A DNA stretch of 52,578 nt. Origin: Armatimonadota bacterium (GTDB lineage: Bacteria > Sysuimicrobiota > Sysuimicrobiia > Sysuimicrobiales > Sysuimicrobiaceae). Location: the NCBI GenBank assembly GCA_025060455.1, contig JANXBY010000041.1:1-52578 (forward strand), given 5' to 3'. The translations under genes and the position numbers were made by a program. Within the stretch, counting starts at the first letter, position 1; each line of letters opens with the position of its first letter. A model generated the notes under the pieces. It ran no database searches. It worked only from the letters and a program-made list of their open reading frames with translations, and was not told the origin of the DNA. Positions 1-52,578 of the stretch are shown piece after piece.

Positions 1-697
1 AGGCGAGCCCGAGCTCCTGCAGGCGTATCCGGGCGGCTTCGCGGGAGACTGCAAACAGGCGTGCGAGCTTCCTGGCCAGCTCTTCTAACCGTTCTGCCGG
101 CACCGGGTCGGACGGCAGAAGGCCCACCGCGGGCTTGGCCCGGGCCACGGCCTGGACGAACAGGGACCGCGGCATCAGCAACGCCGCCATGCACCGGTTG
201 GCCTGCCGTTCGCGCCAGTCGGTGCCCCCGCCGAACGCCACCTCCCGTTTCAGGCACCGGAAAAGCCGGCCGGCGGGCACACCGTCGAGCACCGTGGAGT
301 CAAGGAGGGAGGTCTGCGAGGGGTCCGGTTCAACCAACGACCTGTGCAGCAGGACGTGGGCGGCCTCGTGGGCCAGGGTGGCGCGCCACCGGCCCAGGGC
401 CCCCGGAGGTGGGTTGGGCTGGTCAAAGGCCGAGCGGGTCAGCGCCGCGTTGAGCTGGATGAAGGGCGGAGCTTCGGGCCGGAACTCCGTGACCCCCAGC
501 ACGTCCGCAGGCAACGGCGCGTACTGGTCCAGGTCGCAGCTTAGGTAAGCCTCCACGAACCGCTCGAGGTCAACCACCGGCCTGTCTGCCGGCGGGAGGC
601 AACCCGCGGCCCGGAGTTCGGCTTCTGCCAGCCGGTCGATCTCGTCCGGGCCGAACCAGACCCGGACAGAGCCGTCGGGTGCCCGGTACCGCCTCAC
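1..697 (-). CDS. ImmA/IrrE-family zinc metallopeptidase, C-terminus cut by window edge
   Basis: Reading the minus strand from a GTG at 697 gives 232 residues open to the left edge, so the C-terminus is missing. A zincin motif HEAAH (about residues 113-117) and a downstream ERQANRCMAALLMP segment, the third zinc-ligand region, match the ImmA/IrrE (COG2856) family. Members of this family cleave or control a partner XRE repressor. The GTG overlaps the stop codon of the upstream XRE gene by four bases (GTGA), so the two are translationally coupled and very probably work as a regulator/protease pair. The start is chosen from this overlap; no separate ribosome site is evident. The target of the peptidase cannot be told from sequence. 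Confidence 0.85.
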   Translation of the reverse strand, partial: MRRYRAPDGSVRVWFGPDEIDRLAEAELRAAGCLPPADRPVVDLERFVEAYLSCDLDQYAPLPADVLGVTEFRPEAPPFIQLNAALTRSAFDQPNPPPGALGRWRATLAHEAAHVLLHRSLVEPDPSQTSLLDSTVLDGVPAGRLFRCLKREVAFGGGTDWRERQANRCMAALLMPRSLFVQAVARAKPAVGLLPSDPVPAERLEELARKLARLFAVSREAARIRLQELGLA

Positions 698-1149
698 CGT
701 TCCTTCTTGCGCCGGCCCAGGTTGGCCGCCTGCCGCTCCAGCTCCGCCAGCTGGGCCTCGTTCAGCTCCTGCTGCGCGATCCGGCGGAACAGCCGCACCG
801 CGGCCGGAGAACGCTTGAGGTACTCTTCGGTGGCGTCGTCCAGCTTCCCCCGCAGGGCCATCAGCTCGTCCAGGTCGAGGTCCAGCTCGCGCGCGATGCG
901 CTCCAACACCTCCTCGGAGGGCACCCGGCGGTCGTTCTCGATGTCGCTGAGGTAGGAAGGGGTGACCCCGACCGCCGCGGCCAGCTTCCGGAGGGTCACC
1001 TGCCTGGCCGACCGGGTGCGTCGGATGTACGACCCGAGGGTGTCGCGTCGGTCCGGCACGTCCGTCAAAAGCCTACGGGGCCGGTGCGGGAACTGCAACG
1101 GGCGCGAGAGTTGGCAGCGTTTGTCGCGAGAATCCGGGTCAGGTGTCAC
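694..1149 (-). CDS. XRE-family HTH transcriptional regulator
   Basis: A protein of up to 151 residues with a Cro/CI-type helix-turn-helix in the middle (LRKLAAAVGVTPSYLSDIEN, then a segment ending IARELDLDLDEL). The C-terminal part is charged and helical and probably mediates dimerisation or interaction with the peptidase encoded next. The GTG at 1149 overlaps the stop of the decayed gene upstream but has no visible Shine-Dalgarno. An internal TTG or GTG about 28-30 codons later (just before the VPDRRD segment) could be the real start, since conserved sequence begins there. It is coupled by GTGA overlap to the ImmA/IrrE gene. It probably represses its own operon; no operator was identified. 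Confidence 0.85.
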   Translation of the reverse strand: MTPDPDSRDKRCQLSRPLQFPHRPRRLLTDVPDRRDTLGSYIRRTRSARQVTLRKLAAAVGVTPSYLSDIENDRRVPSEEVLERIARELDLDLDELMALRGKLDDATEEYLKRSPAAVRLFRRIAQQELNEAQLAELERQAANLGRRKKER

Positions 1150-1863
1150 TTATTGGGAGGCAGGGCCAGCCTGTCCAGGACCCGCCACACCCCGCGGGCG
1201 TGGGCCTCTGCCTCCACGGCGTCCGAGGCCAAACGTCTGCCTGCCACCGCGGCGAGCGCTGGAACCCCCGTCGCTCGGCTCAGCAGCCCCGCCCGCCGTG
1301 CGGCCCGTTCGACGTCGTGTGGCCCCACCCTCGCGGATACTTCCACGACCCAATAGGCCTCCTCGTCACCGTGGCGTCCCTGCACGAGTAGGTCCGCCAG
1401 CAGCAAGTCGTACTTTTCGTCCTCGGTGATCCGACCCGCGCGCACCGCCTCGTCCAGCACCCGCTGGAGTTCGAGGATGTCCGGCAGGCGGAATCGCTTT
1501 GAGAATCTTCTGGAAGTAGGCGTGCGCCCGCTCGCGGTACTGACGCTCCAGGTCACGGCCCACGAGGTCGCCCACCGGGTCCTCTAGGACGCCGACCCGC
1601 CGCTCCCGCTGCTCGTGCGCTGCCACCAGCTCCTGGACCTGCCGCTCGGTGTGCTTCTGCGCCTCCACCAGCTCCGCCAGCCGCTGGTCGGTGCGCCTCT
1701 GTGCCTCCGCCAGAGCCTGGACCTCGGCACAAATCTGCCTCACCAGCTCGGGCAGGCGCAGGATCTACTCGCCCAAGAGGGAGGCGCGCAACACGCTCTT
1801 CCACTCTGGGTGCTGCTCCAGCAGCTCGAGCAGCTCTTTGAGGTCCTGCACGGTAAATGCCAT
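1146..1863 (-). pseudogene. Broken coiled-coil/PD-(D/E)XK-like (DUF3782-type) gene: in-frame TAG and +1 frameshift
   Basis: Starting at ATG 1863 (or ATG 1872), the frame encodes an N-terminus beginning MAFTVQDLKELLELLEQHP and hits TAG at 1765-1767 just after SLLGE. The same frame continues past the stop as ILRLPELVRQICAEV and a long Glu/Gln/Arg coiled coil, reaching YFQKILK near 1500. There the frame must shift by +1 to continue as RFRLPDILELQRV and a C-terminal alpha/beta domain (YWVVEVSARV, the likely nuclease-like core), ending at 1146. The joined parts make a protein of about 238 residues resembling the DUF3782 group that is often multicopy in thermophiles. Two independent lesions favour a genuine pseudogene over one sequencing error. 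Function of the intact family is unclear; a PD-(D/E)XK-type fold is inferred from family resemblance. Confidence 0.75.
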
Positions 1864-1895
1864 GGTCCTCATCTTAGCGCCGCGACCCAACTGCA

Positions 1896-2681
1896 TCACC
1901 GGCGCAGCCCGGTAGGTGCTCCGGACAGCAGCCTCCGCAGGGTGAGGGCGTTCCGGACCGCCCACCCTCCCACGTCGTTGTTGAAGAACGCGTATCCTTC
2001 CCGGCCCGCGGCCAGCTCGCCAAGGATCCACCGGGCGTCGGCCCGCAGGCTGGAGACGGGGTAGCCGCCGGAGTACGGCTCTCCCGGCCCATGCCGCCGG
2101 AGGTACCACCACCCCGCGGCGGGCGCCCGGACAGGCGGCCTGTCCACCCGCCGCGGCCGCATGCCCGGGGGAAGCACCTGGAACGGCCAGTCCGCGCACA
2201 CCACCGCCGCCCCATACTCCTCCAGCAGGCTGTACACCGGCTCGCAGAACCACGAGGGGTCGCGGAACTCGAACGCGTGGCGCACCGACCGGGGAAGGGC
2301 CCGCAGGAACTCCCGCAGCCGTCCCGGGTCGGCGCGGAAACGGGGAGGCAGCTGCCACAGCACGCAGTGCAGTCGGTCCCCCAGCGGCCGGCAGGCGTCA
2401 AACAGCACCCGCACGGGCTGTGAGGGGTCCTGGAGCCGGCGCACGTGGGTGACGTAGCGGCTGCCCTTTATCACGAAGGCGAACTCCCTGGGCGCGCGGC
2501 GCGCCCAGCTCTCGAAGGTCTTTGGGCCCGGCAGGCGGTAGAAGGTGACGTTGAGCTCTACCGCGTCGAAGACCTCCACGTAGCGGTCGAACCACTGGAA
2601 CGGCGCCAGGCCCTCCGGGTACAGGACGCCGGCCCAGTGCGGGTAGTTGTAGCCGGACGTCCCCACCCACGCCCGGGCCAC
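1896..2681 (-). CDS. DUF72 (YecE-like) TIM-barrel protein
   Basis: The 261-residue product carries hallmarks of the DUF72/YecE family: an N-terminal WVGTSGYNYPHW segment, VELNVTFYRLP, FAFVIKGSRYVTH, a central AFEFRDPSWF and a C-terminal YAFFNNDVGGWAVRNAL. The family adopts a TIM barrel and has been suggested to have nuclease-like activity, but no reaction is firmly established. Full family length. GTG start at 2681 is preceded by a GGGAGG ribosome site with five-base spacing. It follows tyrS by 14 bases, so it probably belongs to the same transcript. No membrane or signal segment. Confidence 0.85.
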   Translation of the reverse strand: MARAWVGTSGYNYPHWAGVLYPEGLAPFQWFDRYVEVFDAVELNVTFYRLPGPKTFESWARRAPREFAFVIKGSRYVTHVRRLQDPSQPVRVLFDACRPLGDRLHCVLWQLPPRFRADPGRLREFLRALPRSVRHAFEFRDPSWFCEPVYSLLEEYGAAVVCADWPFQVLPPGMRPRRVDRPPVRAPAAGWWYLRRHGPGEPYSGGYPVSSLRADARWILGELAAGREGYAFFNNDVGGWAVRNALTLRRLLSGAPTGLRR

Positions 2682-2695
2682 GCCTGCCTCCCGGG

Positions 2696-3919
2696 TCAGT
2701 CCACCCGCAGGCGCGCGAACCGCCGCTTGCCCACCCGCACTACCAACCCGGTGCGCACCTCCACCCGCTCCTCCCAGTCCGCCACCCGCCGGCCGTCCAC
2801 GCTCACCCCGCCCTGGGAGATCAGCCGGCGCGCCTCGCTGTTGGACCCCACCAGCCCCGTCGCACGCAGCAGCTGAACAACTCCGAGCCGGCCGTCGGGG
2901 TCCAGGTCCTGCCGGCGGAGCTGCACCTCCGGGATCTCCGAAGGCAGCTCGTCCCGGGCGAAGACCCGGTCAAACTCCTCCTCGGCCGCCTGCGCAGCCT
3001 GCGGGCCATGCCACACCGCCACGATCTCCCGAGCCAGCCGCCGCTTCACGTCCCGCGGGTGCAGCCGGCCAGTCCCCAGTCCTTCCTCGATGGCCCGCAC
3101 CTCCTCCATGGGCACCTCCGTGCAGAGCTCGAAGTAGGTGATCATGAGGGGGTCGGGCAGGGACATGACCTTCCCGTACATCTCGTGCGGCGGCTCGTTG
3201 ATCCCGATGTAGTTGCCCAGGGACTTGCTCATCTTCTCCACGCCGTCCAGCCCCGGTAGCAGCGGCGTGAGCAGCACCACCTGGGGGGGCTGCCCGAACT
3301 CCCGCTGCAGGTCGCGGCCCATCAGGTTGTTGAACTTCTGGTCCGTCCCACCCAGCTCCACGTCCGCCTGTAGGGCCACGGAGTCGTACGCCTGGGCCAG
3401 GGGGTACAGGAGCTCGTGCAGGCCGATGGGGCTGCGCTCCTTCCACCGCAGGGCGAAGTCGTCCCGCTCCAGGATCCGGGCCACCGTGGTCTTGCTGCAC
3501 AGCCGTACCACGTCCGCGAAGTTCAACGCGCCCAGCCACTGGCTGTTGAAGACCACGCGGGTGCGCTCGGGGTCCAGGATCCGGCTGTACTGCTCCCGGT
3601 ACGTGGCCGCGTTGCGCTGGACCTCCTCCGGGGTGAGCATGGGCCGCGTCTGCTTCTTGCCCGTCGGGTCTCCGATGAGGGCGGTGAAGTCTCCGATGAC
3701 CAGGATGGCCTCGTGCCCCAGGTCCTGGAACTGCCGGAGCTTTCGCAGCACCACCGCGAACCCGATGTGGATGTCGGGGGCGGTGGGGTCCAGCCCCAGC
3801 TTCACCCGCAGGGGACGTCCCTCGCACAGCTTTCCCAGCAGCTCTTCTTCCGTGACGATCTCCGCGGCGCCGCGCCGCAGCAGCTCCAGCTGTCGCTCCG
3901 GTGGAAGGAAGGCCGTCAT
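2696..3919 (-). CDS. tyrS: Tyrosyl-tRNA synthetase
   Basis: This 407-residue class I synthetase attaches tyrosine to tRNA-Tyr in the cytoplasm. It has the nucleotide-binding HIGH region at about residue 52, the tyrosine pocket (LLYPLAQAYDS, ELGGTDQKFN), a perfect KMSKS near residue 231, and a C-terminal S4 RNA-binding domain (ATGLVGSNSEARRLISQGG). Length and organisation fit the bacterial TyrZ-like form. The HIGH tetrapeptide reads HIGF, so the final His is Phe. It sits 18 bases downstream of the enolase-superfamily gene. No T-box leader is possible there, unlike pheS in this window, so it is probably transcribed from further upstream. The ribosome site is weak. Confidence 0.97.
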   Translation of the reverse strand: MTAFLPPERQLELLRRGAAEIVTEEELLGKLCEGRPLRVKLGLDPTAPDIHIGFAVVLRKLRQFQDLGHEAILVIGDFTALIGDPTGKKQTRPMLTPEEVQRNAATYREQYSRILDPERTRVVFNSQWLGALNFADVVRLCSKTTVARILERDDFALRWKERSPIGLHELLYPLAQAYDSVALQADVELGGTDQKFNNLMGRDLQREFGQPPQVVLLTPLLPGLDGVEKMSKSLGNYIGINEPPHEMYGKVMSLPDPLMITYFELCTEVPMEEVRAIEEGLGTGRLHPRDVKRRLAREIVAVWHGPQAAQAAEEEFDRVFARDELPSEIPEVQLRRQDLDPDGRLGVVQLLRATGLVGSNSEARRLISQGGVSVDGRRVADWEERVEVRTGLVVRVGKRRFARLRVD

Positions 3920-3937
3920 GTCCGCACCGTCCGCACG

Positions 3938-5038
3938 TCAGCTGACCGAGAACAGCAACTCTAACGCCGACCGGTCCACCTCCACCCCCAGACCCGGGCC
4001 CTGGGGCAGCGTCCCGTGGCCGGCCTCGCTCCGGGGCGCCCCGCCCGCTACATGCTCCAGGTTCCAGTCGTTCATGAACGACGCGGCCAGCAGGTGCGGG
4101 GCGGGCGTGCTGGCCGCCAGCTGTGCGGTGGCCGCGGTCGCTAGGTCCCCTCCCCACGTGTCCTCCACCACCAGCCTCAGCCCCAGGGACACCGCCAGGT
4201 CCCGCAACAGCCGCGCGGCGGTGAGTCCGCCCACCCGGCTGACCTTCAGGTTGATCGCGGACGCCCCTCCCTCCTGGGCTGCCCGCAGCAGGCTGGCGGC
4301 ATCGGTGACCACCTCGTCGTACACCATGGGCAGGCGCGTGTGCGCCCGAACTCGCAGACACTCCTCCAGGGTCGCGCACGGCTGCTCCAGCAGCACCTGG
4401 GGGAAGCGCTCCAGCAGGTGCGCGGCCACCGCCGCCTGGTGCACCGTGTAGCCGCCGTTGGCGTCCGCCAGAAGCCAGCTGTCTGGCGCGGCCTCGGCCA
4501 CCGCGGCCACGCGGCCTGCGTCCTCAAAGGGGTCGCCGCCCAGCTTGAGCTGGAGGATCCGCACACCTTCCGCCCGGTGTCGGTCCGCGAACCGCGCCAT
4601 GGCCTGTGGCACGTCCAACGGGACGGCCACGTAGAGGGGGAACCGGGCCTGGTGCACCCCGCCCAGCAGCGTAGCCACCGGCAGCCCTGTGGCTTTGCCC
4701 AGCAGGTCCCAGCACGCCACGTCCACGGGGCTTTTCGCGTAGCCGTGCCCCGCGAGCGCCGCGTCCATACGGGCGTGCACCTCCGCCAGGTTCCGGGGGT
4801 CGCAGCCCACCACAGCCGCCGCCACCTGCCGCAGGGCCGCCCGTGCCCCCTCCGCGAACGCCGGCAGGTACGTGGTCCCCAGGGGGCAGGTCTCGCCCCA
4901 CCCGTCCAGGCCTTCGTCGGTCACCAACCGCACCACGGTGCTCGGCAGCCTGTCCACCACGCGTCCTCCGGACATCACGTACCGGCCGTGGGCGTAGGTG
5001 AGCTGGTAGCCGTACACCTCCACCGCCCGGACCCGCAA
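3938..5038 (-). CDS. Enolase-superfamily enzyme (mandelate racemase/muconate lactonizing group)
   Basis: The 366-residue protein has an N-terminal capping domain and a TIM barrel with the family's residues: the Lys of LQLKLGGDP, metal ligands Asp in LLADANGGY, Glu in VLLEQPCA, Asp/Glu in MVYDEVVTD, and the opposite-face Lys in SAINLKVSRVGG. The RILQLKLGGDP form resembles the cis-3-hydroxyproline dehydratase/proline-betaine epimerase subgroup, but substrate assignment from sequence is unsafe. TTG start at 5038 is chosen because GGGAGG lies seven bases upstream and conserved sequence begins there; upstream codons in the same frame overlap the FAH gene and look non-coding. It lies between the FAH hydrolase and tyrS. 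Confidence 0.85.
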   Translation of the reverse strand: MRVRAVEVYGYQLTYAHGRYVMSGGRVVDRLPSTVVRLVTDEGLDGWGETCPLGTTYLPAFAEGARAALRQVAAAVVGCDPRNLAEVHARMDAALAGHGYAKSPVDVACWDLLGKATGLPVATLLGGVHQARFPLYVAVPLDVPQAMARFADRHRAEGVRILQLKLGGDPFEDAGRVAAVAEAAPDSWLLADANGGYTVHQAAVAAHLLERFPQVLLEQPCATLEECLRVRAHTRLPMVYDEVVTDAASLLRAAQEGGASAINLKVSRVGGLTAARLLRDLAVSLGLRLVVEDTWGGDLATAATAQLAASTPAPHLLAASFMNDWNLEHVAGGAPRSEAGHGTLPQGPGLGVEVDRSALELLFSVS

Positions 5039-5060
5039 GGGCTTCCTCCCAGGCTGAACG

Positions 5061-5930
5061 CTATCCCGGGTAGGCCACCACGGGGTTGCGCAGCACGCCG
5101 ATGCCCTCGACCTCCGCCTCCACCACGTCCCCGGGCTGCAGCGGCCCAACGCCCGCGGGCGTGCCGGTGGCGATCACGTCGCCCGGCTCCAGGGACATGT
5201 ACCGGCTCACGTACTCGATGATGCGCGGCACGGACAGGATCATCTCCGCGGTGGACGCGTCCTGCCGCACCTGCCCGTTCACCCGGAGGGTGACCCGGAC
5301 CCGGTCGGGGTCCGGCAGGGATCTGGGAGTGACCACCACCGGCCCCATGGGGCAGAAGGTGTCGAAGCTCTTGGCCCGGTCGAACGGCCGGCGGCGTTGG
5401 ATGTCCTCCCGCTGCAGGTCGCGGGCGGTGACGTCGTTGAGGACCGTGTAGCCGCCCACCAGGTCCAGGGCGTGCTCCGCGGGCACCCTCACGCCGCGGC
5501 GGGCAATCACCACCGCGAGCTCCACCTCGTGGTGCACCTCACGCGTCTCCGGGGGGATCACGATGGCCTCCCCGGGCCCCACGATGGAGCTGGGGGGCTT
5601 GAAGAAGATGGGCGGGTCCTCAGTGGCCTCGTTTCCCAGCTCGCGGGCGTGCTCCACGTAGTTGCGGCCCAGGGCCACGATCTTGGGCGGGTATGGGATG
5701 GGGGCCAGCAGCGTGACCTCGGAAAGCGGCCGCACCTGGGAGCCCAGGTCCACGCCGTCCGGCACCTGCTGTGATTCCAGACGGCCCACCAGCTCCTCCA
5801 TGCGCTCCACCACGTCGGGCCGGGTGAGCAGCTGGGGGATGCTGCGGATCCCGTCCAGCAGCACCACGTGGCCGGACAGCACGATGGCCACCGCTTCCTG
5901 GTCTTTGTGACGGACCCTCGCCAGACGCAT
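5061..5930 (-). CDS. Fumarylacetoacetate hydrolase (FAH) family protein
   Basis: The 289-residue protein has the short N-terminal domain and the catalytic C-terminal FAH fold of bacterial 2-oxo-acid hydrolases, decarboxylases and hydratases. Visible landmarks are KIVALGRNYVEHARELG, PIFFKPPSS, the metal-ligand segment HHEVELAVVI, GYTVLNDVTARDLQ and GDVIATGTPAGVGPLQPGD. The metal ion and the exact substrate (for example acylpyruvate or 2-keto-4-pentenoate type) cannot be distinguished. ATG at 5930 has GGAGG six bases upstream. It sits 22 bases upstream of the enolase-superfamily gene, which suggests consecutive steps of one catabolic route, perhaps dehydration of a sugar acid or hydroxyproline derivative followed by processing of the keto product. 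That link is inference. Confidence 0.92.
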   Translation of the reverse strand: MRLARVRHKDQEAVAIVLSGHVVLLDGIRSIPQLLTRPDVVERMEELVGRLESQQVPDGVDLGSQVRPLSEVTLLAPIPYPPKIVALGRNYVEHARELGNEATEDPPIFFKPPSSIVGPGEAIVIPPETREVHHEVELAVVIARRGVRVPAEHALDLVGGYTVLNDVTARDLQREDIQRRRPFDRAKSFDTFCPMGPVVVTPRSLPDPDRVRVTLRVNGQVRQDASTAEMILSVPRIIEYVSRYMSLEPGDVIATGTPAGVGPLQPGDVVEAEVEGIGVLRNPVVAYPG

Positions 5931-5942
5931 GCGTCGCCTCCT

Positions 5943-8273
5943 TCACTCGGTGAACTCCACCACCGTGGCCCCGTCGCCTCCCTCTCCCGGATTGGCCAAG
6001 GAGAACCGCACGCCCGGGTACGTGCGCAACACCTCGTGCACCGCCCTCCGCAGCGCGCCGGTCCCCCTCCCGTGCACCACCAGCACCCGGTGCGCGCCGG
6101 CCAACACTGCGTCGTCCAGGTACTTCTCCAGCCTGGCCACCGCCTCGTCCGCTGGAAGCCCCCGTAGGTCCAGCTTGGCCGCAAGGCGCGGAGGCTCCGG
6201 CCACCTCCGGCGATCCGGCGCGGCAGCGGTGGATGCCGCCGCCGGCGCCCGCAGCTCGGACCGGGGAACCCGCACCTTCGCGGACCCCACCTGTACTTCC
6301 GCCAGCTCTCCCGAAACCCCTACCACCAAGCCCTCGGCCCCCAGGGAAGCCACCCGGACGGCCTGTCCCACCTCCACCCGCTCCAGCGGAGGGCCGGGGG
6401 GCTGCCGGGCCTGCTGTAGGGACTCCACCAGGGCCTGCAACCTGCGGCGCGCCTGCTCGGCAGCCCGCTCCCGCCGTTCGGTGCGCAGGGCTTCCAGCAC
6501 CGTCTCCACCTCTCGGCGGGCCCGGTCCACCACCTGCCGTGCCTCCTCCCGGGCGCGGTCCAGCAGCTGCCGGCGGGTTTCCTCGAGGCGGCGCAGCCGC
6601 TCCTCGTAGCCCGCCCGCAGGACCTCCAGCTCCGCGCGCATCCGCTCGGCCTCCTGCCGGTCCAGCTCCGCGGCCCGACGGTCGCGCTCCACCCCCTCCA
6701 GCAGGGCGTCCGCCTCCTGGAGGTCGCGGCGCAGGTAGGATCGTGCACGCGCCACCACCGCCTCCTCCAGTCCCAGGCGGGAGGCGATGACCAGGGCGTT
6801 GCTGCGGCCCGGCGTGCCGATGCGCAAGCGGTACGTGGGCTGAAGGGTTTCTGCGTCGAACTCCACCGACGCGTTCTCCACCCCGTCCAGCTGGTAGGCG
6901 AGGGTCTTCAGCTCGCCGTAGTGGGTGGTGACCACGGTGCACGCCCCGCGTTCGTGCAGGGTCTCCACCACCGCGCGCGCCAGGGCGCAGCCCTCCGCGG
7001 GGTCGGTCCCCGCTCCCACCTCGTCCAGCAACACCAGGCACCCCGGCCCCGCCCGCCGGACCACCTCCACCACCGTGCGCATGTGGGAGGAGAAGGTGGA
7101 CAGGTTCTGCTGGATGCTCTGCTCGTCCCCGATGTCCGCGAACACCGCGGAAAAGCAGCCCGCGCGGCTGCCGTCCCTGGCGGGGATGGCCAGGCCCGCC
7201 TGCGCCATGAGGGTCAACAGCCCCACGGTCTTCAACGTGACCGTCTTGCCGCCGGTGTTGGGACCCGTGATGACCAGGGTGCGGAAGTCCTCGCCCAGCC
7301 GCACGTCCACGGGGACCACGGGGCTTCTGTGGCGCCCGGATCGCTCCACCAGGATGGGGTGGCGGGCCGCGCGGAGGTCCAGCAGCGGACGGGGCACGAG
7401 CACCGGGCGGACCGCGTCCAGCTCTTCGGCCAGGGCGGCCTTGGCCAGGGCGAAGTCCAGGCGCGCCAGGAGGCTGGCCAGCCGCTCCCAGTCGGCCTTG
7501 CGGGAAGCCACCTCCGACGACAGCTCGGCCAGCACCCGCTCCACTTCCCGCGCTTCCTCCCCCTGCAGCTGGCGCAGCCGGTTCCCGAGCTGCAGGGCCA
7601 CGAGCGGCTCCATGAACAGGGTGGCGCCGGTAGCGGACTGGTCGTGCACCACGCCCGGGAACTGGGCCGCGTAGGCCTGCTTGACGGGCACCACGTAGCG
7701 GTCGCCCCGCACGGTGACGATGGGATCCTGCAGCATGCGGCTCCAGCGGGGAGACCGCACGATCTCCTCCAGCTGCGCTCGCAGCCGCTCCTGAGTGGCC
7801 CGGATCTCCCGCCGGACTTTTGCCAGGTGGGCGCTGGCCCCGTCCAGAACCTGGCCTTCTTCGCTCAGGGAACGCTCGAACCGGGCCTCCAGGAGCTCGA
7901 AGGTGGGCAGGTCGCGCGCCAGAGCCGCCAGCACGGGGAGCCGGTCTGCCCGGGAGGTCACCGCGGCTTTGGCCAGCCGTCCCGCGCGGGCGGCGCGCCA
8001 CAGCTCCACGAGCTGGCGACCGTCCAGGATGCCTCCCAGGCAGGCGCGCTGGACCGAAGGCCGGAAGTCCACCACCCCCCGCAGCCCGACCCCACCCTCG
8101 CGCAGCAGCAGCCTCGCCTCCGCGGTCTCCTGCTGAAGCTCCTCGACCCGGCCGAAGTCCACCTCGGGGACCAAGCCCTGCGCCAGCTCCTCGCCCAGGA
8201 GCGTGGCGCACAGCTGCTGCAGCCGGGTGCGGACCCAGTCGAACTCCAGGACCCGGAGGGTACGGTCGTCCAC
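5943..8273 (-). CDS. mutS2: MutS2 endonuclease/ribosome-rescue ATPase
   Basis: The 776-residue product contains the MutS core and ATPase domains (Walker A GPNTGGKT at about 337-344, Walker B CLVLLDEVGAGTDP), a long coiled coil (about 510-620), a KOW-like beta segment and a C-terminal Smr domain (LDLRGLPADEA, then VLVVHGRGTGALR). It lacks the mismatch-recognition domain of MutS1. The family suppresses recombination intermediates and, in Bacillus, splits collided ribosomes (also called RqcU). GTG start at 8273. A TATAGT hexamer at 8280-8285 lies just upstream of the start, so a near-leaderless promoter is possible, although it lacks a good -35. The FAH gene follows 12 bases downstream. Confidence 0.96.
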   Translation of the reverse strand: MDDRTLRVLEFDWVRTRLQQLCATLLGEELAQGLVPEVDFGRVEELQQETAEARLLLREGGVGLRGVVDFRPSVQRACLGGILDGRQLVELWRAARAGRLAKAAVTSRADRLPVLAALARDLPTFELLEARFERSLSEEGQVLDGASAHLAKVRREIRATQERLRAQLEEIVRSPRWSRMLQDPIVTVRGDRYVVPVKQAYAAQFPGVVHDQSATGATLFMEPLVALQLGNRLRQLQGEEAREVERVLAELSSEVASRKADWERLASLLARLDFALAKAALAEELDAVRPVLVPRPLLDLRAARHPILVERSGRHRSPVVPVDVRLGEDFRTLVITGPNTGGKTVTLKTVGLLTLMAQAGLAIPARDGSRAGCFSAVFADIGDEQSIQQNLSTFSSHMRTVVEVVRRAGPGCLVLLDEVGAGTDPAEGCALARAVVETLHERGACTVVTTHYGELKTLAYQLDGVENASVEFDAETLQPTYRLRIGTPGRSNALVIASRLGLEEAVVARARSYLRRDLQEADALLEGVERDRRAAELDRQEAERMRAELEVLRAGYEERLRRLEETRRQLLDRAREEARQVVDRARREVETVLEALRTERRERAAEQARRRLQALVESLQQARQPPGPPLERVEVGQAVRVASLGAEGLVVGVSGELAEVQVGSAKVRVPRSELRAPAAASTAAAPDRRRWPEPPRLAAKLDLRGLPADEAVARLEKYLDDAVLAGAHRVLVVHGRGTGALRRAVHEVLRTYPGVRFSLANPGEGGDGATVVEFTE

Positions 8274-8301
8274 GCCTCAACTATACCGGACCACCAGCAG
8301 C

Positions 8302-9186
8302 TCAGATGACGCCGGCCACCGCCGCCGCCACGTCGGCCAGGCTGCGGCAACCCAAGGCCACCTCGGCTGCGCATCCCACGAGGATCAGGGGCACCGGGTT
8401 GGTGGTGTGCGCGCCGTCCGTTGACTCGGCGCCGCCGTGGTCGCTGGTCAGCACCAACAGGTCCGCCTGCAGGTCCAGGTGCGCCAGGGCAGCACCCAGG
8501 GCCTGGTCCAGGGCCTCCATAACCTGGGGCACAGGTACTGGCCAGCGGCCGTGAGAGGCCAGATCCAGGGCGAAGAACTCAAACGCGGTGAACGCGTGCC
8601 GGGAGGCGATGGACGCCAGCCGCCACCCTGCTTCCTCCGGAGTTATCACGTCCACCGGGTGGCCGCGGGCTACAAGCCCTTCGCCCGTCAGGTCGGCGGC
8701 CACCGCCTCGCCCCTGCAGAGGTCCTCCAGGTCTCTCAGCCGGAGCCCCGCGGATGTCGCGGCCAACAGAAACGCGCCTTTGTAGCGGGCCCTTTCCAGG
8801 TAGGCGGAGGGGTACGCGTTCGCCAGCGCCACGGGCAGACCCCGGGCCCGTAGCCGAAGGAACAGGTTCTGCTGCTGGAGGACCGCCCGCAGGCGGGCGG
8901 TGGGGAACCCCGGGACGTGGCGGCCTTCCAAGGCCGCGGCGTTGCAGCCCGTGAGCAGGGCCACCTGACCCGTGCCGCTCTGCGGCCGTCCGGGGACACC
9001 CAGGGTGGCGTCCAGGGCCACCGCCGCGCACCGGCCGTTGGAGACGGGAAACGACGCCGCACACACAGGGCCTCCCAGCAGCGCCCGCAGGTTCGGCGTG
9101 GACGCGCGCAGCAGCGGGTTGTCGGGGCCTGCGGGACCGAGGCCCAGCCCGTCCACGAACCAGAACAGCACCCGGCGAGCCTTCAC
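8302..9186 (-). CDS. Alkaline-phosphatase-superfamily metalloenzyme
   Basis: The 294-residue protein begins with VLFWFVDGLGLGP and STPNLRALL, the first metal-binding segment of the alkaline phosphatase/phosphoglycerate mutase/phosphopentomutase superfamily. It ends with LTSDHGGAESTDGAHTTNPVP, which supplies the Asp-His and His metal ligands. The nucleophile region is SGTGQVALLTGCNAA. It is shorter than cofactor-independent phosphoglycerate mutase (about 400 to 510 residues) and lacks its extra domain, so it is better called a metalloenzyme-domain protein of unknown substrate. GTG start at 9186 overlaps the stop of the DNA glycosylase gene by four bases (GTGA), indicating coupled translation. 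Confidence 0.8.
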   Translation of the reverse strand: MKARRVLFWFVDGLGLGPAGPDNPLLRASTPNLRALLGGPVCAASFPVSNGRCAAVALDATLGVPGRPQSGTGQVALLTGCNAAALEGRHVPGFPTARLRAVLQQQNLFLRLRARGLPVALANAYPSAYLERARYKGAFLLAATSAGLRLRDLEDLCRGEAVAADLTGEGLVARGHPVDVITPEEAGWRLASIASRHAFTAFEFFALDLASHGRWPVPVPQVMEALDQALGAALAHLDLQADLLVLTSDHGGAESTDGAHTTNPVPLILVGCAAEVALGCRSLADVAAAVAGVI

Positions 9187-9800
9187 CGCGAGACGAAGGG
9201 GCTTCGGGGGTCGAAGAACCGCCACGGCCGGTCCGCCGCGCGGCGGATCCCCACGCGGGCAGAGGTGGCCACCTTCTCCGGAGGCCGTCCGCGGGCCAGG
9301 TACAGCGATCCGGGCTGCGTGAGATCCCAGCCGTTGAACCCCCGGTCCACCGCCAGGGCCTTGGTGAGCCTGCCCGGGCCCCGCAGCAGCTGGCGCAGGT
9401 CGTCGGTGGCCCGCAGCCAGCGCATCACCTCCACACCCTCCACCGGCTCTGCGGCCCGCAGCAGCACCGCGCCCGCGGTCCCTTCCGGCTCGGTGACCAC
9501 GTTCATGCAGAAGTGGTTGCCGTACGAGAAGTACACGTACGCGCGCCCGGGCGGCCCCCACATGATGGCACTGCGAGGCGTGCGGCGGTACGCGTGGCTG
9601 GCAGGGTCCTCGGGCCCCAGGTAAGCCTCCACCTCCACCAGCCTTGCCACCAGCACCACGGAGCCGGGTTGTTCGGGGGGCTGGAGGACGCGCACCACCA
9701 GAGTTCCCAGAAGGTCGGGGGCCACCTCCAGGGTGGGACGCTCGAAGAACGCTCTCGGCAGGGCAGGCGGCAGGGCCAGCTGGACCGGCCGGCGGGTCAT
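9183..9800 (-). CDS. 3-methyladenine DNA glycosylase (AAG/MPG family)
   Basis: The 205-residue enzyme removes alkylated or deaminated purines from DNA to start base-excision repair. Family signatures are VAPDLLGTLVVR, the catalytic-Glu segment LVEVEAYLGPEDPASHAYR, SAIMWGPPGRAYVYFSYGNH and the C-terminal RVGIRRAADRPWRFF. Length is typical of bacterial members. Its ATG overlaps the stop of polX (ATGA), and its own stop overlaps the next gene, so polX, the glycosylase and the metalloenzyme form one coupled unit. Pairing of a glycosylase with an X-family polymerase suggests a base-excision repair operon. Confidence 0.94.
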   Translation of the reverse strand: MTRRPVQLALPPALPRAFFERPTLEVAPDLLGTLVVRVLQPPEQPGSVVLVARLVEVEAYLGPEDPASHAYRRTPRSAIMWGPPGRAYVYFSYGNHFCMNVVTEPEGTAGAVLLRAAEPVEGVEVMRWLRATDDLRQLLRGPGRLTKALAVDRGFNGWDLTQPGSLYLARGRPPEKVATSARVGIRRAADRPWRFFDPRSPFVSR

Positions 9801-11521
9801 CCGCGCTTCTGCCGCAGGCGCGCCACCAGCTTGTCAAGGGGCAGGGTGTTCACCACGTCCCTGGGCTCCAGCCAGCCGCGGCGCGCCGTGCCCACCCCGA
9901 ACTCCATGAACCGCAGCTCCGCAGGGCTGTGGGCGTCGGTGCCGATGGCCACCTGCACGCCATGCTCCTTGGCCAGCCGCACGTGGGCGTCCTTGAGGTC
10001 CAGCCGGTCCGGTTGCGCGTTGAGCTCCAGAATGGTGCCCGTCTCCCGGGCGGCGGCCACCAGCCGCTCCACGTCCACGGAGTACGGGTCCCGCTGGCCC
10101 AGCAGCCGGCCGGTGGGGTGGCCAATCATGGTCACGTAGCGGTTCCGCATGGCCCGCACGATCCGTTCCGTCATGGCCTGGGTGTCCATGCGGAACCGGC
10201 TGTGCACGGACGCGATCACCACGTCCAGCTCCCGCAGCACCTCGTCAGGGTAATCCAGGGTCCCGTCCGCCAGGATGTCCACCTCCGACCCGATGAGCAC
10301 GGTGATCCCGTCCAGCTTGTCCGACAGCCGCCGGACTTCGCGGATGTGGGCCCGTAGGTCGTCCACGGTGACCCCGCCCGCGAACTTCAGGGACTGGGAG
10401 TGGTCGGTGATGCACACGTACTCGTAGCCCAGCTGGCGGGCCACGAGGGCCATCTCCTCCGCGGTGGCCTGGCCGTCGCTCCACTTGGTGTGCATGTGGA
10501 GGTCCCCGCGGATGTCCTCCCGGGTCACCAGCCGCGGCAGCTTGCCGCGCTCTGCGGCCTCGATCTCCCCCTGGTCCTCCCGCAGCTCCGGTGGGATCCA
10601 CGGAAGCTTGACGGCCGCGTAGACCTCCTCCTCCGTGCGGCCCGCCACCCGCCGGTCGTCCTCCACCCGGAACACCCCGTACTCGTTGATCTTCAGACCC
10701 ATGCGGACCGCCCGCTCCCGGAGCTTCACGTTGTGGTCCTTGGAACCCGTGAAGTACTGCAGGGCGGCACCGAAGCTGGCAGGCTCCACCACCCGCAGGT
10801 CCGCCTGCATGCCGTTGCGCAGCACCACGCTGCTGCGGGTGGTGCCGCGGGACAGCACCTGCGCCACTAGCGCGTGCGTGGTGAACACCTCCATGGCGCG
10901 CTCGGGGCGGCTGGCGGTGGCCAGCACGTCGATATCCCCGATGGTGTCCCGCATGCGGCGGAGGCTGCCGGCCAAGCTCACCTGGCCCACGCCCCGGGCT
11001 TCCCGGAGCGCGGCCACCAGCTCCTGGGCCACGGGCAGTGCCGCGCCCAGGGGGACCCGGGTGGACTGCCGCCGGACCTGCTCGATCCCCCGCAGGATGT
11101 TCTCCTCCGTCTTCTTCCCGATGCGCGGGAGCCCCCGCAGCCGGCCTTCGCGGGCCGCCCGTTCCAGCTCTTCCAGGGTGGTGATCCCCAGGTGCTCGTA
11201 CAGCAGCATGGCGGTCTTGGGCCCGAGGCCCGGGACCCGCATGAGGGTGGTGATCCCGTGGGGCAGCTCCCGGAGCAGCTCCTGGTGGTAGGTGATCTTG
11301 CCCGTCCGCAGGTACTCGGAGATCTTCTCCGCCAGGCTCTTGCCCACCCCGGGGATCTGGTCCAGCTCGCCCCGGTCGGCCACCGCCTCCACGTCCTCCC
11401 CTAGGTTCTCCAGGGACCGTGCCGCCCGCCGGTACGCGTTGACCCGGAAGGTGGACTCCCCCTTGATCTCCAGGAGGTCCGCGATCTCGTTGAACAGGGC
11501 TGCAATCTCGAGGTTCCTCAT
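9797..11521 (-). CDS. polX: DNA polymerase X with PHP exonuclease domain
   Basis: The 574-residue product has an N-terminal helix-hairpin-helix 8-kDa-like domain and HhH repeats (IPGVGKSLAEKI, VPGLGPKTAMLL), a nucleotidyltransferase palm (GSLRRMRDTIGDIDVL with the two catalytic Asp at about 196 and 198, third Asp at about 241 in QADLRVVEP), and a C-terminal PHP domain from about residue 340 (DLHMHTKWSDG, VCITDHSQS, AIGTDAHS) supplying a metal-dependent 3' exonuclease or AP-processing activity. This is the standard bacterial PolX of base-excision repair. ATG at 11521; a plausible promoter lies about 13 bases upstream. Confidence 0.96.
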   Translation of the reverse strand: MRNLEIAALFNEIADLLEIKGESTFRVNAYRRAARSLENLGEDVEAVADRGELDQIPGVGKSLAEKISEYLRTGKITYHQELLRELPHGITTLMRVPGLGPKTAMLLYEHLGITTLEELERAAREGRLRGLPRIGKKTEENILRGIEQVRRQSTRVPLGAALPVAQELVAALREARGVGQVSLAGSLRRMRDTIGDIDVLATASRPERAMEVFTTHALVAQVLSRGTTRSSVVLRNGMQADLRVVEPASFGAALQYFTGSKDHNVKLRERAVRMGLKINEYGVFRVEDDRRVAGRTEEEVYAAVKLPWIPPELREDQGEIEAAERGKLPRLVTREDIRGDLHMHTKWSDGQATAEEMALVARQLGYEYVCITDHSQSLKFAGGVTVDDLRAHIREVRRLSDKLDGITVLIGSEVDILADGTLDYPDEVLRELDVVIASVHSRFRMDTQAMTERIVRAMRNRYVTMIGHPTGRLLGQRDPYSVDVERLVAAARETGTILELNAQPDRLDLKDAHVRLAKEHGVQVAIGTDAHSPAELRFMEFGVGTARRGWLEPRDVVNTLPLDKLVARLRQKRG

Positions 11522-11533
11522 GCCCCCGCAGCG

Positions 11534-11562
11534 ATTATGGGCCGCCCGGTGGCCGGTTGGAA
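11534..11562 (-). promoter_or_regulatory. Candidate sigma-70 promoter for the polX operon
   Basis: On the minus strand TTCCAA and CATAAT are separated by exactly 17 bases, and the -10 box starts about 18 bases before the polX ATG. The -10 is a five-of-six match and the -35 is poor (three of six). The leader would be very short. Confidence 0.4.
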
Positions 11563-11608
11563 GCCGAGCCGAAATGCCGGGTCTAGGCGTGCTAGCCTGG
11601 GGGCGGAC

Positions 11609-12340
11609 GTGGCCTGCCGTGTCCTAGTCACCGGTTCCGCAGACGGGCTCGGGCTGCTGGCTGCCCGCCGCCTGATCGCCCAGGGCCACCGCGTGGTCCT
11701 GCACGCGCGCAGCCCCGCCCGGGCTCAGGAGGCGATGGCCGCTGCGCCGGGCGCGCAAGCAGCCCTGGTGGCGGACCTGTCCCGCCTGGAGGAGGTCAGA
11801 GGGCTGGCCGAGGCGGCCAACGCCTCGGGGCCCTTCGACGCGGTGATCCACAACGCGGGCGTGTACCGCGCGCCCGGTCAGGAGGTCCTGACCGTGAACA
11901 CCCTGGCGCCGTACGTGCTGACATGTCTTGTGCGAGCCCGACGCCTCGTGTATGTGAGCTCCGGCATGCACCGGTCCGCGCACCCGGACCTACGCCGCCT
12001 CGCCTCCGAGGAGGCCAGCTACGCGGAGTCCAAGTTCTACCTGGTGTTGCTGGCCAAGGCTGTGGCCCGCAGGTGGCCCCAGGTGTACGCCAACGCGGTC
12101 AACCCGGGGTGGGTCCCCACCAAGATGGGTGGCCCGGGTGCCCCGGACGACCTGGAAGAAGGGGTGCGCACGCAGGTGTGGCTGGCCACCAGCTGCGACC
12201 CGCAGGCGCGGGTGAGCGGCCAGTACTTCCACCACATGCGGCAGGCCCCCTACCACCCCCGGGCGAACGATGTGGCACTACAGGAAGCGTTTCTGGCCGT
12301 CTGCGCCAGGCTGACGGGGGTGCCTTTCCCGGACGCGTAG
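11609..12340 (+). CDS. Short-chain dehydrogenase/reductase (SDR)
   Basis: The 243-residue protein is a classical SDR: nucleotide-binding VTGSADGLG (the TGxxxGxG motif) at the N-terminus, HNAGVY (NAG motif), VYVSSGMH supplying the catalytic Ser, YAESK as the catalytic YxxxK, and NAVNPGWVPTKM after it. Such enzymes use NAD(P)H to oxidise or reduce small alcohols or ketones; the substrate is unknown. The sequence is compact between the Rossmann strand and NAG motif. GTG at 11609 is preferred because the TGxxxGxG motif normally begins within ten residues of the start; an in-frame ATG at 11537 would add 24 residues without family support. It stands alone on the plus strand, divergent from polX and convergent with cvpA. 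Confidence 0.88.
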   Translation: MACRVLVTGSADGLGLLAARRLIAQGHRVVLHARSPARAQEAMAAAPGAQAALVADLSRLEEVRGLAEAANASGPFDAVIHNAGVYRAPGQEVLTVNTLAPYVLTCLVRARRLVYVSSGMHRSAHPDLRRLASEEASYAESKFYLVLLAKAVARRWPQVYANAVNPGWVPTKMGGPGAPDDLEEGVRTQVWLATSCDPQARVSGQYFHHMRQAPYHPRANDVALQEAFLAVCARLTGVPFPDA

Positions 12341-12367
12341 CGCCGCGGGGACAACGGACCGGGGTCG

Positions 12368-12392
12368 CCAAAGAACGCCCAGCGGTTCTTGG
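12368..12392. terminator. Candidate bidirectional terminator hairpin
   Basis: An imperfect inverted repeat (CCAAAGAAC paired with GTTCTTGG, one bulged A) lies between the convergent SDR and cvpA genes. There is no clear U-run, so this is a weak call based on position and pairing. Confidence 0.35.
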
Positions 12393-12401
12393 GAGTATCT
12401 C

Positions 12402-12920
12402 CTAGAATTTCTCGCCGCCGGGGCCCAGGGTCGGCAGCCGCACCGGCAGCAGTGGGCTCAGGGTGCGGTACAGAGCTACCTGCCAGCTCGCCAGGTACGG
12501 CCCCACCACCGACCGCTCCACATCACGCTGGATGGCAGGTGCGAACGGTGCGGACAGAAGGAAGGTGACCAGCACCACCCCCAGGAGCGCCGCCTTCACC
12601 ACCCCCGCAAGGCCACCCAGCACGATGGCGCCACCCGTGGCGGCCTTTCGGCCCGCGATCCACGCGGTGAGGTAGTTGCCCACCACCACGAACAGCAGGA
12701 ACAGCACCGCAAACGCCACCGTGGCGGCCCAGTCCGGCCAGGGGAACGTGGCGCCGAAGAACGTCTCCGCCGCCGGCCGGAACAGCAGGGCCGCCCCCAC
12801 GTAGCTGAGCAGCAGGAAGAACGTCTCCAGGAGGGTGCGGACCGGGCCCCGCTGCAACCCCAGAAGCACCGCCACGAGCAGCAGCGCCAGCACCACCCAG
12901 TCCAGCCAAGTGGGGGTCAT
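12402..12920 (-). CDS. CvpA-family membrane protein
   Basis: The 172-residue protein has four predicted membrane helices (about 8-25, 32-50, 66-88, 100-125). The N-terminal TWLDWVVLALLLVAVLLGLQRG and the central VGNYLTAWIAGRKA region are typical of CvpA/colicin V production-type proteins. Its molecular role is unresolved; family members affect envelope properties. ATG 12920 has GGGAGG with five-base spacing; a GTG two codons earlier would sit on top of the ribosome site. It is the last gene of the infC-to-pheT block, 57 bases after pheT, so it probably shares the T-box-controlled transcript. Confidence 0.88.
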   Translation of the reverse strand: MTPTWLDWVVLALLLVAVLLGLQRGPVRTLLETFFLLLSYVGAALLFRPAAETFFGATFPWPDWAATVAFAVLFLLFVVVGNYLTAWIAGRKAATGGAIVLGGLAGVVKAALLGVVLVTFLLSAPFAPAIQRDVERSVVGPYLASWQVALYRTLSPLLPVRLPTLGPGGEKF

Positions 12921-12977
12921 CGCCACCTCCCGTCGGCCAACAGCTTCGCGGCGACCAGCGCGGTTCCTGCCGCCCCG

Positions 12978-15044
12978 CTAGCGGAACTGCGCGCCCAGCT
13001 GCTCCCGGAGGGCCTGGCGCACGCGGTCCAGAAGGGAGTCCACCTCGTCCGACTGCAGGGTCCGCCGGGGGTCTCGGAACCGCATGCGCACCGCCAGGCT
13101 CTTGCACCCCGCCGGCACCGGCGGCCCCGTGTACACGTCGAAGGGCTCGCACGCCTCCAGCAGTCCTCCCGCCACCTCGCGGATCACCCGCACGACCTCG
13201 CCCGCGGGGACGGAGTTTTCCACCACCACCGCCAGGTCCCGCTCCGCGGCGGGCGTGTACGCCAGGGGCCGGTACTGGGGCACCGACCGCGCGGCCTCCA
13301 GGAGAGGCTGTAGCTCCAGCTCCGCCACGTACGCGCGGCCCCGCAGGTCGTAGCGGTCGCACACCTCCGGGTGCAGCTCGCCCAGCCAGCCCGCCCGGCG
13401 CCCCTGGACCCACAGTCCTGCGGCGCGGTACGGGTGTAGCCACGGGAACGCCTCCGTCCGCACCTCCCAGCCCTGCACGTGCAGGGCTTCCAGCAGCCCC
13501 TCCACCACGCCCTTGAGGTGGTAGAAGTCCACCTGTACGGCCGCCTGCGGCAGGTTCCACGCACCCGCCACAGCCCGGCCCATACGCGCCACACCCACCA
13601 CCTTGCATTCCCCCCAACCCTCCTCTGCAGGGAAGAACACCCGCCCGACTTCGAAGACGTGGACGTCCTCGTTGCCCCGAGCGCGGTTGGTGCGCAGGAC
13701 CTCCACCAGGCAGGGCAGCAGCGTGGTCCGCAGGTGCGTGTGTTCCTGGGTCAGGGGGTTGCGTAAGGGAATTGCCCGGCGCAGGGGGTGGTCTCTGGGG
13801 ACGCCCGCCCGCTCCAGGTCGTCCGAACGGATGAGGCTCAGGGTCAGGACCTCCGTCAGGCCCGCGCGCAGCAGCGCCTGCCGGACCTGGCGCTCCGCCT
13901 CCACCTGCGGGTCCACCCGCCCCGCCCCCATCACCTCCACCGGCAGCGTTTCCGGCACGCGGTCGTAGCCATAGACGCGCGCCACTTCCTCGATGAGGTC
14001 TTCCTCGTGCTCCACGTCGCGCCGGTGGGCGGGCACGGTCACCCACCACCGCTCGGGCCCCCGCTCCACCTGGAAGCCTAGACGCTGCAGGATGTCCGCG
14101 GCCTCATCGTCGGGTACGTCCAACCCCAGCACCCGACGCATGCGGTCCGGCCGCAAGAACACCCGGCGCGGCGGCTGGGGGTGTGGATACACGTCCAGCT
14201 CCCCCCGCAGCACCCGGCCGCCCGCCAGCTGCGCCACCAGCTGGGCAGCCCTGGCCGCGGCGAACCAAGCCCGCTCAGGGTCCCCGCCCCGCTCGTGGCG
14301 CGTGCTGCCCTCGGTGCGCATCCCCAGGCTGCGGGCGGTCCTGCGCACCGCGGGACCGTGGAACCACGCGGACTCCAGCAGCACCCGCCGCGTCTCCGGC
14401 CGGATCTCGGTGTCCAGGCCGCCCATAATCCCCCCGAGGGCCACGACCCGCTCGCGGTCCGCGATGACCAGGGCGCCCGCGTGCAGCCGGCGCTCCACAC
14501 CGTCCAACGTCACCAGAACCTCGCCCTCCCGGGCGGCCCGCACCACCACCCCGCCGCCCACGAGACGGTCCAGGTCGAAGGCGTGAAGGGGCTGTCCGGT
14601 CTCCAGCATCACGTAGTTGGTCACGTCCACCACGTTGTTGATGCTGCGGATCCCGCAGCGCTCCAGCCGCTCCGCCATCCACCGGGGCGAAGGGCCCACC
14701 TGCACGTCCACCACCACGCGGCCCACGTACCGGTGGCACAGGCCGGGGTCTGCCACCTCCACCCACGCCACCTGCGAGGCCGGAGGGTCTGCCTCCTGGA
14801 GGTCCACGCGGGGCGGCTTGAGCCTTCCCCGGCACACCGCGGCCACCTCCCGCGCCACCCCCAGCATGCCCATCCAGTCGGGGCGGTTCGTGGTGGTCTC
14901 CAGGTCGAACACCCAGTCGTCGCCCGCCCGCTCCACCGCCTCCACACCCAGCCCCAGCATGGGGAACCGTTCTTCCCACTCCGCGGGATCCTGGGGCATG
15001 GACAGCTCCACCAGCTCCATCAGCCAGCTCCACAAGACCCGCAT
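12978..15044 (-). CDS. pheT: Phenylalanyl-tRNA synthetase beta subunit, lacking the EMAPII-like tRNA-binding domain
   Basis: The 688-residue subunit pairs with PheS as an alpha2-beta2 enzyme charging tRNA-Phe. The B3/B4 editing region (VFDLETTTNRPDWMGMLGVA, TGQPLHAFDLDRL, ALGGIMGG), the B5 domain (PPRRVFLRPDRM), the catalytic-like B6/B7 core and the C-terminal FDX-ACB anticodon-binding domain (AAERDLAVVVENSV) are present. What is missing is the roughly 110-residue B2 OB-fold that normally sits between residues 40 and 150: here the N-terminal helix segment FPMLGLGVEAVE runs straight into the ITPNRPD-like block. That explains the short length (family about 800). ATG at 15044 follows GAGGAG and the pheS stop by nine bases. 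Confidence 0.97.
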   Translation of the reverse strand: MRVLWSWLMELVELSMPQDPAEWEERFPMLGLGVEAVERAGDDWVFDLETTTNRPDWMGMLGVAREVAAVCRGRLKPPRVDLQEADPPASQVAWVEVADPGLCHRYVGRVVVDVQVGPSPRWMAERLERCGIRSINNVVDVTNYVMLETGQPLHAFDLDRLVGGGVVVRAAREGEVLVTLDGVERRLHAGALVIADRERVVALGGIMGGLDTEIRPETRRVLLESAWFHGPAVRRTARSLGMRTEGSTRHERGGDPERAWFAAARAAQLVAQLAGGRVLRGELDVYPHPQPPRRVFLRPDRMRRVLGLDVPDDEAADILQRLGFQVERGPERWWVTVPAHRRDVEHEEDLIEEVARVYGYDRVPETLPVEVMGAGRVDPQVEAERQVRQALLRAGLTEVLTLSLIRSDDLERAGVPRDHPLRRAIPLRNPLTQEHTHLRTTLLPCLVEVLRTNRARGNEDVHVFEVGRVFFPAEEGWGECKVVGVARMGRAVAGAWNLPQAAVQVDFYHLKGVVEGLLEALHVQGWEVRTEAFPWLHPYRAAGLWVQGRRAGWLGELHPEVCDRYDLRGRAYVAELELQPLLEAARSVPQYRPLAYTPAAERDLAVVVENSVPAGEVVRVIREVAGGLLEACEPFDVYTGPPVPAGCKSLAVRMRFRDPRRTLQSDEVDSLLDRVRQALREQLGAQFR

Positions 15045-15053
15045 GCGCGCTCC

Positions 15054-16037
15054 TCAGAACTGCGCGAGAAATCGCACGTCGTTCTCCCAGAACAGCCGGA
15101 TGTCGTCGATGCCGTAGCGCACCATGGCGGGTCGGTCCACGCCGCACCCGAAGGCGAACGCGGTGTACCGCTCCGGGTCGATACCCGCCATCTCCAGCAC
15201 CCGCGGGTGGAACATGCCGCACCCTCCGATCTCCAGCCACCGGCCCCGGAACGAGACCGCGATCTCCGCGCTGGGTTCCGTGAAGGGGAAGTAGGAGGGC
15301 TGGAAGCGGACCCGGGTGTCGGGCCCCCACAGCTGCCGCGCGAACTCCGCCAGCACCCCTTTCAGGTCCGAGAACCGCACTCCTTCCCCCACCATGAAGC
15401 CGTCCACCTGGTGGAACACCGGCATGTGGGTGGCGTCCACCACGTCACGACGGTAGCACCGGCCCACGGTCACCACCCGCATGGGAGGCTGCCGGCGGGG
15501 CATCACCCGCACGTCCACCGCGGTGCACTGAGTCCGCAGCAGGTGCTCGTCGTCCAGGTAGAAGGAGTCCTGGGCGTCGCGGGCGGGGTGGTCCTCCGGG
15601 ATGTTCAGGCGCCGGAAGTTGAACTCCTCCGTCTCCAGCTCGGGGCCGTCCACCACCTCAAACCCCATGGACCGGAAGATGTCCCGGATCTCCTCGATCA
15701 TGCGTCCCAGGACGTGCTCGCGACCCACCGGCGCCCGCCGGCCCGGCAGGGTGACGTCTACCGCCTCCGCCCGCAGGCGCTCTTCCCGCTCCCGCGCCCG
15801 CAGCTGGCGGGTGCGCTCCTCCAGCCGCCCCTCCAGCCACTCCTTCAGCTGGTTCAGCACCGCGCCGGCCGCCGCGCGCTGCGCGGGCGGCAGCTGCGGC
15901 AGGCCGCGCAGCACCTGGGTGAGCTCGCCTTTGCGGCCCAGGTACCTGCGCCGGACCGCCTCCAGCTCGTCGGTGGTGGAGGCGGACTCCAGCTCTTGTG
16001 CGGCGCGCCGGCGCAGGGCCTCAACCCGCTCCTCCAT
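15054..16037 (-). CDS. pheS: Phenylalanyl-tRNA synthetase alpha subunit
   Basis: The 327-residue catalytic subunit has an N-terminal coiled-coil tRNA-contacting arm (to about residue 90) and the class II core: motif 1 region MGFEVVDGPELETEEFNF, motif 2 in VVTVGRCYRRDVVDATHMP with FHQVDGFMVGE, and motif 3 AFAFGCGVDRPAMVRYG. It ends IRLFWENDVRFLAQF, typical of the family. ATG 16037 is preferred over a GTG at 16043 because GGAGGG ends right before that GTG but sits at ideal spacing for the ATG. Expression is likely controlled by the T-box immediately upstream. It is followed directly by pheT. Confidence 0.98.
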   Translation of the reverse strand: MEERVEALRRRAAQELESASTTDELEAVRRRYLGRKGELTQVLRGLPQLPPAQRAAAGAVLNQLKEWLEGRLEERTRQLRAREREERLRAEAVDVTLPGRRAPVGREHVLGRMIEEIRDIFRSMGFEVVDGPELETEEFNFRRLNIPEDHPARDAQDSFYLDDEHLLRTQCTAVDVRVMPRRQPPMRVVTVGRCYRRDVVDATHMPVFHQVDGFMVGEGVRFSDLKGVLAEFARQLWGPDTRVRFQPSYFPFTEPSAEIAVSFRGRWLEIGGCGMFHPRVLEMAGIDPERYTAFAFGCGVDRPAMVRYGIDDIRLFWENDVRFLAQF

Positions 16038-16043
16038 GGGCAC

Positions 16044-16310
16044 CCCTCCACACGCGGGCGCGCCACCGCCCGTGTGGCGGAGGCGCGCCGCCGCGGTACC
16101 TCCTTGCGTCCGGGAGCTGGCTCCCGGCCCTCTGGCCGCTGTCCCGGGCGGACCCGGCGGGCATTACCCGCGGCCTGCCACCAGGCCACGCTCCTCCCGC
16201 GGCTCGGGAGCGAACGCACACGGCCCGGCGCCGGGGACTTCCACCCGCGTCCCCTCGCTGTGGGCCGGAGGCCGAGGCGCTCTCCGTCCTCGCCTCAGTT
16301 CCAGATGGAC
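16044..16310 (-). promoter_or_regulatory. Phenylalanine T-box riboswitch, apparently translational type
   Basis: The leader before pheS carries the T-box landmarks in order on the minus strand: a Stem I base with GAGGACGGAGAG, an AGCGA bulge motif (16255-16259) topped by a GGGGAC/GTCCCC distal stem, the specifier codon TTC (16212-16214, Phe) followed by GCTCCCGAGCC, two more hairpins, and the T-box AAGGAGGTACCGCGG (16092-16106). CCTCC at 16079-16083 can pair with AAGGAGG of the T-box (antisequestrator) or, as CCTCC...CACACG, with CGTGTGGAGG covering the pheS ribosome site (16045-16054). No U-run follows, so control of translation initiation is inferred. The usual UGGN is AGGU here. Confidence 0.85.
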
Positions 16311-16414
16311 CGGGCGTACGCGTGGGCCCGGCGCAGCCTCCGGTACACCACGTACGCCCACGCCGCACCCGTCCTCTGGAACACGTTCCAGAAGAACTCC
16401 GACGTCCAGAACAT
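16295..16414 (-). CDS. yqzL: YqzL-like small protein
   Basis: A 39-residue frame from ATG 16414 contains EFFWNVFQRTGAAWAYVVYR, which matches the core of the YqzL-like family (FxWxxFxxTGxxxAYLxYK) known from Bacillus, where the gene neighbours recO. Its function is unknown. The match and the strongly non-random aromatic composition support a real gene, although no clear Shine-Dalgarno precedes the ATG. It lies between trmH and the T-box, and its last codons touch the beginning of the T-box Stem I. This location differs from Bacillus. The short length (family about 45-50 residues) leaves some doubt about the ends. Confidence 0.7.
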   Translation of the reverse strand: MFWTSEFFWNVFQRTGAAWAYVVYRRLRRAHAYARSIWN

Positions 16415-16466
16415 GACGTCCGCTGCGCCCAGCTGGCGCTTTGCCCGCAGTATACCAGCGGCCCGA

Positions 16467-17222
16467 CTAGGCCGTCCACGCACGCCGGGCTTCGTACATC
16501 AGCACCGCGGCCGCTGCGGTGACGTTCAGGGACTCCACCCCTGGAGCCAGGGGGACCCGAACGGTGCGGGCACCCGGCCACGGGTGGCGGGCACCGGCGG
16601 CCTCGCTGCCGAACACCAGCGCCACGGGAGGCCGGTAGTCCGCCTGGCGGTAGTCGACCTCGCCCCGCGGGTCTGCCACCCACACCCGCGCGGCCGCGCA
16701 AACCTCCTCCGGGGTGGCACAAGCCAGGGGCAGCGCCAGGCACGAGCCCGCGCTGCCCCGCAGGGCCCGGGGGTGGAAGGGATCCGCGGTGTTGGGTAGC
16801 ACCACGACCGCGTCGAACCCCGCCGCGTGCGCGGTCCGCACCAGCGCCCCCAGGTTTCCGGGTTCCTGGAGGCCGTCGGCCACCGCAAGCCATCGCCAGC
16901 GCAACCGCCCCAGCGGGACCACCTCCGGCAGGCGCACCACCGCGGCCACCGGCTGAGGGGTCTTCACGTCCGAGATGGCCTCCACCACCCTGTGGGACAC
17001 TTGGCGTACGGGTACGCCCAGCACGCCCGCACGCTGCGCCAGCTCGTCCACCTCTGGCGACGCGCCCGGGACCACCAGCAGCTCCTCCACCCTCCCCATC
17101 CGGAGGGCGAAATCCGCCAGCCGGACCCCGGTCACCACCGCGCGACCTGCGCGCGCCCGCTCGCGCCGGTCCAGAAGAGCCCGGAGTGCGCGGACGTGCG
17201 GGTTGCGGGGGCTGGTGATCAC
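16467..17222 (-). CDS. TrmH/SpoU-family RNA 2'-O-methyltransferase
   Basis: The 251-residue protein has an N-terminal RNA-binding substrate domain (ITSPRNPHVRALRALLDRRE) and a C-terminal SPOUT trefoil-knot domain with the three motifs: LAVADGLQEPGNLGALVRTA, VALVFGSEAAGA and VRVPLAPGVESLNVTAAAAVL. It methylates a 2'-hydroxyl in rRNA or tRNA using SAM; the exact site is not predictable. It follows rplT by 24 bases, the position of ysgA-like genes in Bacillota, and precedes yqzL and pheS. GTG start at 17222 has no good ribosome site, suggesting read-through coupling from rplT. Confidence 0.92.
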   Translation of the reverse strand: MITSPRNPHVRALRALLDRRERARAGRAVVTGVRLADFALRMGRVEELLVVPGASPEVDELAQRAGVLGVPVRQVSHRVVEAISDVKTPQPVAAVVRLPEVVPLGRLRWRWLAVADGLQEPGNLGALVRTAHAAGFDAVVVLPNTADPFHPRALRGSAGSCLALPLACATPEEVCAAARVWVADPRGEVDYRQADYRPPVALVFGSEAAGARHPWPGARTVRVPLAPGVESLNVTAAAAVLMYEARRAWTA

Positions 17223-17246
17223 GAGGGCCGCAGGCGGGGGCCTGAA

Positions 17247-17600
17247 CTACTCCCGGCCGGTCACCCTCCGGACGATCTCCGCGAAGGCCTCCTGGTCCCG
17301 CACCGCCAGGTCTGCCAGCACCTTCCGGTTGATGGCCACGCCGTTGGCCCGCAGGGCGTGGATCAGTCGGCTGTAGGACAGCCCGTGCTGGCGGGCCGCG
17401 GCGTTGATGCGGGCGATCCACAGACGGCGGAAGTCCCGCTTCCGCTGCCGCCGGTGGCGGTACGCAGCCGCCAGGGCCCGGATCGCGTACTGGTTGGCCA
17501 GCTTGAACCAGCGGCTCTTCTTCCCCCAGAAGCCCTTGGCAAGCTTCAGGATCTTCTTGTGACGGGCGCGGACCGTCTTGCCGCGCTTCACCCTTGCCAT
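17247..17600 (-). CDS. rplT: 50S ribosomal protein L20
   Basis: The 117-residue protein is full length and shows L20 signatures: basic [20 protein letters not shown] start (20 residues), [40 protein letters not shown] and [21 protein letters not shown]20 binds 23S rRNA early in 50S assembly and in Bacteria often represses its own operon through the infC leader. ATG is preceded by GGAGGAGG. It lies 59 bases after rpmI. Confidence 0.99.
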
Positions 17601-17659
17601 GGCACAGCCTCCTCCGGGCGCTGACTCACCCCGGCGTTCTACCCAGCTTGGGCCGTTCC

Positions 17660-17866
17660 TCAGACGCCCTCGTCGTAGGGCAGCAGGCGCCGCACGCGAT
17701 CGGTGTCCACGGGTGCCACGGGCACCTGCCGGCCCAGGTCGCGGCGCCGGCGCGGCCGCTTCTTCTGCTTGAGGTGGCCGCCGCCCTGGCGGCCCCGCAG
17801 GAGCTTTCCGGTGCCCGTGACCCGGATGCGTTTGCGCGTCCCCTGGTGCGTCTTGGCCTTCGGCAT
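17660..17866 (-). CDS. rpmI: 50S ribosomal protein L35
   Basis: The 68-residue basic protein starts [20 protein letters not shown] and continues with the [13 protein letters not shown] motif of L35. The middle is in the canonical order between infC and rplT. It is part of the large ribosomal subunit. ATG at 17866 is preceded by GGAGGG with suitable spacing and lies 19 bases after infC. Confidence 0.98.
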
Positions 17867-17885
17867 CCGCCCTCCCTCCTCGCCC

Positions 17886-18398
17886 CTACCGCCGCGCGGG
17901 GCTCAACACCATCACCATGTTGCGGCCCTCCATGGTGGGAGGCCGCTCCACGTGCGCGATCTCCGACACGTACTCCGCGAGCCGATCCAGGATCTGACGC
18001 CCCAGCTCCGGGTGGATCATCTCCCGGCCCCGGAACCACATCTCCACCTTGACCTTGTGGCCCTCCTGCAGGAACGAGTAGATGAGCTTGGCCTTGGTCT
18101 GGAAGTCGTGGTCGCCGATCTTGGGCGTCATGCGCATCCGCTTGACCTCCGAAGCCCTCTGCTTGCGGTGGGCCTCGCGGTCCCGCTTGCTCTGCTCGTA
18201 CTTGTACCGCCCGTAGTCCATGATCTTGGCCACGGGCGGGGTGGCCGTGGGCGCCACCTCCACCAGGTCCAGCCCCATCTCCCGGGCCCGCCGCAGGGCC
18301 TCCTGCACGGGCACGATCCCCAGCTGTTCTCCGTTCGGTCCGATGAGCCGCACTTCCCGGATCCGGATGCGCTCGTTCACCCTCGGCTCGCGCTCTAT
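17886..18398 (-). CDS. infC: Translation initiation factor IF-3, probable ATA start
   Basis: IF3 of 170 residues: N-terminal domain PRVNERIRIREVRLIGPNGE, QEALRRAREMGLDLVEVAP, linker with VAKIMDYGRYKYEQSKRDR, and the C-terminal domain (GDHDFQTKAKLIYSFLQEGH, VKVEMWFRGREM). It checks start-codon/initiator-tRNA pairing on the 30S subunit. The best start is ATA at 18398: GGAGGGG lies with ideal spacing upstream, conserved IF3 sequence begins immediately after, and rare AUH starts are a hallmark of autoregulated infC. A GTG at PRVNERI would be a shorter alternative. A GTG-like start further upstream at 18461 is unlikely because it lies inside the leader terminator. Confidence 0.95.
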   Translation of the reverse strand: MEREPRVNERIRIREVRLIGPNGEQLGIVPVQEALRRAREMGLDLVEVAPTATPPVAKIMDYGRYKYEQSKRDREAHRKQRASEVKRMRMTPKIGDHDFQTKAKLIYSFLQEGHKVKVEMWFRGREMIHPELGRQILDRLAEYVSEIAHVERPPTMEGRNMVMVLSPARR

Positions 18399-18431
18399 GC
18401 TATCCCCTCCCTCGGCGCCCGGAGCGCCAGG

Positions 18432-18467
18432 AAAATCAAAGCGGGCGCAGAAAGCTTCCACGCCCGC
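18432..18467 (-). terminator. Leader terminator/attenuator upstream of infC
   Basis: On the minus strand GCGGGCG and CGCCCGC form a perfect seven-base-pair stem with a 13-base loop, followed by TTTGATTTT. It sits between the infC promoter and its start, the place of the L20- or IF3-operon attenuator in Bacillota. Two further hairpins precede it (GAAGCG/CGCTTC and CCGGC/GCCGG), so alternative folding is possible. Confidence 0.7.
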
Positions 18468-18541
18468 ACGTCTGTGTCGACTAGACCCGGCTGGCCAGAG
18501 CCGCCGGGTGAGAAGCGTGGCGCTTCTGCTTCGGCGCTGTC

Positions 18542-18570
18542 ACCATAACACGGTGGGGGATGACCGTCAA
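18542..18570 (-). promoter_or_regulatory. Sigma-70-type promoter of the infC-rpmI-rplT operon
   Basis: TTGACG and TATGGT are separated by exactly 17 bases on the minus strand. The predicted transcript starts about 140 bases upstream of infC, giving room for the leader hairpins and terminator. It overlaps the start of the divergent mlaE gene, so the two operons may compete. Confidence 0.75.
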
Positions 18571-19333
18571 CGCGACCCTGGAGCGGCTCGGCGAAGCGAC
18601 CCTCCGGCGCCTGGAGGAGGTGGGGCTGGCGGCGCGGTTTGTGGGCCGGGTGGCCTCCAGCCTGGTCCGCCTGCGGTGGGAAGCCGGGCAGCTGGTCCTG
18701 CAGATGGCCCGGGCAGGGGTGGACTCCGTGCCCCTGGTCCTCCTCACCGGGCTGTTCTCCGGCATGGTGCTGGCGTACCAGACCGCCAACCAGCTCCTGC
18801 GGCTGGGCGGAGAAGGCTTCGTGGGAGGGCTCATCGCCGTGTCCATGGCGCGAGAGGCCGCGCCGGTGTTCGCCGCGGTGACCGTGGCGGGCCGCGTAGG
18901 CGCCGGGTTCGCCGCAGAGCTGGGGACCATGGTGGTCACCGAGCAAGTGGACGCCCTTACGGTAATGGGGATCGACCCCCTGGAGTACCTGGTGGTGCCG
19001 CGCGCGGTGGCGCTGGCGGTGATGCTGCCGGTCCTGGTGGTCCTGGCTAACGCGGTAGGGTCTGTAGGCGGGTACGTGGTGAGCGTGGTGGTGGGAGTCC
19101 CGGGCTCGGTGTACGTGGACTCCGTGCGGCTGTTTCTGGACCTGCACGACGTCCTGGGAGGGCTGGTGAAGGCCGCGGTGTTCGGGCTGCTCATCGCCCT
19201 GGTGGCGTGCCACAAGGGCCTGCGGGCGTCGGGGGGTGCCGCGGGCGTGGGCCAGGCTACCACCGGCGCCGTCGTGGCGGCCATCGCGTGGGTGCTGGCG
19301 GCCAACTACTTCCTGGACGTGCTGCTGTTCTGA
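18560..19333 (+). CDS. mlaE: MlaE/YrbE-family ABC transporter permease
   Basis: The 257-residue integral membrane protein is the permease of an Mla-type phospholipid transporter. Family landmarks are the N-terminal amphipathic helix, DSVPLVLLTGLFSGMVLAYQ, REAAPVFAAVTVAGRVGAGFAAELGTM (seen in two consecutive halves), EQVDALTVMGIDPLEYLVVPR and the C-terminal ACHKGLRASGGAAGVG coupling segment. Five or six membrane helices are likely. ATG 18560 is preceded by GGTGGGGG. It is the first gene of the mlaE-mlaF-mlaD operon and overlaps mlaF by one base. Confidence 0.95.
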   Translation: MTVNATLERLGEATLRRLEEVGLAARFVGRVASSLVRLRWEAGQLVLQMARAGVDSVPLVLLTGLFSGMVLAYQTANQLLRLGGEGFVGGLIAVSMAREAAPVFAAVTVAGRVGAGFAAELGTMVVTEQVDALTVMGIDPLEYLVVPRAVALAVMLPVLVVLANAVGSVGGYVVSVVVGVPGSVYVDSVRLFLDLHDVLGGLVKAAVFGLLIALVACHKGLRASGGAAGVGQATTGAVVAAIAWVLAANYFLDVLLF

Positions 19334-20109
19334 TGGAGCTGTCCGGCCTCGTGGAGGTGGAGGACCTGCACAAGGCGCTGGGCGGGCAGCCGGTCCTGCG
19401 GGGGATCTCCCTCGTGGTGGCCCCGGGCGAGGCGGTGGCCGTCCTGGGACCCAGCGGCTGCGGCAAGACGGTGTTCCTCCGCCACCTGGTGGGGCTTCTG
19501 GTTCCCGACCGCGGGGAGGTGCGGCTGGACGGCGAGGCAATCCACCGGCTGTCGCCGCAGCGCCTGCGGGAGGTGCGCGCGCAGGTGGGGGTCGTGTTCC
19601 AGGGTGCGGCGCTCCTGGACTCCCTCACCGTGGGGGAGAACGTGGCGTTCCCCCTCCGGCGCCACCGGCGGCTGCCGGAGTCGCGCATCCAGGAGATCGT
19701 GGCGGAGAAGCTGAACCTGGTGGGCATGGAGGGGACGGAGCACAAGATGCCCGCGGAGCTCAGCGGCGGCATGCGCAAGCGCGTGGGCATCGCGCGGGCC
19801 CTGGCCCTGGACCCCAAGGTGGTACTGTACGACGAGCCCACCGCCGGGTTGGACCCGGTCACCGCCCGCGCGGTGGACCGGGTAATGATGGAAGTCCGGG
19901 CGAAGACCCAGGCGACCACCATCCTCGTGACCCACGACCTGCTGACCGCCTTTGCGGTCGCGGACCGGGTGGCGGTGATGGAAGCGGGCCGCTTCGTGGT
20001 GGTGGGATCGCGGGAGGAGGTCCGGGCCAGCCCGCACCCGTTGGTGCAGGCGTTCCTCCGCAGCTCGGGGCTTTTGGGCGTCCCCCAGGAGGCGGGCAGT
20101 GAAGCCTGA
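19333..20109 (+). CDS. mlaF: MlaF-type ABC transporter ATP-binding protein
   Basis: The 258-residue ATPase energises the MlaE permease. It has Walker A GPSGCGKT, Q-loop VFQGAALLDSLTV, the signature LSGGMRKRVGIARAL, Walker B VVLYDEPTAGLDPVT and the H-loop VTHD. The GGMRKRV form of the signature and the Leu-rich ALLDSLTVGENV are characteristic of the Mla/Mkl subfamily. ATG at 19333 shares its A with the mlaE stop. The 3' end overlaps mlaD by 11 bases. It acts at the cytoplasmic face of the inner membrane. Confidence 0.96.
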   Translation: MELSGLVEVEDLHKALGGQPVLRGISLVVAPGEAVAVLGPSGCGKTVFLRHLVGLLVPDRGEVRLDGEAIHRLSPQRLREVRAQVGVVFQGAALLDSLTVGENVAFPLRRHRRLPESRIQEIVAEKLNLVGMEGTEHKMPAELSGGMRKRVGIARALALDPKVVLYDEPTAGLDPVTARAVDRVMMEVRAKTQATTILVTHDLLTAFAVADRVAVMEAGRFVVVGSREEVRASPHPLVQAFLRSSGLLGVPQEAGSEA

Positions 20110-21502
20110 AGCGCGGGTGGGATTGGTGGTGGTGGCGGCCGCGGTGTTGCTGGTGGCCCTGGTGGCCTTCCTGGGCCGGGGCGTGGTGCGGCCGGCCGGG
20201 TACGAGCTGGTGGTGGTGTTCGCGGACGCGGAGGGCCTCAGCCCGGGCAGCGCGGTGCACCTGGCGGGCGTGCAGATCGGCACCGTGGAGTCCCTGCGCC
20301 TGACCCCGGACCACCGCGCGGAAGTGCGCGTGCGGATCCGGCGCGAGGTGCGGGTACCGCGCGGCTCCACCTTCCGGGTGGCCAGCAGCACGCTACTGGG
20401 CAATCGGTTCCTGGCGGTGGTGCCGGGGCCGGGCCCCGACGCCTTGAGCGCGGGCGAGGTGGTGGAAGGACAGCCCGCGTACTCCGTGGACGTGGTGTTC
20501 CAGCGGGTGGACGAGCTGGCCGCGGACTTACGCGAGGCGGTGGCGGACGTCCGGCGGACGGTCCAGGCCGCGCAGCGGCTGGTGGAGAACCTGGACGCCA
20601 CGGTGACCGCGGTGCGCGGGGTGGTCACCGACCCCCGCCTGGTGACGAGCCTGGTCCGGGCGGCGGGCCACGTGGAGGCAGCAGCGGCCGGGGTGGAGCG
20701 GGTGGTGCAGGACGCAGGCGAGGACGTCCGGGCCACCAGCCGCCACCTCCGGGAGCTGGCCGTTCACCTCCAAGAAGCCGCGCAGGAAGTCCGGCGCTTC
20801 GTGGAGGAGACCGCGGGCGACGGGGAGCTGAGCCGCCGCATCCGAAACACCGCGGCCTCCGTGGAGAGCCTGGCGCGCCGGCTGGACGAAATGGGCCGCA
20901 CCCTGCAGGAGGGACTGGTCCGGGAGGACCAGATGCGGGAGGTGCGCGGGCTGCTGCAGGACGCACGCCGCGCGGTCCGGCAGGCGGAGGAGGCGGCCCG
21001 GGAGGTGGGGACGGCGGCCCGACGGGTGGGTGAGCTGGCGGAGCGGGCGGGCCCGGCTTTGGAACGCATCGGCAGCGTCCTACGGGGCCCGGAGGGCATC
21101 CCGCTGCTGCCCGCCCTGCAGCTGACGTACGAGCTCGGCTACGACACCCGGACCCGCTTTCGTCACGACCTGGACCTGTGGGTGGCGTTGGGAGAGCCGC
21201 GCTTTTACCGGCTGGGCCTGCACGACGTGGGCGCCGGCAACTGGGTGAACCTGCAGGTGGGCTTCCGCCTGTCCGACCACCTGAGCTGGCGGGTGGGGAT
21301 CCTGCAGTCGCAGGTGGGCGCGGGCGTGGACTACCGACCGGACGAGGTGTGGCGGGTGTCCCTGGACGTGTACAACCTCAACCGCCTCACCCTGGACGTT
21401 TCCACCTACTACGGGTGGACGCGCCACTGGTCGGTGGGGCTGCACGTGCGGGACGTGCTCCAGTCCCCCTCGTACGGACTGGGCGTCCAGTACCGCTTCT
21501 GA
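20099..21502 (+). CDS. mlaD: MlaD-type MCE protein fused to an outer-membrane-like beta domain
   Basis: The 467-residue protein has one N-terminal membrane helix (about 6-26), an MCE domain (about 35-115, with AEGLSPGSAVHLAGVQIG), a long helical/coiled-coil stretch (about 130-335) and a C-terminal region of alternating short beta strands rich in aromatic residues (about 340-467, for example WVNLQVGFRLSDHLSWRVGI), ending in GVQYRF. A terminal Phe after alternating residues is the usual signature of an outer-membrane beta-barrel. This matches the MlaD described in diderm Firmicutes, thought to bridge both membranes for phospholipid transport. GTG 20099 has AGGAGG upstream and overlaps mlaF. Confidence 0.9.
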   Translation: MKPEARVGLVVVAAAVLLVALVAFLGRGVVRPAGYELVVVFADAEGLSPGSAVHLAGVQIGTVESLRLTPDHRAEVRVRIRREVRVPRGSTFRVASSTLLGNRFLAVVPGPGPDALSAGEVVEGQPAYSVDVVFQRVDELAADLREAVADVRRTVQAAQRLVENLDATVTAVRGVVTDPRLVTSLVRAAGHVEAAAAGVERVVQDAGEDVRATSRHLRELAVHLQEAAQEVRRFVEETAGDGELSRRIRNTAASVESLARRLDEMGRTLQEGLVREDQMREVRGLLQDARRAVRQAEEAAREVGTAARRVGELAERAGPALERIGSVLRGPEGIPLLPALQLTYELGYDTRTRFRHDLDLWVALGEPRFYRLGLHDVGAGNWVNLQVGFRLSDHLSWRVGILQSQVGAGVDYRPDEVWRVSLDVYNLNRLTLDVSTYYGWTRHWSVGLHVRDVLQSPSYGLGVQYRF

Positions 21503-21538
21503 AAAACTTCGGGGGTGCCGGAAAGCCGGCACCCCCGA
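21502..21538 (-). terminator. Intrinsic terminator downstream of the Lys/Ala-rich peptide gene
   Basis: A perfect 13-base inverted repeat (TCGGGGGTGCCGG ... CCGGCACCCCCGA) with a four-base loop at 21509-21538. On the minus strand it is followed by AAGTTTTTC, a classical terminator for the small gene at 21560-21649. The same hairpin lies just after mlaD and may also slow plus-strand transcription, but without a U-run in that direction. Confidence 0.85.
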
Positions 21539-21559
21539 GACCTCGGCACCAACCCGCGT

Positions 21560-21649
21560 CTACCGCTTCTTGCGGGCGGCCTTCTTCGCCGTCTTCTTGG
21601 CGGAGGTCTTCTTGGCGGTGGCCTTCTTGGCCGCCTTCTTCGCCGCCAT
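21560..21649 (-). CDS. 29-residue Lys/Ala-rich histone-H1-tail-like peptide
   Basis: The frame from ATG 21649 to TAG 21560 encodes MAAKKAAKKATAKKTSAKK and continues TAKKAARKKR: 13 of 29 residues are Lys or Arg, nearly all the rest Ala/Thr/Ser, as AKK repeats. Such repeats resemble the DNA-binding tails of histone H1-like proteins (Hc1/Hc2, AlgP, HU extensions). An excellent ribosome site, AAAGGAGG, lies nine bases upstream of the ATG and a strong terminator follows 22 bases after the stop, so the gene is a monocistronic unit. It probably binds nucleic acid non-specifically. No homologue can be named; the codons (GCC/AAG) make a low-complexity DNA run. Confidence 0.75.
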   Translation of the reverse strand: MAAKKAAKKATAKKTSAKKTAKKAARKKR

Positions 21650-21783
21650 GGCTCGGTACCTCCTTTCCTGTGGTTTGAGGTACCTTTACGCGGGACTTTC
21701 CAGAACTCCTGCTTGGGAGGCGGGGAATTTTCCCACTCCCTTGCACGGTCCGCGCAGGCCCCAGGTACTTCCGACCGGGCCTG

Positions 21784-22818
21784 TCACCGGCGGGCGGACA
21801 CCACCGCTTCCCGCATGGCCCGCACTGCCCGCTCCACGCCCTCGTCGTCCACGTGCCGGTGCGTCACGAACCGGATGGTGTGGGGATCCAGGGCCAGGGC
21901 CAGAACACCGTGCGCCCGCAGATGCTCCACCACCGCCGCGGCGTCGGCCACCCGGGCCAGCACGATGTTGGTGTGGACGCGGTGGGTGTCCACCGCGACC
22001 CCGGGCACCTGCGCCAGGCCTTCCGCCAGCGCCCGCGCTCGGCGGTGGTCTTCGGCGAGGCGGTCCACCATCTCCCGAAGGGCTACCAGACCTGCCGCGG
22101 CCAGGACTCCCACCTGCCGCATCCCGCCCCCCACCACCTTCCGCCACCGCCGGGCGTGCTCTATGAACTCCTCCGACCCACACAGCACAGACCCCACGGG
22201 CGCGCTGAGCCCCTTGGACAGGGACACCATCACGCTGTCGGCCGGGGACGCAAGGTCCGCGGCGGGCACACCTAATGCCACCGCGGCGTTGAACAGTCGC
22301 GCGCCGTCCAGGTGCACCCGTAGGCCCCGCGCGTGCGCCCACCAGGCCACTGCGGCGGTGCGCTCGGGCGGGTACGCCACGCCCCCCGCGCGGTTGTGGG
22401 TGTTCTCCAACCACACCAGCCGGGGGTGCGGGCGGTGAACGTCCGGCGGCGGGACGGCCGCCTCCAGCTCCTCGGGAGTGGGGTTGCCGTCGGCGGTGCG
22501 GATGGGCTGCGGGAAGGTGCCGGCCAGGACCGCCAGCCCGCCCGCCTCGTAGTGCAGCACGTGGGCGTCTGTGTCCGCAAACACCGCGTCCCCACGCTGG
22601 CAGTGGGCGAGAACCGCCACCAGGTTGGCCATGGTCCCGCTGCTACAGAACAGCCCCGCCCGGTGCCCCACCATTCGCGCCGCCAGCTGCTCCAGCTCCG
22701 CCACCGTGGGGTCCTCCCGGAACACGTCGTCCCCCACCCGGGCGGCCGCCATGGCCTCCCGCATGCGCTCGGTGGGCTGGGTCACGGTGTCGCTGCGCAG
22801 GTCGACGACGGGCTGCAC
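21784..22818 (-). CDS. ltaE: Low-specificity L-threonine aldolase
   Basis: The 344-residue PLP enzyme cleaves L-threonine or L-allo-threonine to glycine and acetaldehyde. It starts with VDLRSDTVTQPTERMREAM, has GDDVFREDPTVAELE, FCSSGTMANLVA (PLP-phosphate contacts), VWLENTHNRAGG, the PLP-Asp in VHLDGARLFNAAVALG, and the Schiff-base Lys in SVMVSLSKGLSAPVGSVLC. Length is normal. ATG 22818 lies four bases after the stop of the small membrane protein gene, suggesting one transcript with mtnP. The product glycine could feed one-carbon metabolism. Confidence 0.95.
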   Translation of the reverse strand: MQPVVDLRSDTVTQPTERMREAMAAARVGDDVFREDPTVAELEQLAARMVGHRAGLFCSSGTMANLVAVLAHCQRGDAVFADTDAHVLHYEAGGLAVLAGTFPQPIRTADGNPTPEELEAAVPPPDVHRPHPRLVWLENTHNRAGGVAYPPERTAAVAWWAHARGLRVHLDGARLFNAAVALGVPAADLASPADSVMVSLSKGLSAPVGSVLCGSEEFIEHARRWRKVVGGGMRQVGVLAAAGLVALREMVDRLAEDHRRARALAEGLAQVPGVAVDTHRVHTNIVLARVADAAAVVEHLRAHGVLALALDPHTIRFVTHRHVDDEGVERAVRAMREAVVSARR

Positions 22819-22822
22819 AGGT

Positions 22823-23116
22823 TCACTCCGCCGGCTCCCCCCGGGCCGCCTGGTACAGGCCGATCCCGCGGCCTGCGATGCCGGACGCCAGGTAGCCCAG
22901 GAGGAACAAGAAGATGGCCTTCAGCACCAGGGTCAGGGCGGCGCCCATGTCCGGCCCGGCCTGGGGCGGCCGGGCCACCTGCGCCATGGCGTTGCCCGTG
23001 AGCTCCGCGTACGCCACGTAGAACACGAACAGCAGCAACGCCACGCCCAACGCGAACACCGCAAGCCCCAGGACCCTTCCTGGGGCGTCGGGCTTCCTCA
23101 CCGGGGTCTGGTCCAT
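22823..23116 (-). CDS. Small membrane protein of unknown function
   Basis: A 97-residue protein from ATG 23116 (GAGGTG upstream) with two hydrophobic helices (about 14-38 and 59-80) and a short charged tail. There is no recognised domain. It lies between mtnP and ltaE with a gap of 40 and 4 bases respectively, so co-transcription is likely. The second helix contains a Gly-rich LGYLASGIAGRG stretch. An upstream in-frame start would add residues with no membrane or conserved character. Confidence 0.65.
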   Translation of the reverse strand: MDQTPVRKPDAPGRVLGLAVFALGVALLLFVFYVAYAELTGNAMAQVARPPQAGPDMGAALTLVLKAIFLFLLGYLASGIAGRGIGLYQAARGEPAE

Positions 23117-23156
23117 TCCGCACCTCACACGCAGGATGTGCACCCGCGCCGCGCCC

Positions 23157-23957
23157 TTAGCCCACCCGGGCGTGGTCCAGGGCGTGGGGGCAGACGGCAC
23201 AGGTGTTGTGCTCCGGCAGGCGCGCGATACTTCCCAGGATCAGGTCGCGCAACCGGACGTTGTTGGCCGCGAACTGCCGCATCACCTCCTCCGCGGTCAC
23301 CGGCGTGGCCGCGGGGTCTCCTTCCACGCCCACGTCGTAGTCGGTGACCAGGGAAATGTTCACGTAGCACAGGGCCAGTTCCCGCGCGAGGTGTGCCTCG
23401 GGGTACTGGGTCATGTTGACCACCTCCCAGCCCTGGGAGCGGAACCACCGGCTCTCCGCGCGGGTGGAAAACCTGGGCCCCTGGATCACCACCACCGTGC
23501 CCCTCTCGTGCAGCGGTAGGCCCTGCTCCCGCGCCACCTGCGCCACCAGCTGCCGAAGGGTGGGGCAGTACGGGTCCGCGGCGCTCACGTGGGTGGTGAT
23601 GGGCCCGTCGTAGAAGGTGTCCGCCCGGCCGGAGGTGCGATCCACGAACTGGTCGCACAGGACGAAGTCTCCAGGCCGCACGTGGGGCTGCAGGCTGCCC
23701 ACCGCGCACGGACCGAACAGCCAGCGCACCCCCAGCTGCTTCATGGCCCACACGTTGGCGCGGTAGTTGATGCGGTGCGGGGGGATGGCGTGGGTGCGGC
23801 CGTGGCGGGGCAGGAAGGCCACCCGCTTGGATCCTACGCGCCCGATGGTGACCACGTCGCTGGGAGGCCCGTACGGGGTCTCCACCCGGTGTTCCTCCAC
23901 GTCGTCCAGCAACCGGTAGAACCCCGAACCGCCGAAGACCCCTACGTCTGCCTGCAT
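23157..23957 (-). CDS. mtnP: S-methyl-5'-thioadenosine phosphorylase
   Basis: The 266-residue enzyme of the MTAP/purine nucleoside phosphorylase family splits 5'-methylthioadenosine with phosphate to methylthioribose-1-phosphate and adenine, recycling a by-product of SAM chemistry. Motifs: VGVFGGSGFYRLLDD at the N-terminus, TPYGPPSD, FLPRHGRTHAIPPHRINYRAN (family signature split here), IQGPRFSTRAES and VVNMTQYPEAHLARE. Length fits the family. ATG 23957 has AGGAGG seven bases upstream. It may be functionally linked to the SAM synthetase at 35697-36899, though they are 12 kb apart. Confidence 0.93.
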   Translation of the reverse strand: MQADVGVFGGSGFYRLLDDVEEHRVETPYGPPSDVVTIGRVGSKRVAFLPRHGRTHAIPPHRINYRANVWAMKQLGVRWLFGPCAVGSLQPHVRPGDFVLCDQFVDRTSGRADTFYDGPITTHVSAADPYCPTLRQLVAQVAREQGLPLHERGTVVVIQGPRFSTRAESRWFRSQGWEVVNMTQYPEAHLARELALCYVNISLVTDYDVGVEGDPAATPVTAEEVMRQFAANNVRLRDLILGSIARLPEHNTCAVCPHALDHARVG

Positions 23958-24027
23958 GGCACCTCCTCCTGGGTACGTCCTGCGGCCCATGGAAGTTCGA
24001 CGCGGCGGGCCCGCGGCCCTTGCGGGG

Positions 24028-26676
24028 CTACTCGCCGCCTTTGAGGCGCGCCACGTACAGCCGCGCCCGCCGCTCCGCGTCTGGGTCCGGCGGGGGGCCC
24101 GCGCGCGCCCGCCACCGGTCCGCCTCCGCGTACCAAACGTCCGCGGGCGTGGCGGTGGATGGCCGGCCGGCTACGGCGGCTACCCAACCCGCCACCACCG
24201 GAACCCGGCGGGCCAACAGTTCCAGGAGGAACAAGACCAGGCTGGCGGTGGCCAGCTGGGGCCAAGCGTCTTTGAAGTCCCGCAGCTCGGGCGGAGGTGC
24301 CAGGGCCTCCTGGGGAGTGCGCAGCACGCGGCCGCCGCCGGCTTCCGCCACCCGGCCCAGCAGGACGGGGTTGGGCTGCGGGTCCTCTAGCTCCGGCGGA
24401 TACGGTAAGACCACCGGGACGAGGGAGTGGCCCACCCGGTGGGATCCCTGCCACGCGGTGACCGCGACGGTGTACACGCCCGTGGCCGAAACCGTGGTCT
24501 CTGCCTCGTACCACCCGGGCGCGGTCTGGCGCATTACCAGCCGTTCCGAGGACTGAGGGCCTGCCACCCTGGCCTCCACCCTCAGGCCGTCCAGGTAGCC
24601 GCCGTCGGCGTCCCGGGCGTCCGCGCGCAGCCGCAACCGGGCTCCCCGCAGCTCCGCGCGAACCTCCAGCGCCGCGGACTCCTGGCGCGCGGCCCACCGC
24701 ACCACCTGCGACCAAAACCGCGCCAGCTCCGGCCAACTCTGCCACTCCACCGACCAGCGGGGTACGGCGTCGGAGGTGAAGGCCACCGCGCGGCCCAGCC
24801 CGTACCGCCAGCTGGCCAGCACCGGATCCCTGTGCGGCGAGGACAGCTCCACCTGCGAGGCGGGCTTCGCGGTGGTGGCCACGTAGCCCCGCAGGGCGGG
24901 CGCGGGCCCGATGCCCTTCAGCAGCTCTCCCGGCTGCCGTTGCGGGACGAACCGCTCCTCCACCAGGTAGGACCGTGCGGACACCAGAGCCTCCGTCACG
25001 AAGATCTGCGGCAGCACGGAGGTATCCCGGGCCACGTAGTGCCGGCCTCCGCCCCAGCGGCTCAGGGCCCGCATGAAGTCCACGTCCGCGTCCTTGCCCA
25101 CCGACACCGCGCTCAGGGTGATGCGGTCTGCCCGCATGCGGCGAACCCACCGCTCGAAGTCACCGGGGTCGGTCTGGCCGTCGGACAGCACGATCACGTG
25201 CCTCACCTGTGCCTCCACCCCGCGCAGGGCCTCGTACGCCGCCCGCAGGGCGGGCAGCAGGTCGGTCCCGCCTCCCGCGCGCAGCCGCGCCACCTGCGCC
25301 ACGATCCGGTCTCGCTCCCGCGCGGGGACCAAGGGGACCAACCACCGGTAGCTCTGGTCGAACTGGAGGACGCCGATCAGGTCTCGGTCCCCCAACAGCT
25401 CCACCACGGACCGCGCCACTTCCTTGGCCAACTCCACCTTCGCGGTCTCCGTGCCCACCCCGCCCATGCTGCCGGAGGTGTCCAGCACCAGCACCAGGGC
25501 CATGCTGGGCAGTGCCACCCGGTGCTGGACCTCCATGGAGACCGGCAGCACCTCCTCCAGCGCCGTGCGGGCGTACCCGCCCACCCCGTAGGCGTGCGGC
25601 CCGCCCACCACCACCAGGCCTCCGCCGAGGTCCCGCACGTAGTCCTTGAGTGCATCCATCTGCGGGCGGGACAAATTCAGGGCGGAGACGTCCTCCAACA
25701 CCACCGCCCCGTAGCCTGCCAGGGCGGTCGACGTGCCCGGCAGGCGGTACGGGGGCACCCGCTGGACCGCGAAGCCCTGCGCCTGCAGCAGATCCGCGAC
25801 CCGTCCTGAGCCTGCGTACAGCACCTGCGGGGGTCCGGACACCACGACCACGGCGCGCCCCACGTTGTTCTCCGCGACCCCGTCGCGGGCTGCGCGCACC
25901 CGCGCCTGCAGGTCGAGCCACCCCGCCCGGGACGCTACCACCGCGAACGGCACCAGCGTCCTCCCCTCCTTCAAGTTCACCGTGGCGCGGTCGGAGAGGA
26001 CTCCGTCCACCCACAGCTCCACCGCCGCGTCCTGCGGGGCGGTGGATCGCACCCGGACCCACACGGGCACCCGCTCGCCCACGGCCACGCGGGACGGTGC
26101 GGACACCTCCTCCACCACCACCTCCGGGGACGCCGGCGGCAACAGGGGCACCACGTCCACCTGGACGCCTGCCGCCCGGGCCTCCCGGGCCGCCTCCACC
26201 GCTTCTCCCCCGTGGTCGGCGCCGTCGCTGAGCACCACCACCCGCCGCGGGCCGTCCCCGGCCAACAGGGACGCGCTCAACCGGATGGCCGCTCCCACGT
26301 CGGTGTGGTGCGGGCTGGGCCTCTGGCTGGGACGCAGGTCCGCGACCTCGGAGGGCGCCTGCTCCGCCACCGCCTCGCCCCCGAACGTCACCAGCCCCAC
26401 CCGGTCCTGCGCTCGCCGCGCGCGCACCGCCTCGCTGAGGAACTGCTCTGCCCGCGCGGCCTGCTGGGGGCCCACGCTGTCGGACCGGTCCAGGGCAAAC
26501 ACCACCTGCAGCGGCGCACCCCTGTCCACCACCTGCATCCCCCCAAGCGCCAGCACCGCCAGCGCCAGGCTTGCGCCCCGCAGGGCGGCCAGGTGCGCTC
26601 CGTCCGGCGCCCGCCTGCGCCACACCCACGGCAGCAACGCCAGCAGGACCAGCGCCCAGGGCCACGCGAACCGCAT
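24028..26676 (-). CDS. Large membrane protein with two vWA domains flanking a GATase1-like domain
   Basis: The 882-residue protein has two N-terminal membrane helices (FAWPWALVLLALLPWVW, about 4-20, and about 32-50), a first vWA domain with an intact MIDAS (DRSDS, HTDVGA, LSDGADHGG), a glutamine-amidotransferase-like segment (YGAVVLEDVSA ... GGPHAYGVGGY, no obvious catalytic Cys nucleophile), a second vWA domain with DTSGSM, GGTD and LSDGQTD, an Ig-like or beta region, and a C-terminal membrane helix (about 795-812). It probably anchors a MoxR/DUF58 chaperone system in the membrane. ATG 26676 overlaps the preceding stop by one base. Exact function unknown. Confidence 0.85.
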   Translation of the reverse strand: MRFAWPWALVLLALLPWVWRRRAPDGAHLAALRGASLALAVLALGGMQVVDRGAPLQVVFALDRSDSVGPQQAARAEQFLSEAVRARRAQDRVGLVTFGGEAVAEQAPSEVADLRPSQRPSPHHTDVGAAIRLSASLLAGDGPRRVVVLSDGADHGGEAVEAAREARAAGVQVDVVPLLPPASPEVVVEEVSAPSRVAVGERVPVWVRVRSTAPQDAAVELWVDGVLSDRATVNLKEGRTLVPFAVVASRAGWLDLQARVRAARDGVAENNVGRAVVVVSGPPQVLYAGSGRVADLLQAQGFAVQRVPPYRLPGTSTALAGYGAVVLEDVSALNLSRPQMDALKDYVRDLGGGLVVVGGPHAYGVGGYARTALEEVLPVSMEVQHRVALPSMALVLVLDTSGSMGGVGTETAKVELAKEVARSVVELLGDRDLIGVLQFDQSYRWLVPLVPARERDRIVAQVARLRAGGGTDLLPALRAAYEALRGVEAQVRHVIVLSDGQTDPGDFERWVRRMRADRITLSAVSVGKDADVDFMRALSRWGGGRHYVARDTSVLPQIFVTEALVSARSYLVEERFVPQRQPGELLKGIGPAPALRGYVATTAKPASQVELSSPHRDPVLASWRYGLGRAVAFTSDAVPRWSVEWQSWPELARFWSQVVRWAARQESAALEVRAELRGARLRLRADARDADGGYLDGLRVEARVAGPQSSERLVMRQTAPGWYEAETTVSATGVYTVAVTAWQGSHRVGHSLVPVVLPYPPELEDPQPNPVLLGRVAEAGGGRVLRTPQEALAPPPELRDFKDAWPQLATASLVLFLLELLARRVPVVAGWVAAVAGRPSTATPADVWYAEADRWRARAGPPPDPDAERRARLYVARLKGGE

Positions 26677-28397
26677 CACGTACTGCTCCGCGGCGACAAT
26701 CGGTACACCCACCACTCGGCCACCAGCAGCGCCACGAACAACCCCAACAGCAGCCGCCACAGCTCCGCCCCAGGCGGACGGCGGGGTGCGGAGGGGGAGA
26801 CGCCGTGGGACCGTCGCGGTGAGGTGGCAGGGTGGACGGCCCACACCTTACGGGTCCCACCTGCCTCCAGGACGTACAGACCCGCGCGGTCAAACGGCGG
26901 CAGGGAGAAGCGGCCGGCTGCCGCGCGCACCCGCACCGAGCCCTGCGGCCCGTGCACCACCGCCTCCTTCACTCCACCCGCGGGCACCGAAACCGACGCG
27001 CCGGCCTCCAGCTGCAGCGCGGCAGGGCCTGCAAGCCAGTCCAGCGCGTTGGCCAGCAGGATGGGGAAGTCCGGACGGAGGCCCAGGTCCGATTCCGAGG
27101 GCGAGAAGGTGAGCAAAACCGCACGCACCCCCTCCGCCTCGTATGCCCACAGGAGCGGCACCTCGCCTTCTGCCAGCACCTCCCCGGCGCGCGGGAGGAG
27201 GCGCCAGGCCCGGCTGACCCGCACCCCCACCAGATCCACGAACCGCAAAAGCGGGTGGGTGCTGGACTGCCCCCGGATCTGTTCGCCCCGCACCTCTCCG
27301 TCGGCCCTGACCGGCAAGTTGGGCGGGACCGTGGCCACCAGCAGGTAGCGGCCAGGCGGCAGGGGCGCGCTGGCCCTGTGGAGCACCACCACGTCAAACT
27401 CCGGCCACCCGGCCACCTGCGGCGCCGCCTGACGACTCACCTCTCCTGCCACCACCTGCAGGCCGCGTTCCAGGAACGGGTCGGCCGGACCCACCACCAG
27501 CACCCTCGGCCGCACCAGCTGCCAGGCCAAGGCCACGTACCGGTCGGTGGCGGCCAGCGCGTCCTGGGGAGAGAGGCGTGCTTCCACCCACAGGCCCGCG
27601 GGCACCACAACGCCCCAGCTGTCCTGTGCTCCCGGTGCCAGGCGGCCGGCCAACCGCGCCGCAGGCCTGCCGTCTACCGCCACCGAAACCTCCACCCCGC
27701 GCGGCGCGGACGTGCGGTTGTGCACGGTGACGGTCACCCGCATGCGGCCGCCCTCCAGGGGAGTGGCCACCACCCCTGTGACGGCCACGTCCTCCAAGGT
27801 ACCTCCGAAGACGTGGGACCGGACCCCGCGCGCCGCGCGGTCGCTGAACACGTGCACCTCCGCGGACGGGCTGAGGGAACGCGCCACCGCCACCGCCCCT
27901 TCCAGGTCCGAGGCGGCGTCCGTGGCCTGGAGTTCCTGCAGTGCGCGAACCGCCTGCCACCGGTCGGCGGTGAGGGGCTGGACCACCCGCGCGGATCGCG
28001 CCGCCGTCACCACCGCGACCCGGCGGGCAGGCACCTTCACCAGGAACTCCCGCGCCGCCCGCCGGGCCGCCTCAAAGCGGCTGGGCTGCACGTCGGTGGC
28101 CTGAAGGGTCAGCCCCACGTCGACCACCGCCACCACGTCGTCCTGGCCGGACTGGGAAAGCTGCGGCCGCGCCAGGCCCAAAGCCGCCGCGGCCACCGCC
28201 AGCACCTGCAGCAACAGCAGCACGTTCCGCTGGAACCGGCGCAGCGGCCTGTGGCGCACCTGCTCCCGCAGGCTGCGCCGCCACAGCAACACGCTCGGCA
28301 CCACCAGCCGCACCCGGCGGGGCCGCAGCCAGTACAGCAGCACCACCACCAGGATGGCGGCCAGCCACCACAGGGCGGTCGGGTGCAAAAAGGACAT
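26676..28397 (-). CDS. BatA-type vWA membrane protein with degenerate MIDAS
   Basis: The 573-residue protein starts with the BatA N-terminal motif (HPTALWWLAAILVVVLLYWL membrane helix, a basic loop RRVRLVVPSVLLWRR, and a second helix around 62-80), then a vWA-like domain and a Rossmann/beta-rich periplasmic part, ending in a membrane helix (WRLLLGLFVALLVAEWWVY). The expected DxSxS metal site reads DVGLT, so the MIDAS is probably non-functional. It follows the DUF58 gene by 13 bases and overlaps the next gene by one base. ATG 28397. Role: a membrane partner of the MoxR ATPase, by analogy. Confidence 0.82.
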   Translation of the reverse strand: MSFLHPTALWWLAAILVVVLLYWLRPRRVRLVVPSVLLWRRSLREQVRHRPLRRFQRNVLLLLQVLAVAAAALGLARPQLSQSGQDDVVAVVDVGLTLQATDVQPSRFEAARRAAREFLVKVPARRVAVVTAARSARVVQPLTADRWQAVRALQELQATDAASDLEGAVAVARSLSPSAEVHVFSDRAARGVRSHVFGGTLEDVAVTGVVATPLEGGRMRVTVTVHNRTSAPRGVEVSVAVDGRPAARLAGRLAPGAQDSWGVVVPAGLWVEARLSPQDALAATDRYVALAWQLVRPRVLVVGPADPFLERGLQVVAGEVSRQAAPQVAGWPEFDVVVLHRASAPLPPGRYLLVATVPPNLPVRADGEVRGEQIRGQSSTHPLLRFVDLVGVRVSRAWRLLPRAGEVLAEGEVPLLWAYEAEGVRAVLLTFSPSESDLGLRPDFPILLANALDWLAGPAALQLEAGASVSVPAGGVKEAVVHGPQGSVRVRAAAGRFSLPPFDRAGLYVLEAGGTRKVWAVHPATSPRRSHGVSPSAPRRPPGAELWRLLLGLFVALLVAEWWVYRLSPRSST

Positions 28398-28410
28398 CCG
28401 ACCCGTCCGG

Positions 28411-29274
28411 CTACGTCACCAACCCTGCGCGCCGCAGGTACCGCAGCACCAGGTCCTCCACCGGCACCTGGGTGGTGGCGCGCACGTACACCATCCCGTC
28501 ACGGGCGCAGAACGTCCGCACCTCTTCCAGGAAGCTGTCCCGCTGCAGGACGAACTCCTGCACCATCCGGGCGTCCACGGTCACGTCCACGGACTCCCCG
28601 CTCTCCGAGTCCACCACCCGCAGCGCCCCCTGCGCCGGCGGAGCGAGGTCCTCCTCCGCCAGCAGGTGCACCACGAACACCTCCAGGCCCGCATGGCGCA
28701 GCCGCCGCAAAAAGGGTTGGAAGCCGTTGGGGTCCAGCAGGTCCCCCAGCGCCACCACCACGCCCCGGCGCCGCGGCACGAACCGCCGCACCGCCTCCTC
28801 CAGGTTTGTCGGGCCGTAGGCCTGCTCGGACTCCAGGAAGCGGAACAGGTGGTGCGCGTGGGCCCGGCCGCGCCGCGGCGGAAGGGTGCGCACCGCGTCG
28901 CCGTGTACCGCCGCCGCCCCGACCCGGTCACCGCCGGCCAAGGCCACGTAGCCCAGCGCCGCCGCCAGTCGCTTGGCGTACTCCAGCTTGGGCGGGTTTC
29001 CGAACCGCATGGAGGCGCTGGCGTCCAGCAGCAGGTGCACGTCGGCTTCCTCTTCCTCTTCGAAGAGCTTCACGAACAGCCGGTCCAGGCGGGCGTAGAT
29101 GCTCCAGTCCACGTAGCGCCACTCGTCGCCCACCTGGTAGGCGCGGTGGTCGGAGAACTCCACCCCTCGGCCCAGGGCCCGGCTGCGCCGCTCGCCCACC
29201 GGCCCACGGGTCTTCCGCCGGGCCGCCAGCCGGAGCCGCTCCAGCTTTTCGAGGAACGCGGGTTCCAGCAGCAC
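28411..29274 (-). CDS. DUF58 protein with vWA fold
   Basis: The 287-residue protein contains the DUF58 signature RALGRGVEFSDHRAYQVGDE followed by WRYVDWSIYARLDRLFVKLF, then a vWA-like domain with an intact MIDAS start DASAS in LLLDASASM and a later ALGDLLDP loop. DUF58 proteins almost always follow a moxR gene and are thought to be the substrate-binding partner of the AAA+ chaperone. ATG/TTG region start at 29274 lies six bases after the moxR stop. No membrane helices are visible, in contrast to the next two genes. Confidence 0.9.
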   Translation of the reverse strand: MLLEPAFLEKLERLRLAARRKTRGPVGERRSRALGRGVEFSDHRAYQVGDEWRYVDWSIYARLDRLFVKLFEEEEEADVHLLLDASASMRFGNPPKLEYAKRLAAALGYVALAGGDRVGAAAVHGDAVRTLPPRRGRAHAHHLFRFLESEQAYGPTNLEEAVRRFVPRRRGVVVALGDLLDPNGFQPFLRRLRHAGLEVFVVHLLAEEDLAPPAQGALRVVDSESGESVDVTVDARMVQEFVLQRDSFLEEVRTFCARDGMVYVRATTQVPVEDLVLRYLRRAGLVT

Positions 29275-29280
29275 CAGGCC

Positions 29281-30279
29281 TCACGTCCCTGCGGGGGTTG
29301 GTGCGACCTCGGGGACCTCCTCCACCACCTCCCGCACCACCTGGTCCGGGTCCACCCCCTCGGCTTCGGCCTCAAAGTTCAGTAGCAGACGGTGTCGGAG
29401 GGCCGGAAGGGCCACCGCCCGCACGTCCTCCGCGCTGGTGTGGGCACGGCCGTTTGCGAGCGCCCGGGCCTTGGCGGCCAGCAGCAGGGCCTGGGCGCCC
29501 CGGGGGCTGGCGCCGTACCGCACCCAGCGGCGGGCGGCCTTTGCGGGCCGCGGGCCCTGCGGGTGCGTGGCCTCCACCAGGCGCGCCACATACGCCTGCA
29601 CGTGCGGCGCCGCCAGCACCTCCCGCACCAACGCCTGCATCCGCAGCACCGTGGCAGCGTCCGCCACCGGCTGCACTTCCGGCACCTGGGAGCCCGTGGT
29701 GCGCTCCAGGATCTGCACCACGGACTCGCGGTCCGGAAACGGCACCCGCAGCTTCAGAAGGAACCGGTCCAGCTGGGCTTCCGGAAGCGGGTACGTCCCC
29801 TCCATCTCGATGGGGTTTTGGGTGGCCAGGACGAAGAACGGCCGCTCCAGAGGGTAGGTGGTGCCCGCCACGGTTACCGCGTACTCCTGCATGGCCTCCA
29901 GCAGCGCGGACTGGGTCTTGGGCGTGGCCCGGTTGATCTCGTCCGCCAGCACGATTTGGGAGAAGACAGGGCCGGGCTGGAAGGTGAGGACCCGGTGGCC
30001 TTCGGCGTCCTGAATGAGCACGTTGGTGCCCACCACGTCCGCGGGCATCAGGTCCGGCGTGAACTGGATGCGGGAGAACCTCAGGCCCAGCACCTGCGCC
30101 AGGGCCTTCACCATGAGGGTCTTGCCCACTCCCGGCACGCCCTCCAGCAGCACGTGGCCGCCGGCGAACACCGCCAACAAAACACCTTCCACCACGTCCG
30201 CGTGCCCCACCACCACTCGGCCCAGCTCTGCCCGGATCCGCTGGTAGAGCGCCCCAAACTCCTCCACGTCCACGGGCAA
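29281..30279 (-). CDS. MoxR-family AAA+ ATPase
   Basis: The 332-residue protein has Walker A GVPGVGKT (about 47-54), the pore/sensor segments FTPDLMPADVVGTNVL and FQPGPVFSQIVLADEINRA (Walker B DEINRA), LLEAMQEYAV, and sensor 1 FVLATQNPIEMEGTYPLPEAQLDRF, split here as two motifs. The MoxR class works with vWA-domain partners to insert metals or to assemble and activate membrane or enzyme complexes. It sits directly upstream of DUF58 and two membrane vWA genes, the standard arrangement. The client here is unknown. Start at 30279 is 13 bases after the coiled-coil gene. Confidence 0.94.
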   Translation of the reverse strand: MPVDVEEFGALYQRIRAELGRVVVGHADVVEGVLLAVFAGGHVLLEGVPGVGKTLMVKALAQVLGLRFSRIQFTPDLMPADVVGTNVLIQDAEGHRVLTFQPGPVFSQIVLADEINRATPKTQSALLEAMQEYAVTVAGTTYPLERPFFVLATQNPIEMEGTYPLPEAQLDRFLLKLRVPFPDRESVVQILERTTGSQVPEVQPVADAATVLRMQALVREVLAAPHVQAYVARLVEATHPQGPRPAKAARRWVRYGASPRGAQALLLAAKARALANGRAHTSAEDVRAVALPALRHRLLLNFEAEAEGVDPDQVVREVVEEVPEVAPTPAGT

Positions 30280-30292
30280 CCCTCCCCCGCCG

Positions 30293-31813
30293 CTACGGAC
30301 CGGCCTCGGTCAGCTGTGAGAAGTACCGGCGCACCCACTCCCGGTACGGAGCGGGAACCCGCGCCGCGCGCAGGGCCTCGTCGGCCTGGCGTACCACCCG
30401 GGCGGGCACGCGGAGCAGCGGTGTCCTCGCGCTGTCCGCCACGCCTGGGGCCTGCACGCGGGCCGCAAACACCTTGCCCTCGCCCACCTCGCCGGGCAGG
30501 TGCTCCTGCCGCCTGCGCGCGTCCAGCCGCGGGGTGGCAGACCCCAGTTTGTCCGGCACGTGGCCCCAGCCGGGTTCGGCGCCCTCCTGCGGGCCCTCCC
30601 ACACCTGCGCTTCCGGGTCGTCCTGGCCGCCCGCACCGCCGGGCCGGTTCCGAGGGCTGTCTGGGTAGCGGACCGGCCGCGCCTGCGCCGCCTCCGGGTC
30701 CACGCCCCCGCGCACCGCCTGCGCGATGCTGAGGCTTGAGGCTTCCACCTCGTGCTGCTGCTTTGCCAGCGCGCCCTCCTCCTCCATCAGCCGCACCAGC
30801 TCCCGCAGGGTGTCCTCCGCCCGCCGCACCGCTTCACGAGCGCCCGGCCGGTCGCGGCGCTCTAACCTGCGCTGGGCTTCCCGAAGCGCCGCGGAGGCTG
30901 GCGCGCTTCGCTGCAGGTGAAGCTTCCCCTCGAGCAGGCTCAACGTCCGACGCAGCTGCTCTGCCTGTTCGGCTCCCAGGGGAACCTCCTCGAGCGCGCG
31001 GCCCACCCGGGCCAGCTCCCGTTCCAGCTCCCTCAGGGCCTGCGCAGCTTTGAGCCCGTCACGGTCCGCCAGGCTACCCGCCTCCTGCATCCGGGACTGC
31101 ACAGCTGCGCGCACCGACACGATCTCCTCCCGGAGCCCCCGCAGCTGCCGCTGGGCCATACTGAGGGTGGCCCGGGGCGCGCTCATGAGTTCGGCCGCCT
31201 GCCGGGCCCTGCGGGCGCTCCTCGACGCCTCCACCAGCCCGCGGGAGCGCGCGTCCCGCTCCCACTCCTGCGCCAGGTCCAGTAGCCTACGGCCCTCCCG
31301 CCTCACCGCCTCTGCCACGCGCCGGGCGGGGGTGTTGGGCAGCGTGGCGCCGGAAAGGACCAGGTCCCACACCACCACCGACGCCACCAGGGCCAACACC
31401 GCGCGCCACCGAACCGGCCGGATGGGGACGGCCCGGCTCACGTGTACCTGCTGGACGGCCCGGTGCACGTCCTCCAGGAAGCGGTTGACGAGCGCCGAGC
31501 GCGGGTTGCCCTCCCGCACCGCCACGTACGTGCACATGCGGTCCAGCAGGGCGCACCGCCGGTCCAGCCAGCAGGCCGCCTCCAGGCGCGTCGCGGGCCG
31601 CACGAACCGCACCAGCAAGGTGACGGCCACAGCGCTGCCCGCTGCAGCCACCAGGGCCCACTCCCACCGCAGGGAATACGGGAACGCCAAACTTCCCAAC
31701 TGGCCTGCCAGGGCGCCTGCCAGCACCCACACCGCAGTCGTCTCGCCATTCCGCAACGCCCGCTGCCACGAAAGCCGGCTGCGGGCCGCCTCCAACAACC
31801 GGTCGGGGGACAC
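30293..31813 (-). CDS. Membrane-anchored coiled-coil protein of the vWA operon
   Basis: A 506-residue protein with two or three N-terminal membrane helices (about 28-44, 51-68, 133-152), followed by a long Arg/Glu/Ala coiled coil (about 165-365), a Pro/Gly-rich linker and a C-terminal PARVVRQADEALRAARVPAPYREWVRRYFSQL segment (shown in two motifs PARVVRQADEA and PYREWVRRYFSQL). This C-terminal block resembles that of DUF4175-type proteins found with MoxR operons. There is no catalytic motif. It is likely cytoplasmic apart from the anchors. Start 31813 directly abuts the permease stop. Confidence 0.72.
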   Translation of the reverse strand: MSPDRLLEAARSRLSWQRALRNGETTAVWVLAGALAGQLGSLAFPYSLRWEWALVAAAGSAVAVTLLVRFVRPATRLEAACWLDRRCALLDRMCTYVAVREGNPRSALVNRFLEDVHRAVQQVHVSRAVPIRPVRWRAVLALVASVVVWDLVLSGATLPNTPARRVAEAVRREGRRLLDLAQEWERDARSRGLVEASRSARRARQAAELMSAPRATLSMAQRQLRGLREEIVSVRAAVQSRMQEAGSLADRDGLKAAQALRELERELARVGRALEEVPLGAEQAEQLRRTLSLLEGKLHLQRSAPASAALREAQRRLERRDRPGAREAVRRAEDTLRELVRLMEEEGALAKQQHEVEASSLSIAQAVRGGVDPEAAQARPVRYPDSPRNRPGGAGGQDDPEAQVWEGPQEGAEPGWGHVPDKLGSATPRLDARRRQEHLPGEVGEGKVFAARVQAPGVADSARTPLLRVPARVVRQADEALRAARVPAPYREWVRRYFSQLTEAGP

Positions 31814-32500
31814 TCAGGCCTCCTTCCGCAGCCGAACCACCTGGCGGTAAACTCCCCAGAAGCCCAAGGCACCCACCGCCACCAGCGACGCCGCGCACGC
31901 CGCCCGAGCCCAGGCCGGCCCGAACGGCCGCACCGCGTGGACCGGGTGCCACGGCCACGGCCCGACCAGCCCCGCCCCTGCCAGGAAGCCCGCCAAACCT
32001 CCCCACAGCAGGACCGACCGGGACACCTCCGACTCCACCGCCGCAGAGAGCCACGTAGCGACCCCACCGAACCCCCAACTCACCGCCAGCAACACCGCGG
32101 CCTGCGCCAGGCTCTCCGGCCAGGGGCTGCCGCGCAGGGCGTGCAGGAACACCAGCACCGGCCAGGTGGCAGCGGTGCACAGCGCGGCGAAGACCGCGTC
32201 GCTGAGGGCCTTGCCCCACGCCACCTCGGCGGCGGAAAAGGGCGAGACCACGAGATCCAAGACGCCTTTTTCTCCAGGGAAGGCAATCTCAGCTCCTGCG
32301 GCCGCGGTAACCACGTACCCCACCACCACCAGCAGGCCCACCGACGCCACCCACAAGGGCGACTCACCGCCCCGCTCGGGGCCTGTCCCCAGAAGCCCGA
32401 GCAGCCACACCGCGGCGGTGTACGCCGCGCACACCGCCAGCCCCTTGCGCGTGCCCAGACGGGCGCGCAGGTCCCCGCGGACGATGGCCAGCGCGTTCAC
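31814..32500 (-). CDS. ABC-2-type permease-like membrane protein
   Basis: A 228-residue protein with six probable membrane helices (about 21-38, 50-70, 96-117, 128-150, 160-180, 202-220). The layout and the EIAFPGEKGVLDLVVSPFS segment, followed by GKALSDAVFAAL, match ABC-2-type export permeases. No ATP-binding partner is encoded in the operon, which is unusual. GTG 32500 overlaps the stop of the upstream gene (GTGA), so translation is coupled. It may use an ATPase from elsewhere or have become a structural membrane component. Confidence 0.7.
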   Translation of the reverse strand: MNALAIVRGDLRARLGTRKGLAVCAAYTAAVWLLGLLGTGPERGGESPLWVASVGLLVVVGYVVTAAAGAEIAFPGEKGVLDLVVSPFSAAEVAWGKALSDAVFAALCTAATWPVLVFLHALRGSPWPESLAQAAVLLAVSWGFGGVATWLSAAVESEVSRSVLLWGGLAGFLAGAGLVGPWPWHPVHAVRPFGPAWARAACAASLVAVGALGFWGVYRQVVRLRKEA

Positions 32501-34203
32501 CGGGCCTGCCCCACCACCACGACCCACCCCCGCCGGCCGTCCCCCATGGGGAACGCCGCCACCGGACGGTCTTCCACTATAGTAGCCGGCTCCGGGTACA
32601 CCCACCGCAGGGAAGAAAGGGCCGGGTGTCGCCCTCCGGCGGCCTCCCACTGGGAGGCAACCCAACCCTCGGCGGACTTCTCCACGGAAGCCTGCCGCCG
32701 TCCCCAGAACACCACTCCGTCCGGGGCCACCGAGCCGCGCAGGTGTACTTCGCCTCCAGTAGCCACCACCTCGGGCCAGTCAACCGGAGCCTCTTGGGCT
32801 TCCCACACCAGCCGCATCCGCTCGCCCGCGCGGTGGTGGGCCCGAACCAGCACTCGGTCCTGCAGGAAGGTTACGTCCGCCTCGGAAAGCCCTCCGGAAA
32901 GGGCTACCGCGGCGGAGGCCGGCAGGGTGTACGTGTAGTCCCCCGGGTAGGGGGCCCACGCGTGGCCCCAGGCGTACGCTCGGGGCACGCCGTCCACCAC
33001 CACCTGCAGCCACTCCGACTCCAACACCGCAGCGCGCTGGCGCACCTGCTCGGCCACCACCGGCATCCCCGCCGCGGCCGCGGCCACCACCAACGCCACC
33101 GCAACCCAGCCCCACCGACTCCGGCCGGCCAGGGCCACCGCGAACAGCCACACGACCGCGTACGCCCCCAGACCGGCCGCGGCAGGGCCAAGCGGGGGCC
33201 GAGGCCGGACCTCTAGCTCGCTGGGCACCTCCCGGGCGCCCGCGGCGGGAAGCGCGAGATACCACAGCGGAGAGGTGGGCGGGACCCTCTGCACGTCCGT
33301 GGCCCACGCAAACACCCGCCCGAGGCCCCTTTGAGCCCACACCGCCACCACCCGAGATCGCTCCACCACCGCCTGGCTGCCCACCAGCGGCTCCATCGCC
33401 CACACCGGGCCCGGCGCCACGGAGGCCAGGCCGGACACGTAGGAAATGGGGCCGACGTAGCGCGCCACCGCCAGCCAGTCCGAGACGGGGTTGCCGGGAG
33501 GCAGCCACCCCGACACCACCACCCTTCCCCCGTGCAGCACCCAGGTCTGCAAGGCCCGCCGCTGGGCAGCGTTCAGCTTCCGTTCGTCCAGCTCCTCCAC
33601 CACCAGCAGATCCAGGGAGGCGTACGCCGCGGCGCTGTCGGGCAGCAGCTCCTCGCGCAGCCGAACCACCGCCCGACGGCCGCCCGACGCCACCTCGAGG
33701 GGTGGAGCGGGAGGGTCCCGGCCCAGGTAGCCCACCACGCTGGCCGCCGCGCCCTCGGGCAGCGGGGTGGCGTGCGCGGATACCAGCTCCGAGCCGTCCT
33801 CGGCGGCCAGCGAAACCCTGACGGGCCGCCGGGGGTCCGACAGCAACGCAGCCACACGCCAGGTGGACCGGCCTCCGTCCGGCAAGTCCACCGGGAAGCG
33901 TAGCCGGACGCGCTGAGCTCCGAACTCCTGCGGAATTTCCACCACGAGCCAGCCGCGCACCCCGCGATCCACCGCCACCTGAACCGTGACGGGGTTCCAC
34001 TCGCCGAACCGGATCCACCCGTCCCAGCCGATGGAAACTTCCACCGACGCCTGGGCCGCAGCGGGTGCAGCGCACCCCAGGACGATGCCAACCACGCAGG
34101 CGAAGACGGAGGTGAGGGGGACGTGTCGAGACCAGCCGCACCCCGACCGCCCTGCGGGGCTCCGTGCCGCCGCCTGAGACGGGGTGCGGGGAGATCGTCT
34201 CAC
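32497..34203 (-). CDS. Secreted/membrane protein of unknown function, first gene of the vWA operon
   Basis: The 568-residue protein has an N-terminal signal-like region (basic residues, then a hydrophobic stretch ending CAAPAAAQA, cleavage near residue 52), a beta-sandwich domain, a Rossmann/GATase-like middle (DLLVVEELDERKLNAAQRRAL, GGRVVVSGWLPPG), two membrane helices around residues 340-380 and a beta-rich C-terminus. Comparable DUF4350-like proteins occur with MoxR operons, but I cannot assign a family with certainty. GTG 34203 is not preceded by a ribosome site; a stable hairpin lies just upstream. Confidence 0.65.
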   Translation of the reverse strand: MRRSPRTPSQAAARSPAGRSGCGWSRHVPLTSVFACVVGIVLGCAAPAAAQASVEVSIGWDGWIRFGEWNPVTVQVAVDRGVRGWLVVEIPQEFGAQRVRLRFPVDLPDGGRSTWRVAALLSDPRRPVRVSLAAEDGSELVSAHATPLPEGAAASVVGYLGRDPPAPPLEVASGGRRAVVRLREELLPDSAAAYASLDLLVVEELDERKLNAAQRRALQTWVLHGGRVVVSGWLPPGNPVSDWLAVARYVGPISYVSGLASVAPGPVWAMEPLVGSQAVVERSRVVAVWAQRGLGRVFAWATDVQRVPPTSPLWYLALPAAGAREVPSELEVRPRPPLGPAAAGLGAYAVVWLFAVALAGRSRWGWVAVALVVAAAAAGMPVVAEQVRQRAAVLESEWLQVVVDGVPRAYAWGHAWAPYPGDYTYTLPASAAVALSGGLSEADVTFLQDRVLVRAHHRAGERMRLVWEAQEAPVDWPEVVATGGEVHLRGSVAPDGVVFWGRRQASVEKSAEGWVASQWEAAGGRHPALSSLRWVYPEPATIVEDRPVAAFPMGDGRRGWVVVVGQAR

Positions 34204-34214
34204 GGTTTCAACGC

Positions 34215-34238
34215 CGGGCAGCCCCTTTGGGCTGTCCG
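34215..34238. terminator. Hairpin between fmdB and the vWA operon
   Basis: Ten base pairs (CGGGCAGCCC with GGGCTGTCCG, one G-U) around a four-base loop. It ends about 12 bases before the GTG at 34203. No U-run follows on the minus strand, so it may be a weak terminator of fmdB or a structure limiting translation of the next gene. Confidence 0.4.
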
Positions 34239-34247
34239 ACTAGGGTG

Positions 34248-34526
34248 CTACGTGCCCGACGCCTTCCCTTCCTTGGTCGAGCTGTCCTTGCTGTCGGACT
34301 TGCGGTCGGGCTCGGACTTCTTCTCCTCAGACTTAGACCCACCGTCCTTGGGCCGGCGGTAGTCGGTGGTGTAGAAGCCCGACCCCCGGAACACCAGTCC
34401 CACAGTACCCAGCAGCCTTCGCGTGACCCCTCCGCACCGCGGGCACGGCTCAGGGGAGCTGCCCACCGGCTGCAGCCGCTCGAAGCGGTGGTCACAACGG
34501 GTACAAAGGTACTCGTAGATCGGCAC
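34248..34526 (-). CDS. FmdB-family zinc-ribbon regulatory protein
   Basis: A 92-residue protein beginning PIYEYLCTRCDHRFERLQP with CxxC, then CPRCGG, forming a zinc ribbon, and VFRGSGFYTTDYRR, the classical FmdB signature. A Ser/Lys/Asp-rich disordered tail follows. FmdB-type proteins were linked to regulation of formamidase/amidase genes, but the wider family is of unknown role. GTG 34526 is supported by AAGGAGGG upstream. It stands apart from its neighbours by about 140 bases on one side and 45 on the other. Confidence 0.9.
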   Translation of the reverse strand: MPIYEYLCTRCDHRFERLQPVGSSPEPCPRCGGVTRRLLGTVGLVFRGSGFYTTDYRRPKDGGSKSEEKKSEPDRKSDSKDSSTKEGKASGT

Positions 34527-34637
34527 GCGCGCTCCCTCCTTGCCGGGTCCGAGCTGAGACGTCACGACCGCGCGGTCGGACGCAGAAACCACCCGGGCAG
34601 GACGCCTGGCTCTGGCGCCCCCGCGGGCCCTAGAAAA

Positions 34638-34646
34638 AGTTTAACA
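34638..34646 (-). promoter_or_regulatory. Candidate extended -10 promoter for fmdB
   Basis: On the minus strand TGTTAAACT (TG one base before TAAACT) lies about 110 bases upstream of fmdB. No good -35 at 17 bases; TGACGG occurs at 19. The surrounding 34527-34665 interval holds no gene. Confidence 0.3.
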
Positions 34647-34665
34647 CGCGGCTTGCCCCGCCCCG

Positions 34666-35700
34666 TCATCGGCGCTGCAGCCGCGCCACCCACACCGGCC
34701 CCGCGCGGTGCGCGAAACCTGTCCCGAAGACTACTGCGCGCCCGTCGGGCGACCAACTGGTGCCCACCAGCGCATCCGGGTCGGGGAACTCCAGGGCGTA
34801 ATCTGCCACCTGGAGGCGGCCGGAGCCGTCCGCGTCCACCACCCACACCGCCGCCCGCTCACCGCCTTCTTCCACCTCGGCGTAGCTGAGCTTGTCGCCC
34901 TGCGGAGACCAGCTCACTCCCCACAGGTGCCTGCCCCGGGCCACCGTGCGGGCGCGCCCGCCCTCCTGCACCGCCACCGCCCACGCGCCTTCCTCCGCAG
35001 CCAGGTACGCCACCGCCCGGCCGGTGGGGGACAGCTGGGCCTGCAGCACCAAGGGAAACGGGGACGCGAGCTTCCGGCGGTCAGCTCCCGCCACGCGCAC
35101 GTGCCACAGCTCCACAGTCCTCCCGCGTCCGTCCTCCGCCCGCGCAAACACGTAGAGCCCATTGGGGAACCAGCTCACGTCGTACAGGTTGTGCACCGGG
35201 CCGAACAGCTTGCGGCGCAGCCCCCCTTGCGCGGACACCAACCACAGCCACGCCCCTTGAGCCTCCACCACCGCCACGCCCCGGTCTCCTGAGGGGCTCC
35301 ACCGGAAAGACCGTACTACCCCCGGCAGGTCCACCCTACGGGGGCTTCCCGTACCCAGGTCCACCACCCAGAGGTTGCCCTGAGAGACCACCGCGAGCCA
35401 CCGCCCGGCCGAGGACCAGTCCACCCAGGTGGCCTGGCGCAGGGAAGACACCGTCCGCTCGCCCGACTCGCCCTCCTGCACCACCACCCCCTCCGCGGTG
35501 CCGAACGCCACCGCCCGTCCGTCCGGGGACCACGCGGCGTTACTGGTGGCTACCCGGTCGCTCACACGATGGGTCCCCGCGGCCCGCAGGGTGGCCACAG
35601 GTTCGGGCTTGGGCACCCGCCGCACGTGTACCTGGCAGCCGGAGGCCACCAGGACGGCCAGCAGGATCGCGCACCACCCGGCCCGAACAGAGGGGTTCAC
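34666..35700 (-). CDS. WD40/TolB-like beta-propeller lipoprotein
   Basis: A 344-residue protein with a lipoprotein signal (AILLAVLVASGC, Cys at about residue 20) followed by repeated beta-propeller blades of the form WSPDGRAVAFGT, WSSAGRWLAVVS, WSPSGDRGVAVV, WFPNGLYVFA, LSPTGRAVAYL, WSPQGDKLSYAE and WSPDGRAVVFGT: about seven blades. It resembles the TolB/PD40 type, which binds proteins or peptides. It is membrane-anchored and probably faces the periplasm or outside. GTG 35700 overlaps the stop of the methionine adenosyltransferase gene (GTGA). The link between a propeller lipoprotein and SAM synthesis is not explained. Confidence 0.88.
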   Translation of the reverse strand: MNPSVRAGWCAILLAVLVASGCQVHVRRVPKPEPVATLRAAGTHRVSDRVATSNAAWSPDGRAVAFGTAEGVVVQEGESGERTVSSLRQATWVDWSSAGRWLAVVSQGNLWVVDLGTGSPRRVDLPGVVRSFRWSPSGDRGVAVVEAQGAWLWLVSAQGGLRRKLFGPVHNLYDVSWFPNGLYVFARAEDGRGRTVELWHVRVAGADRRKLASPFPLVLQAQLSPTGRAVAYLAAEEGAWAVAVQEGGRARTVARGRHLWGVSWSPQGDKLSYAEVEEGGERAAVWVVDADGSGRLQVADYALEFPDPDALVGTSWSPDGRAVVFGTGFAHRAGPVWVARLQRR

Positions 35701-36899
35701 ACCACCGAGTACTTGCCCGCAGCCAGGTCCCGGATGAGGGTGCGCACGTCCTGCAGCTCGCGGTCCACCACCTCCTGCACCTGCCGCAGCACCCGCGCCC
35801 GCCGCACCCCCCGCTCCAGGATGACCTGGGCTGCGGCCACCTTCGGACGGTCCACGGGCTCTCCGATCTGGCTGCACAGCCAGATGTAGCACTCCCGCAC
35901 GCCCCGCACCTCTTCGTACACCCGCTGGGCGATCCGGTGGGTGAGGATGGTGTAGATCTTGCCCACGTGGGAGACGGGGTTCTTGCCCGCGGCCGCCTCG
36001 GTGCCCACAGGCCGGTTCAACGCGATCACCCCGTTCACCTTGTTGCCGCGCCCCACCTGGCCGCTGTCGCCGCTCTCCGCGGACGTGCCCGTCACCGACA
36101 GGTACACGCCCGCGATCCCCCGGCCGGGGACGTCTGCGTGGTTCAGGTACAGGTGGATCTGCGGGAGGCTCGACCGGGATCGCACGTACTCCAGCACCGC
36201 CTGGCGCATCTGCTCCTTGCGGCGGAAGTAGGTGGCCTCGCTGTCCACGAACCGGTCCACGAAGGCCACCGCCGCGGTCAGGTGGAGCTCCTTCCCCGTC
36301 CGCAGCCCCATGACCTTCACATCCTCCCCCGCTTCCGGGAACTCCCGCTTGAAGGCGGGGGAGTTGATGTACCGCTCCGTGTCCAGCACCACCCGCTCGG
36401 TCTCCGTCAGCGGCCAGTAGCCGACCGCCGCGGAGGTGTCGTTGGCACCCACCTCCTCCCGCTGGAAGATGTCCACCAACTCCGGGGAGCCCGGCTTGAT
36501 CTGCACGTCGTACTCCACGTGCTGATCGGGGTCCACGAACCGCAGGTGCTCCCGGATCCACCGTTTGGCGGTCTGGATGGCCAGCTCCCGGATGGGGATC
36601 TCCACGTCATCCGCCCGGTAGGTGGCCCGATCTCCGAAGATGAGCCGCATGGGCTGCGTGACGCGCCCTCCGCCGAACCGCACCTCCGCCTCTCCCGCCA
36701 CCAGGAGGGCCTTGTCGATGTTGTGGTGCAGGATGGTCCCCACCCGTTCCAGGTACGCCTTGCTGAGTTCCACGGAGACCTGCTCCATGATGGCGTCGCA
36801 GATGGAGTCGGGGTGGCCGACCCCCTTTCGCTCCACCAGCTCCACCTGGTGTTCGGACACGGGCAGGTCGGGCAACGCTTCCACGAGGATGTTCCGCAC
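35697..36899 (-). CDS. Archaeal-type methionine adenosyltransferase (S-adenosylmethionine synthetase)
   Basis: The 400-residue enzyme makes S-adenosylmethionine from ATP and methionine. It matches the archaeal family (AdoMet_Synthase, PF01941), not bacterial Met[61 protein letters not shown] split over two motifs, [57 protein letters not shown] and [18 protein letters not shown]. Length agrees with archaeal enzymes. GTG 36899 has AGGAGG seven bases upstream. No bacterial metK is seen in this window, so this is likely the main source of SAM, though the rest of the genome is unseen. Confidence 0.95.
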
Positions 36900-36973
36900 C
36901 GCGCGACCTCCTGAATCTGGTTTCGGTTGCCGCTTCGGTGTGCGCCCGCGGATCACCCGCCGGGCACGCAACC

Positions 36974-37002
36974 ATGGTATCGCCCGACCGTCCGGTTTCC
37001 AA
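36974..37002 (-). promoter_or_regulatory. Candidate sigma-70 promoter of the SAM synthetase gene
   Basis: TTGGAA and TACCAT lie 17 bases apart on the minus strand. The predicted start is about 70 bases before the GTG, with a GC-rich hairpin in the leader. I see no SAM-riboswitch core in it. Confidence 0.5.
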
Positions 37003-37041
37003 CACCCGCCGCGGGGGAGCTGGATTGCTGGCCTCGACGGG

Positions 37042-37704
37042 TCAGCGCCGGCGCCGCCGCGGCGCGAACAGGCGCACCAGCAGCACGCCGGCCACGAACC
37101 CGCCCACGTGCGCCCAGAACGCCACCCCGCCTCCCAGTTGGGTGGGCGCGCCCAGCGAGGCCAGCCCGTACAGCAGCTGCAGCAGGAACCACAGGGGCAA
37201 GAACAGCACCGCGGGCACTTCCGCCAGCTGGGTGAAGAACCCCATGGGCACCAAGGCCAGAATCCGCGCGTGGGGGAACAGCACCAGGTAAGCACCCAGC
37301 ACCCCCGCGATGGCACCGCTGGCGCCCACCATGGGCACCGGAGAGTCGGGCTGGAAGGCCACTTGCACGGCCGCCGCCGCCAGGCCGCACAGCAGGTAGA
37401 AGGTCGCGAACCCGCCGTGGCCCATGGCGTCTTCCACGTTGTTCCCGAAGATCCACAGGTACAGCATGTTGCCGAGCAAGTGGACCCAGCCGCCGTGCAG
37501 GAACATGGAGGTCACCAGGGTGTAGTAGGGAGGGTCGGGTCCCAAAAGCCGCGCGGGGACCACGCCGAAGGTCCGGAAGAACTCCGCCAGCTCCCACGGG
37601 GTCAGGCTCAGTTCGTACAGGAACACCACCACACAGGTGGCCAGCATCGCCAGCATGACCACCGGCGGCCGCCGGGCAGGCACACTGTCGCGCAGGGGGA
37701 TCAA
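37042..37704 (-). CDS. Rhomboid-family intramembrane serine protease
   Basis: The 220-residue protein has six or seven membrane helices and the rhomboid catalytic features: HGGWVHLLGNMLYLWIFGNN (20 residues; the oxyanion Asn/His loop), the nucleophile Ser in GASGAIAG, and the base His in FWAHVGGFVAG. It cleaves membrane helices of target proteins. A basic RRRRR tail ends the protein. It precedes the MgtC gene's 3' end by 16 bases, and so probably shares its transcript. Confidence 0.93.
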   Translation of the reverse strand: MIPLRDSVPARRPPVVMLAMLATCVVVFLYELSLTPWELAEFFRTFGVVPARLLGPDPPYYTLVTSMFLHGGWVHLLGNMLYLWIFGNNVEDAMGHGGFATFYLLCGLAAAAVQVAFQPDSPVPMVGASGAIAGVLGAYLVLFPHARILALVPMGFFTQLAEVPAVLFLPLWFLLQLLYGLASLGAPTQLGGGVAFWAHVGGFVAGVLLVRLFAPRRRRR

Positions 37705-37720
37705 CGCACGGCCCGCCGCC

Positions 37721-38392
37721 CTAAGAGGTCCAGGAGGCGGCCTCCACGCCTTCCAGGTCCGCCACCGCCATCAGGATGTCCTCGCGCCGCACGTGGGGCG
37801 GGAGCCGCACGCCCAGGTGCAGGCTTACCTTCCCGTCCCGCGCCGCCTCCATCTCCACACTCTCGATGTTGGCCTTGTGCTGGCCCAGCAAGGTCCCCAG
37901 GGCACCCAGCTGGCCCGGACGGTCCGCCATGGTCACCGCCAGCACCCCGAGACCCGTCGCCCGGCGCGGCAGCCACCGCTCCACGCGCGGGAACAGGTGT
38001 AGCACCGCCCAGGCGAGGCCCGTGGCCAGCAGGGCCACCAGGTAGAACCCGCTGGCTGCCGCCGTCCCGATGGCGGCCACCATCCATAGGCTGGCCGCGG
38101 TGGTGAGCCCGCCCACGCCCGTAGGATGTCGCCAGATGGTGCCCGCGCCGATGAAGCCAATGCCCACCACGATGTTGGAGGCGATGCGGGCGGGGTCCGC
38201 TCCGGTGCCGAAGAACCCGTACAGGCTGATCAAGGTGAAGGTGGCGGCACCCAACGCCACCAGGATGTGGGTGCGGAAGCCCGCGGGCTTTTCCAGCACC
38301 TCCCGCTCGATGCCGATGATCCCGCCCAGGACCACCGCCAGGACTAGGCGTCCCGCCAGCTCCAGAGGTTCCAACACGAGGGAAAACCCCAC
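37721..38392 (-). CDS. MgtC/SapB-family membrane protein with ACT-like C-terminal domain
   Basis: About 223 residues. Four or five N-terminal membrane helices with family motifs LGGIIGIEREVLEKPAGFRTH, split here as LGGIIGIERE and KPAGFRTH, then GIGFIGAGTIWR and GLTTAASLWMVAAIG, and a C-terminal alpha/beta ACT-like domain (ADRPGQLGALGTLLG ... EDILMAVADLEGVEAA). MgtC-type proteins modulate magnesium or envelope homeostasis by inhibiting F-type ATPase in some pathogens; the general role is unclear. The GTG start at 38392 is only four bases after the rseP stop; alternatives at GTG 38377 or TTG 38374 are possible. Confidence 0.85.
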   Translation of the reverse strand: MGFSLVLEPLELAGRLVLAVVLGGIIGIEREVLEKPAGFRTHILVALGAATFTLISLYGFFGTGADPARIASNIVVGIGFIGAGTIWRHPTGVGGLTTAASLWMVAAIGTAAASGFYLVALLATGLAWAVLHLFPRVERWLPRRATGLGVLAVTMADRPGQLGALGTLLGQHKANIESVEMEAARDGKVSLHLGVRLPPHVRREDILMAVADLEGVEAASWTS

Positions 38393-38396
38393 CCGC

Positions 38397-39431
38397 TCAG
38401 AAGTTCCGCTCGCCCACCCATCGTAGGATGTCCCGGTACGTGAGGGCAAGGACGAGCAGCAGCAGCAGCGCAAAACCGACCAGGTGCACGTACCCCTCCC
38501 GTCGTGGGTCCACGGCCTTCCGGCGCACCGCCTCCACCAGCAGGAACGCCAGCCGCCCGCCGTCCAAGGCTGGCAGGGGCAGCAGGTTGAACAGGCCGAT
38601 CATCACGCTCAAAAACGCGGTCATGAACAGGTACGAGTCAAACCCCACCTGGGCTGCGTCACCCAGCAGCCGCACCGCGCCCACCGGGCCCGCCAATTCC
38701 TCCAGCACGTTGCCGGACCCCACCAGGCGCACCAGCCCCACCACCATCTCTCGGGCGGACCGCACCGTGTGCTGTGCGCCCCACATCAGGGCCCGGTGCG
38801 CGGGCAGGCGCTCCCGCTCCACCGCGGGCGTGATTCCGGTAATCCCCACCCCCAGCCGTGGGTCCAGGCGCGGGGTCACGGTCACCTCGAAGCGCTGGCC
38901 GGACCGCTCCACGACCAGCCGCAGGGGACGGCCCGCGCTGCGGTGGATGGTCCGCACCATGGTCTGCCCGTCGGGGACCGGCGCCCCGTCGATGGCCACG
39001 ATCCGGTCTCCCACCCTCAACCCGGCTTCCGCGGCCGGCCACCCGGGCCTCACAGCCGCCACCACCGTGGTGACGCGACGCGGCAGCCCGTACGCCCACG
39101 CGGCCACTGCCACCAGGAGCACCGACAGCACCACGTTCATGGCCGATCCTGCCGCCACGATGGCGATGCGGGCCCACACGCCCTTGCTGCGGAACGACTC
39201 CGGCCCTGCCTCTTCCTCCGCGTCCTCCCCGGCCAGGCGGACGTAGCCGCCTAGAGGAAAGACATTCAGCCGGTATTCGGTCCCTCCGCGCCGCCGCCGC
39301 CACAGGGGAGGTCCGAACCCCACTGCGAACTGCTGCACGCCGACCCCGCACCAACGGGCCACCAAAAAGTGTCCGAGCTCGTGGGCCAAGATCATCAGGC
39401 CAAAGGCCACCACCGCCAGCAGCCACGACAT
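38397..39431 (-). CDS. rseP: Site-2 metalloprotease RseP
   Basis: The 344-residue intramembrane zinc protease has HELGH at about residues 19-23, a single PDZ domain (about 120-205: VVAAVRPGWPAAEAGLRVGD), and the conserved LFNLLPLPALDGGRL with the third zinc ligand Asp. Four membrane helices are predicted. In bacteria it cuts membrane-bound anti-sigma factors or signal peptides. ATG 39431 is favoured because GAGGAG lies six bases upstream; a GTG one codon earlier is too close. It overlaps dxr's stop by three bases, and the order dxr-rseP is standard. Confidence 0.95.
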   Translation of the reverse strand: MSWLLAVVAFGLMILAHELGHFLVARWCGVGVQQFAVGFGPPLWRRRRGGTEYRLNVFPLGGYVRLAGEDAEEEAGPESFRSKGVWARIAIVAAGSAMNVVLSVLLVAVAAWAYGLPRRVTTVVAAVRPGWPAAEAGLRVGDRIVAIDGAPVPDGQTMVRTIHRSAGRPLRLVVERSGQRFEVTVTPRLDPRLGVGITGITPAVERERLPAHRALMWGAQHTVRSAREMVVGLVRLVGSGNVLEELAGPVGAVRLLGDAAQVGFDSYLFMTAFLSVMIGLFNLLPLPALDGGRLAFLLVEAVRRKAVDPRREGYVHLVGFALLLLLVLALTYRDILRWVGERNF

Positions 39432-40591
39432 CACAGACTCCTCACCAGGGCCCGTGCCCAGCGGTCCGCCTCCAGGATCTCTTCCAGGGTGGGGTGGGGG
39501 CGGGTTTCATGCAAGTCCATGGCGGTCCGCACCAAGCGCGGAATCTGCCCGAAGCTCACCTCCCGGTCCAAAAACCGCTGCACGGCCACCTCGTTGGCGG
39601 CGTTCAGCACCGCGGGCAGGGTCCCTCCCACCGCCAGCGCCTCATAAGCGTACCCCAAACACGGGAACCGACGCAGGTCGGGGGGTTCAAAGGTGAGGCT
39701 GTGGGCGCTGGACCAGTCCAGCTGGCCGAAGGCGGCCGGGACCCGCTCCTGCCCGGCCAGGGCGTACTGGATGAACACCCTCATGTCCGGGCGGCTCAGG
39801 TGGGCCAGGCTGGACCCGTCCACGAACTCCACGATTCCGTGCACCACGCTTTGGGGGTGGATCACCACCTGGATGCGGTCCGGGGACAGGTCGAACAGCC
39901 ACCGCGCCTCGATGACCTCCAACGCCTTGTTCATGAGGGTGGCGGAGTCCACGGTGATCTTGGCCCCCATGCGCCACGTGGGGTGCTGCAGCGCCTCCTC
40001 CGGGGTCGCGGCCTCCATGGACTCCAGAGAACGCCGCAGGAACGGGCCTCCGGAGGCCGTCAGCAGGATTCGGCTGACCCGGTCCCGGGGCTCAGCTCGC
40101 AGGCACTGGTAGATGGCGCTGTGCTCCCCGTCCACGGGCACGATCCGGCCACCCCCCGAGGCCGCCCGCCTGCGCACCAGCTCACCCGCGGCCACCAGCG
40201 TCTCCTTGTTGGCCAGCGCCAGCTCCTTGCCCGCCTCCAACGCCGCGAGGCTCGGCAGCAGACCTGCAACCCCCACCACCGCCACCAGCACCACGTCCGC
40301 GGAGGGCCACCGCGCCAGCTCCTCCAGGGCGCCGGGACCCGCCAGGAGCTGGCCGCGCCAGGCGCGGACATGTTCCTGGAACTGTGCGGCTGCTTGGGGG
40401 TCAGCCAGTGCCACCGCCTCCGGCTGCCAGCGCTCCGCCTGCAGCGCCAGGGTCGCTGCGTCGCGGCGCGCGGCTAGGCCGACCACCCGCACCCGGCCGG
40501 CCAGGCCGTCGACCACCTCCAGGGCTTGCCGCCCGATGGAGCCGGTGCTGCCCAGGATGACCACCCGCCGCAGCTTCCCGGAGGCGTTCAC
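39431..40591 (-). CDS. dxr: 1-deoxy-D-xylulose-5-phosphate reductoisomerase
   Basis: The 386-residue enzyme converts DXP to MEP, the committed step of the non-mevalonate isoprenoid pathway. NADPH-binding GSTGSIGRQALEVV, LANKETLVAAGEL, the metal/substrate loop PVDGEHSAIYQCL, LTASGGPF, HPTWRMGAKITVDSATLMNK and IEARWLFDL are present. The metal/substrate loop normally reads PVDSEHSA; here the Ser is Gly. GTG 40591 overlaps the cdsA stop by four bases. It feeds undecaprenyl phosphate made by the neighbouring uppS. Confidence 0.96.
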   Translation of the reverse strand: MNASGKLRRVVILGSTGSIGRQALEVVDGLAGRVRVVGLAARRDAATLALQAERWQPEAVALADPQAAAQFQEHVRAWRGQLLAGPGALEELARWPSADVVLVAVVGVAGLLPSLAALEAGKELALANKETLVAAGELVRRRAASGGGRIVPVDGEHSAIYQCLRAEPRDRVSRILLTASGGPFLRRSLESMEAATPEEALQHPTWRMGAKITVDSATLMNKALEVIEARWLFDLSPDRIQVVIHPQSVVHGIVEFVDGSSLAHLSRPDMRVFIQYALAGQERVPAAFGQLDWSSAHSLTFEPPDLRRFPCLGYAYEALAVGGTLPAVLNAANEVAVQRFLDREVSFGQIPRLVRTAMDLHETRPHPTLEEILEADRWARALVRSL

Positions 40592-41379
40592 AGCCCTCCC
40601 GTCCACGCCGCAAACAGGTAGTAGGCCGCCACCCCGGAGAACAGCAGGCCGTCGAACCGGTCCAGGACGCCCCCGTGCCCGGGCAGCACGCTGCCGGAGT
40701 CCTTCGCGCGGGCCTCCCGTTTGATCGCGGACTCCCACAGGTCCCCCAGCTGGCCGCTGAGGGCGCACACCAGGCCTCCCGCCACCACCCACGCCGGTGG
40801 CAGTCCGAAGTACGCTCCTGCGGCCGCGGCCCCCACCAGCCCTCCAAACAGGCCGCCGACAGCTCCCTCCACGGTCTTGTTGGGGCTCAGCTCCGGCGCC
40901 AGCTTCCTGCGGCCCAGCCACCGGCCCACGAAGTACGCCCCGCTGTCCGCGCACCAGGTGCTGGTGAGCACGAGGAAGGTGACCGCCATCCCCTCGGGCA
41001 GCTGGCGCAACAGGACCCAGTGGGCTCCGAACAGGCCCACGTACACGGTGCCGAGCGCGGTGCCCGCCGCACCAGCCAGCACCCGGCCCCGCCGCGCAAG
41101 CAGCTCGCCCGCCAGACTCACCAGCACCACCAGGGCCAGCGTCCCCAAGGTCCACCGGCTCCCTCCCCACAGGGCGGTGATCGGCATCGCGGCGGCGCCC
41201 AGGGTGCCCAGCGGCCAGGCGGGGCTGTACCCGGCCCGCTGGGAAAGGGCGTAGAACTCCCAAGCTCCGACGGCCACCACCACCCCCGCGACCACCGCCA
41301 TGGGCCACCCTCCGGCCCACACCGTTACCACCGCCACCGGGATGCCCACCGCGGCGGTGGCCAGCCGCCTACCCAGCAT
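40588..41379 (-). CDS. cdsA: Phosphatidate cytidylyltransferase
   Basis: A 263-residue membrane enzyme making CDP-diacylglycerol from phosphatidate and CTP. About seven helices precede the signature SAIKREARAKDSGSVLPGHGG followed by VLDRFDGLLFS, the CDP-alcohol-type active site (21 residues given as SAIKREARAKDSG, SVLPGHGG). The family order uppS-cdsA-dxr is kept. ATG 41379; the start lies within the last 11 bases of uppS. Essential for phospholipid synthesis. Confidence 0.95.
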   Translation of the reverse strand: MLGRRLATAAVGIPVAVVTVWAGGWPMAVVAGVVVAVGAWEFYALSQRAGYSPAWPLGTLGAAAMPITALWGGSRWTLGTLALVVLVSLAGELLARRGRVLAGAAGTALGTVYVGLFGAHWVLLRQLPEGMAVTFLVLTSTWCADSGAYFVGRWLGRRKLAPELSPNKTVEGAVGGLFGGLVGAAAAGAYFGLPPAWVVAGGLVCALSGQLGDLWESAIKREARAKDSGSVLPGHGGVLDRFDGLLFSGVAAYYLFAAWTGGL

Positions 41380-42142
41380 CCAGCCCCCCGAACCGGCGCA
41401 CGCGGCTCTGGTAGTCCCGCAGCGCCTCCACCAGGTCCTGGCGGCCAAACTCCGGCCACAGCACCTCGGTGAAGTGCAGCTCCGCGTAGGCGCCCTGCCA
41501 CACCAGGAAGTTGCTCAGCCGCTTTTCTCCCGCGGTCCGGATGATGAGGTCCGGGTCAGGCAGTGGGTAGGTCTGCAGGCACCGGGCCAGCTCCTCCTCA
41601 CCGATGGCCTCGGGCCGTAGCTCCCCCCGGCACGCGGCCGCCGCCACAGCCCGGGCCGCCCGGACGATCTCCGCCCGGCCCCCGTAGTTCAGCGCGCCCA
41701 CGAGGTGCAACACCTTGTTGCGGGAGGTCAGCTGCTCCGCGTACCGGATGGCCTCCTGCAGGCTCGGGGGAAAGTCCGACCGCTCGCCGATGATGTGCAC
41801 CCGCACGCCGCTGCGCGCCAGCTCCGGGGTCTCCTCCCACAGCACCTGCTCGTACAGGCTGCACAGGGCCTCCACCTCCTCCCGGGGGCGGCGCCAGTTT
41901 TCGGTGCTGAAGCCGAACAGGGTCAGCACGCGGATGCCCAGCTCCACCGCCGCCTCCACGGTCCGGCGGATGGCCGCCCGCCCGGCCCGGTGGCCCTCCA
42001 CCCGCGGCAGCCCCCGGCGGGTGGCCCACCGCCCGTTGCCGTCCATGATGATGGCCACGTGCACGGGCAGCCGTGAGGGATCCAGCCCGAGGGCGCGCAG
42101 TCCTTCGTCGTCCAGGCGTTGCGGAACCGGCGCGGCGGTCAC
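41369..42142 (-). CDS. uppS: Isoprenyl (undecaprenyl) diphosphate synthase, cis type
   Basis: The 257-residue cis-prenyltransferase condenses IPP units onto farnesyl diphosphate to make the carrier for peptidoglycan. Signatures: HVAIIMDGNGRWATRRGLPR, GHRAGRAAIRR, LTLFGFSTENWRRPREEV, NYGGRAEIVRA and PDLIIRTAGEKRLSNFLVWQ with AYAELHFTEVLWPEF. The RTxGExRLSNFLLWQ motif is intact (RTAGEKRLSNFLVWQ). GTG start at 42142 overlaps the PASTA gene stop by four bases. It has an N-terminal extension of about 25 residues before the core. Confidence 0.97.
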   Translation of the reverse strand: MTAAPVPQRLDDEGLRALGLDPSRLPVHVAIIMDGNGRWATRRGLPRVEGHRAGRAAIRRTVEAAVELGIRVLTLFGFSTENWRRPREEVEALCSLYEQVLWEETPELARSGVRVHIIGERSDFPPSLQEAIRYAEQLTSRNKVLHLVGALNYGGRAEIVRAARAVAAAACRGELRPEAIGEEELARCLQTYPLPDPDLIIRTAGEKRLSNFLVWQGAYAELHFTEVLWPEFGRQDLVEALRDYQSRVRRFGGLDAG

Positions 42143-42408
42143 GGGCGGTCGGTGGGCTGAGGCCGCCCGCCTTCCAAAGAGCGAGGCCCGGCAGAGGCGC
42201 GAGGCGCGGGCGCGTACCGCTCCCACGCCACCACCAGCTCCACCTCGTTGGCGGCCGTGGCCCTCTGCCGGACCACCCGCTGCACGCCCCCTCCGGGCGC
42301 GCTGCGAGGCGGGGAGGTGGTGCGCACACGCACCTGCCAGCCGGCCTTCTGGAGGGCGGCCAGCGCCTCTTCCAGGGGTAGGGCCACCACGTCGGGGGGT
42401 GCGGCCAC
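42139..42408 (-). CDS. Single-PASTA-domain small protein
   Basis: An 89-residue protein with VVALPLEEALAALQKAGWQV ... PGGGVQRVVRQRATAANEVE, then ELVVAWERY: the alpha-beta pattern of one PASTA domain, which in kinases and penicillin-binding proteins recognises unlinked peptidoglycan or beta-lactams. No signal peptide or membrane helix is seen, so it may be cytoplasmic or a remnant. GTG 42408 has GGAGGT nearby and starts right after frr; its stop overlaps uppS. Its insertion between frr and uppS is unusual. Confidence 0.7.
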   Translation of the reverse strand: MAAPPDVVALPLEEALAALQKAGWQVRVRTTSPPRSAPGGGVQRVVRQRATAANEVELVVAWERYAPAPRASAGPRSLEGGRPQPTDRP

Positions 42409-42966
42409 CTACACCTCCAGGATCTCCGCTTCCTTCTTTTGGAGGAGGGCGTCGATCTCCGCGATGAACCGGTCGGTGAGCTTCTGCAGCTCCTCCTGCG
42501 CCCGGTGGGCCTCGTCCTCCGAGATCTCCCGAGCCTCCTCCAGCTCCTCCAGGGTCTCCCGGGCCTCCCGGCGGATGTTCCGCACCGCCACCCGTCCTTC
42601 CTCCGCGTGCTTGCGGGCCACCCGCACCAGCTCCCGGCGCCGCTCCTCCGTCAGCGGGGGGATGGGCACGCGCAGCACCACCCCGTCGGAGCTGGGGACC
42701 AAGCCCAGCTCGCTCTGCAGGATGGCTTTCTCGATGGCCTTGGTGGCGTTGCGGTCCCACGGCTGCACCACCAGCAGCCTGGGCTCCGGCACTGAGATGC
42801 TGGCCAGCTGGTTCAGGGGAACCTGGGTGCCGTAGTACTCCACCTTGATGTGCTCCAGCAGGGCCGGGCTGGCTCGCCCGGTCCGGAGGGTGGCCAGCTC
42901 CCGGGCGGTGGCCTCCACCGCCTTCTGCATGCGCGTGCGCGCGTCCTTGAGCACGTCCTGGATCAT
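42409..42966 (-). CDS. frr: Ribosome recycling factor
   Basis: The 185-residue protein splits ribosomes after termination with EF-G. N-terminal IQDVLKDARTRMQKAVEATA, LRTGRASPALLEHIKVEYYG, IPPLTEERRRELVRVARKHA, EGRVAVRNIRREARETLEEL and C-terminal AEIDALLQKKEAEILEV match the family over its entire length. ATG 42966 overlaps the pyrH stop by four bases (ATGA). Confidence 0.98.
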   Translation of the reverse strand: MIQDVLKDARTRMQKAVEATARELATLRTGRASPALLEHIKVEYYGTQVPLNQLASISVPEPRLLVVQPWDRNATKAIEKAILQSELGLVPSSDGVVLRVPIPPLTEERRRELVRVARKHAEEGRVAVRNIRREARETLEELEEAREISEDEAHRAQEELQKLTDRFIAEIDALLQKKEAEILEV

Positions 42967-43691
42967 GGCGCACCTCCGATCAGGGTGCCCACGTGCTCGC
43001 CCCGCACGATGCGCTCCAGGTTGCCGGGCTCCTGCAGGTTGAAAACCCAGATGTCCAGGCCGTTGTCCATGCACAGGGACACGGTGGTGGTGTCCATCAC
43101 CTGCAGCCCCCGGTTGATGTACTCCAGGTACGTGAGGCGGTCAAACATGATGGCGTCGGGGTGAAGCCGCGGGTCCTTGTCGAACACCCCAGGGACCCGG
43201 TTCTTGGCCATGAGCACCGCGCCCGCCTCGATCTCGATGGCCCGCAGGGCCGCGGTGGTGTCCGTGGTGAAGTAAGGGCTCCCGGTCCCCGCGGCGAACA
43301 GCACCACGCGCCCCTTTTCCAAGTGGCGGATGGCCCGCCGGCGGATGAAGGGTTCGGCCACCTGGTGCATGGCGATGGCGGTCTGGACCCGGGTCTCCAG
43401 CCCGTGGCTTTCCAGGACCTCCTGCAGGGCCAGGGCGTTGATCACCGTGGCCAGCATCCCCATGTAGTCCGCGGTGACCTTGTCGATCCCCAGCAGGCGA
43501 CTCATCTCCGCGCCCCGGACGATGTTGCCACCGCCCACCACCAGGGCCACCTGCACCCCCAGTTCGTGCACCGCCCGGACCTCCCGGGCCACCACCCGCA
43601 GGATCTCGGGGTCCACGATGGAACGGCCATCCCCGCTCAGCTCCTCGCCGCTGAGCTTGAGGACGATCCGCCCGTACCGAAACCCCGCCAC
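42963..43691 (-). CDS. pyrH: Uridylate kinase
   Basis: The 242-residue amino-acid-kinase-fold enzyme phosphorylates UMP to UDP. Motifs: VLKLSGEELSGDGRSIVDPE, VVGGGNIVRGAEMSR, MGMLATVINALALQEVLE, VLFAAGTGSPYFTTDTTAAL and the C-terminal DTTTVSLCMDNGLDIWVFN. Normal length for bacterial UMP kinase. GTG start 43691 is preceded by GGGAG. Position tsf-pyrH-frr is conserved in bacteria. Confidence 0.98.
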   Translation of the reverse strand: MAGFRYGRIVLKLSGEELSGDGRSIVDPEILRVVAREVRAVHELGVQVALVVGGGNIVRGAEMSRLLGIDKVTADYMGMLATVINALALQEVLESHGLETRVQTAIAMHQVAEPFIRRRAIRHLEKGRVVLFAAGTGSPYFTTDTTAALRAIEIEAGAVLMAKNRVPGVFDKDPRLHPDAIMFDRLTYLEYINRGLQVMDTTTVSLCMDNGLDIWVFNLQEPGNLERIVRGEHVGTLIGGAP

Positions 43692-43712
43692 CGGCTCCCG
43701 CGGTCCTCCACC

Positions 43713-44318
43713 TCAGCCCGCCTCGCCCAGCCGGAATCGGGCGAATCGGCGGACCACGATGTTCTCCCCCGTGCGGGCCACCACCTCCGCGATCCGGTCC
43801 CGCACCTTCTTGCTCTCGTCCCGGATGAAGGGCTGCTCCAGCAGCACCACTTCCTCCAGCCACTTGCCCACCTTACCCTCCACCGCGCGGTCCACCGCCA
43901 CCGGCGGCTTGCCCTCCAGCTGGGGGGCCAGTTGGGCGCGGGCGATCTCCCGCTCCCGCTCCATCTCCTCGGGCGGGACATCCTCCCGCCGGATGTACCG
44001 GGGGTCTCGGGCGGCGATCTGCAGGGCCAGGTCCCGCACCAGCTGCCGGAACTCCTCCGTGCGGGCCACGAAGTCCGTCTCGCAGTTCACCTCCACCAGC
44101 ACTCCCAGGGTCCCACCGCCGTGGATGTACGCATCCACCAGCCCCTGGGTGGCGGCCCGGCCCGCCCGCTTCGCCGCCTGGGCCAGCCCCCGCCGGCGCA
44201 GGAGCTCCACCGCCTTCTCGAGGTCGCCGCCCGTCTCCTCCAGGGCCTCTTTGCAGTCCAGCATGCCTGCACCCGTGCGGGCGCGCAGCTCCTTTACTAG
44301 CTCCAGCGACACCGCCAT
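43713..44318 (-). CDS. tsf: Elongation factor Ts, short form
   Basis: The 201-residue guanine-nucleotide exchange factor for EF-Tu has the UBA-like N-terminus (KELRARTGAGMLDCKEALEE), the TDFVAR signature in VLVEVNCETDFVARTEEF and a single core subdomain. Full-length forms have about 280 residues; this is the short form as in Thermus or Cyanobacteria. ATG 44318 abuts the rpsB stop and uses GGAGG within the rpsB 3' end. Confidence 0.98.
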   Translation of the reverse strand: MAVSLELVKELRARTGAGMLDCKEALEETGGDLEKAVELLRRRGLAQAAKRAGRAATQGLVDAYIHGGGTLGVLVEVNCETDFVARTEEFRQLVRDLALQIAARDPRYIRREDVPPEEMEREREIARAQLAPQLEGKPPVAVDRAVEGKVGKWLEEVVLLEQPFIRDESKKVRDRIAEVVARTGENIVVRRFARFRLGEAG

Positions 44319-45146
44319 CTAGACCTCCACGTCCTCCTCGTCGTATGCCTCGTAAGCAGCCTCCTCCATTCCCAGCTCCTCCAGCTCGGGCTTCTCCTCC
44401 TCGGGGGCGGCTTCCGCCGCCGGCGCCGGTGGCTCCTCCGACACCTCCCCCACCCGCTTGCGCCGCTCCTCCAGCCCCTCCAGGCAGGCGTCCGCGATCC
44501 GGCTGGTGATCAGCCGCACCGCCCGGATGGCGTCATCGTTGCCCGGGATGGGGTAGTCGATCTCGTCCGGGTCGCAGTTGGTGTCCACGATGGCCACCAA
44601 GGGGATGCGGAGCTTGCGCGCCTCCAGCACCGCGATCCGCTCCTTACGGGTGTCCACCACGTACACCGCCCCCGGTAGCCGGTTCATGGTCTTGATCCCG
44701 CCCAGGTACTTTTCCAGGCGGCCCAGCTCGTCCAGCACCTTGGCCTGCTCCTTCTTGGGGAGCAGGTCCAGCTGGCCGGTGTCCCGCAGCTGCTCGATCT
44801 CCCGCAGGCGCTCCACGCGCTTGCGGATGGTGTGAAAGTTGGTCAGCATCCCGCCCAGCCACCGCTGGTTCACGTATGGCATCCCCGCCCGGGTGGCTTC
44901 CTCGCGGATGGCGTCCTGCGCCTGCTTCTTGGTGCCCACGAACAGCACCAGGCTGCCGTTGGCCACCGTGTCCCGCGCGAACCGGTACGCCTCCTCGAAC
45001 AGGGGCACCGACTTCTGCAGGTCGATGATGTGGATGCCGTTCCGCTCGGTGAAGATGAAGCGGGCCATCTTGGGGTTCCACCGGCGGGTCTGGTGGCCGA
45101 AGTGGACCCCCGCCTCCAGCAGCTGCTTCATGGTGACGACCGCCAC
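44319..45146 (-). CDS. rpsB: 30S ribosomal protein S2
   Basis: The 275-residue protein starts [20 protein letters not shown] and contains [66 protein letters not shown], all S2 hallmarks. An acidic Glu-rich tail of about 45 residues follows the core. The GTG at 45146 is favoured over one at 45152 because GGGAGG ends immediately before the latter. Transcription starts from an extended -10 promoter with an upstream leader hairpin. Confidence 0.98.
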
Positions 45147-45230
45147 GGTCACCCTCCCGGTTCGCCTCCGCCCGCCTCCCCCTCAACGGGGACCGGAAAT
45201 GCCGGTGCGCGCAACCCCGGCGGCGGGCGT

Positions 45231-45259
45231 GCAAAAGTACGCGGGCCTCGCAGGCCCGC
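45231..45259 (-). terminator. Leader hairpin with short U-run upstream of rpsB
   Basis: GCGGGCC and GGCCCGC form a strong stem on the minus strand (45241-45259), with GTACTTTTGC after it. It lies roughly 5 bases after the expected transcript start and 85-110 bases before rpsB. It could be an attenuator of the rpsB-tsf operon or a protective 5' structure. Confidence 0.45.
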
Positions 45260-45268
45260 GCCCGCCGT

Positions 45269-45277
45269 AGTATACCA
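45269..45277 (-). promoter_or_regulatory. Extended -10 promoter of rpsB-tsf
   Basis: TGGTATACT on the minus strand (TG, one base, then TATACT) is a near-consensus extended -10 element. It lies about 125 bases upstream of rpsB and just after the 3' end of hslU. The -35 region is poor, as is common for extended -10 promoters. Confidence 0.65.
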
Positions 45278-45305
45278 CAGGCCCCGCGGGGCTGGTCCGG
45301 GCTGG

Positions 45306-46703
45306 CTACAGGATGTAGCGGCTGAGGTCGTGGTCCCGGAGCAGGGGTTCCAGCCGGCGGCGCACGTAGGGCTCGTCGATGACCACCCGCCGGGGGCCTT
45401 CCGGAGCCTCAAAGCTGATCTCCTCCGTCACCCGCTCCAGGACCGTGTGCAGGCGCCGGGCGCCGATGTCCTCCGTGCGCTCGTTGATCTCGTGGGCGAT
45501 CCGGGCGATGGCCTCAACTCCGTCGGGAGTGAACACCACCTCCACGCCCTCCGTGGCCAGCAGGGCCTGCACCTGCTTGGTCAGGCTGTTTTCCGGCTCG
45601 GTAAGGATCCGCACGAAGTCCCGGTGCGTGAGCCGCTCCAGCTCCACCCGGATGGGCAGCCGCCCCTGCAGCTCCGGGATCAGGTCCGAGGGCTTGCTGG
45701 TGTGGAAAGCGCCCGCGCACAGGAACAGGATGTGGTCCGTCCGCACGGGGCCGTAGCGGGTGGTCACCGTGGACCCCTCCACGATGGGCAGCAGGTCCCG
45801 CTGCACGCCCTCCCGGGACACGTCGGGGCCCACCGAGGCCCCGGAGCCCGCAATCTTGTCGATCTCGTCGATGAACACGATGCCGAGCTCCTCCGCGCGC
45901 CGCACCCCCTCCCGCTGGGCCTCCTCGTGGTCGATGAGTTTGGATGCCTCCTCCTGGGCCAGGATCCGCAGGCCCTCCGCCACGGCCACCCGCCGCTTCT
46001 TGCGCCGCTTGGGCAGCAGCCCGCCCAGCAGGTCCTGCAGGTTGATCCCCATCTCCTCCACGCCCTGGGCGCCGATCACCTCGATGGTGGGGAAGGCCTG
46101 CTCCTCCACCTCCACCTCCACCACCTCGCGGTCCAGCTCTCCGGCCTCCAGGCGGGGCCGAAGCAGCCGCCGGCGTTCTTCCACCTCCTGCTGCTCGCGA
46201 CCGTAGGCGCCCTCGGGGACGGACGGCGTGCGGCCCAACAGCGCCTCCAGGGGGTTGGTGAACACCGGACGCGGCGGGTCGGGCACCAGAATCCGCAGCA
46301 TCCGCTCCCGCGCCAGGCGCTCCGCCTCGGGCTGCACCGCCTGCATGCGCTCCCGCTTGACCATCTGGACGGACACTTCCACCAGGTCCCGGATCATGGA
46401 GTCCACGTCGCGCCCCACGTACCCCACCTCGGTGAACTTGGTGGCCTCCACCTTCACGAAGGGCGCGTCCACCAGCCGGGCCACCCGGCGCGCAATCTCC
46501 GTCTTCCCGACCCCCGTGGGGCCGATCATGAGGATGTTCTTGGGGATCACGTCCCGGCGCAGGGGTTCCGGGAGCAGACTGCGCCGGTAACGGTTCCGCA
46601 GGGCCACCGCCACCGCCCGCTTGGCCGCCTGCTGGCCCACGATGTGCTTGTCCAGCTCCGCCACGATCCGCCGCGGGGTCAGCTCCTCCATCCGGAATGC
46701 CAT
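45306..46703 (-). CDS. hslU: ATP-dependent protease ATPase subunit HslU
   Basis: The 465-residue AAA+ unfoldase partners with HslV. Features: [20 protein letters not shown] start region, Walker [31 protein letters not shown], the intermediate domain (about 110-245), Walker [27 protein letters not shown], and the C-terminal [15 protein letters not shown] and LSRYIL that inserts into HslV. ATG 46703 lies two bases after the hslV stop. Confidence 0.98.
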
Positions 46704-46705
46704 GG

Positions 46706-47227
46706 CTACAGGGTCTCCACCACGATGCGGTCGTTGGTGTACACGCAGATCTCCGCGGCGATGCGCAGCGCCTCCCGCACCACGGCGTCCACGGGCAGCT
46801 CCGTGTGGCGCAGCAGCGCCCGGGCGGCGGCCAGCGCGTAGGGTCCGCCACTGCCCACCCCCGCCACCCCGTCATCCGGCTCCACCACGTCGCCGCTGCC
46901 GGACAACACCAGCAGGTGCTCCCGGTCGCACACCACCAGCACCGCCTCCAGCCGCCGCAGGGCGCGGTCCGTGCGCCAGTCCTTGGCCAGGGCCACCGCG
47001 GCCCGGGGCAGATTCCCGCGGTGCTCGCCCAGCTTGGCCTCGAACCGTTCGAACAGCGTCAGGCCGTCCGCGGCGCTGCCCGCAAACCCGGCCAGCACGC
47101 CGTTCCCGATGCGTCGCACCTTGGTGGCCCCGTGCTTGATCACCGTCTGGCCCAGGGTGACCTGGCCGTCGGACCCCATGGCCGCCCGTCCGTCCCGCAG
47201 CACGGCCAGCACCGTGGTGGACCTCAT
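46706..47227 (-). CDS. hslV: ATP-dependent protease peptidase subunit HslV
   Basis: The 173-residue proteasome-like peptidase starts [20 protein letters not shown]; removal of the first residues exposes Thr as nucleophile (TTVLAV). [40 protein letters not shown] and the C-terminal [17 protein letters not shown] are typical. It forms a double hexamer with HslU. The gene order xerC-hslV-hslU is as in Bacillota. Confidence 0.98.
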
Positions 47228-47258
47228 CCCACCGGCAGTCTACCGCACGGGAGCGCTC

Positions 47259-48125
47259 TTACGCCCGCGGGTGCGCCCGGTCGTAGACCTCCTTGAGCCG
47301 TGCACGGGTGGTGTGGGTATACACCTGGGTGGTACGGAGGCTGCGGTGGCCCAGCAACTCCTGGACCGCCCGCAGGTCCGCGCCGCCGTCCAACAGGTGG
47401 GTGGCGAAGGTATGGCGCAGGGAGTGAGGGGTGACGCGCATCGGGCCGAGGCTAGCCCGCACGTGGCGGCGGACCACCAGCTGTGCTCCGCGGCTGGAAA
47501 GAGGCCCTCCTGTGGCGTTCACGAACAGCGCCTCCACCTCGGGCCGGGCCAGGCGAGGCCGGGCGTGCAGCAGGTACGCGTCCAGGGCGGCCCGCGCCGC
47601 CTTCGGCAACAACACCACCCGCTCCCGGTTTCCCTTGCCCAACACCCTCAGCTCGCGCCCGGACGCCGCGTCCGCGGCTCGAAGGGACAGGGCTTCCTGC
47701 AGCCGCAGCCCGGCGCCATACAGGAGCTCCAGCAGCGCCCGGTCCCGCAGCCCTAGCGGTGATGCAGGATCTGGAGCCCGCAGCAGGGCGCGAACCTGCG
47801 CCATGCTAAGGTAGGTGGGCAGCCTGCGTCCCCGGCGCGGAGCCCGCAGGCCGCGGAAGGGGTTGGTGGTTGCGCGGCCGGTGCGGACCAGGAACCGGAA
47901 CAGGTGCCGGAGGGCGCTGAGGCGCCTGGCGGCTGTGGACCGGGAGCGGGAGGCCGAAAGCTGTACCAGGTACCTGCGGGCGCACACCACGTCCACCCGG
48001 GACCAGTCGGAAACTCCCTCCCCGGACAGGAATCGAAGAAAGTCCGCGGCGTCCCGGGCGTACGCCGCCACGGTGCGCGCGGAAGCTCCCCGCTCCGCCT
48101 GCAGGGCCTGCAGGAAGCCCTGCAC
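47259..48125 (-). CDS. xerC: Tyrosine recombinase XerC/XerD type
   Basis: The 288-residue recombinase resolves chromosome dimers. It has an N-terminal SAM-like core-binding domain (VQGFLQALQAERGASARTVA) and a catalytic domain with Arg in GAGLRLQEALSL, Lys in VLGKGNRERVV, the HxxR HSLRHTFATHLLDGGADL, LLGHRSLRTTQVY and the nucleophile Tyr in VYTH. GTG 48125 is selected because the conserved N-terminus begins there; upstream codons overlap topA. It lies between topA and hslV as in Bacillota, where the intervening trmFO is missing. Confidence 0.95.
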   Translation of the reverse strand: MQGFLQALQAERGASARTVAAYARDAADFLRFLSGEGVSDWSRVDVVCARRYLVQLSASRSRSTAARRLSALRHLFRFLVRTGRATTNPFRGLRAPRRGRRLPTYLSMAQVRALLRAPDPASPLGLRDRALLELLYGAGLRLQEALSLRAADAASGRELRVLGKGNRERVVLLPKAARAALDAYLLHARPRLARPEVEALFVNATGGPLSSRGAQLVVRRHVRASLGPMRVTPHSLRHTFATHLLDGGADLRAVQELLGHRSLRTTQVYTHTTRARLKEVYDRAHPRA

Positions 48126-48142
48126 ATCCCGCCACAGGCGGC

Positions 48143-50254
48143 TCAGCGGACGCCCACGGGCTCCGGCAGTGGCTGGGTCTCGGTGGCCCTGCACGAGGCG
48201 TTTACGCACCGGTAGTAGGGCTCGCCGCGCCGGGACCGCCGCAGGGCCATGGGGTACCCGCAGCGGCTGCAGCGGCGTTCCGTGGGGCGGTCCCACGAGG
48301 TGAAGTCGCAGGTGGGGTAGTTCCCGCACCCGTAGAAGATCCGGCCGCGGCGCGACCGACGCTCCACCACCTCCCCGCCGCACTTGGGGCACGCCACGCC
48401 GATTCCCACGGGCCGCGTGTACGTGCACTCCGGGTAGCCGCTGCACGCGATGAAGGTGCCGAACCGCCCCTGCTTGCGCACCAGCTGCCGGCCGCAAGCG
48501 GGGCAGGCCTCCCCGGTAGGCTCGGGCTTCATGTCCACCTCCTCGATGGACGCCTCCGCCCGCCGCAGGTCGCGCTCGAAGGGCTCGTAGAACTCCCGCA
48601 CCACGCCCACCCAGTCCGCGTGGCCCTCCTCCACCCGGTCCAGGCCCTCCTCCAGGTGCGCGGTGAACCCCACGTCCACGATGTCCGGGAAGTGTTCCAG
48701 GAGGAGGTCGTTGACCAGGCGGCCCAGCTCCGTGGGCACCAGCCGGCGGTCCGCCACCCGCACGTAGCCCCGCTTCTTGATGGTCTCCAGGGTGGGGGCG
48801 TACGTGCTCGGCCGCCCGATCCCCTTCTCCTCCAGGGCCCGCACCAGGGTGGCTTCCGTATACCGGGGCGGAGGCTGGGTGAAGTGCTGCTGGGCGAGCA
48901 GCTCCACCAGCTGCAACACCTCTCCGGGGGTCAGTTCCGGCAGCCAGCCCTCCGCCAGCTCCTCGCCGTCCGCGGGCAGGTCCCGGTATACTACCAGGAA
49001 GCCGGGGAACTTCACCCGCTGCCCGGTAGCGCGCAAGAGGTAGGGCCCTGCGGTCACGTCCACCGCCAGGGTGTCCAGCACCGCGGAGCTCATCTGGCTC
49101 GCCACGAACCGCTCCCAGATGAGCTTGTACAGCTTGTACTGGTCCGGGCGCAGGTACGGCTTCACCTTCTCCGGCGTGCGGAACACCGAGGTGGGCCGGA
49201 TGGCCTCGTGGGCATCCTGAGCACCCCGGCGGGAGGTGTAGCGGCGCGGCTGGGTTGGCACGTACGCCTCCCCCCACCGCTCCCGCACGAAGGCCCGGGC
49301 CTCCTCCTGGGCGGAGGAAGCCACCCGCACGGAGTCGGTGCGCATGTACGTGATGAGCCCCACGGCCCCTTCCTCACCCACGTCCAGTCCCTCGTACAGC
49401 TGCTGGGCCAGCGACATGGTGCGGGAGGCGGAATACCCCAGGCGGCGGTTGGCCTCCTGCTGCAGGGTGCTGGTGATGAACGGCGGGGCGGGGTGCCGCT
49501 GCTGGTCCCTCCGGCGGACGTCCGCCACGCGGTAGTCCGCGGCCTCCAGCTCCCGGAGGATGCGGTGGGCCTCCTCCCCGTTGGGGATCTCCACCTTCCC
49601 GTCGCCCCGCGCCACCAGCCGGGCCTCGAACACCGTTTGCTCGCCCGCGCGGCGCAGCCGCGCGGTGATGGTCCAGTACTCTTGCGGCGTGAAGCTCTCG
49701 ATCTCCCGCTCGCGGTCGCACACCAGCCGCAACGCCACGGACTGCACCCGGCCCGCGCTCAGGCCGCCCCGCACTTTCCGCCACAGCAGGGGGCTCAACT
49801 GGTAGCCCACCAGCCGGTCCAGCACCCGCCGGGCCTGCTGCGCGGCCACCCGGTTCATGTCGATGTCCCGCGGGTGCTGCAACGCCCGGCGCACCGCCTC
49901 CCGGGTCACCTCGTGGAACTCGATGCGGCGGATGTTGGGGTTGACACCGTTCAGCAGGGTCTGCAGGTGCCAGGAGATGGCCTCCCCTTCCCGGTCGGGG
50001 TCCGGGGCTAGGTACACGGTGTCCGCCTCCCGGGCGGCCTCCCGCAGCTCTTTCAGGATGGGTCCCTTTCCCTTGATGACGATGTAGTGGGGCGCGAACC
50101 CGTTGTCCACGTCCACGCCCAGCTTGGACTTGGGCAGGTCGCGCACGTGCCCCATGGAGGCAAGCACCCGGAAACGGCGGTCTAGCAGCTTCTTGAGGGT
50201 GCGCGCCTTCGTGGGCGACTCCACGATCACCAGACTCTTCTTCGACACCGCCAT
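48143..50254 (-). CDS. topA: DNA topoisomerase I
   Basis: The 703-residue type IA topoisomerase relaxes negative supercoils. It has a Toprim domain (LVIVESPTKARTLKKLL, DPDREGEAISWHLQ), the active-site Tyr in LITYMRTDSVRV, PRRYTSRRGAQDAHEAIRPT (20 residues) and three C-terminal four-Cys zinc fingers (ACPACGRQ, ACPKCGG, RCSRCGYP). ATG 50254 is preceded by GGAGCGGGG; an upstream start would add residues without homology. An extended -10 motif lies upstream. Confidence 0.98.
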   Translation of the reverse strand: MAVSKKSLVIVESPTKARTLKKLLDRRFRVLASMGHVRDLPKSKLGVDVDNGFAPHYIVIKGKGPILKELREAAREADTVYLAPDPDREGEAISWHLQTLLNGVNPNIRRIEFHEVTREAVRRALQHPRDIDMNRVAAQQARRVLDRLVGYQLSPLLWRKVRGGLSAGRVQSVALRLVCDREREIESFTPQEYWTITARLRRAGEQTVFEARLVARGDGKVEIPNGEEAHRILRELEAADYRVADVRRRDQQRHPAPPFITSTLQQEANRRLGYSASRTMSLAQQLYEGLDVGEEGAVGLITYMRTDSVRVASSAQEEARAFVRERWGEAYVPTQPRRYTSRRGAQDAHEAIRPTSVFRTPEKVKPYLRPDQYKLYKLIWERFVASQMSSAVLDTLAVDVTAGPYLLRATGQRVKFPGFLVVYRDLPADGEELAEGWLPELTPGEVLQLVELLAQQHFTQPPPRYTEATLVRALEEKGIGRPSTYAPTLETIKKRGYVRVADRRLVPTELGRLVNDLLLEHFPDIVDVGFTAHLEEGLDRVEEGHADWVGVVREFYEPFERDLRRAEASIEEVDMKPEPTGEACPACGRQLVRKQGRFGTFIACSGYPECTYTRPVGIGVACPKCGGEVVERRSRRGRIFYGCGNYPTCDFTSWDRPTERRCSRCGYPMALRRSRRGEPYYRCVNASCRATETQPLPEPVGVR

Positions 50255-50286
50255 CCCCGCTCCGAAGACCCCCTTCGGTCGGCCCC

Positions 50287-50295
50287 ATCGTAGCA
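50287..50295 (-). promoter_or_regulatory. Candidate extended -10 promoter of topA
   Basis: TGCTACGAT on the minus strand (TG, one base, then TACGAT) about 33 bases before the topA ATG. TTGACG lies 8 bases before it, too close to serve as a regular -35. Weak support. Confidence 0.3.
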
Positions 50296-50322
50296 CAGGG
50301 CGTCAACGGGACCGGTCCCCGC

Positions 50323-51054
50323 TCAGGAAAACAGGTCGCGCTCCCTCGGACGCACGAGCTGCCGCGCCTGTCCGTCCCCGACCGCCGGCCACCCCCTCAC
50401 CACCACCAGAGGACGCGCCTCGTCCGCCTGACCCATGAGCAGGGTGGCCGCCGCGGCCAGCTCGTCCGCCACCGCCTCCACGGAGCTGGTGAGCACGTAC
50501 CCGTAAAGATCCCGGCGGCCCCGGTGGTCCGCCAAGGGCGCCACCCCGGCCAGCCCCACGCACACACCTACCGCGCCTTCCCGGTGTGCCCGGCCGTGGG
50601 TGTCCGCCACCACCACGCCCACCTCCACCCCGAACCGCCTGTGCAGGGCGTCCCGCAGCCGCCGGGCGGAGGCGTCGGGGTCTTCCGGCAGCAGCACCGC
50701 CTGCTCCGGGCCCGCGTTGGAGCGGTCCACTCCGCCGTTGGCGCACACAAAGCCCAGCCGGTGGCGGGTGATCAGCAGGCCCGGCCGCACCCGCACCACC
50801 TCCACGGACTCCCGCAGCACCAGCTCCACCAGCCGCGGGTCCTTGCCCGTTTGCCGCGCCAGCTGCAGGGCTTGCTCCGACGGGTTCACGTCCGAAAGCG
50901 CCACCACCCGTCCCTCCGCCAGGGACACCACCTTGTGGGCCACCACCAGCACGTCCCCGTTCCGGAGCCTCCGTCCGGAGCTCTCCAACGCCTCCGACAC
51001 CCACCCGGACAGGTCCTCCCCCGGCTGGAGGAGACGAGACCGCACAGCCCACAT
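50323..51054 (-). CDS. CofE-like coenzyme F420-0:L-glutamate ligase
   Basis: The 243-residue protein resembles CofE, which adds glutamates to coenzyme F420-0 using GTP. Landmarks are GDVLVVAHKVVSLAEGRVV, LVELVLRESVEVVRV, ITRHRLGFVCANGGVDRSNA, LPEDPDASARRL and VVVADTHGRAHREGAVGVCV with GLAGVAPLADHRGRRDLYG (shown in pieces). These residues form the nucleotide/metal site. It is a standalone ligase domain. No other F420 biosynthesis genes (fbiA/cofD, fbiC) are in the window, so whether F420 is made is uncertain. ATG 51054; the start of the divergent CapA-like gene is about 100 bases away. Confidence 0.85.
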   Translation of the reverse strand: MWAVRSRLLQPGEDLSGWVSEALESSGRRLRNGDVLVVAHKVVSLAEGRVVALSDVNPSEQALQLARQTGKDPRLVELVLRESVEVVRVRPGLLITRHRLGFVCANGGVDRSNAGPEQAVLLPEDPDASARRLRDALHRRFGVEVGVVVADTHGRAHREGAVGVCVGLAGVAPLADHRGRRDLYGYVLTSSVEAVADELAAAATLLMGQADEARPLVVVRGWPAVGDGQARQLVRPRERDLFS

Positions 51055-51091
51055 GCGGATCTCCAACGCTCCAGCACCACCCCGTCCGTGG

Positions 51092-51097
51092 TATCCT
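51092..51097 (+). promoter_or_regulatory. Candidate -10 element for the CapA-like gene
   Basis: TGGTATCCT gives an extended -10 (TATCCT) about 55 bases before the GTG at 51153. No convincing -35. Confidence 0.3.
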
Positions 51098-51152
51098 GCG
51101 CAACGCAGGGTTGCTACGGCACGCACCCTCGAGTTCCCTGCGCGGGGGTCCT

Positions 51153-52118
51153 GTGCGGCTGGCGTTTGTGGGCGACGTGATGTTGGGGCGGCTGGTGAAC
51201 CGGGCGCTGCAGACCCGGCCTCCCACGGACCCCTGGGGCGACGTGCTGCCCGTGCTGCAGGACACCGACGGCGTGCTGTGCAACCTGGAGTGCGTGCTCT
51301 CGGACCGCGGGGCCCCCTGGCCTGGAAAGCTGTTTACCTTTCGGTCGGACGCCCGCAACGTGCGGGTGCTGCAGGCGGCGGGCGTGCGGGCGGTGAGCCT
51401 GGCCAACAACCACGTGCTGGACTTCGGGGATGCGGCCCTGTTGGACTGCCTGGACGTCCTGGACCGGGCGGGCATCGCCCGCGCGGGAGCTGGACGGGAT
51501 GCGGAGGAAGCCCAGCGCCCGGCCCGGTGGACCTGCTTGACGAAGCAGGTGGGCTTGGTGGCCTTCACCGACAACGAGCCGGACTGGGAGGCCACGCCGG
51601 GCCGGCCCGGGGTGTTCTTCGCACCTCCGGATCCTGAAGACCCGCGATTCCGCCGGGTGCTGGAGATCACCTGCCAGCTGGCCCGCCAGGTGGACGTGGT
51701 GGTGGTGTCCGCGCACTGGGGCCCCAACTGGGGACGGCGGCCCCTGCCCGAGCACCGCACCGCGGCCAGGCACCTGGCCGCCGCGGGCGCCCACGTGGTG
51801 TGGGGGCACAGCGCGCACATCGTCCGGGGCGTGGAGTTCGTGGACCGGTGCGTGGTGCTGTACAGCTGCGGGGACTTCGTGGACGACTACGCGGTGGACG
51901 AGGTGGAACGCAACGACTGGTCCTTCGTCTTCCTCCTGGACTGGCGCGCGGGCGCGGTGGAGGTGGAGCTGGTTCCCACGGTCATCCGTCACTTCCGGGC
52001 GCAGCGGGCTTCCGGGTGGGAGCGGGAAGCCATCTGTCAGAGGATGCAGGAGCTGTGCACGGAGCTGAACACGTGGGCGGAGCCCTCCCCGCAGGGCCTG
52101 CGCCTGCGCCCCGGCTGA
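51153..52118 (+). CDS. CapA/PgsA-like metallophosphoesterase
   Basis: The 321-residue protein belongs to the CapA family (poly-gamma-glutamate synthesis type), a calcineurin-like phosphoesterase fold. Signatures: VRLAFVGDVMLGRLVNRALQ, CNLECVLSDRG, FRSDARNVRVLQAAGVRAVS, LANNHVLDFGD, VVVSAHWGPNW, AAGAHVVWGHSAHIVRGVEF and YSCGDFVDDY. These provide the metal-binding Asp/His/Asn. No signal peptide is seen, unlike many CapA proteins, so it may act in the cytoplasm. GTG 51153 is chosen because conserved sequence begins there; a TTG at 51111 is possible. It is divergent from cofE and convergent with the next gene. Confidence 0.88.
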   Translation: MRLAFVGDVMLGRLVNRALQTRPPTDPWGDVLPVLQDTDGVLCNLECVLSDRGAPWPGKLFTFRSDARNVRVLQAAGVRAVSLANNHVLDFGDAALLDCLDVLDRAGIARAGAGRDAEEAQRPARWTCLTKQVGLVAFTDNEPDWEATPGRPGVFFAPPDPEDPRFRRVLEITCQLARQVDVVVVSAHWGPNWGRRPLPEHRTAARHLAAAGAHVVWGHSAHIVRGVEFVDRCVVLYSCGDFVDDYAVDEVERNDWSFVFLLDWRAGAVEVELVPTVIRHFRAQRASGWEREAICQRMQELCTELNTWAEPSPQGLRLRPG

Positions 52119-52133
52119 CCGCCAGGGTCTTCC

Positions 52134-52523
52134 TCACCGGCCGGACCGACACCCGCCGCGGCCCACCAGCCAGCCCAGCCACGCGCGGTGCCGGGCCACC
52201 CACCGGTAACCGGCGTCCACCAACCCCGGGAACGCCTGACACACAGCCGCGAGGGGCCGGCCGAAAGGCAGCAGCTGCAGCAGGGGCGCCACCGCCCGGC
52301 CCCCCGAGAACAGGCGGCCGTCGGGGCTGACCAGGTGCCAGGAAGCCATCCGCGCCGGCTCCGGCAACGGCGCAAGCCACGCCGCCGCCCGTGGGTCCTG
52401 CAGGGCGCAGGCGCGCAGCCGGCGGCGCCGGTCCCACCGGAGCACCCGCTCCACGGCCCACCCGCAGAAGCCGCATTCCGCGTCGTACAGCAACAGGTGG
52501 GTACTAGGCCCGGTGGCCCTCAC
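52134..52523 (-). CDS. DCC-family thiol-disulfide oxidoreductase-like protein (DUF393)
   Basis: A 129-residue protein with the DCC motif: LLLYDAECGFCGWAVERVL has the YD..CxFC signature with the CGFC-type redox pair, followed by FSGGRAVAPLLQLLP and FPGLVDAGYRWVARHR. It probably has a thioredoxin-like fold; the substrate is unknown. GTG 52523 overlaps the stop of the gene cut by the right edge (GTGA). Its end lies 15 bases from the CapA-like gene's end, convergent. Confidence 0.88.
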   Translation of the reverse strand: MRATGPSTHLLLYDAECGFCGWAVERVLRWDRRRRLRACALQDPRAAAWLAPLPEPARMASWHLVSPDGRLFSGGRAVAPLLQLLPFGRPLAAVCQAFPGLVDAGYRWVARHRAWLGWLVGRGGCRSGR

Positions 52524-52578
52524 CGGCTGGGCACCTCCACCTCCGGCACCAGACCGTGCACGATGTTCTCCGTGGCCA
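52520..52578 (-). CDS. C-terminal fragment of an unidentified gene, cut by the window edge
   Basis: The last 18 codons before a TGA at 52520-52522 read ATENIVHGLVPEVEVPSR. The coupling with the DCC gene by GTGA overlap implies a real upstream gene. The fragment is too short to identify. Confidence 0.55.
   Translation of the reverse strand, partial: ATENIVHGLVPEVEVPSR

Follow-up and report, generated by a model that had tools for sequence, protein, structure and literature searches.

A phenylalanine T-box leader upstream of pheS that has probably lost its tRNA-dependent switch in one bacterial species

Beyond Firmicutes and Actinobacteria, T-boxes have been found in Chloroflexi, Deinococcus, and Proteobacteria (PMC2494555). 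Translational T-boxes were first predicted for actinobacterial ileS, on the basis of an aligned Shine-Dalgarno (SD)-sequestering hairpin and anti-sequestor (PMC1262725), and the class II ileS T-boxes of Actinobacteria are covered by Sherwood 2015, as far as cited in PMC7583486. Terminators lacking a U-tail have been both claimed and disputed in mycobacteria (PMC12288462), a review that also cites Czyz et al. 2014 for the need of a U-tract.

Here, we describe a pheS leader in a window of 52,578 nt (the whole stretch of DNA that was analysed), for which an earlier note had proposed a Phe T-box acting on translation through an AGGU bulge. We favour a different reading, with a probability of about 0.72, in which the leader is homologous to a Phe T-box that attenuates transcription and, in this species, has lost the switch operated by tRNA; the species is represented by one genome.

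The pheS leader and its homologues

The closest named relatives of the window are MAGs labelled Armatimonadota/Armatimonadetes, along with Bacterium HR32 and ANGP1. Its minus strand carries pheS, present in one copy in the genome, and also genes that we take, from names read off the translations, to be infC, rplT, an RNA methyltransferase gene, and pheT. The pheS start is most likely the ATG at 16037, behind GGAGGGG, and the ORF list also permits a GTG at 16043. The leader (16300-16038, minus strand) has a T-box layout, spans the 260 nt between a small ORF and pheS, and comprises, in order, AGCGA, the specifier TTC, CCCGCCGGGTCCGCCCGGGAC, a Stem III hairpin, GCAAGG-AGGTACC-GCGG, and a GC hairpin adjoining the SD. 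The promoter lies upstream of both the small ORF and the leader, and its TATACT is found in siblings too. The features, all on the minus strand, are as follows:

16449..16478, minus: sigma-70-like promoter TGGACG-18-TATACT (consensus scan, 9/12 matches, TG before the -10)
16295..16414, minus: conserved 39-aa small ORF, weakly YqzL-like, with homologues at the same place in relatives (sequence)
16198..16296, minus: T-box Stem I, conserved in the genus, normal relative rate
16259-16255, minus: AGCGA bulge within Stem I
16214-16212, minus: specifier TTC within Stem I, kept in 4/4 species of the genus
16110..16197, minus: Stem II, Stem IIA/B-like CCCGCCGGGTCCGCCCGGGAC, and Stem III hairpin CCGGGAGCCAGCTCCCGG (sequence, folding)
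16105-16091, minus: T-box core AAGGAGGTACCGCGG, with AGGT at 16101-16098
16102..16107, minus: 5' strand GCAAGG of antiterminator helix A1, partner strand lost
16095..16101, minus: acceptor-binding bulge AGGTACC (TGGTACC in siblings)
16088..16094, minus: 5' strand GCGGCGG of antiterminator helix A2 (GCGGAGG in siblings)
16057..16089, minus: attenuator hairpin GGCGCGCC-T-CCGCC-ACACG-GGCGG-T-GGCGCGCC, -29.8 kcal/mol, no U-tail
16083-16079, minus: CCTCC (sequence)
16045..16083, minus: predicted SD-sequestering hairpin CCTCCGC-C-AC-A-CGGGCG / CGCCCG-C-GT-GTGGAGG, -27.5 kcal/mol, in the window only
16043..16049, minus: SD GGAGGGG of pheS (sequence; kept in siblings)
15054..16037, minus: pheS, phenylalanyl-tRNA synthetase alpha subunit (Pfam PF01409, E=4.6e-97)
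15044-12978, minus: pheT, downstream of pheS

The small ORF matches Pfam PF14006 (YqzL) at E=0.0019, below gathering. Homologues of 39-44 aa, sharing the motif W-x-E/D-x-x-W-x-x-F-x-x-TG-x-x-WAY-x-x-YR, lie just 5' of the pheS T-box across the order (L009-L012, L015, L017, L018, L052, and L054), and the small ORFs of the order also resemble YqzL below gathering (PF14006, E 4e-5 to 6e-3). In genus g2, the small ORF is gone together with the pheS T-box.

The elements on which the earlier note had based a Phe T-box-type leader (specifier TTC, AGCGA, and T-box core) are each present where it had located them, on the minus strand. Upstream of pheS, three congeneric species (G001, G002, and G003) have the same leader, which aligns end to end with that of the window, and T-box cores precede pheS across most of the order, so this is a real T-box-type leader and not a chance arrangement. 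The covariance check that the note had called for, a genome search with RF00230, left the window leader unmatched even at E<=10 and recovered seven T-boxes elsewhere in that genome. The three sibling pheS leaders were matched at 27.0, 22.7, and 18.0 bits, below the gathering score of 93, indicating that RF00230 reaches this lineage weakly and that the window leader drops out for reasons of its own. We set aside Rfam miRNA/sRNA matches within the window, none of which attained its gathering score. No species of the genus has the loop E motif (AGUA / GAAG in L012) in the specifier loop of its pheS Stem I (window 16296-16198 and L009-L011), and this includes those whose antiterminator is intact.

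Changes in the bulge and antiterminator

The siblings read GCAAGG-UGGUACC-GCGGAGG-CGCG-CCUCCGC-CCUUGU (one additional C in G003), which gives an antiterminator with a 6-bp A1 (GCAAGG/CCUUGU), a 7-nt bulge containing the canonical UGGU, and a 7-bp A2. The window, in contrast, reads GCAAGG-AGGUACC-GCGGCGG-CGCG-CCUCCGC-CACACG. The bulge U has become A, a C.U mismatch interrupts A2, and A1 has no 3' strand left, since the loop of the attenuator hairpin has changed from CUUGU to ACACG (CTTGT and ACACG in the DNA). The AGGU bulge of the earlier note is present, as AGGT at 16101-16098. Of the related genomes, to which the note had pointed as a check, the three congeneric ones carry the canonical UGGU. 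The other T-box cores that we inspected, which come from pheS leaders across the order and from this genome, all have UGG at the bulge. Their A1 is mostly 4-6 bp long, whereas the corresponding run in the window is 3 bp and due to chance. The canonical string AGGTGGTACCRCGG occurs 97 times, in 42/43 genomes of the order; its A-variant occurs three times in the 43 genomes, with a T-box core only in the window. Two candidates for a second AGGU T-box were discarded: a match in the same genome (G000:C73:38420, L073) lies antisense inside a coding sequence, and a single match in G021 (L071) falls at a site without T-box features.

A single tRNA-Phe(GAA) gene was found, with A73 followed by CCA. UGGU is thus the matching bulge, and AGGU leaves an A:A opposition at A76, so that the mismatch with the terminal A of ACCA anticipated by the earlier note would indeed arise. 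The same ACCA end rules out an altered tRNA-Phe that offsets the AGGU.

Folding energies are rough for an RNA this GC-rich (37 or 65 C). For the pre-terminator RNA of G001 and G002, the lowest-energy structure is the intact antiterminator. This does not hold for the window, where the forced antiterminator lies ~18 kcal/mol above the hairpin fold, compared with 4-10 in the siblings. An antiterminator covariance model, for which the 21 training sequences were pheS T-boxes of other genera and the pairing was backed by covariation and a slide control, gave 53.3, 53.3, and 47.0 bits for the siblings and 28.1-50.3 bits for the seven other T-boxes of this genome. The window leader scored 15.5 bits, next to chance matches elsewhere in the window at 15.4, 14.6, and 14.4; at this background level, the antiterminator is not recognisable in this species.

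In a relative-rate comparison with G002 as outgroup, the T-box and hairpin block had eight window-only changes versus none in either sister. The corresponding counts were 14 versus 12 (or 8) in the sister for Stems I-III, 60 versus 43 (or 51) for pheS, and 38 versus 37 for the upstream genes, and the excess change is confined to the expression platform. A count of broken pairs in Stem I, limited by alignment in variable loops, was used loosely. Reverse-complemented, CUUGU becomes ACAAG, which differs from ACACG at one base, and at least four of five matches to the inverted loop would arise by chance with a probability of 0.016; the five loop changes may accordingly represent one event, an inversion of the loop of the 14-bp palindrome plus one substitution. 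When the loop change is counted as one event, the excess becomes ~4:0 (p=0.125), which is not significant alone and weighs against the decay reading.

An assembly or sequencing error in the GC-rich palindrome, with a canonical T-box in the organism itself, would explain why the changed block coincides with a 14-bp palindrome of very high GC and why its loop comes close to an inverted copy of the sibling loop, which a chimeric inversion would produce. The loop inversion is inexact, however, the flanks are normal, and three more separate substitutions (bulge, A2, and hairpin) would be needed as errors, which leaves this explanation unlikely.

The U-tail and the Shine-Dalgarno region

As the earlier note had observed, no U-run precedes the pheS start: none lies between the hairpin (16089-16057) and the SD (16049-16043), and the tail of the hairpin has two U in 9 nt. 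The note had named a U-run terminator in related genomes as evidence against its proposal, and most other pheS T-boxes of the order do carry, behind the hairpin, a tail that is U-rich to a varying degree; in g3 (L012), the nearest other genus with a pheS T-box, this tail reads UUGUCGUUG. The genus of the window has CGCGUGUGG or UUGACGUGU at this place and lacks the U-tail throughout. Since most pheS T-boxes of the order combine hairpin and U-rich tail, the ancestral pheS leader was probably a transcription attenuator, with a tail that eroded in this genus; of the terminator hairpin and U-run that define a transcriptional T-box, the window retains the hairpin only. The sibling pheS leaders (L009, L010, and L011), together with L007 and L082, are otherwise intact T-boxes with attenuator hairpins lacking a U-run, and these hairpins end within a few bases of the SD. 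Most other T-boxes in these genomes retain some U-tail.

According to the earlier note, CCUCC could pair either with the T-box GGAGG or with the SD. Both pairings are physically possible, but the former appears only when the RNA is folded without the 3' strand of the hairpin, is unpopulated in longer RNA and in the full-length ensemble, and would bury the acceptor-binding bulge. At -19.5, the geometry proposed there for the SD pairing (CCACACG:CGUGUGG plus CCU:AGG) falls short of the best fold predicted by the program, CCUCCGC-C-AC-A-CGGGCG / CGCCCG-C-GU-GUGGAGG, which has -27.5 kcal/mol, near the -29.8 of the other hairpin; the CCUCC-SD pairing as such stands. This sequestrator is the main predicted fold of transcripts that stop 15 nt into pheS and weakens as they lengthen; those that extend 40-60 nt into the gene mostly adopt the other hairpin.

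Conservation of the CCUCC-ribosome site pairing, on which the note had also rested its case, is not seen: the pairing is 0 in 4/4 relatives folded (G001, G002, G003, and g3), so that a sequestrator common to the genus was rejected. Forcing the antiterminator raised predicted SD accessibility from 0.50 to 0.54 in G001, from 0.26 to 0.38 in G003, and from 0.68 to 0.97 in G002; with such small shifts in G001 and G003 and a larger one in G002, the intact siblings show no consistent dedicated sequestrator. In the window, the sequestrator needs the loop change plus an A to U change in the hairpin; combined, the two lift the CCUCC-SD pairing predicted for short transcripts from 0 to 0.5-0.96. When the ancestral block was mutated at random, 8-24% of trials attained that level as well. 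As this is no more than random mutation yields, an adaptive origin was rejected; the sequestrator is real as a predicted fold and carries no evidence of selection.

The gain in predicted pairing is what would speak for a rewired leader, in which translation is governed by a new SD-sequestering hairpin that is blind to the tRNA 3' end and acts either constitutively or via Stem I binding, temperature, or another signal. The frequency of equivalent random mutants, the dominance of the other hairpin 40-60 nt into pheS, and the lack of phylogenetic support make such rewiring very unlikely. Its more specific form, an acceptor-blind T-box derivative in which Stem I still binds tRNA-Phe and the newly made SD-sequestering hairpin controls pheS, we regard as highly improbable. 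Hardly more promising is a weakly functional transcription attenuator, in which Stem I tRNA binding and two G-C bulge pairs would suffice: the decoding stem, the GG of the bulge, and the hairpin (-29.8 kcal/mol) are kept, but A1 is missing, the energetic cost of the constrained antiterminator far exceeds that in the siblings (~18 against 4-10 kcal/mol), and no U-tail exists for termination. The working translational T-box of the earlier note (CCUCC sequesters the SD when the tRNA is charged and gives way to an antisequestrator stabilised by uncharged tRNA, with AGGU tolerated) is the least credible, since, despite the missing U-run in the genus, the nearly isoenergetic sequestrator, and an intact Stem I, it conflicts with UGGU in relatives, U-rich tails in the order, the sequestrator's absence from every relative folded, and the loss of A1, a point absent from that note, which leaves no tRNA-stabilised fold exclusive with the sequestrator, CCUCC:GGAGG being unpopulated and burying the bulge.

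A probably decayed switch among known T-boxes

We therefore return to loss of the switch as the preferred reading. Ancestrally, uncharged tRNA-Phe would have read UUC in Stem I and paired its ACCA end with the UGGU bulge, holding A1 (GCAAGG/CCUUGU) and A2 (GCGGAGG/CCUCCGC) and thereby preventing the downstream GC hairpin. In the window, the U to A change in the bulge, the missing 3' strand of A1, and the A2 mismatch, all visible in the sequence, would amount to loss of this switch: acceptor-end sensing and antitermination would no longer work, pheST expression would be unresponsive to tRNA-Phe charging, and the hairpin without its U-tail would let through enough expression for an essential operon. 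pheS is essential and, being single copy here, makes it unlikely that the hairpin is an efficient block. Loss of T-box control is tolerated in the family, since pheS of the sister genus g2 (L013 and L014) has neither T-box nor small ORF and immediately follows a TATACT box of its own. The g2 genomes keep other T-box cores.

Two observations temper this reading. Stems I-III are still intact, implying that the loss is recent or that part of the RNA is still used, and the same changes also create the SD-sequestering fold. Judged by the features that characterise T-boxes, the Stem I specifier codon fits the downstream gene (UUC for pheS), the bulge is AGGU instead of a UGGN complementary to the tRNA acceptor end, and helices A1 and A2 are not formed around it; because of the latter two, the leader is better called a decayed T-box derivative than a member in working order.

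This T-box has apparently been caught soon after switch loss, with its decoding stem intact, and the intact, tail-less, and fully deleted states among its relatives make the order of riboswitch dismantling traceable. A departure from an invariant motif (UGGN) in one genome, or a fold predicted for one sequence, is likelier to reflect decay than a new mechanism. The tail-less, otherwise intact sibling T-boxes offer a better subject for how such leaders work in a GC-rich genome.

Among known systems, the window leader is like the class I (transcriptional) T-boxes of the RF00230 pheS type in its position before pheS, its Stem I with UUC and AGCGA, its Stem III, its GGUACCGCGG core, and its GC hairpin overlapping the antiterminator. 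Unlike them, it has AGGU for UGGU, no A1, and no U-tail, and it is recognised neither by RF00230 nor by the phylum-specific antiterminator model. The absence of a U-run and a hairpin able to mask the SD recall the class II (translational) ileS T-boxes of Actinobacteria, which, however, have UGGN and an anti-sequestor and sequestor aligned across species (PMC1262725), whereas the sequestering fold here is found in one species only, with no anti-sequestor. The sibling pheS T-boxes (L009, L010, and L011) share the same leader throughout and the same missing U-tail, and differ from the window in their canonical UGGU, 6-bp A1, 7-bp A2, and lack of predicted SD sequestration. The long GC hairpin without a U-tract at pheS in 4/4 species of the genus also resembles the non-canonical tail-less terminators reported in mycobacteria (PMC12288462). 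Overall, the window leader shares descent with T-boxes and resembles the translational kind in one predicted fold only.
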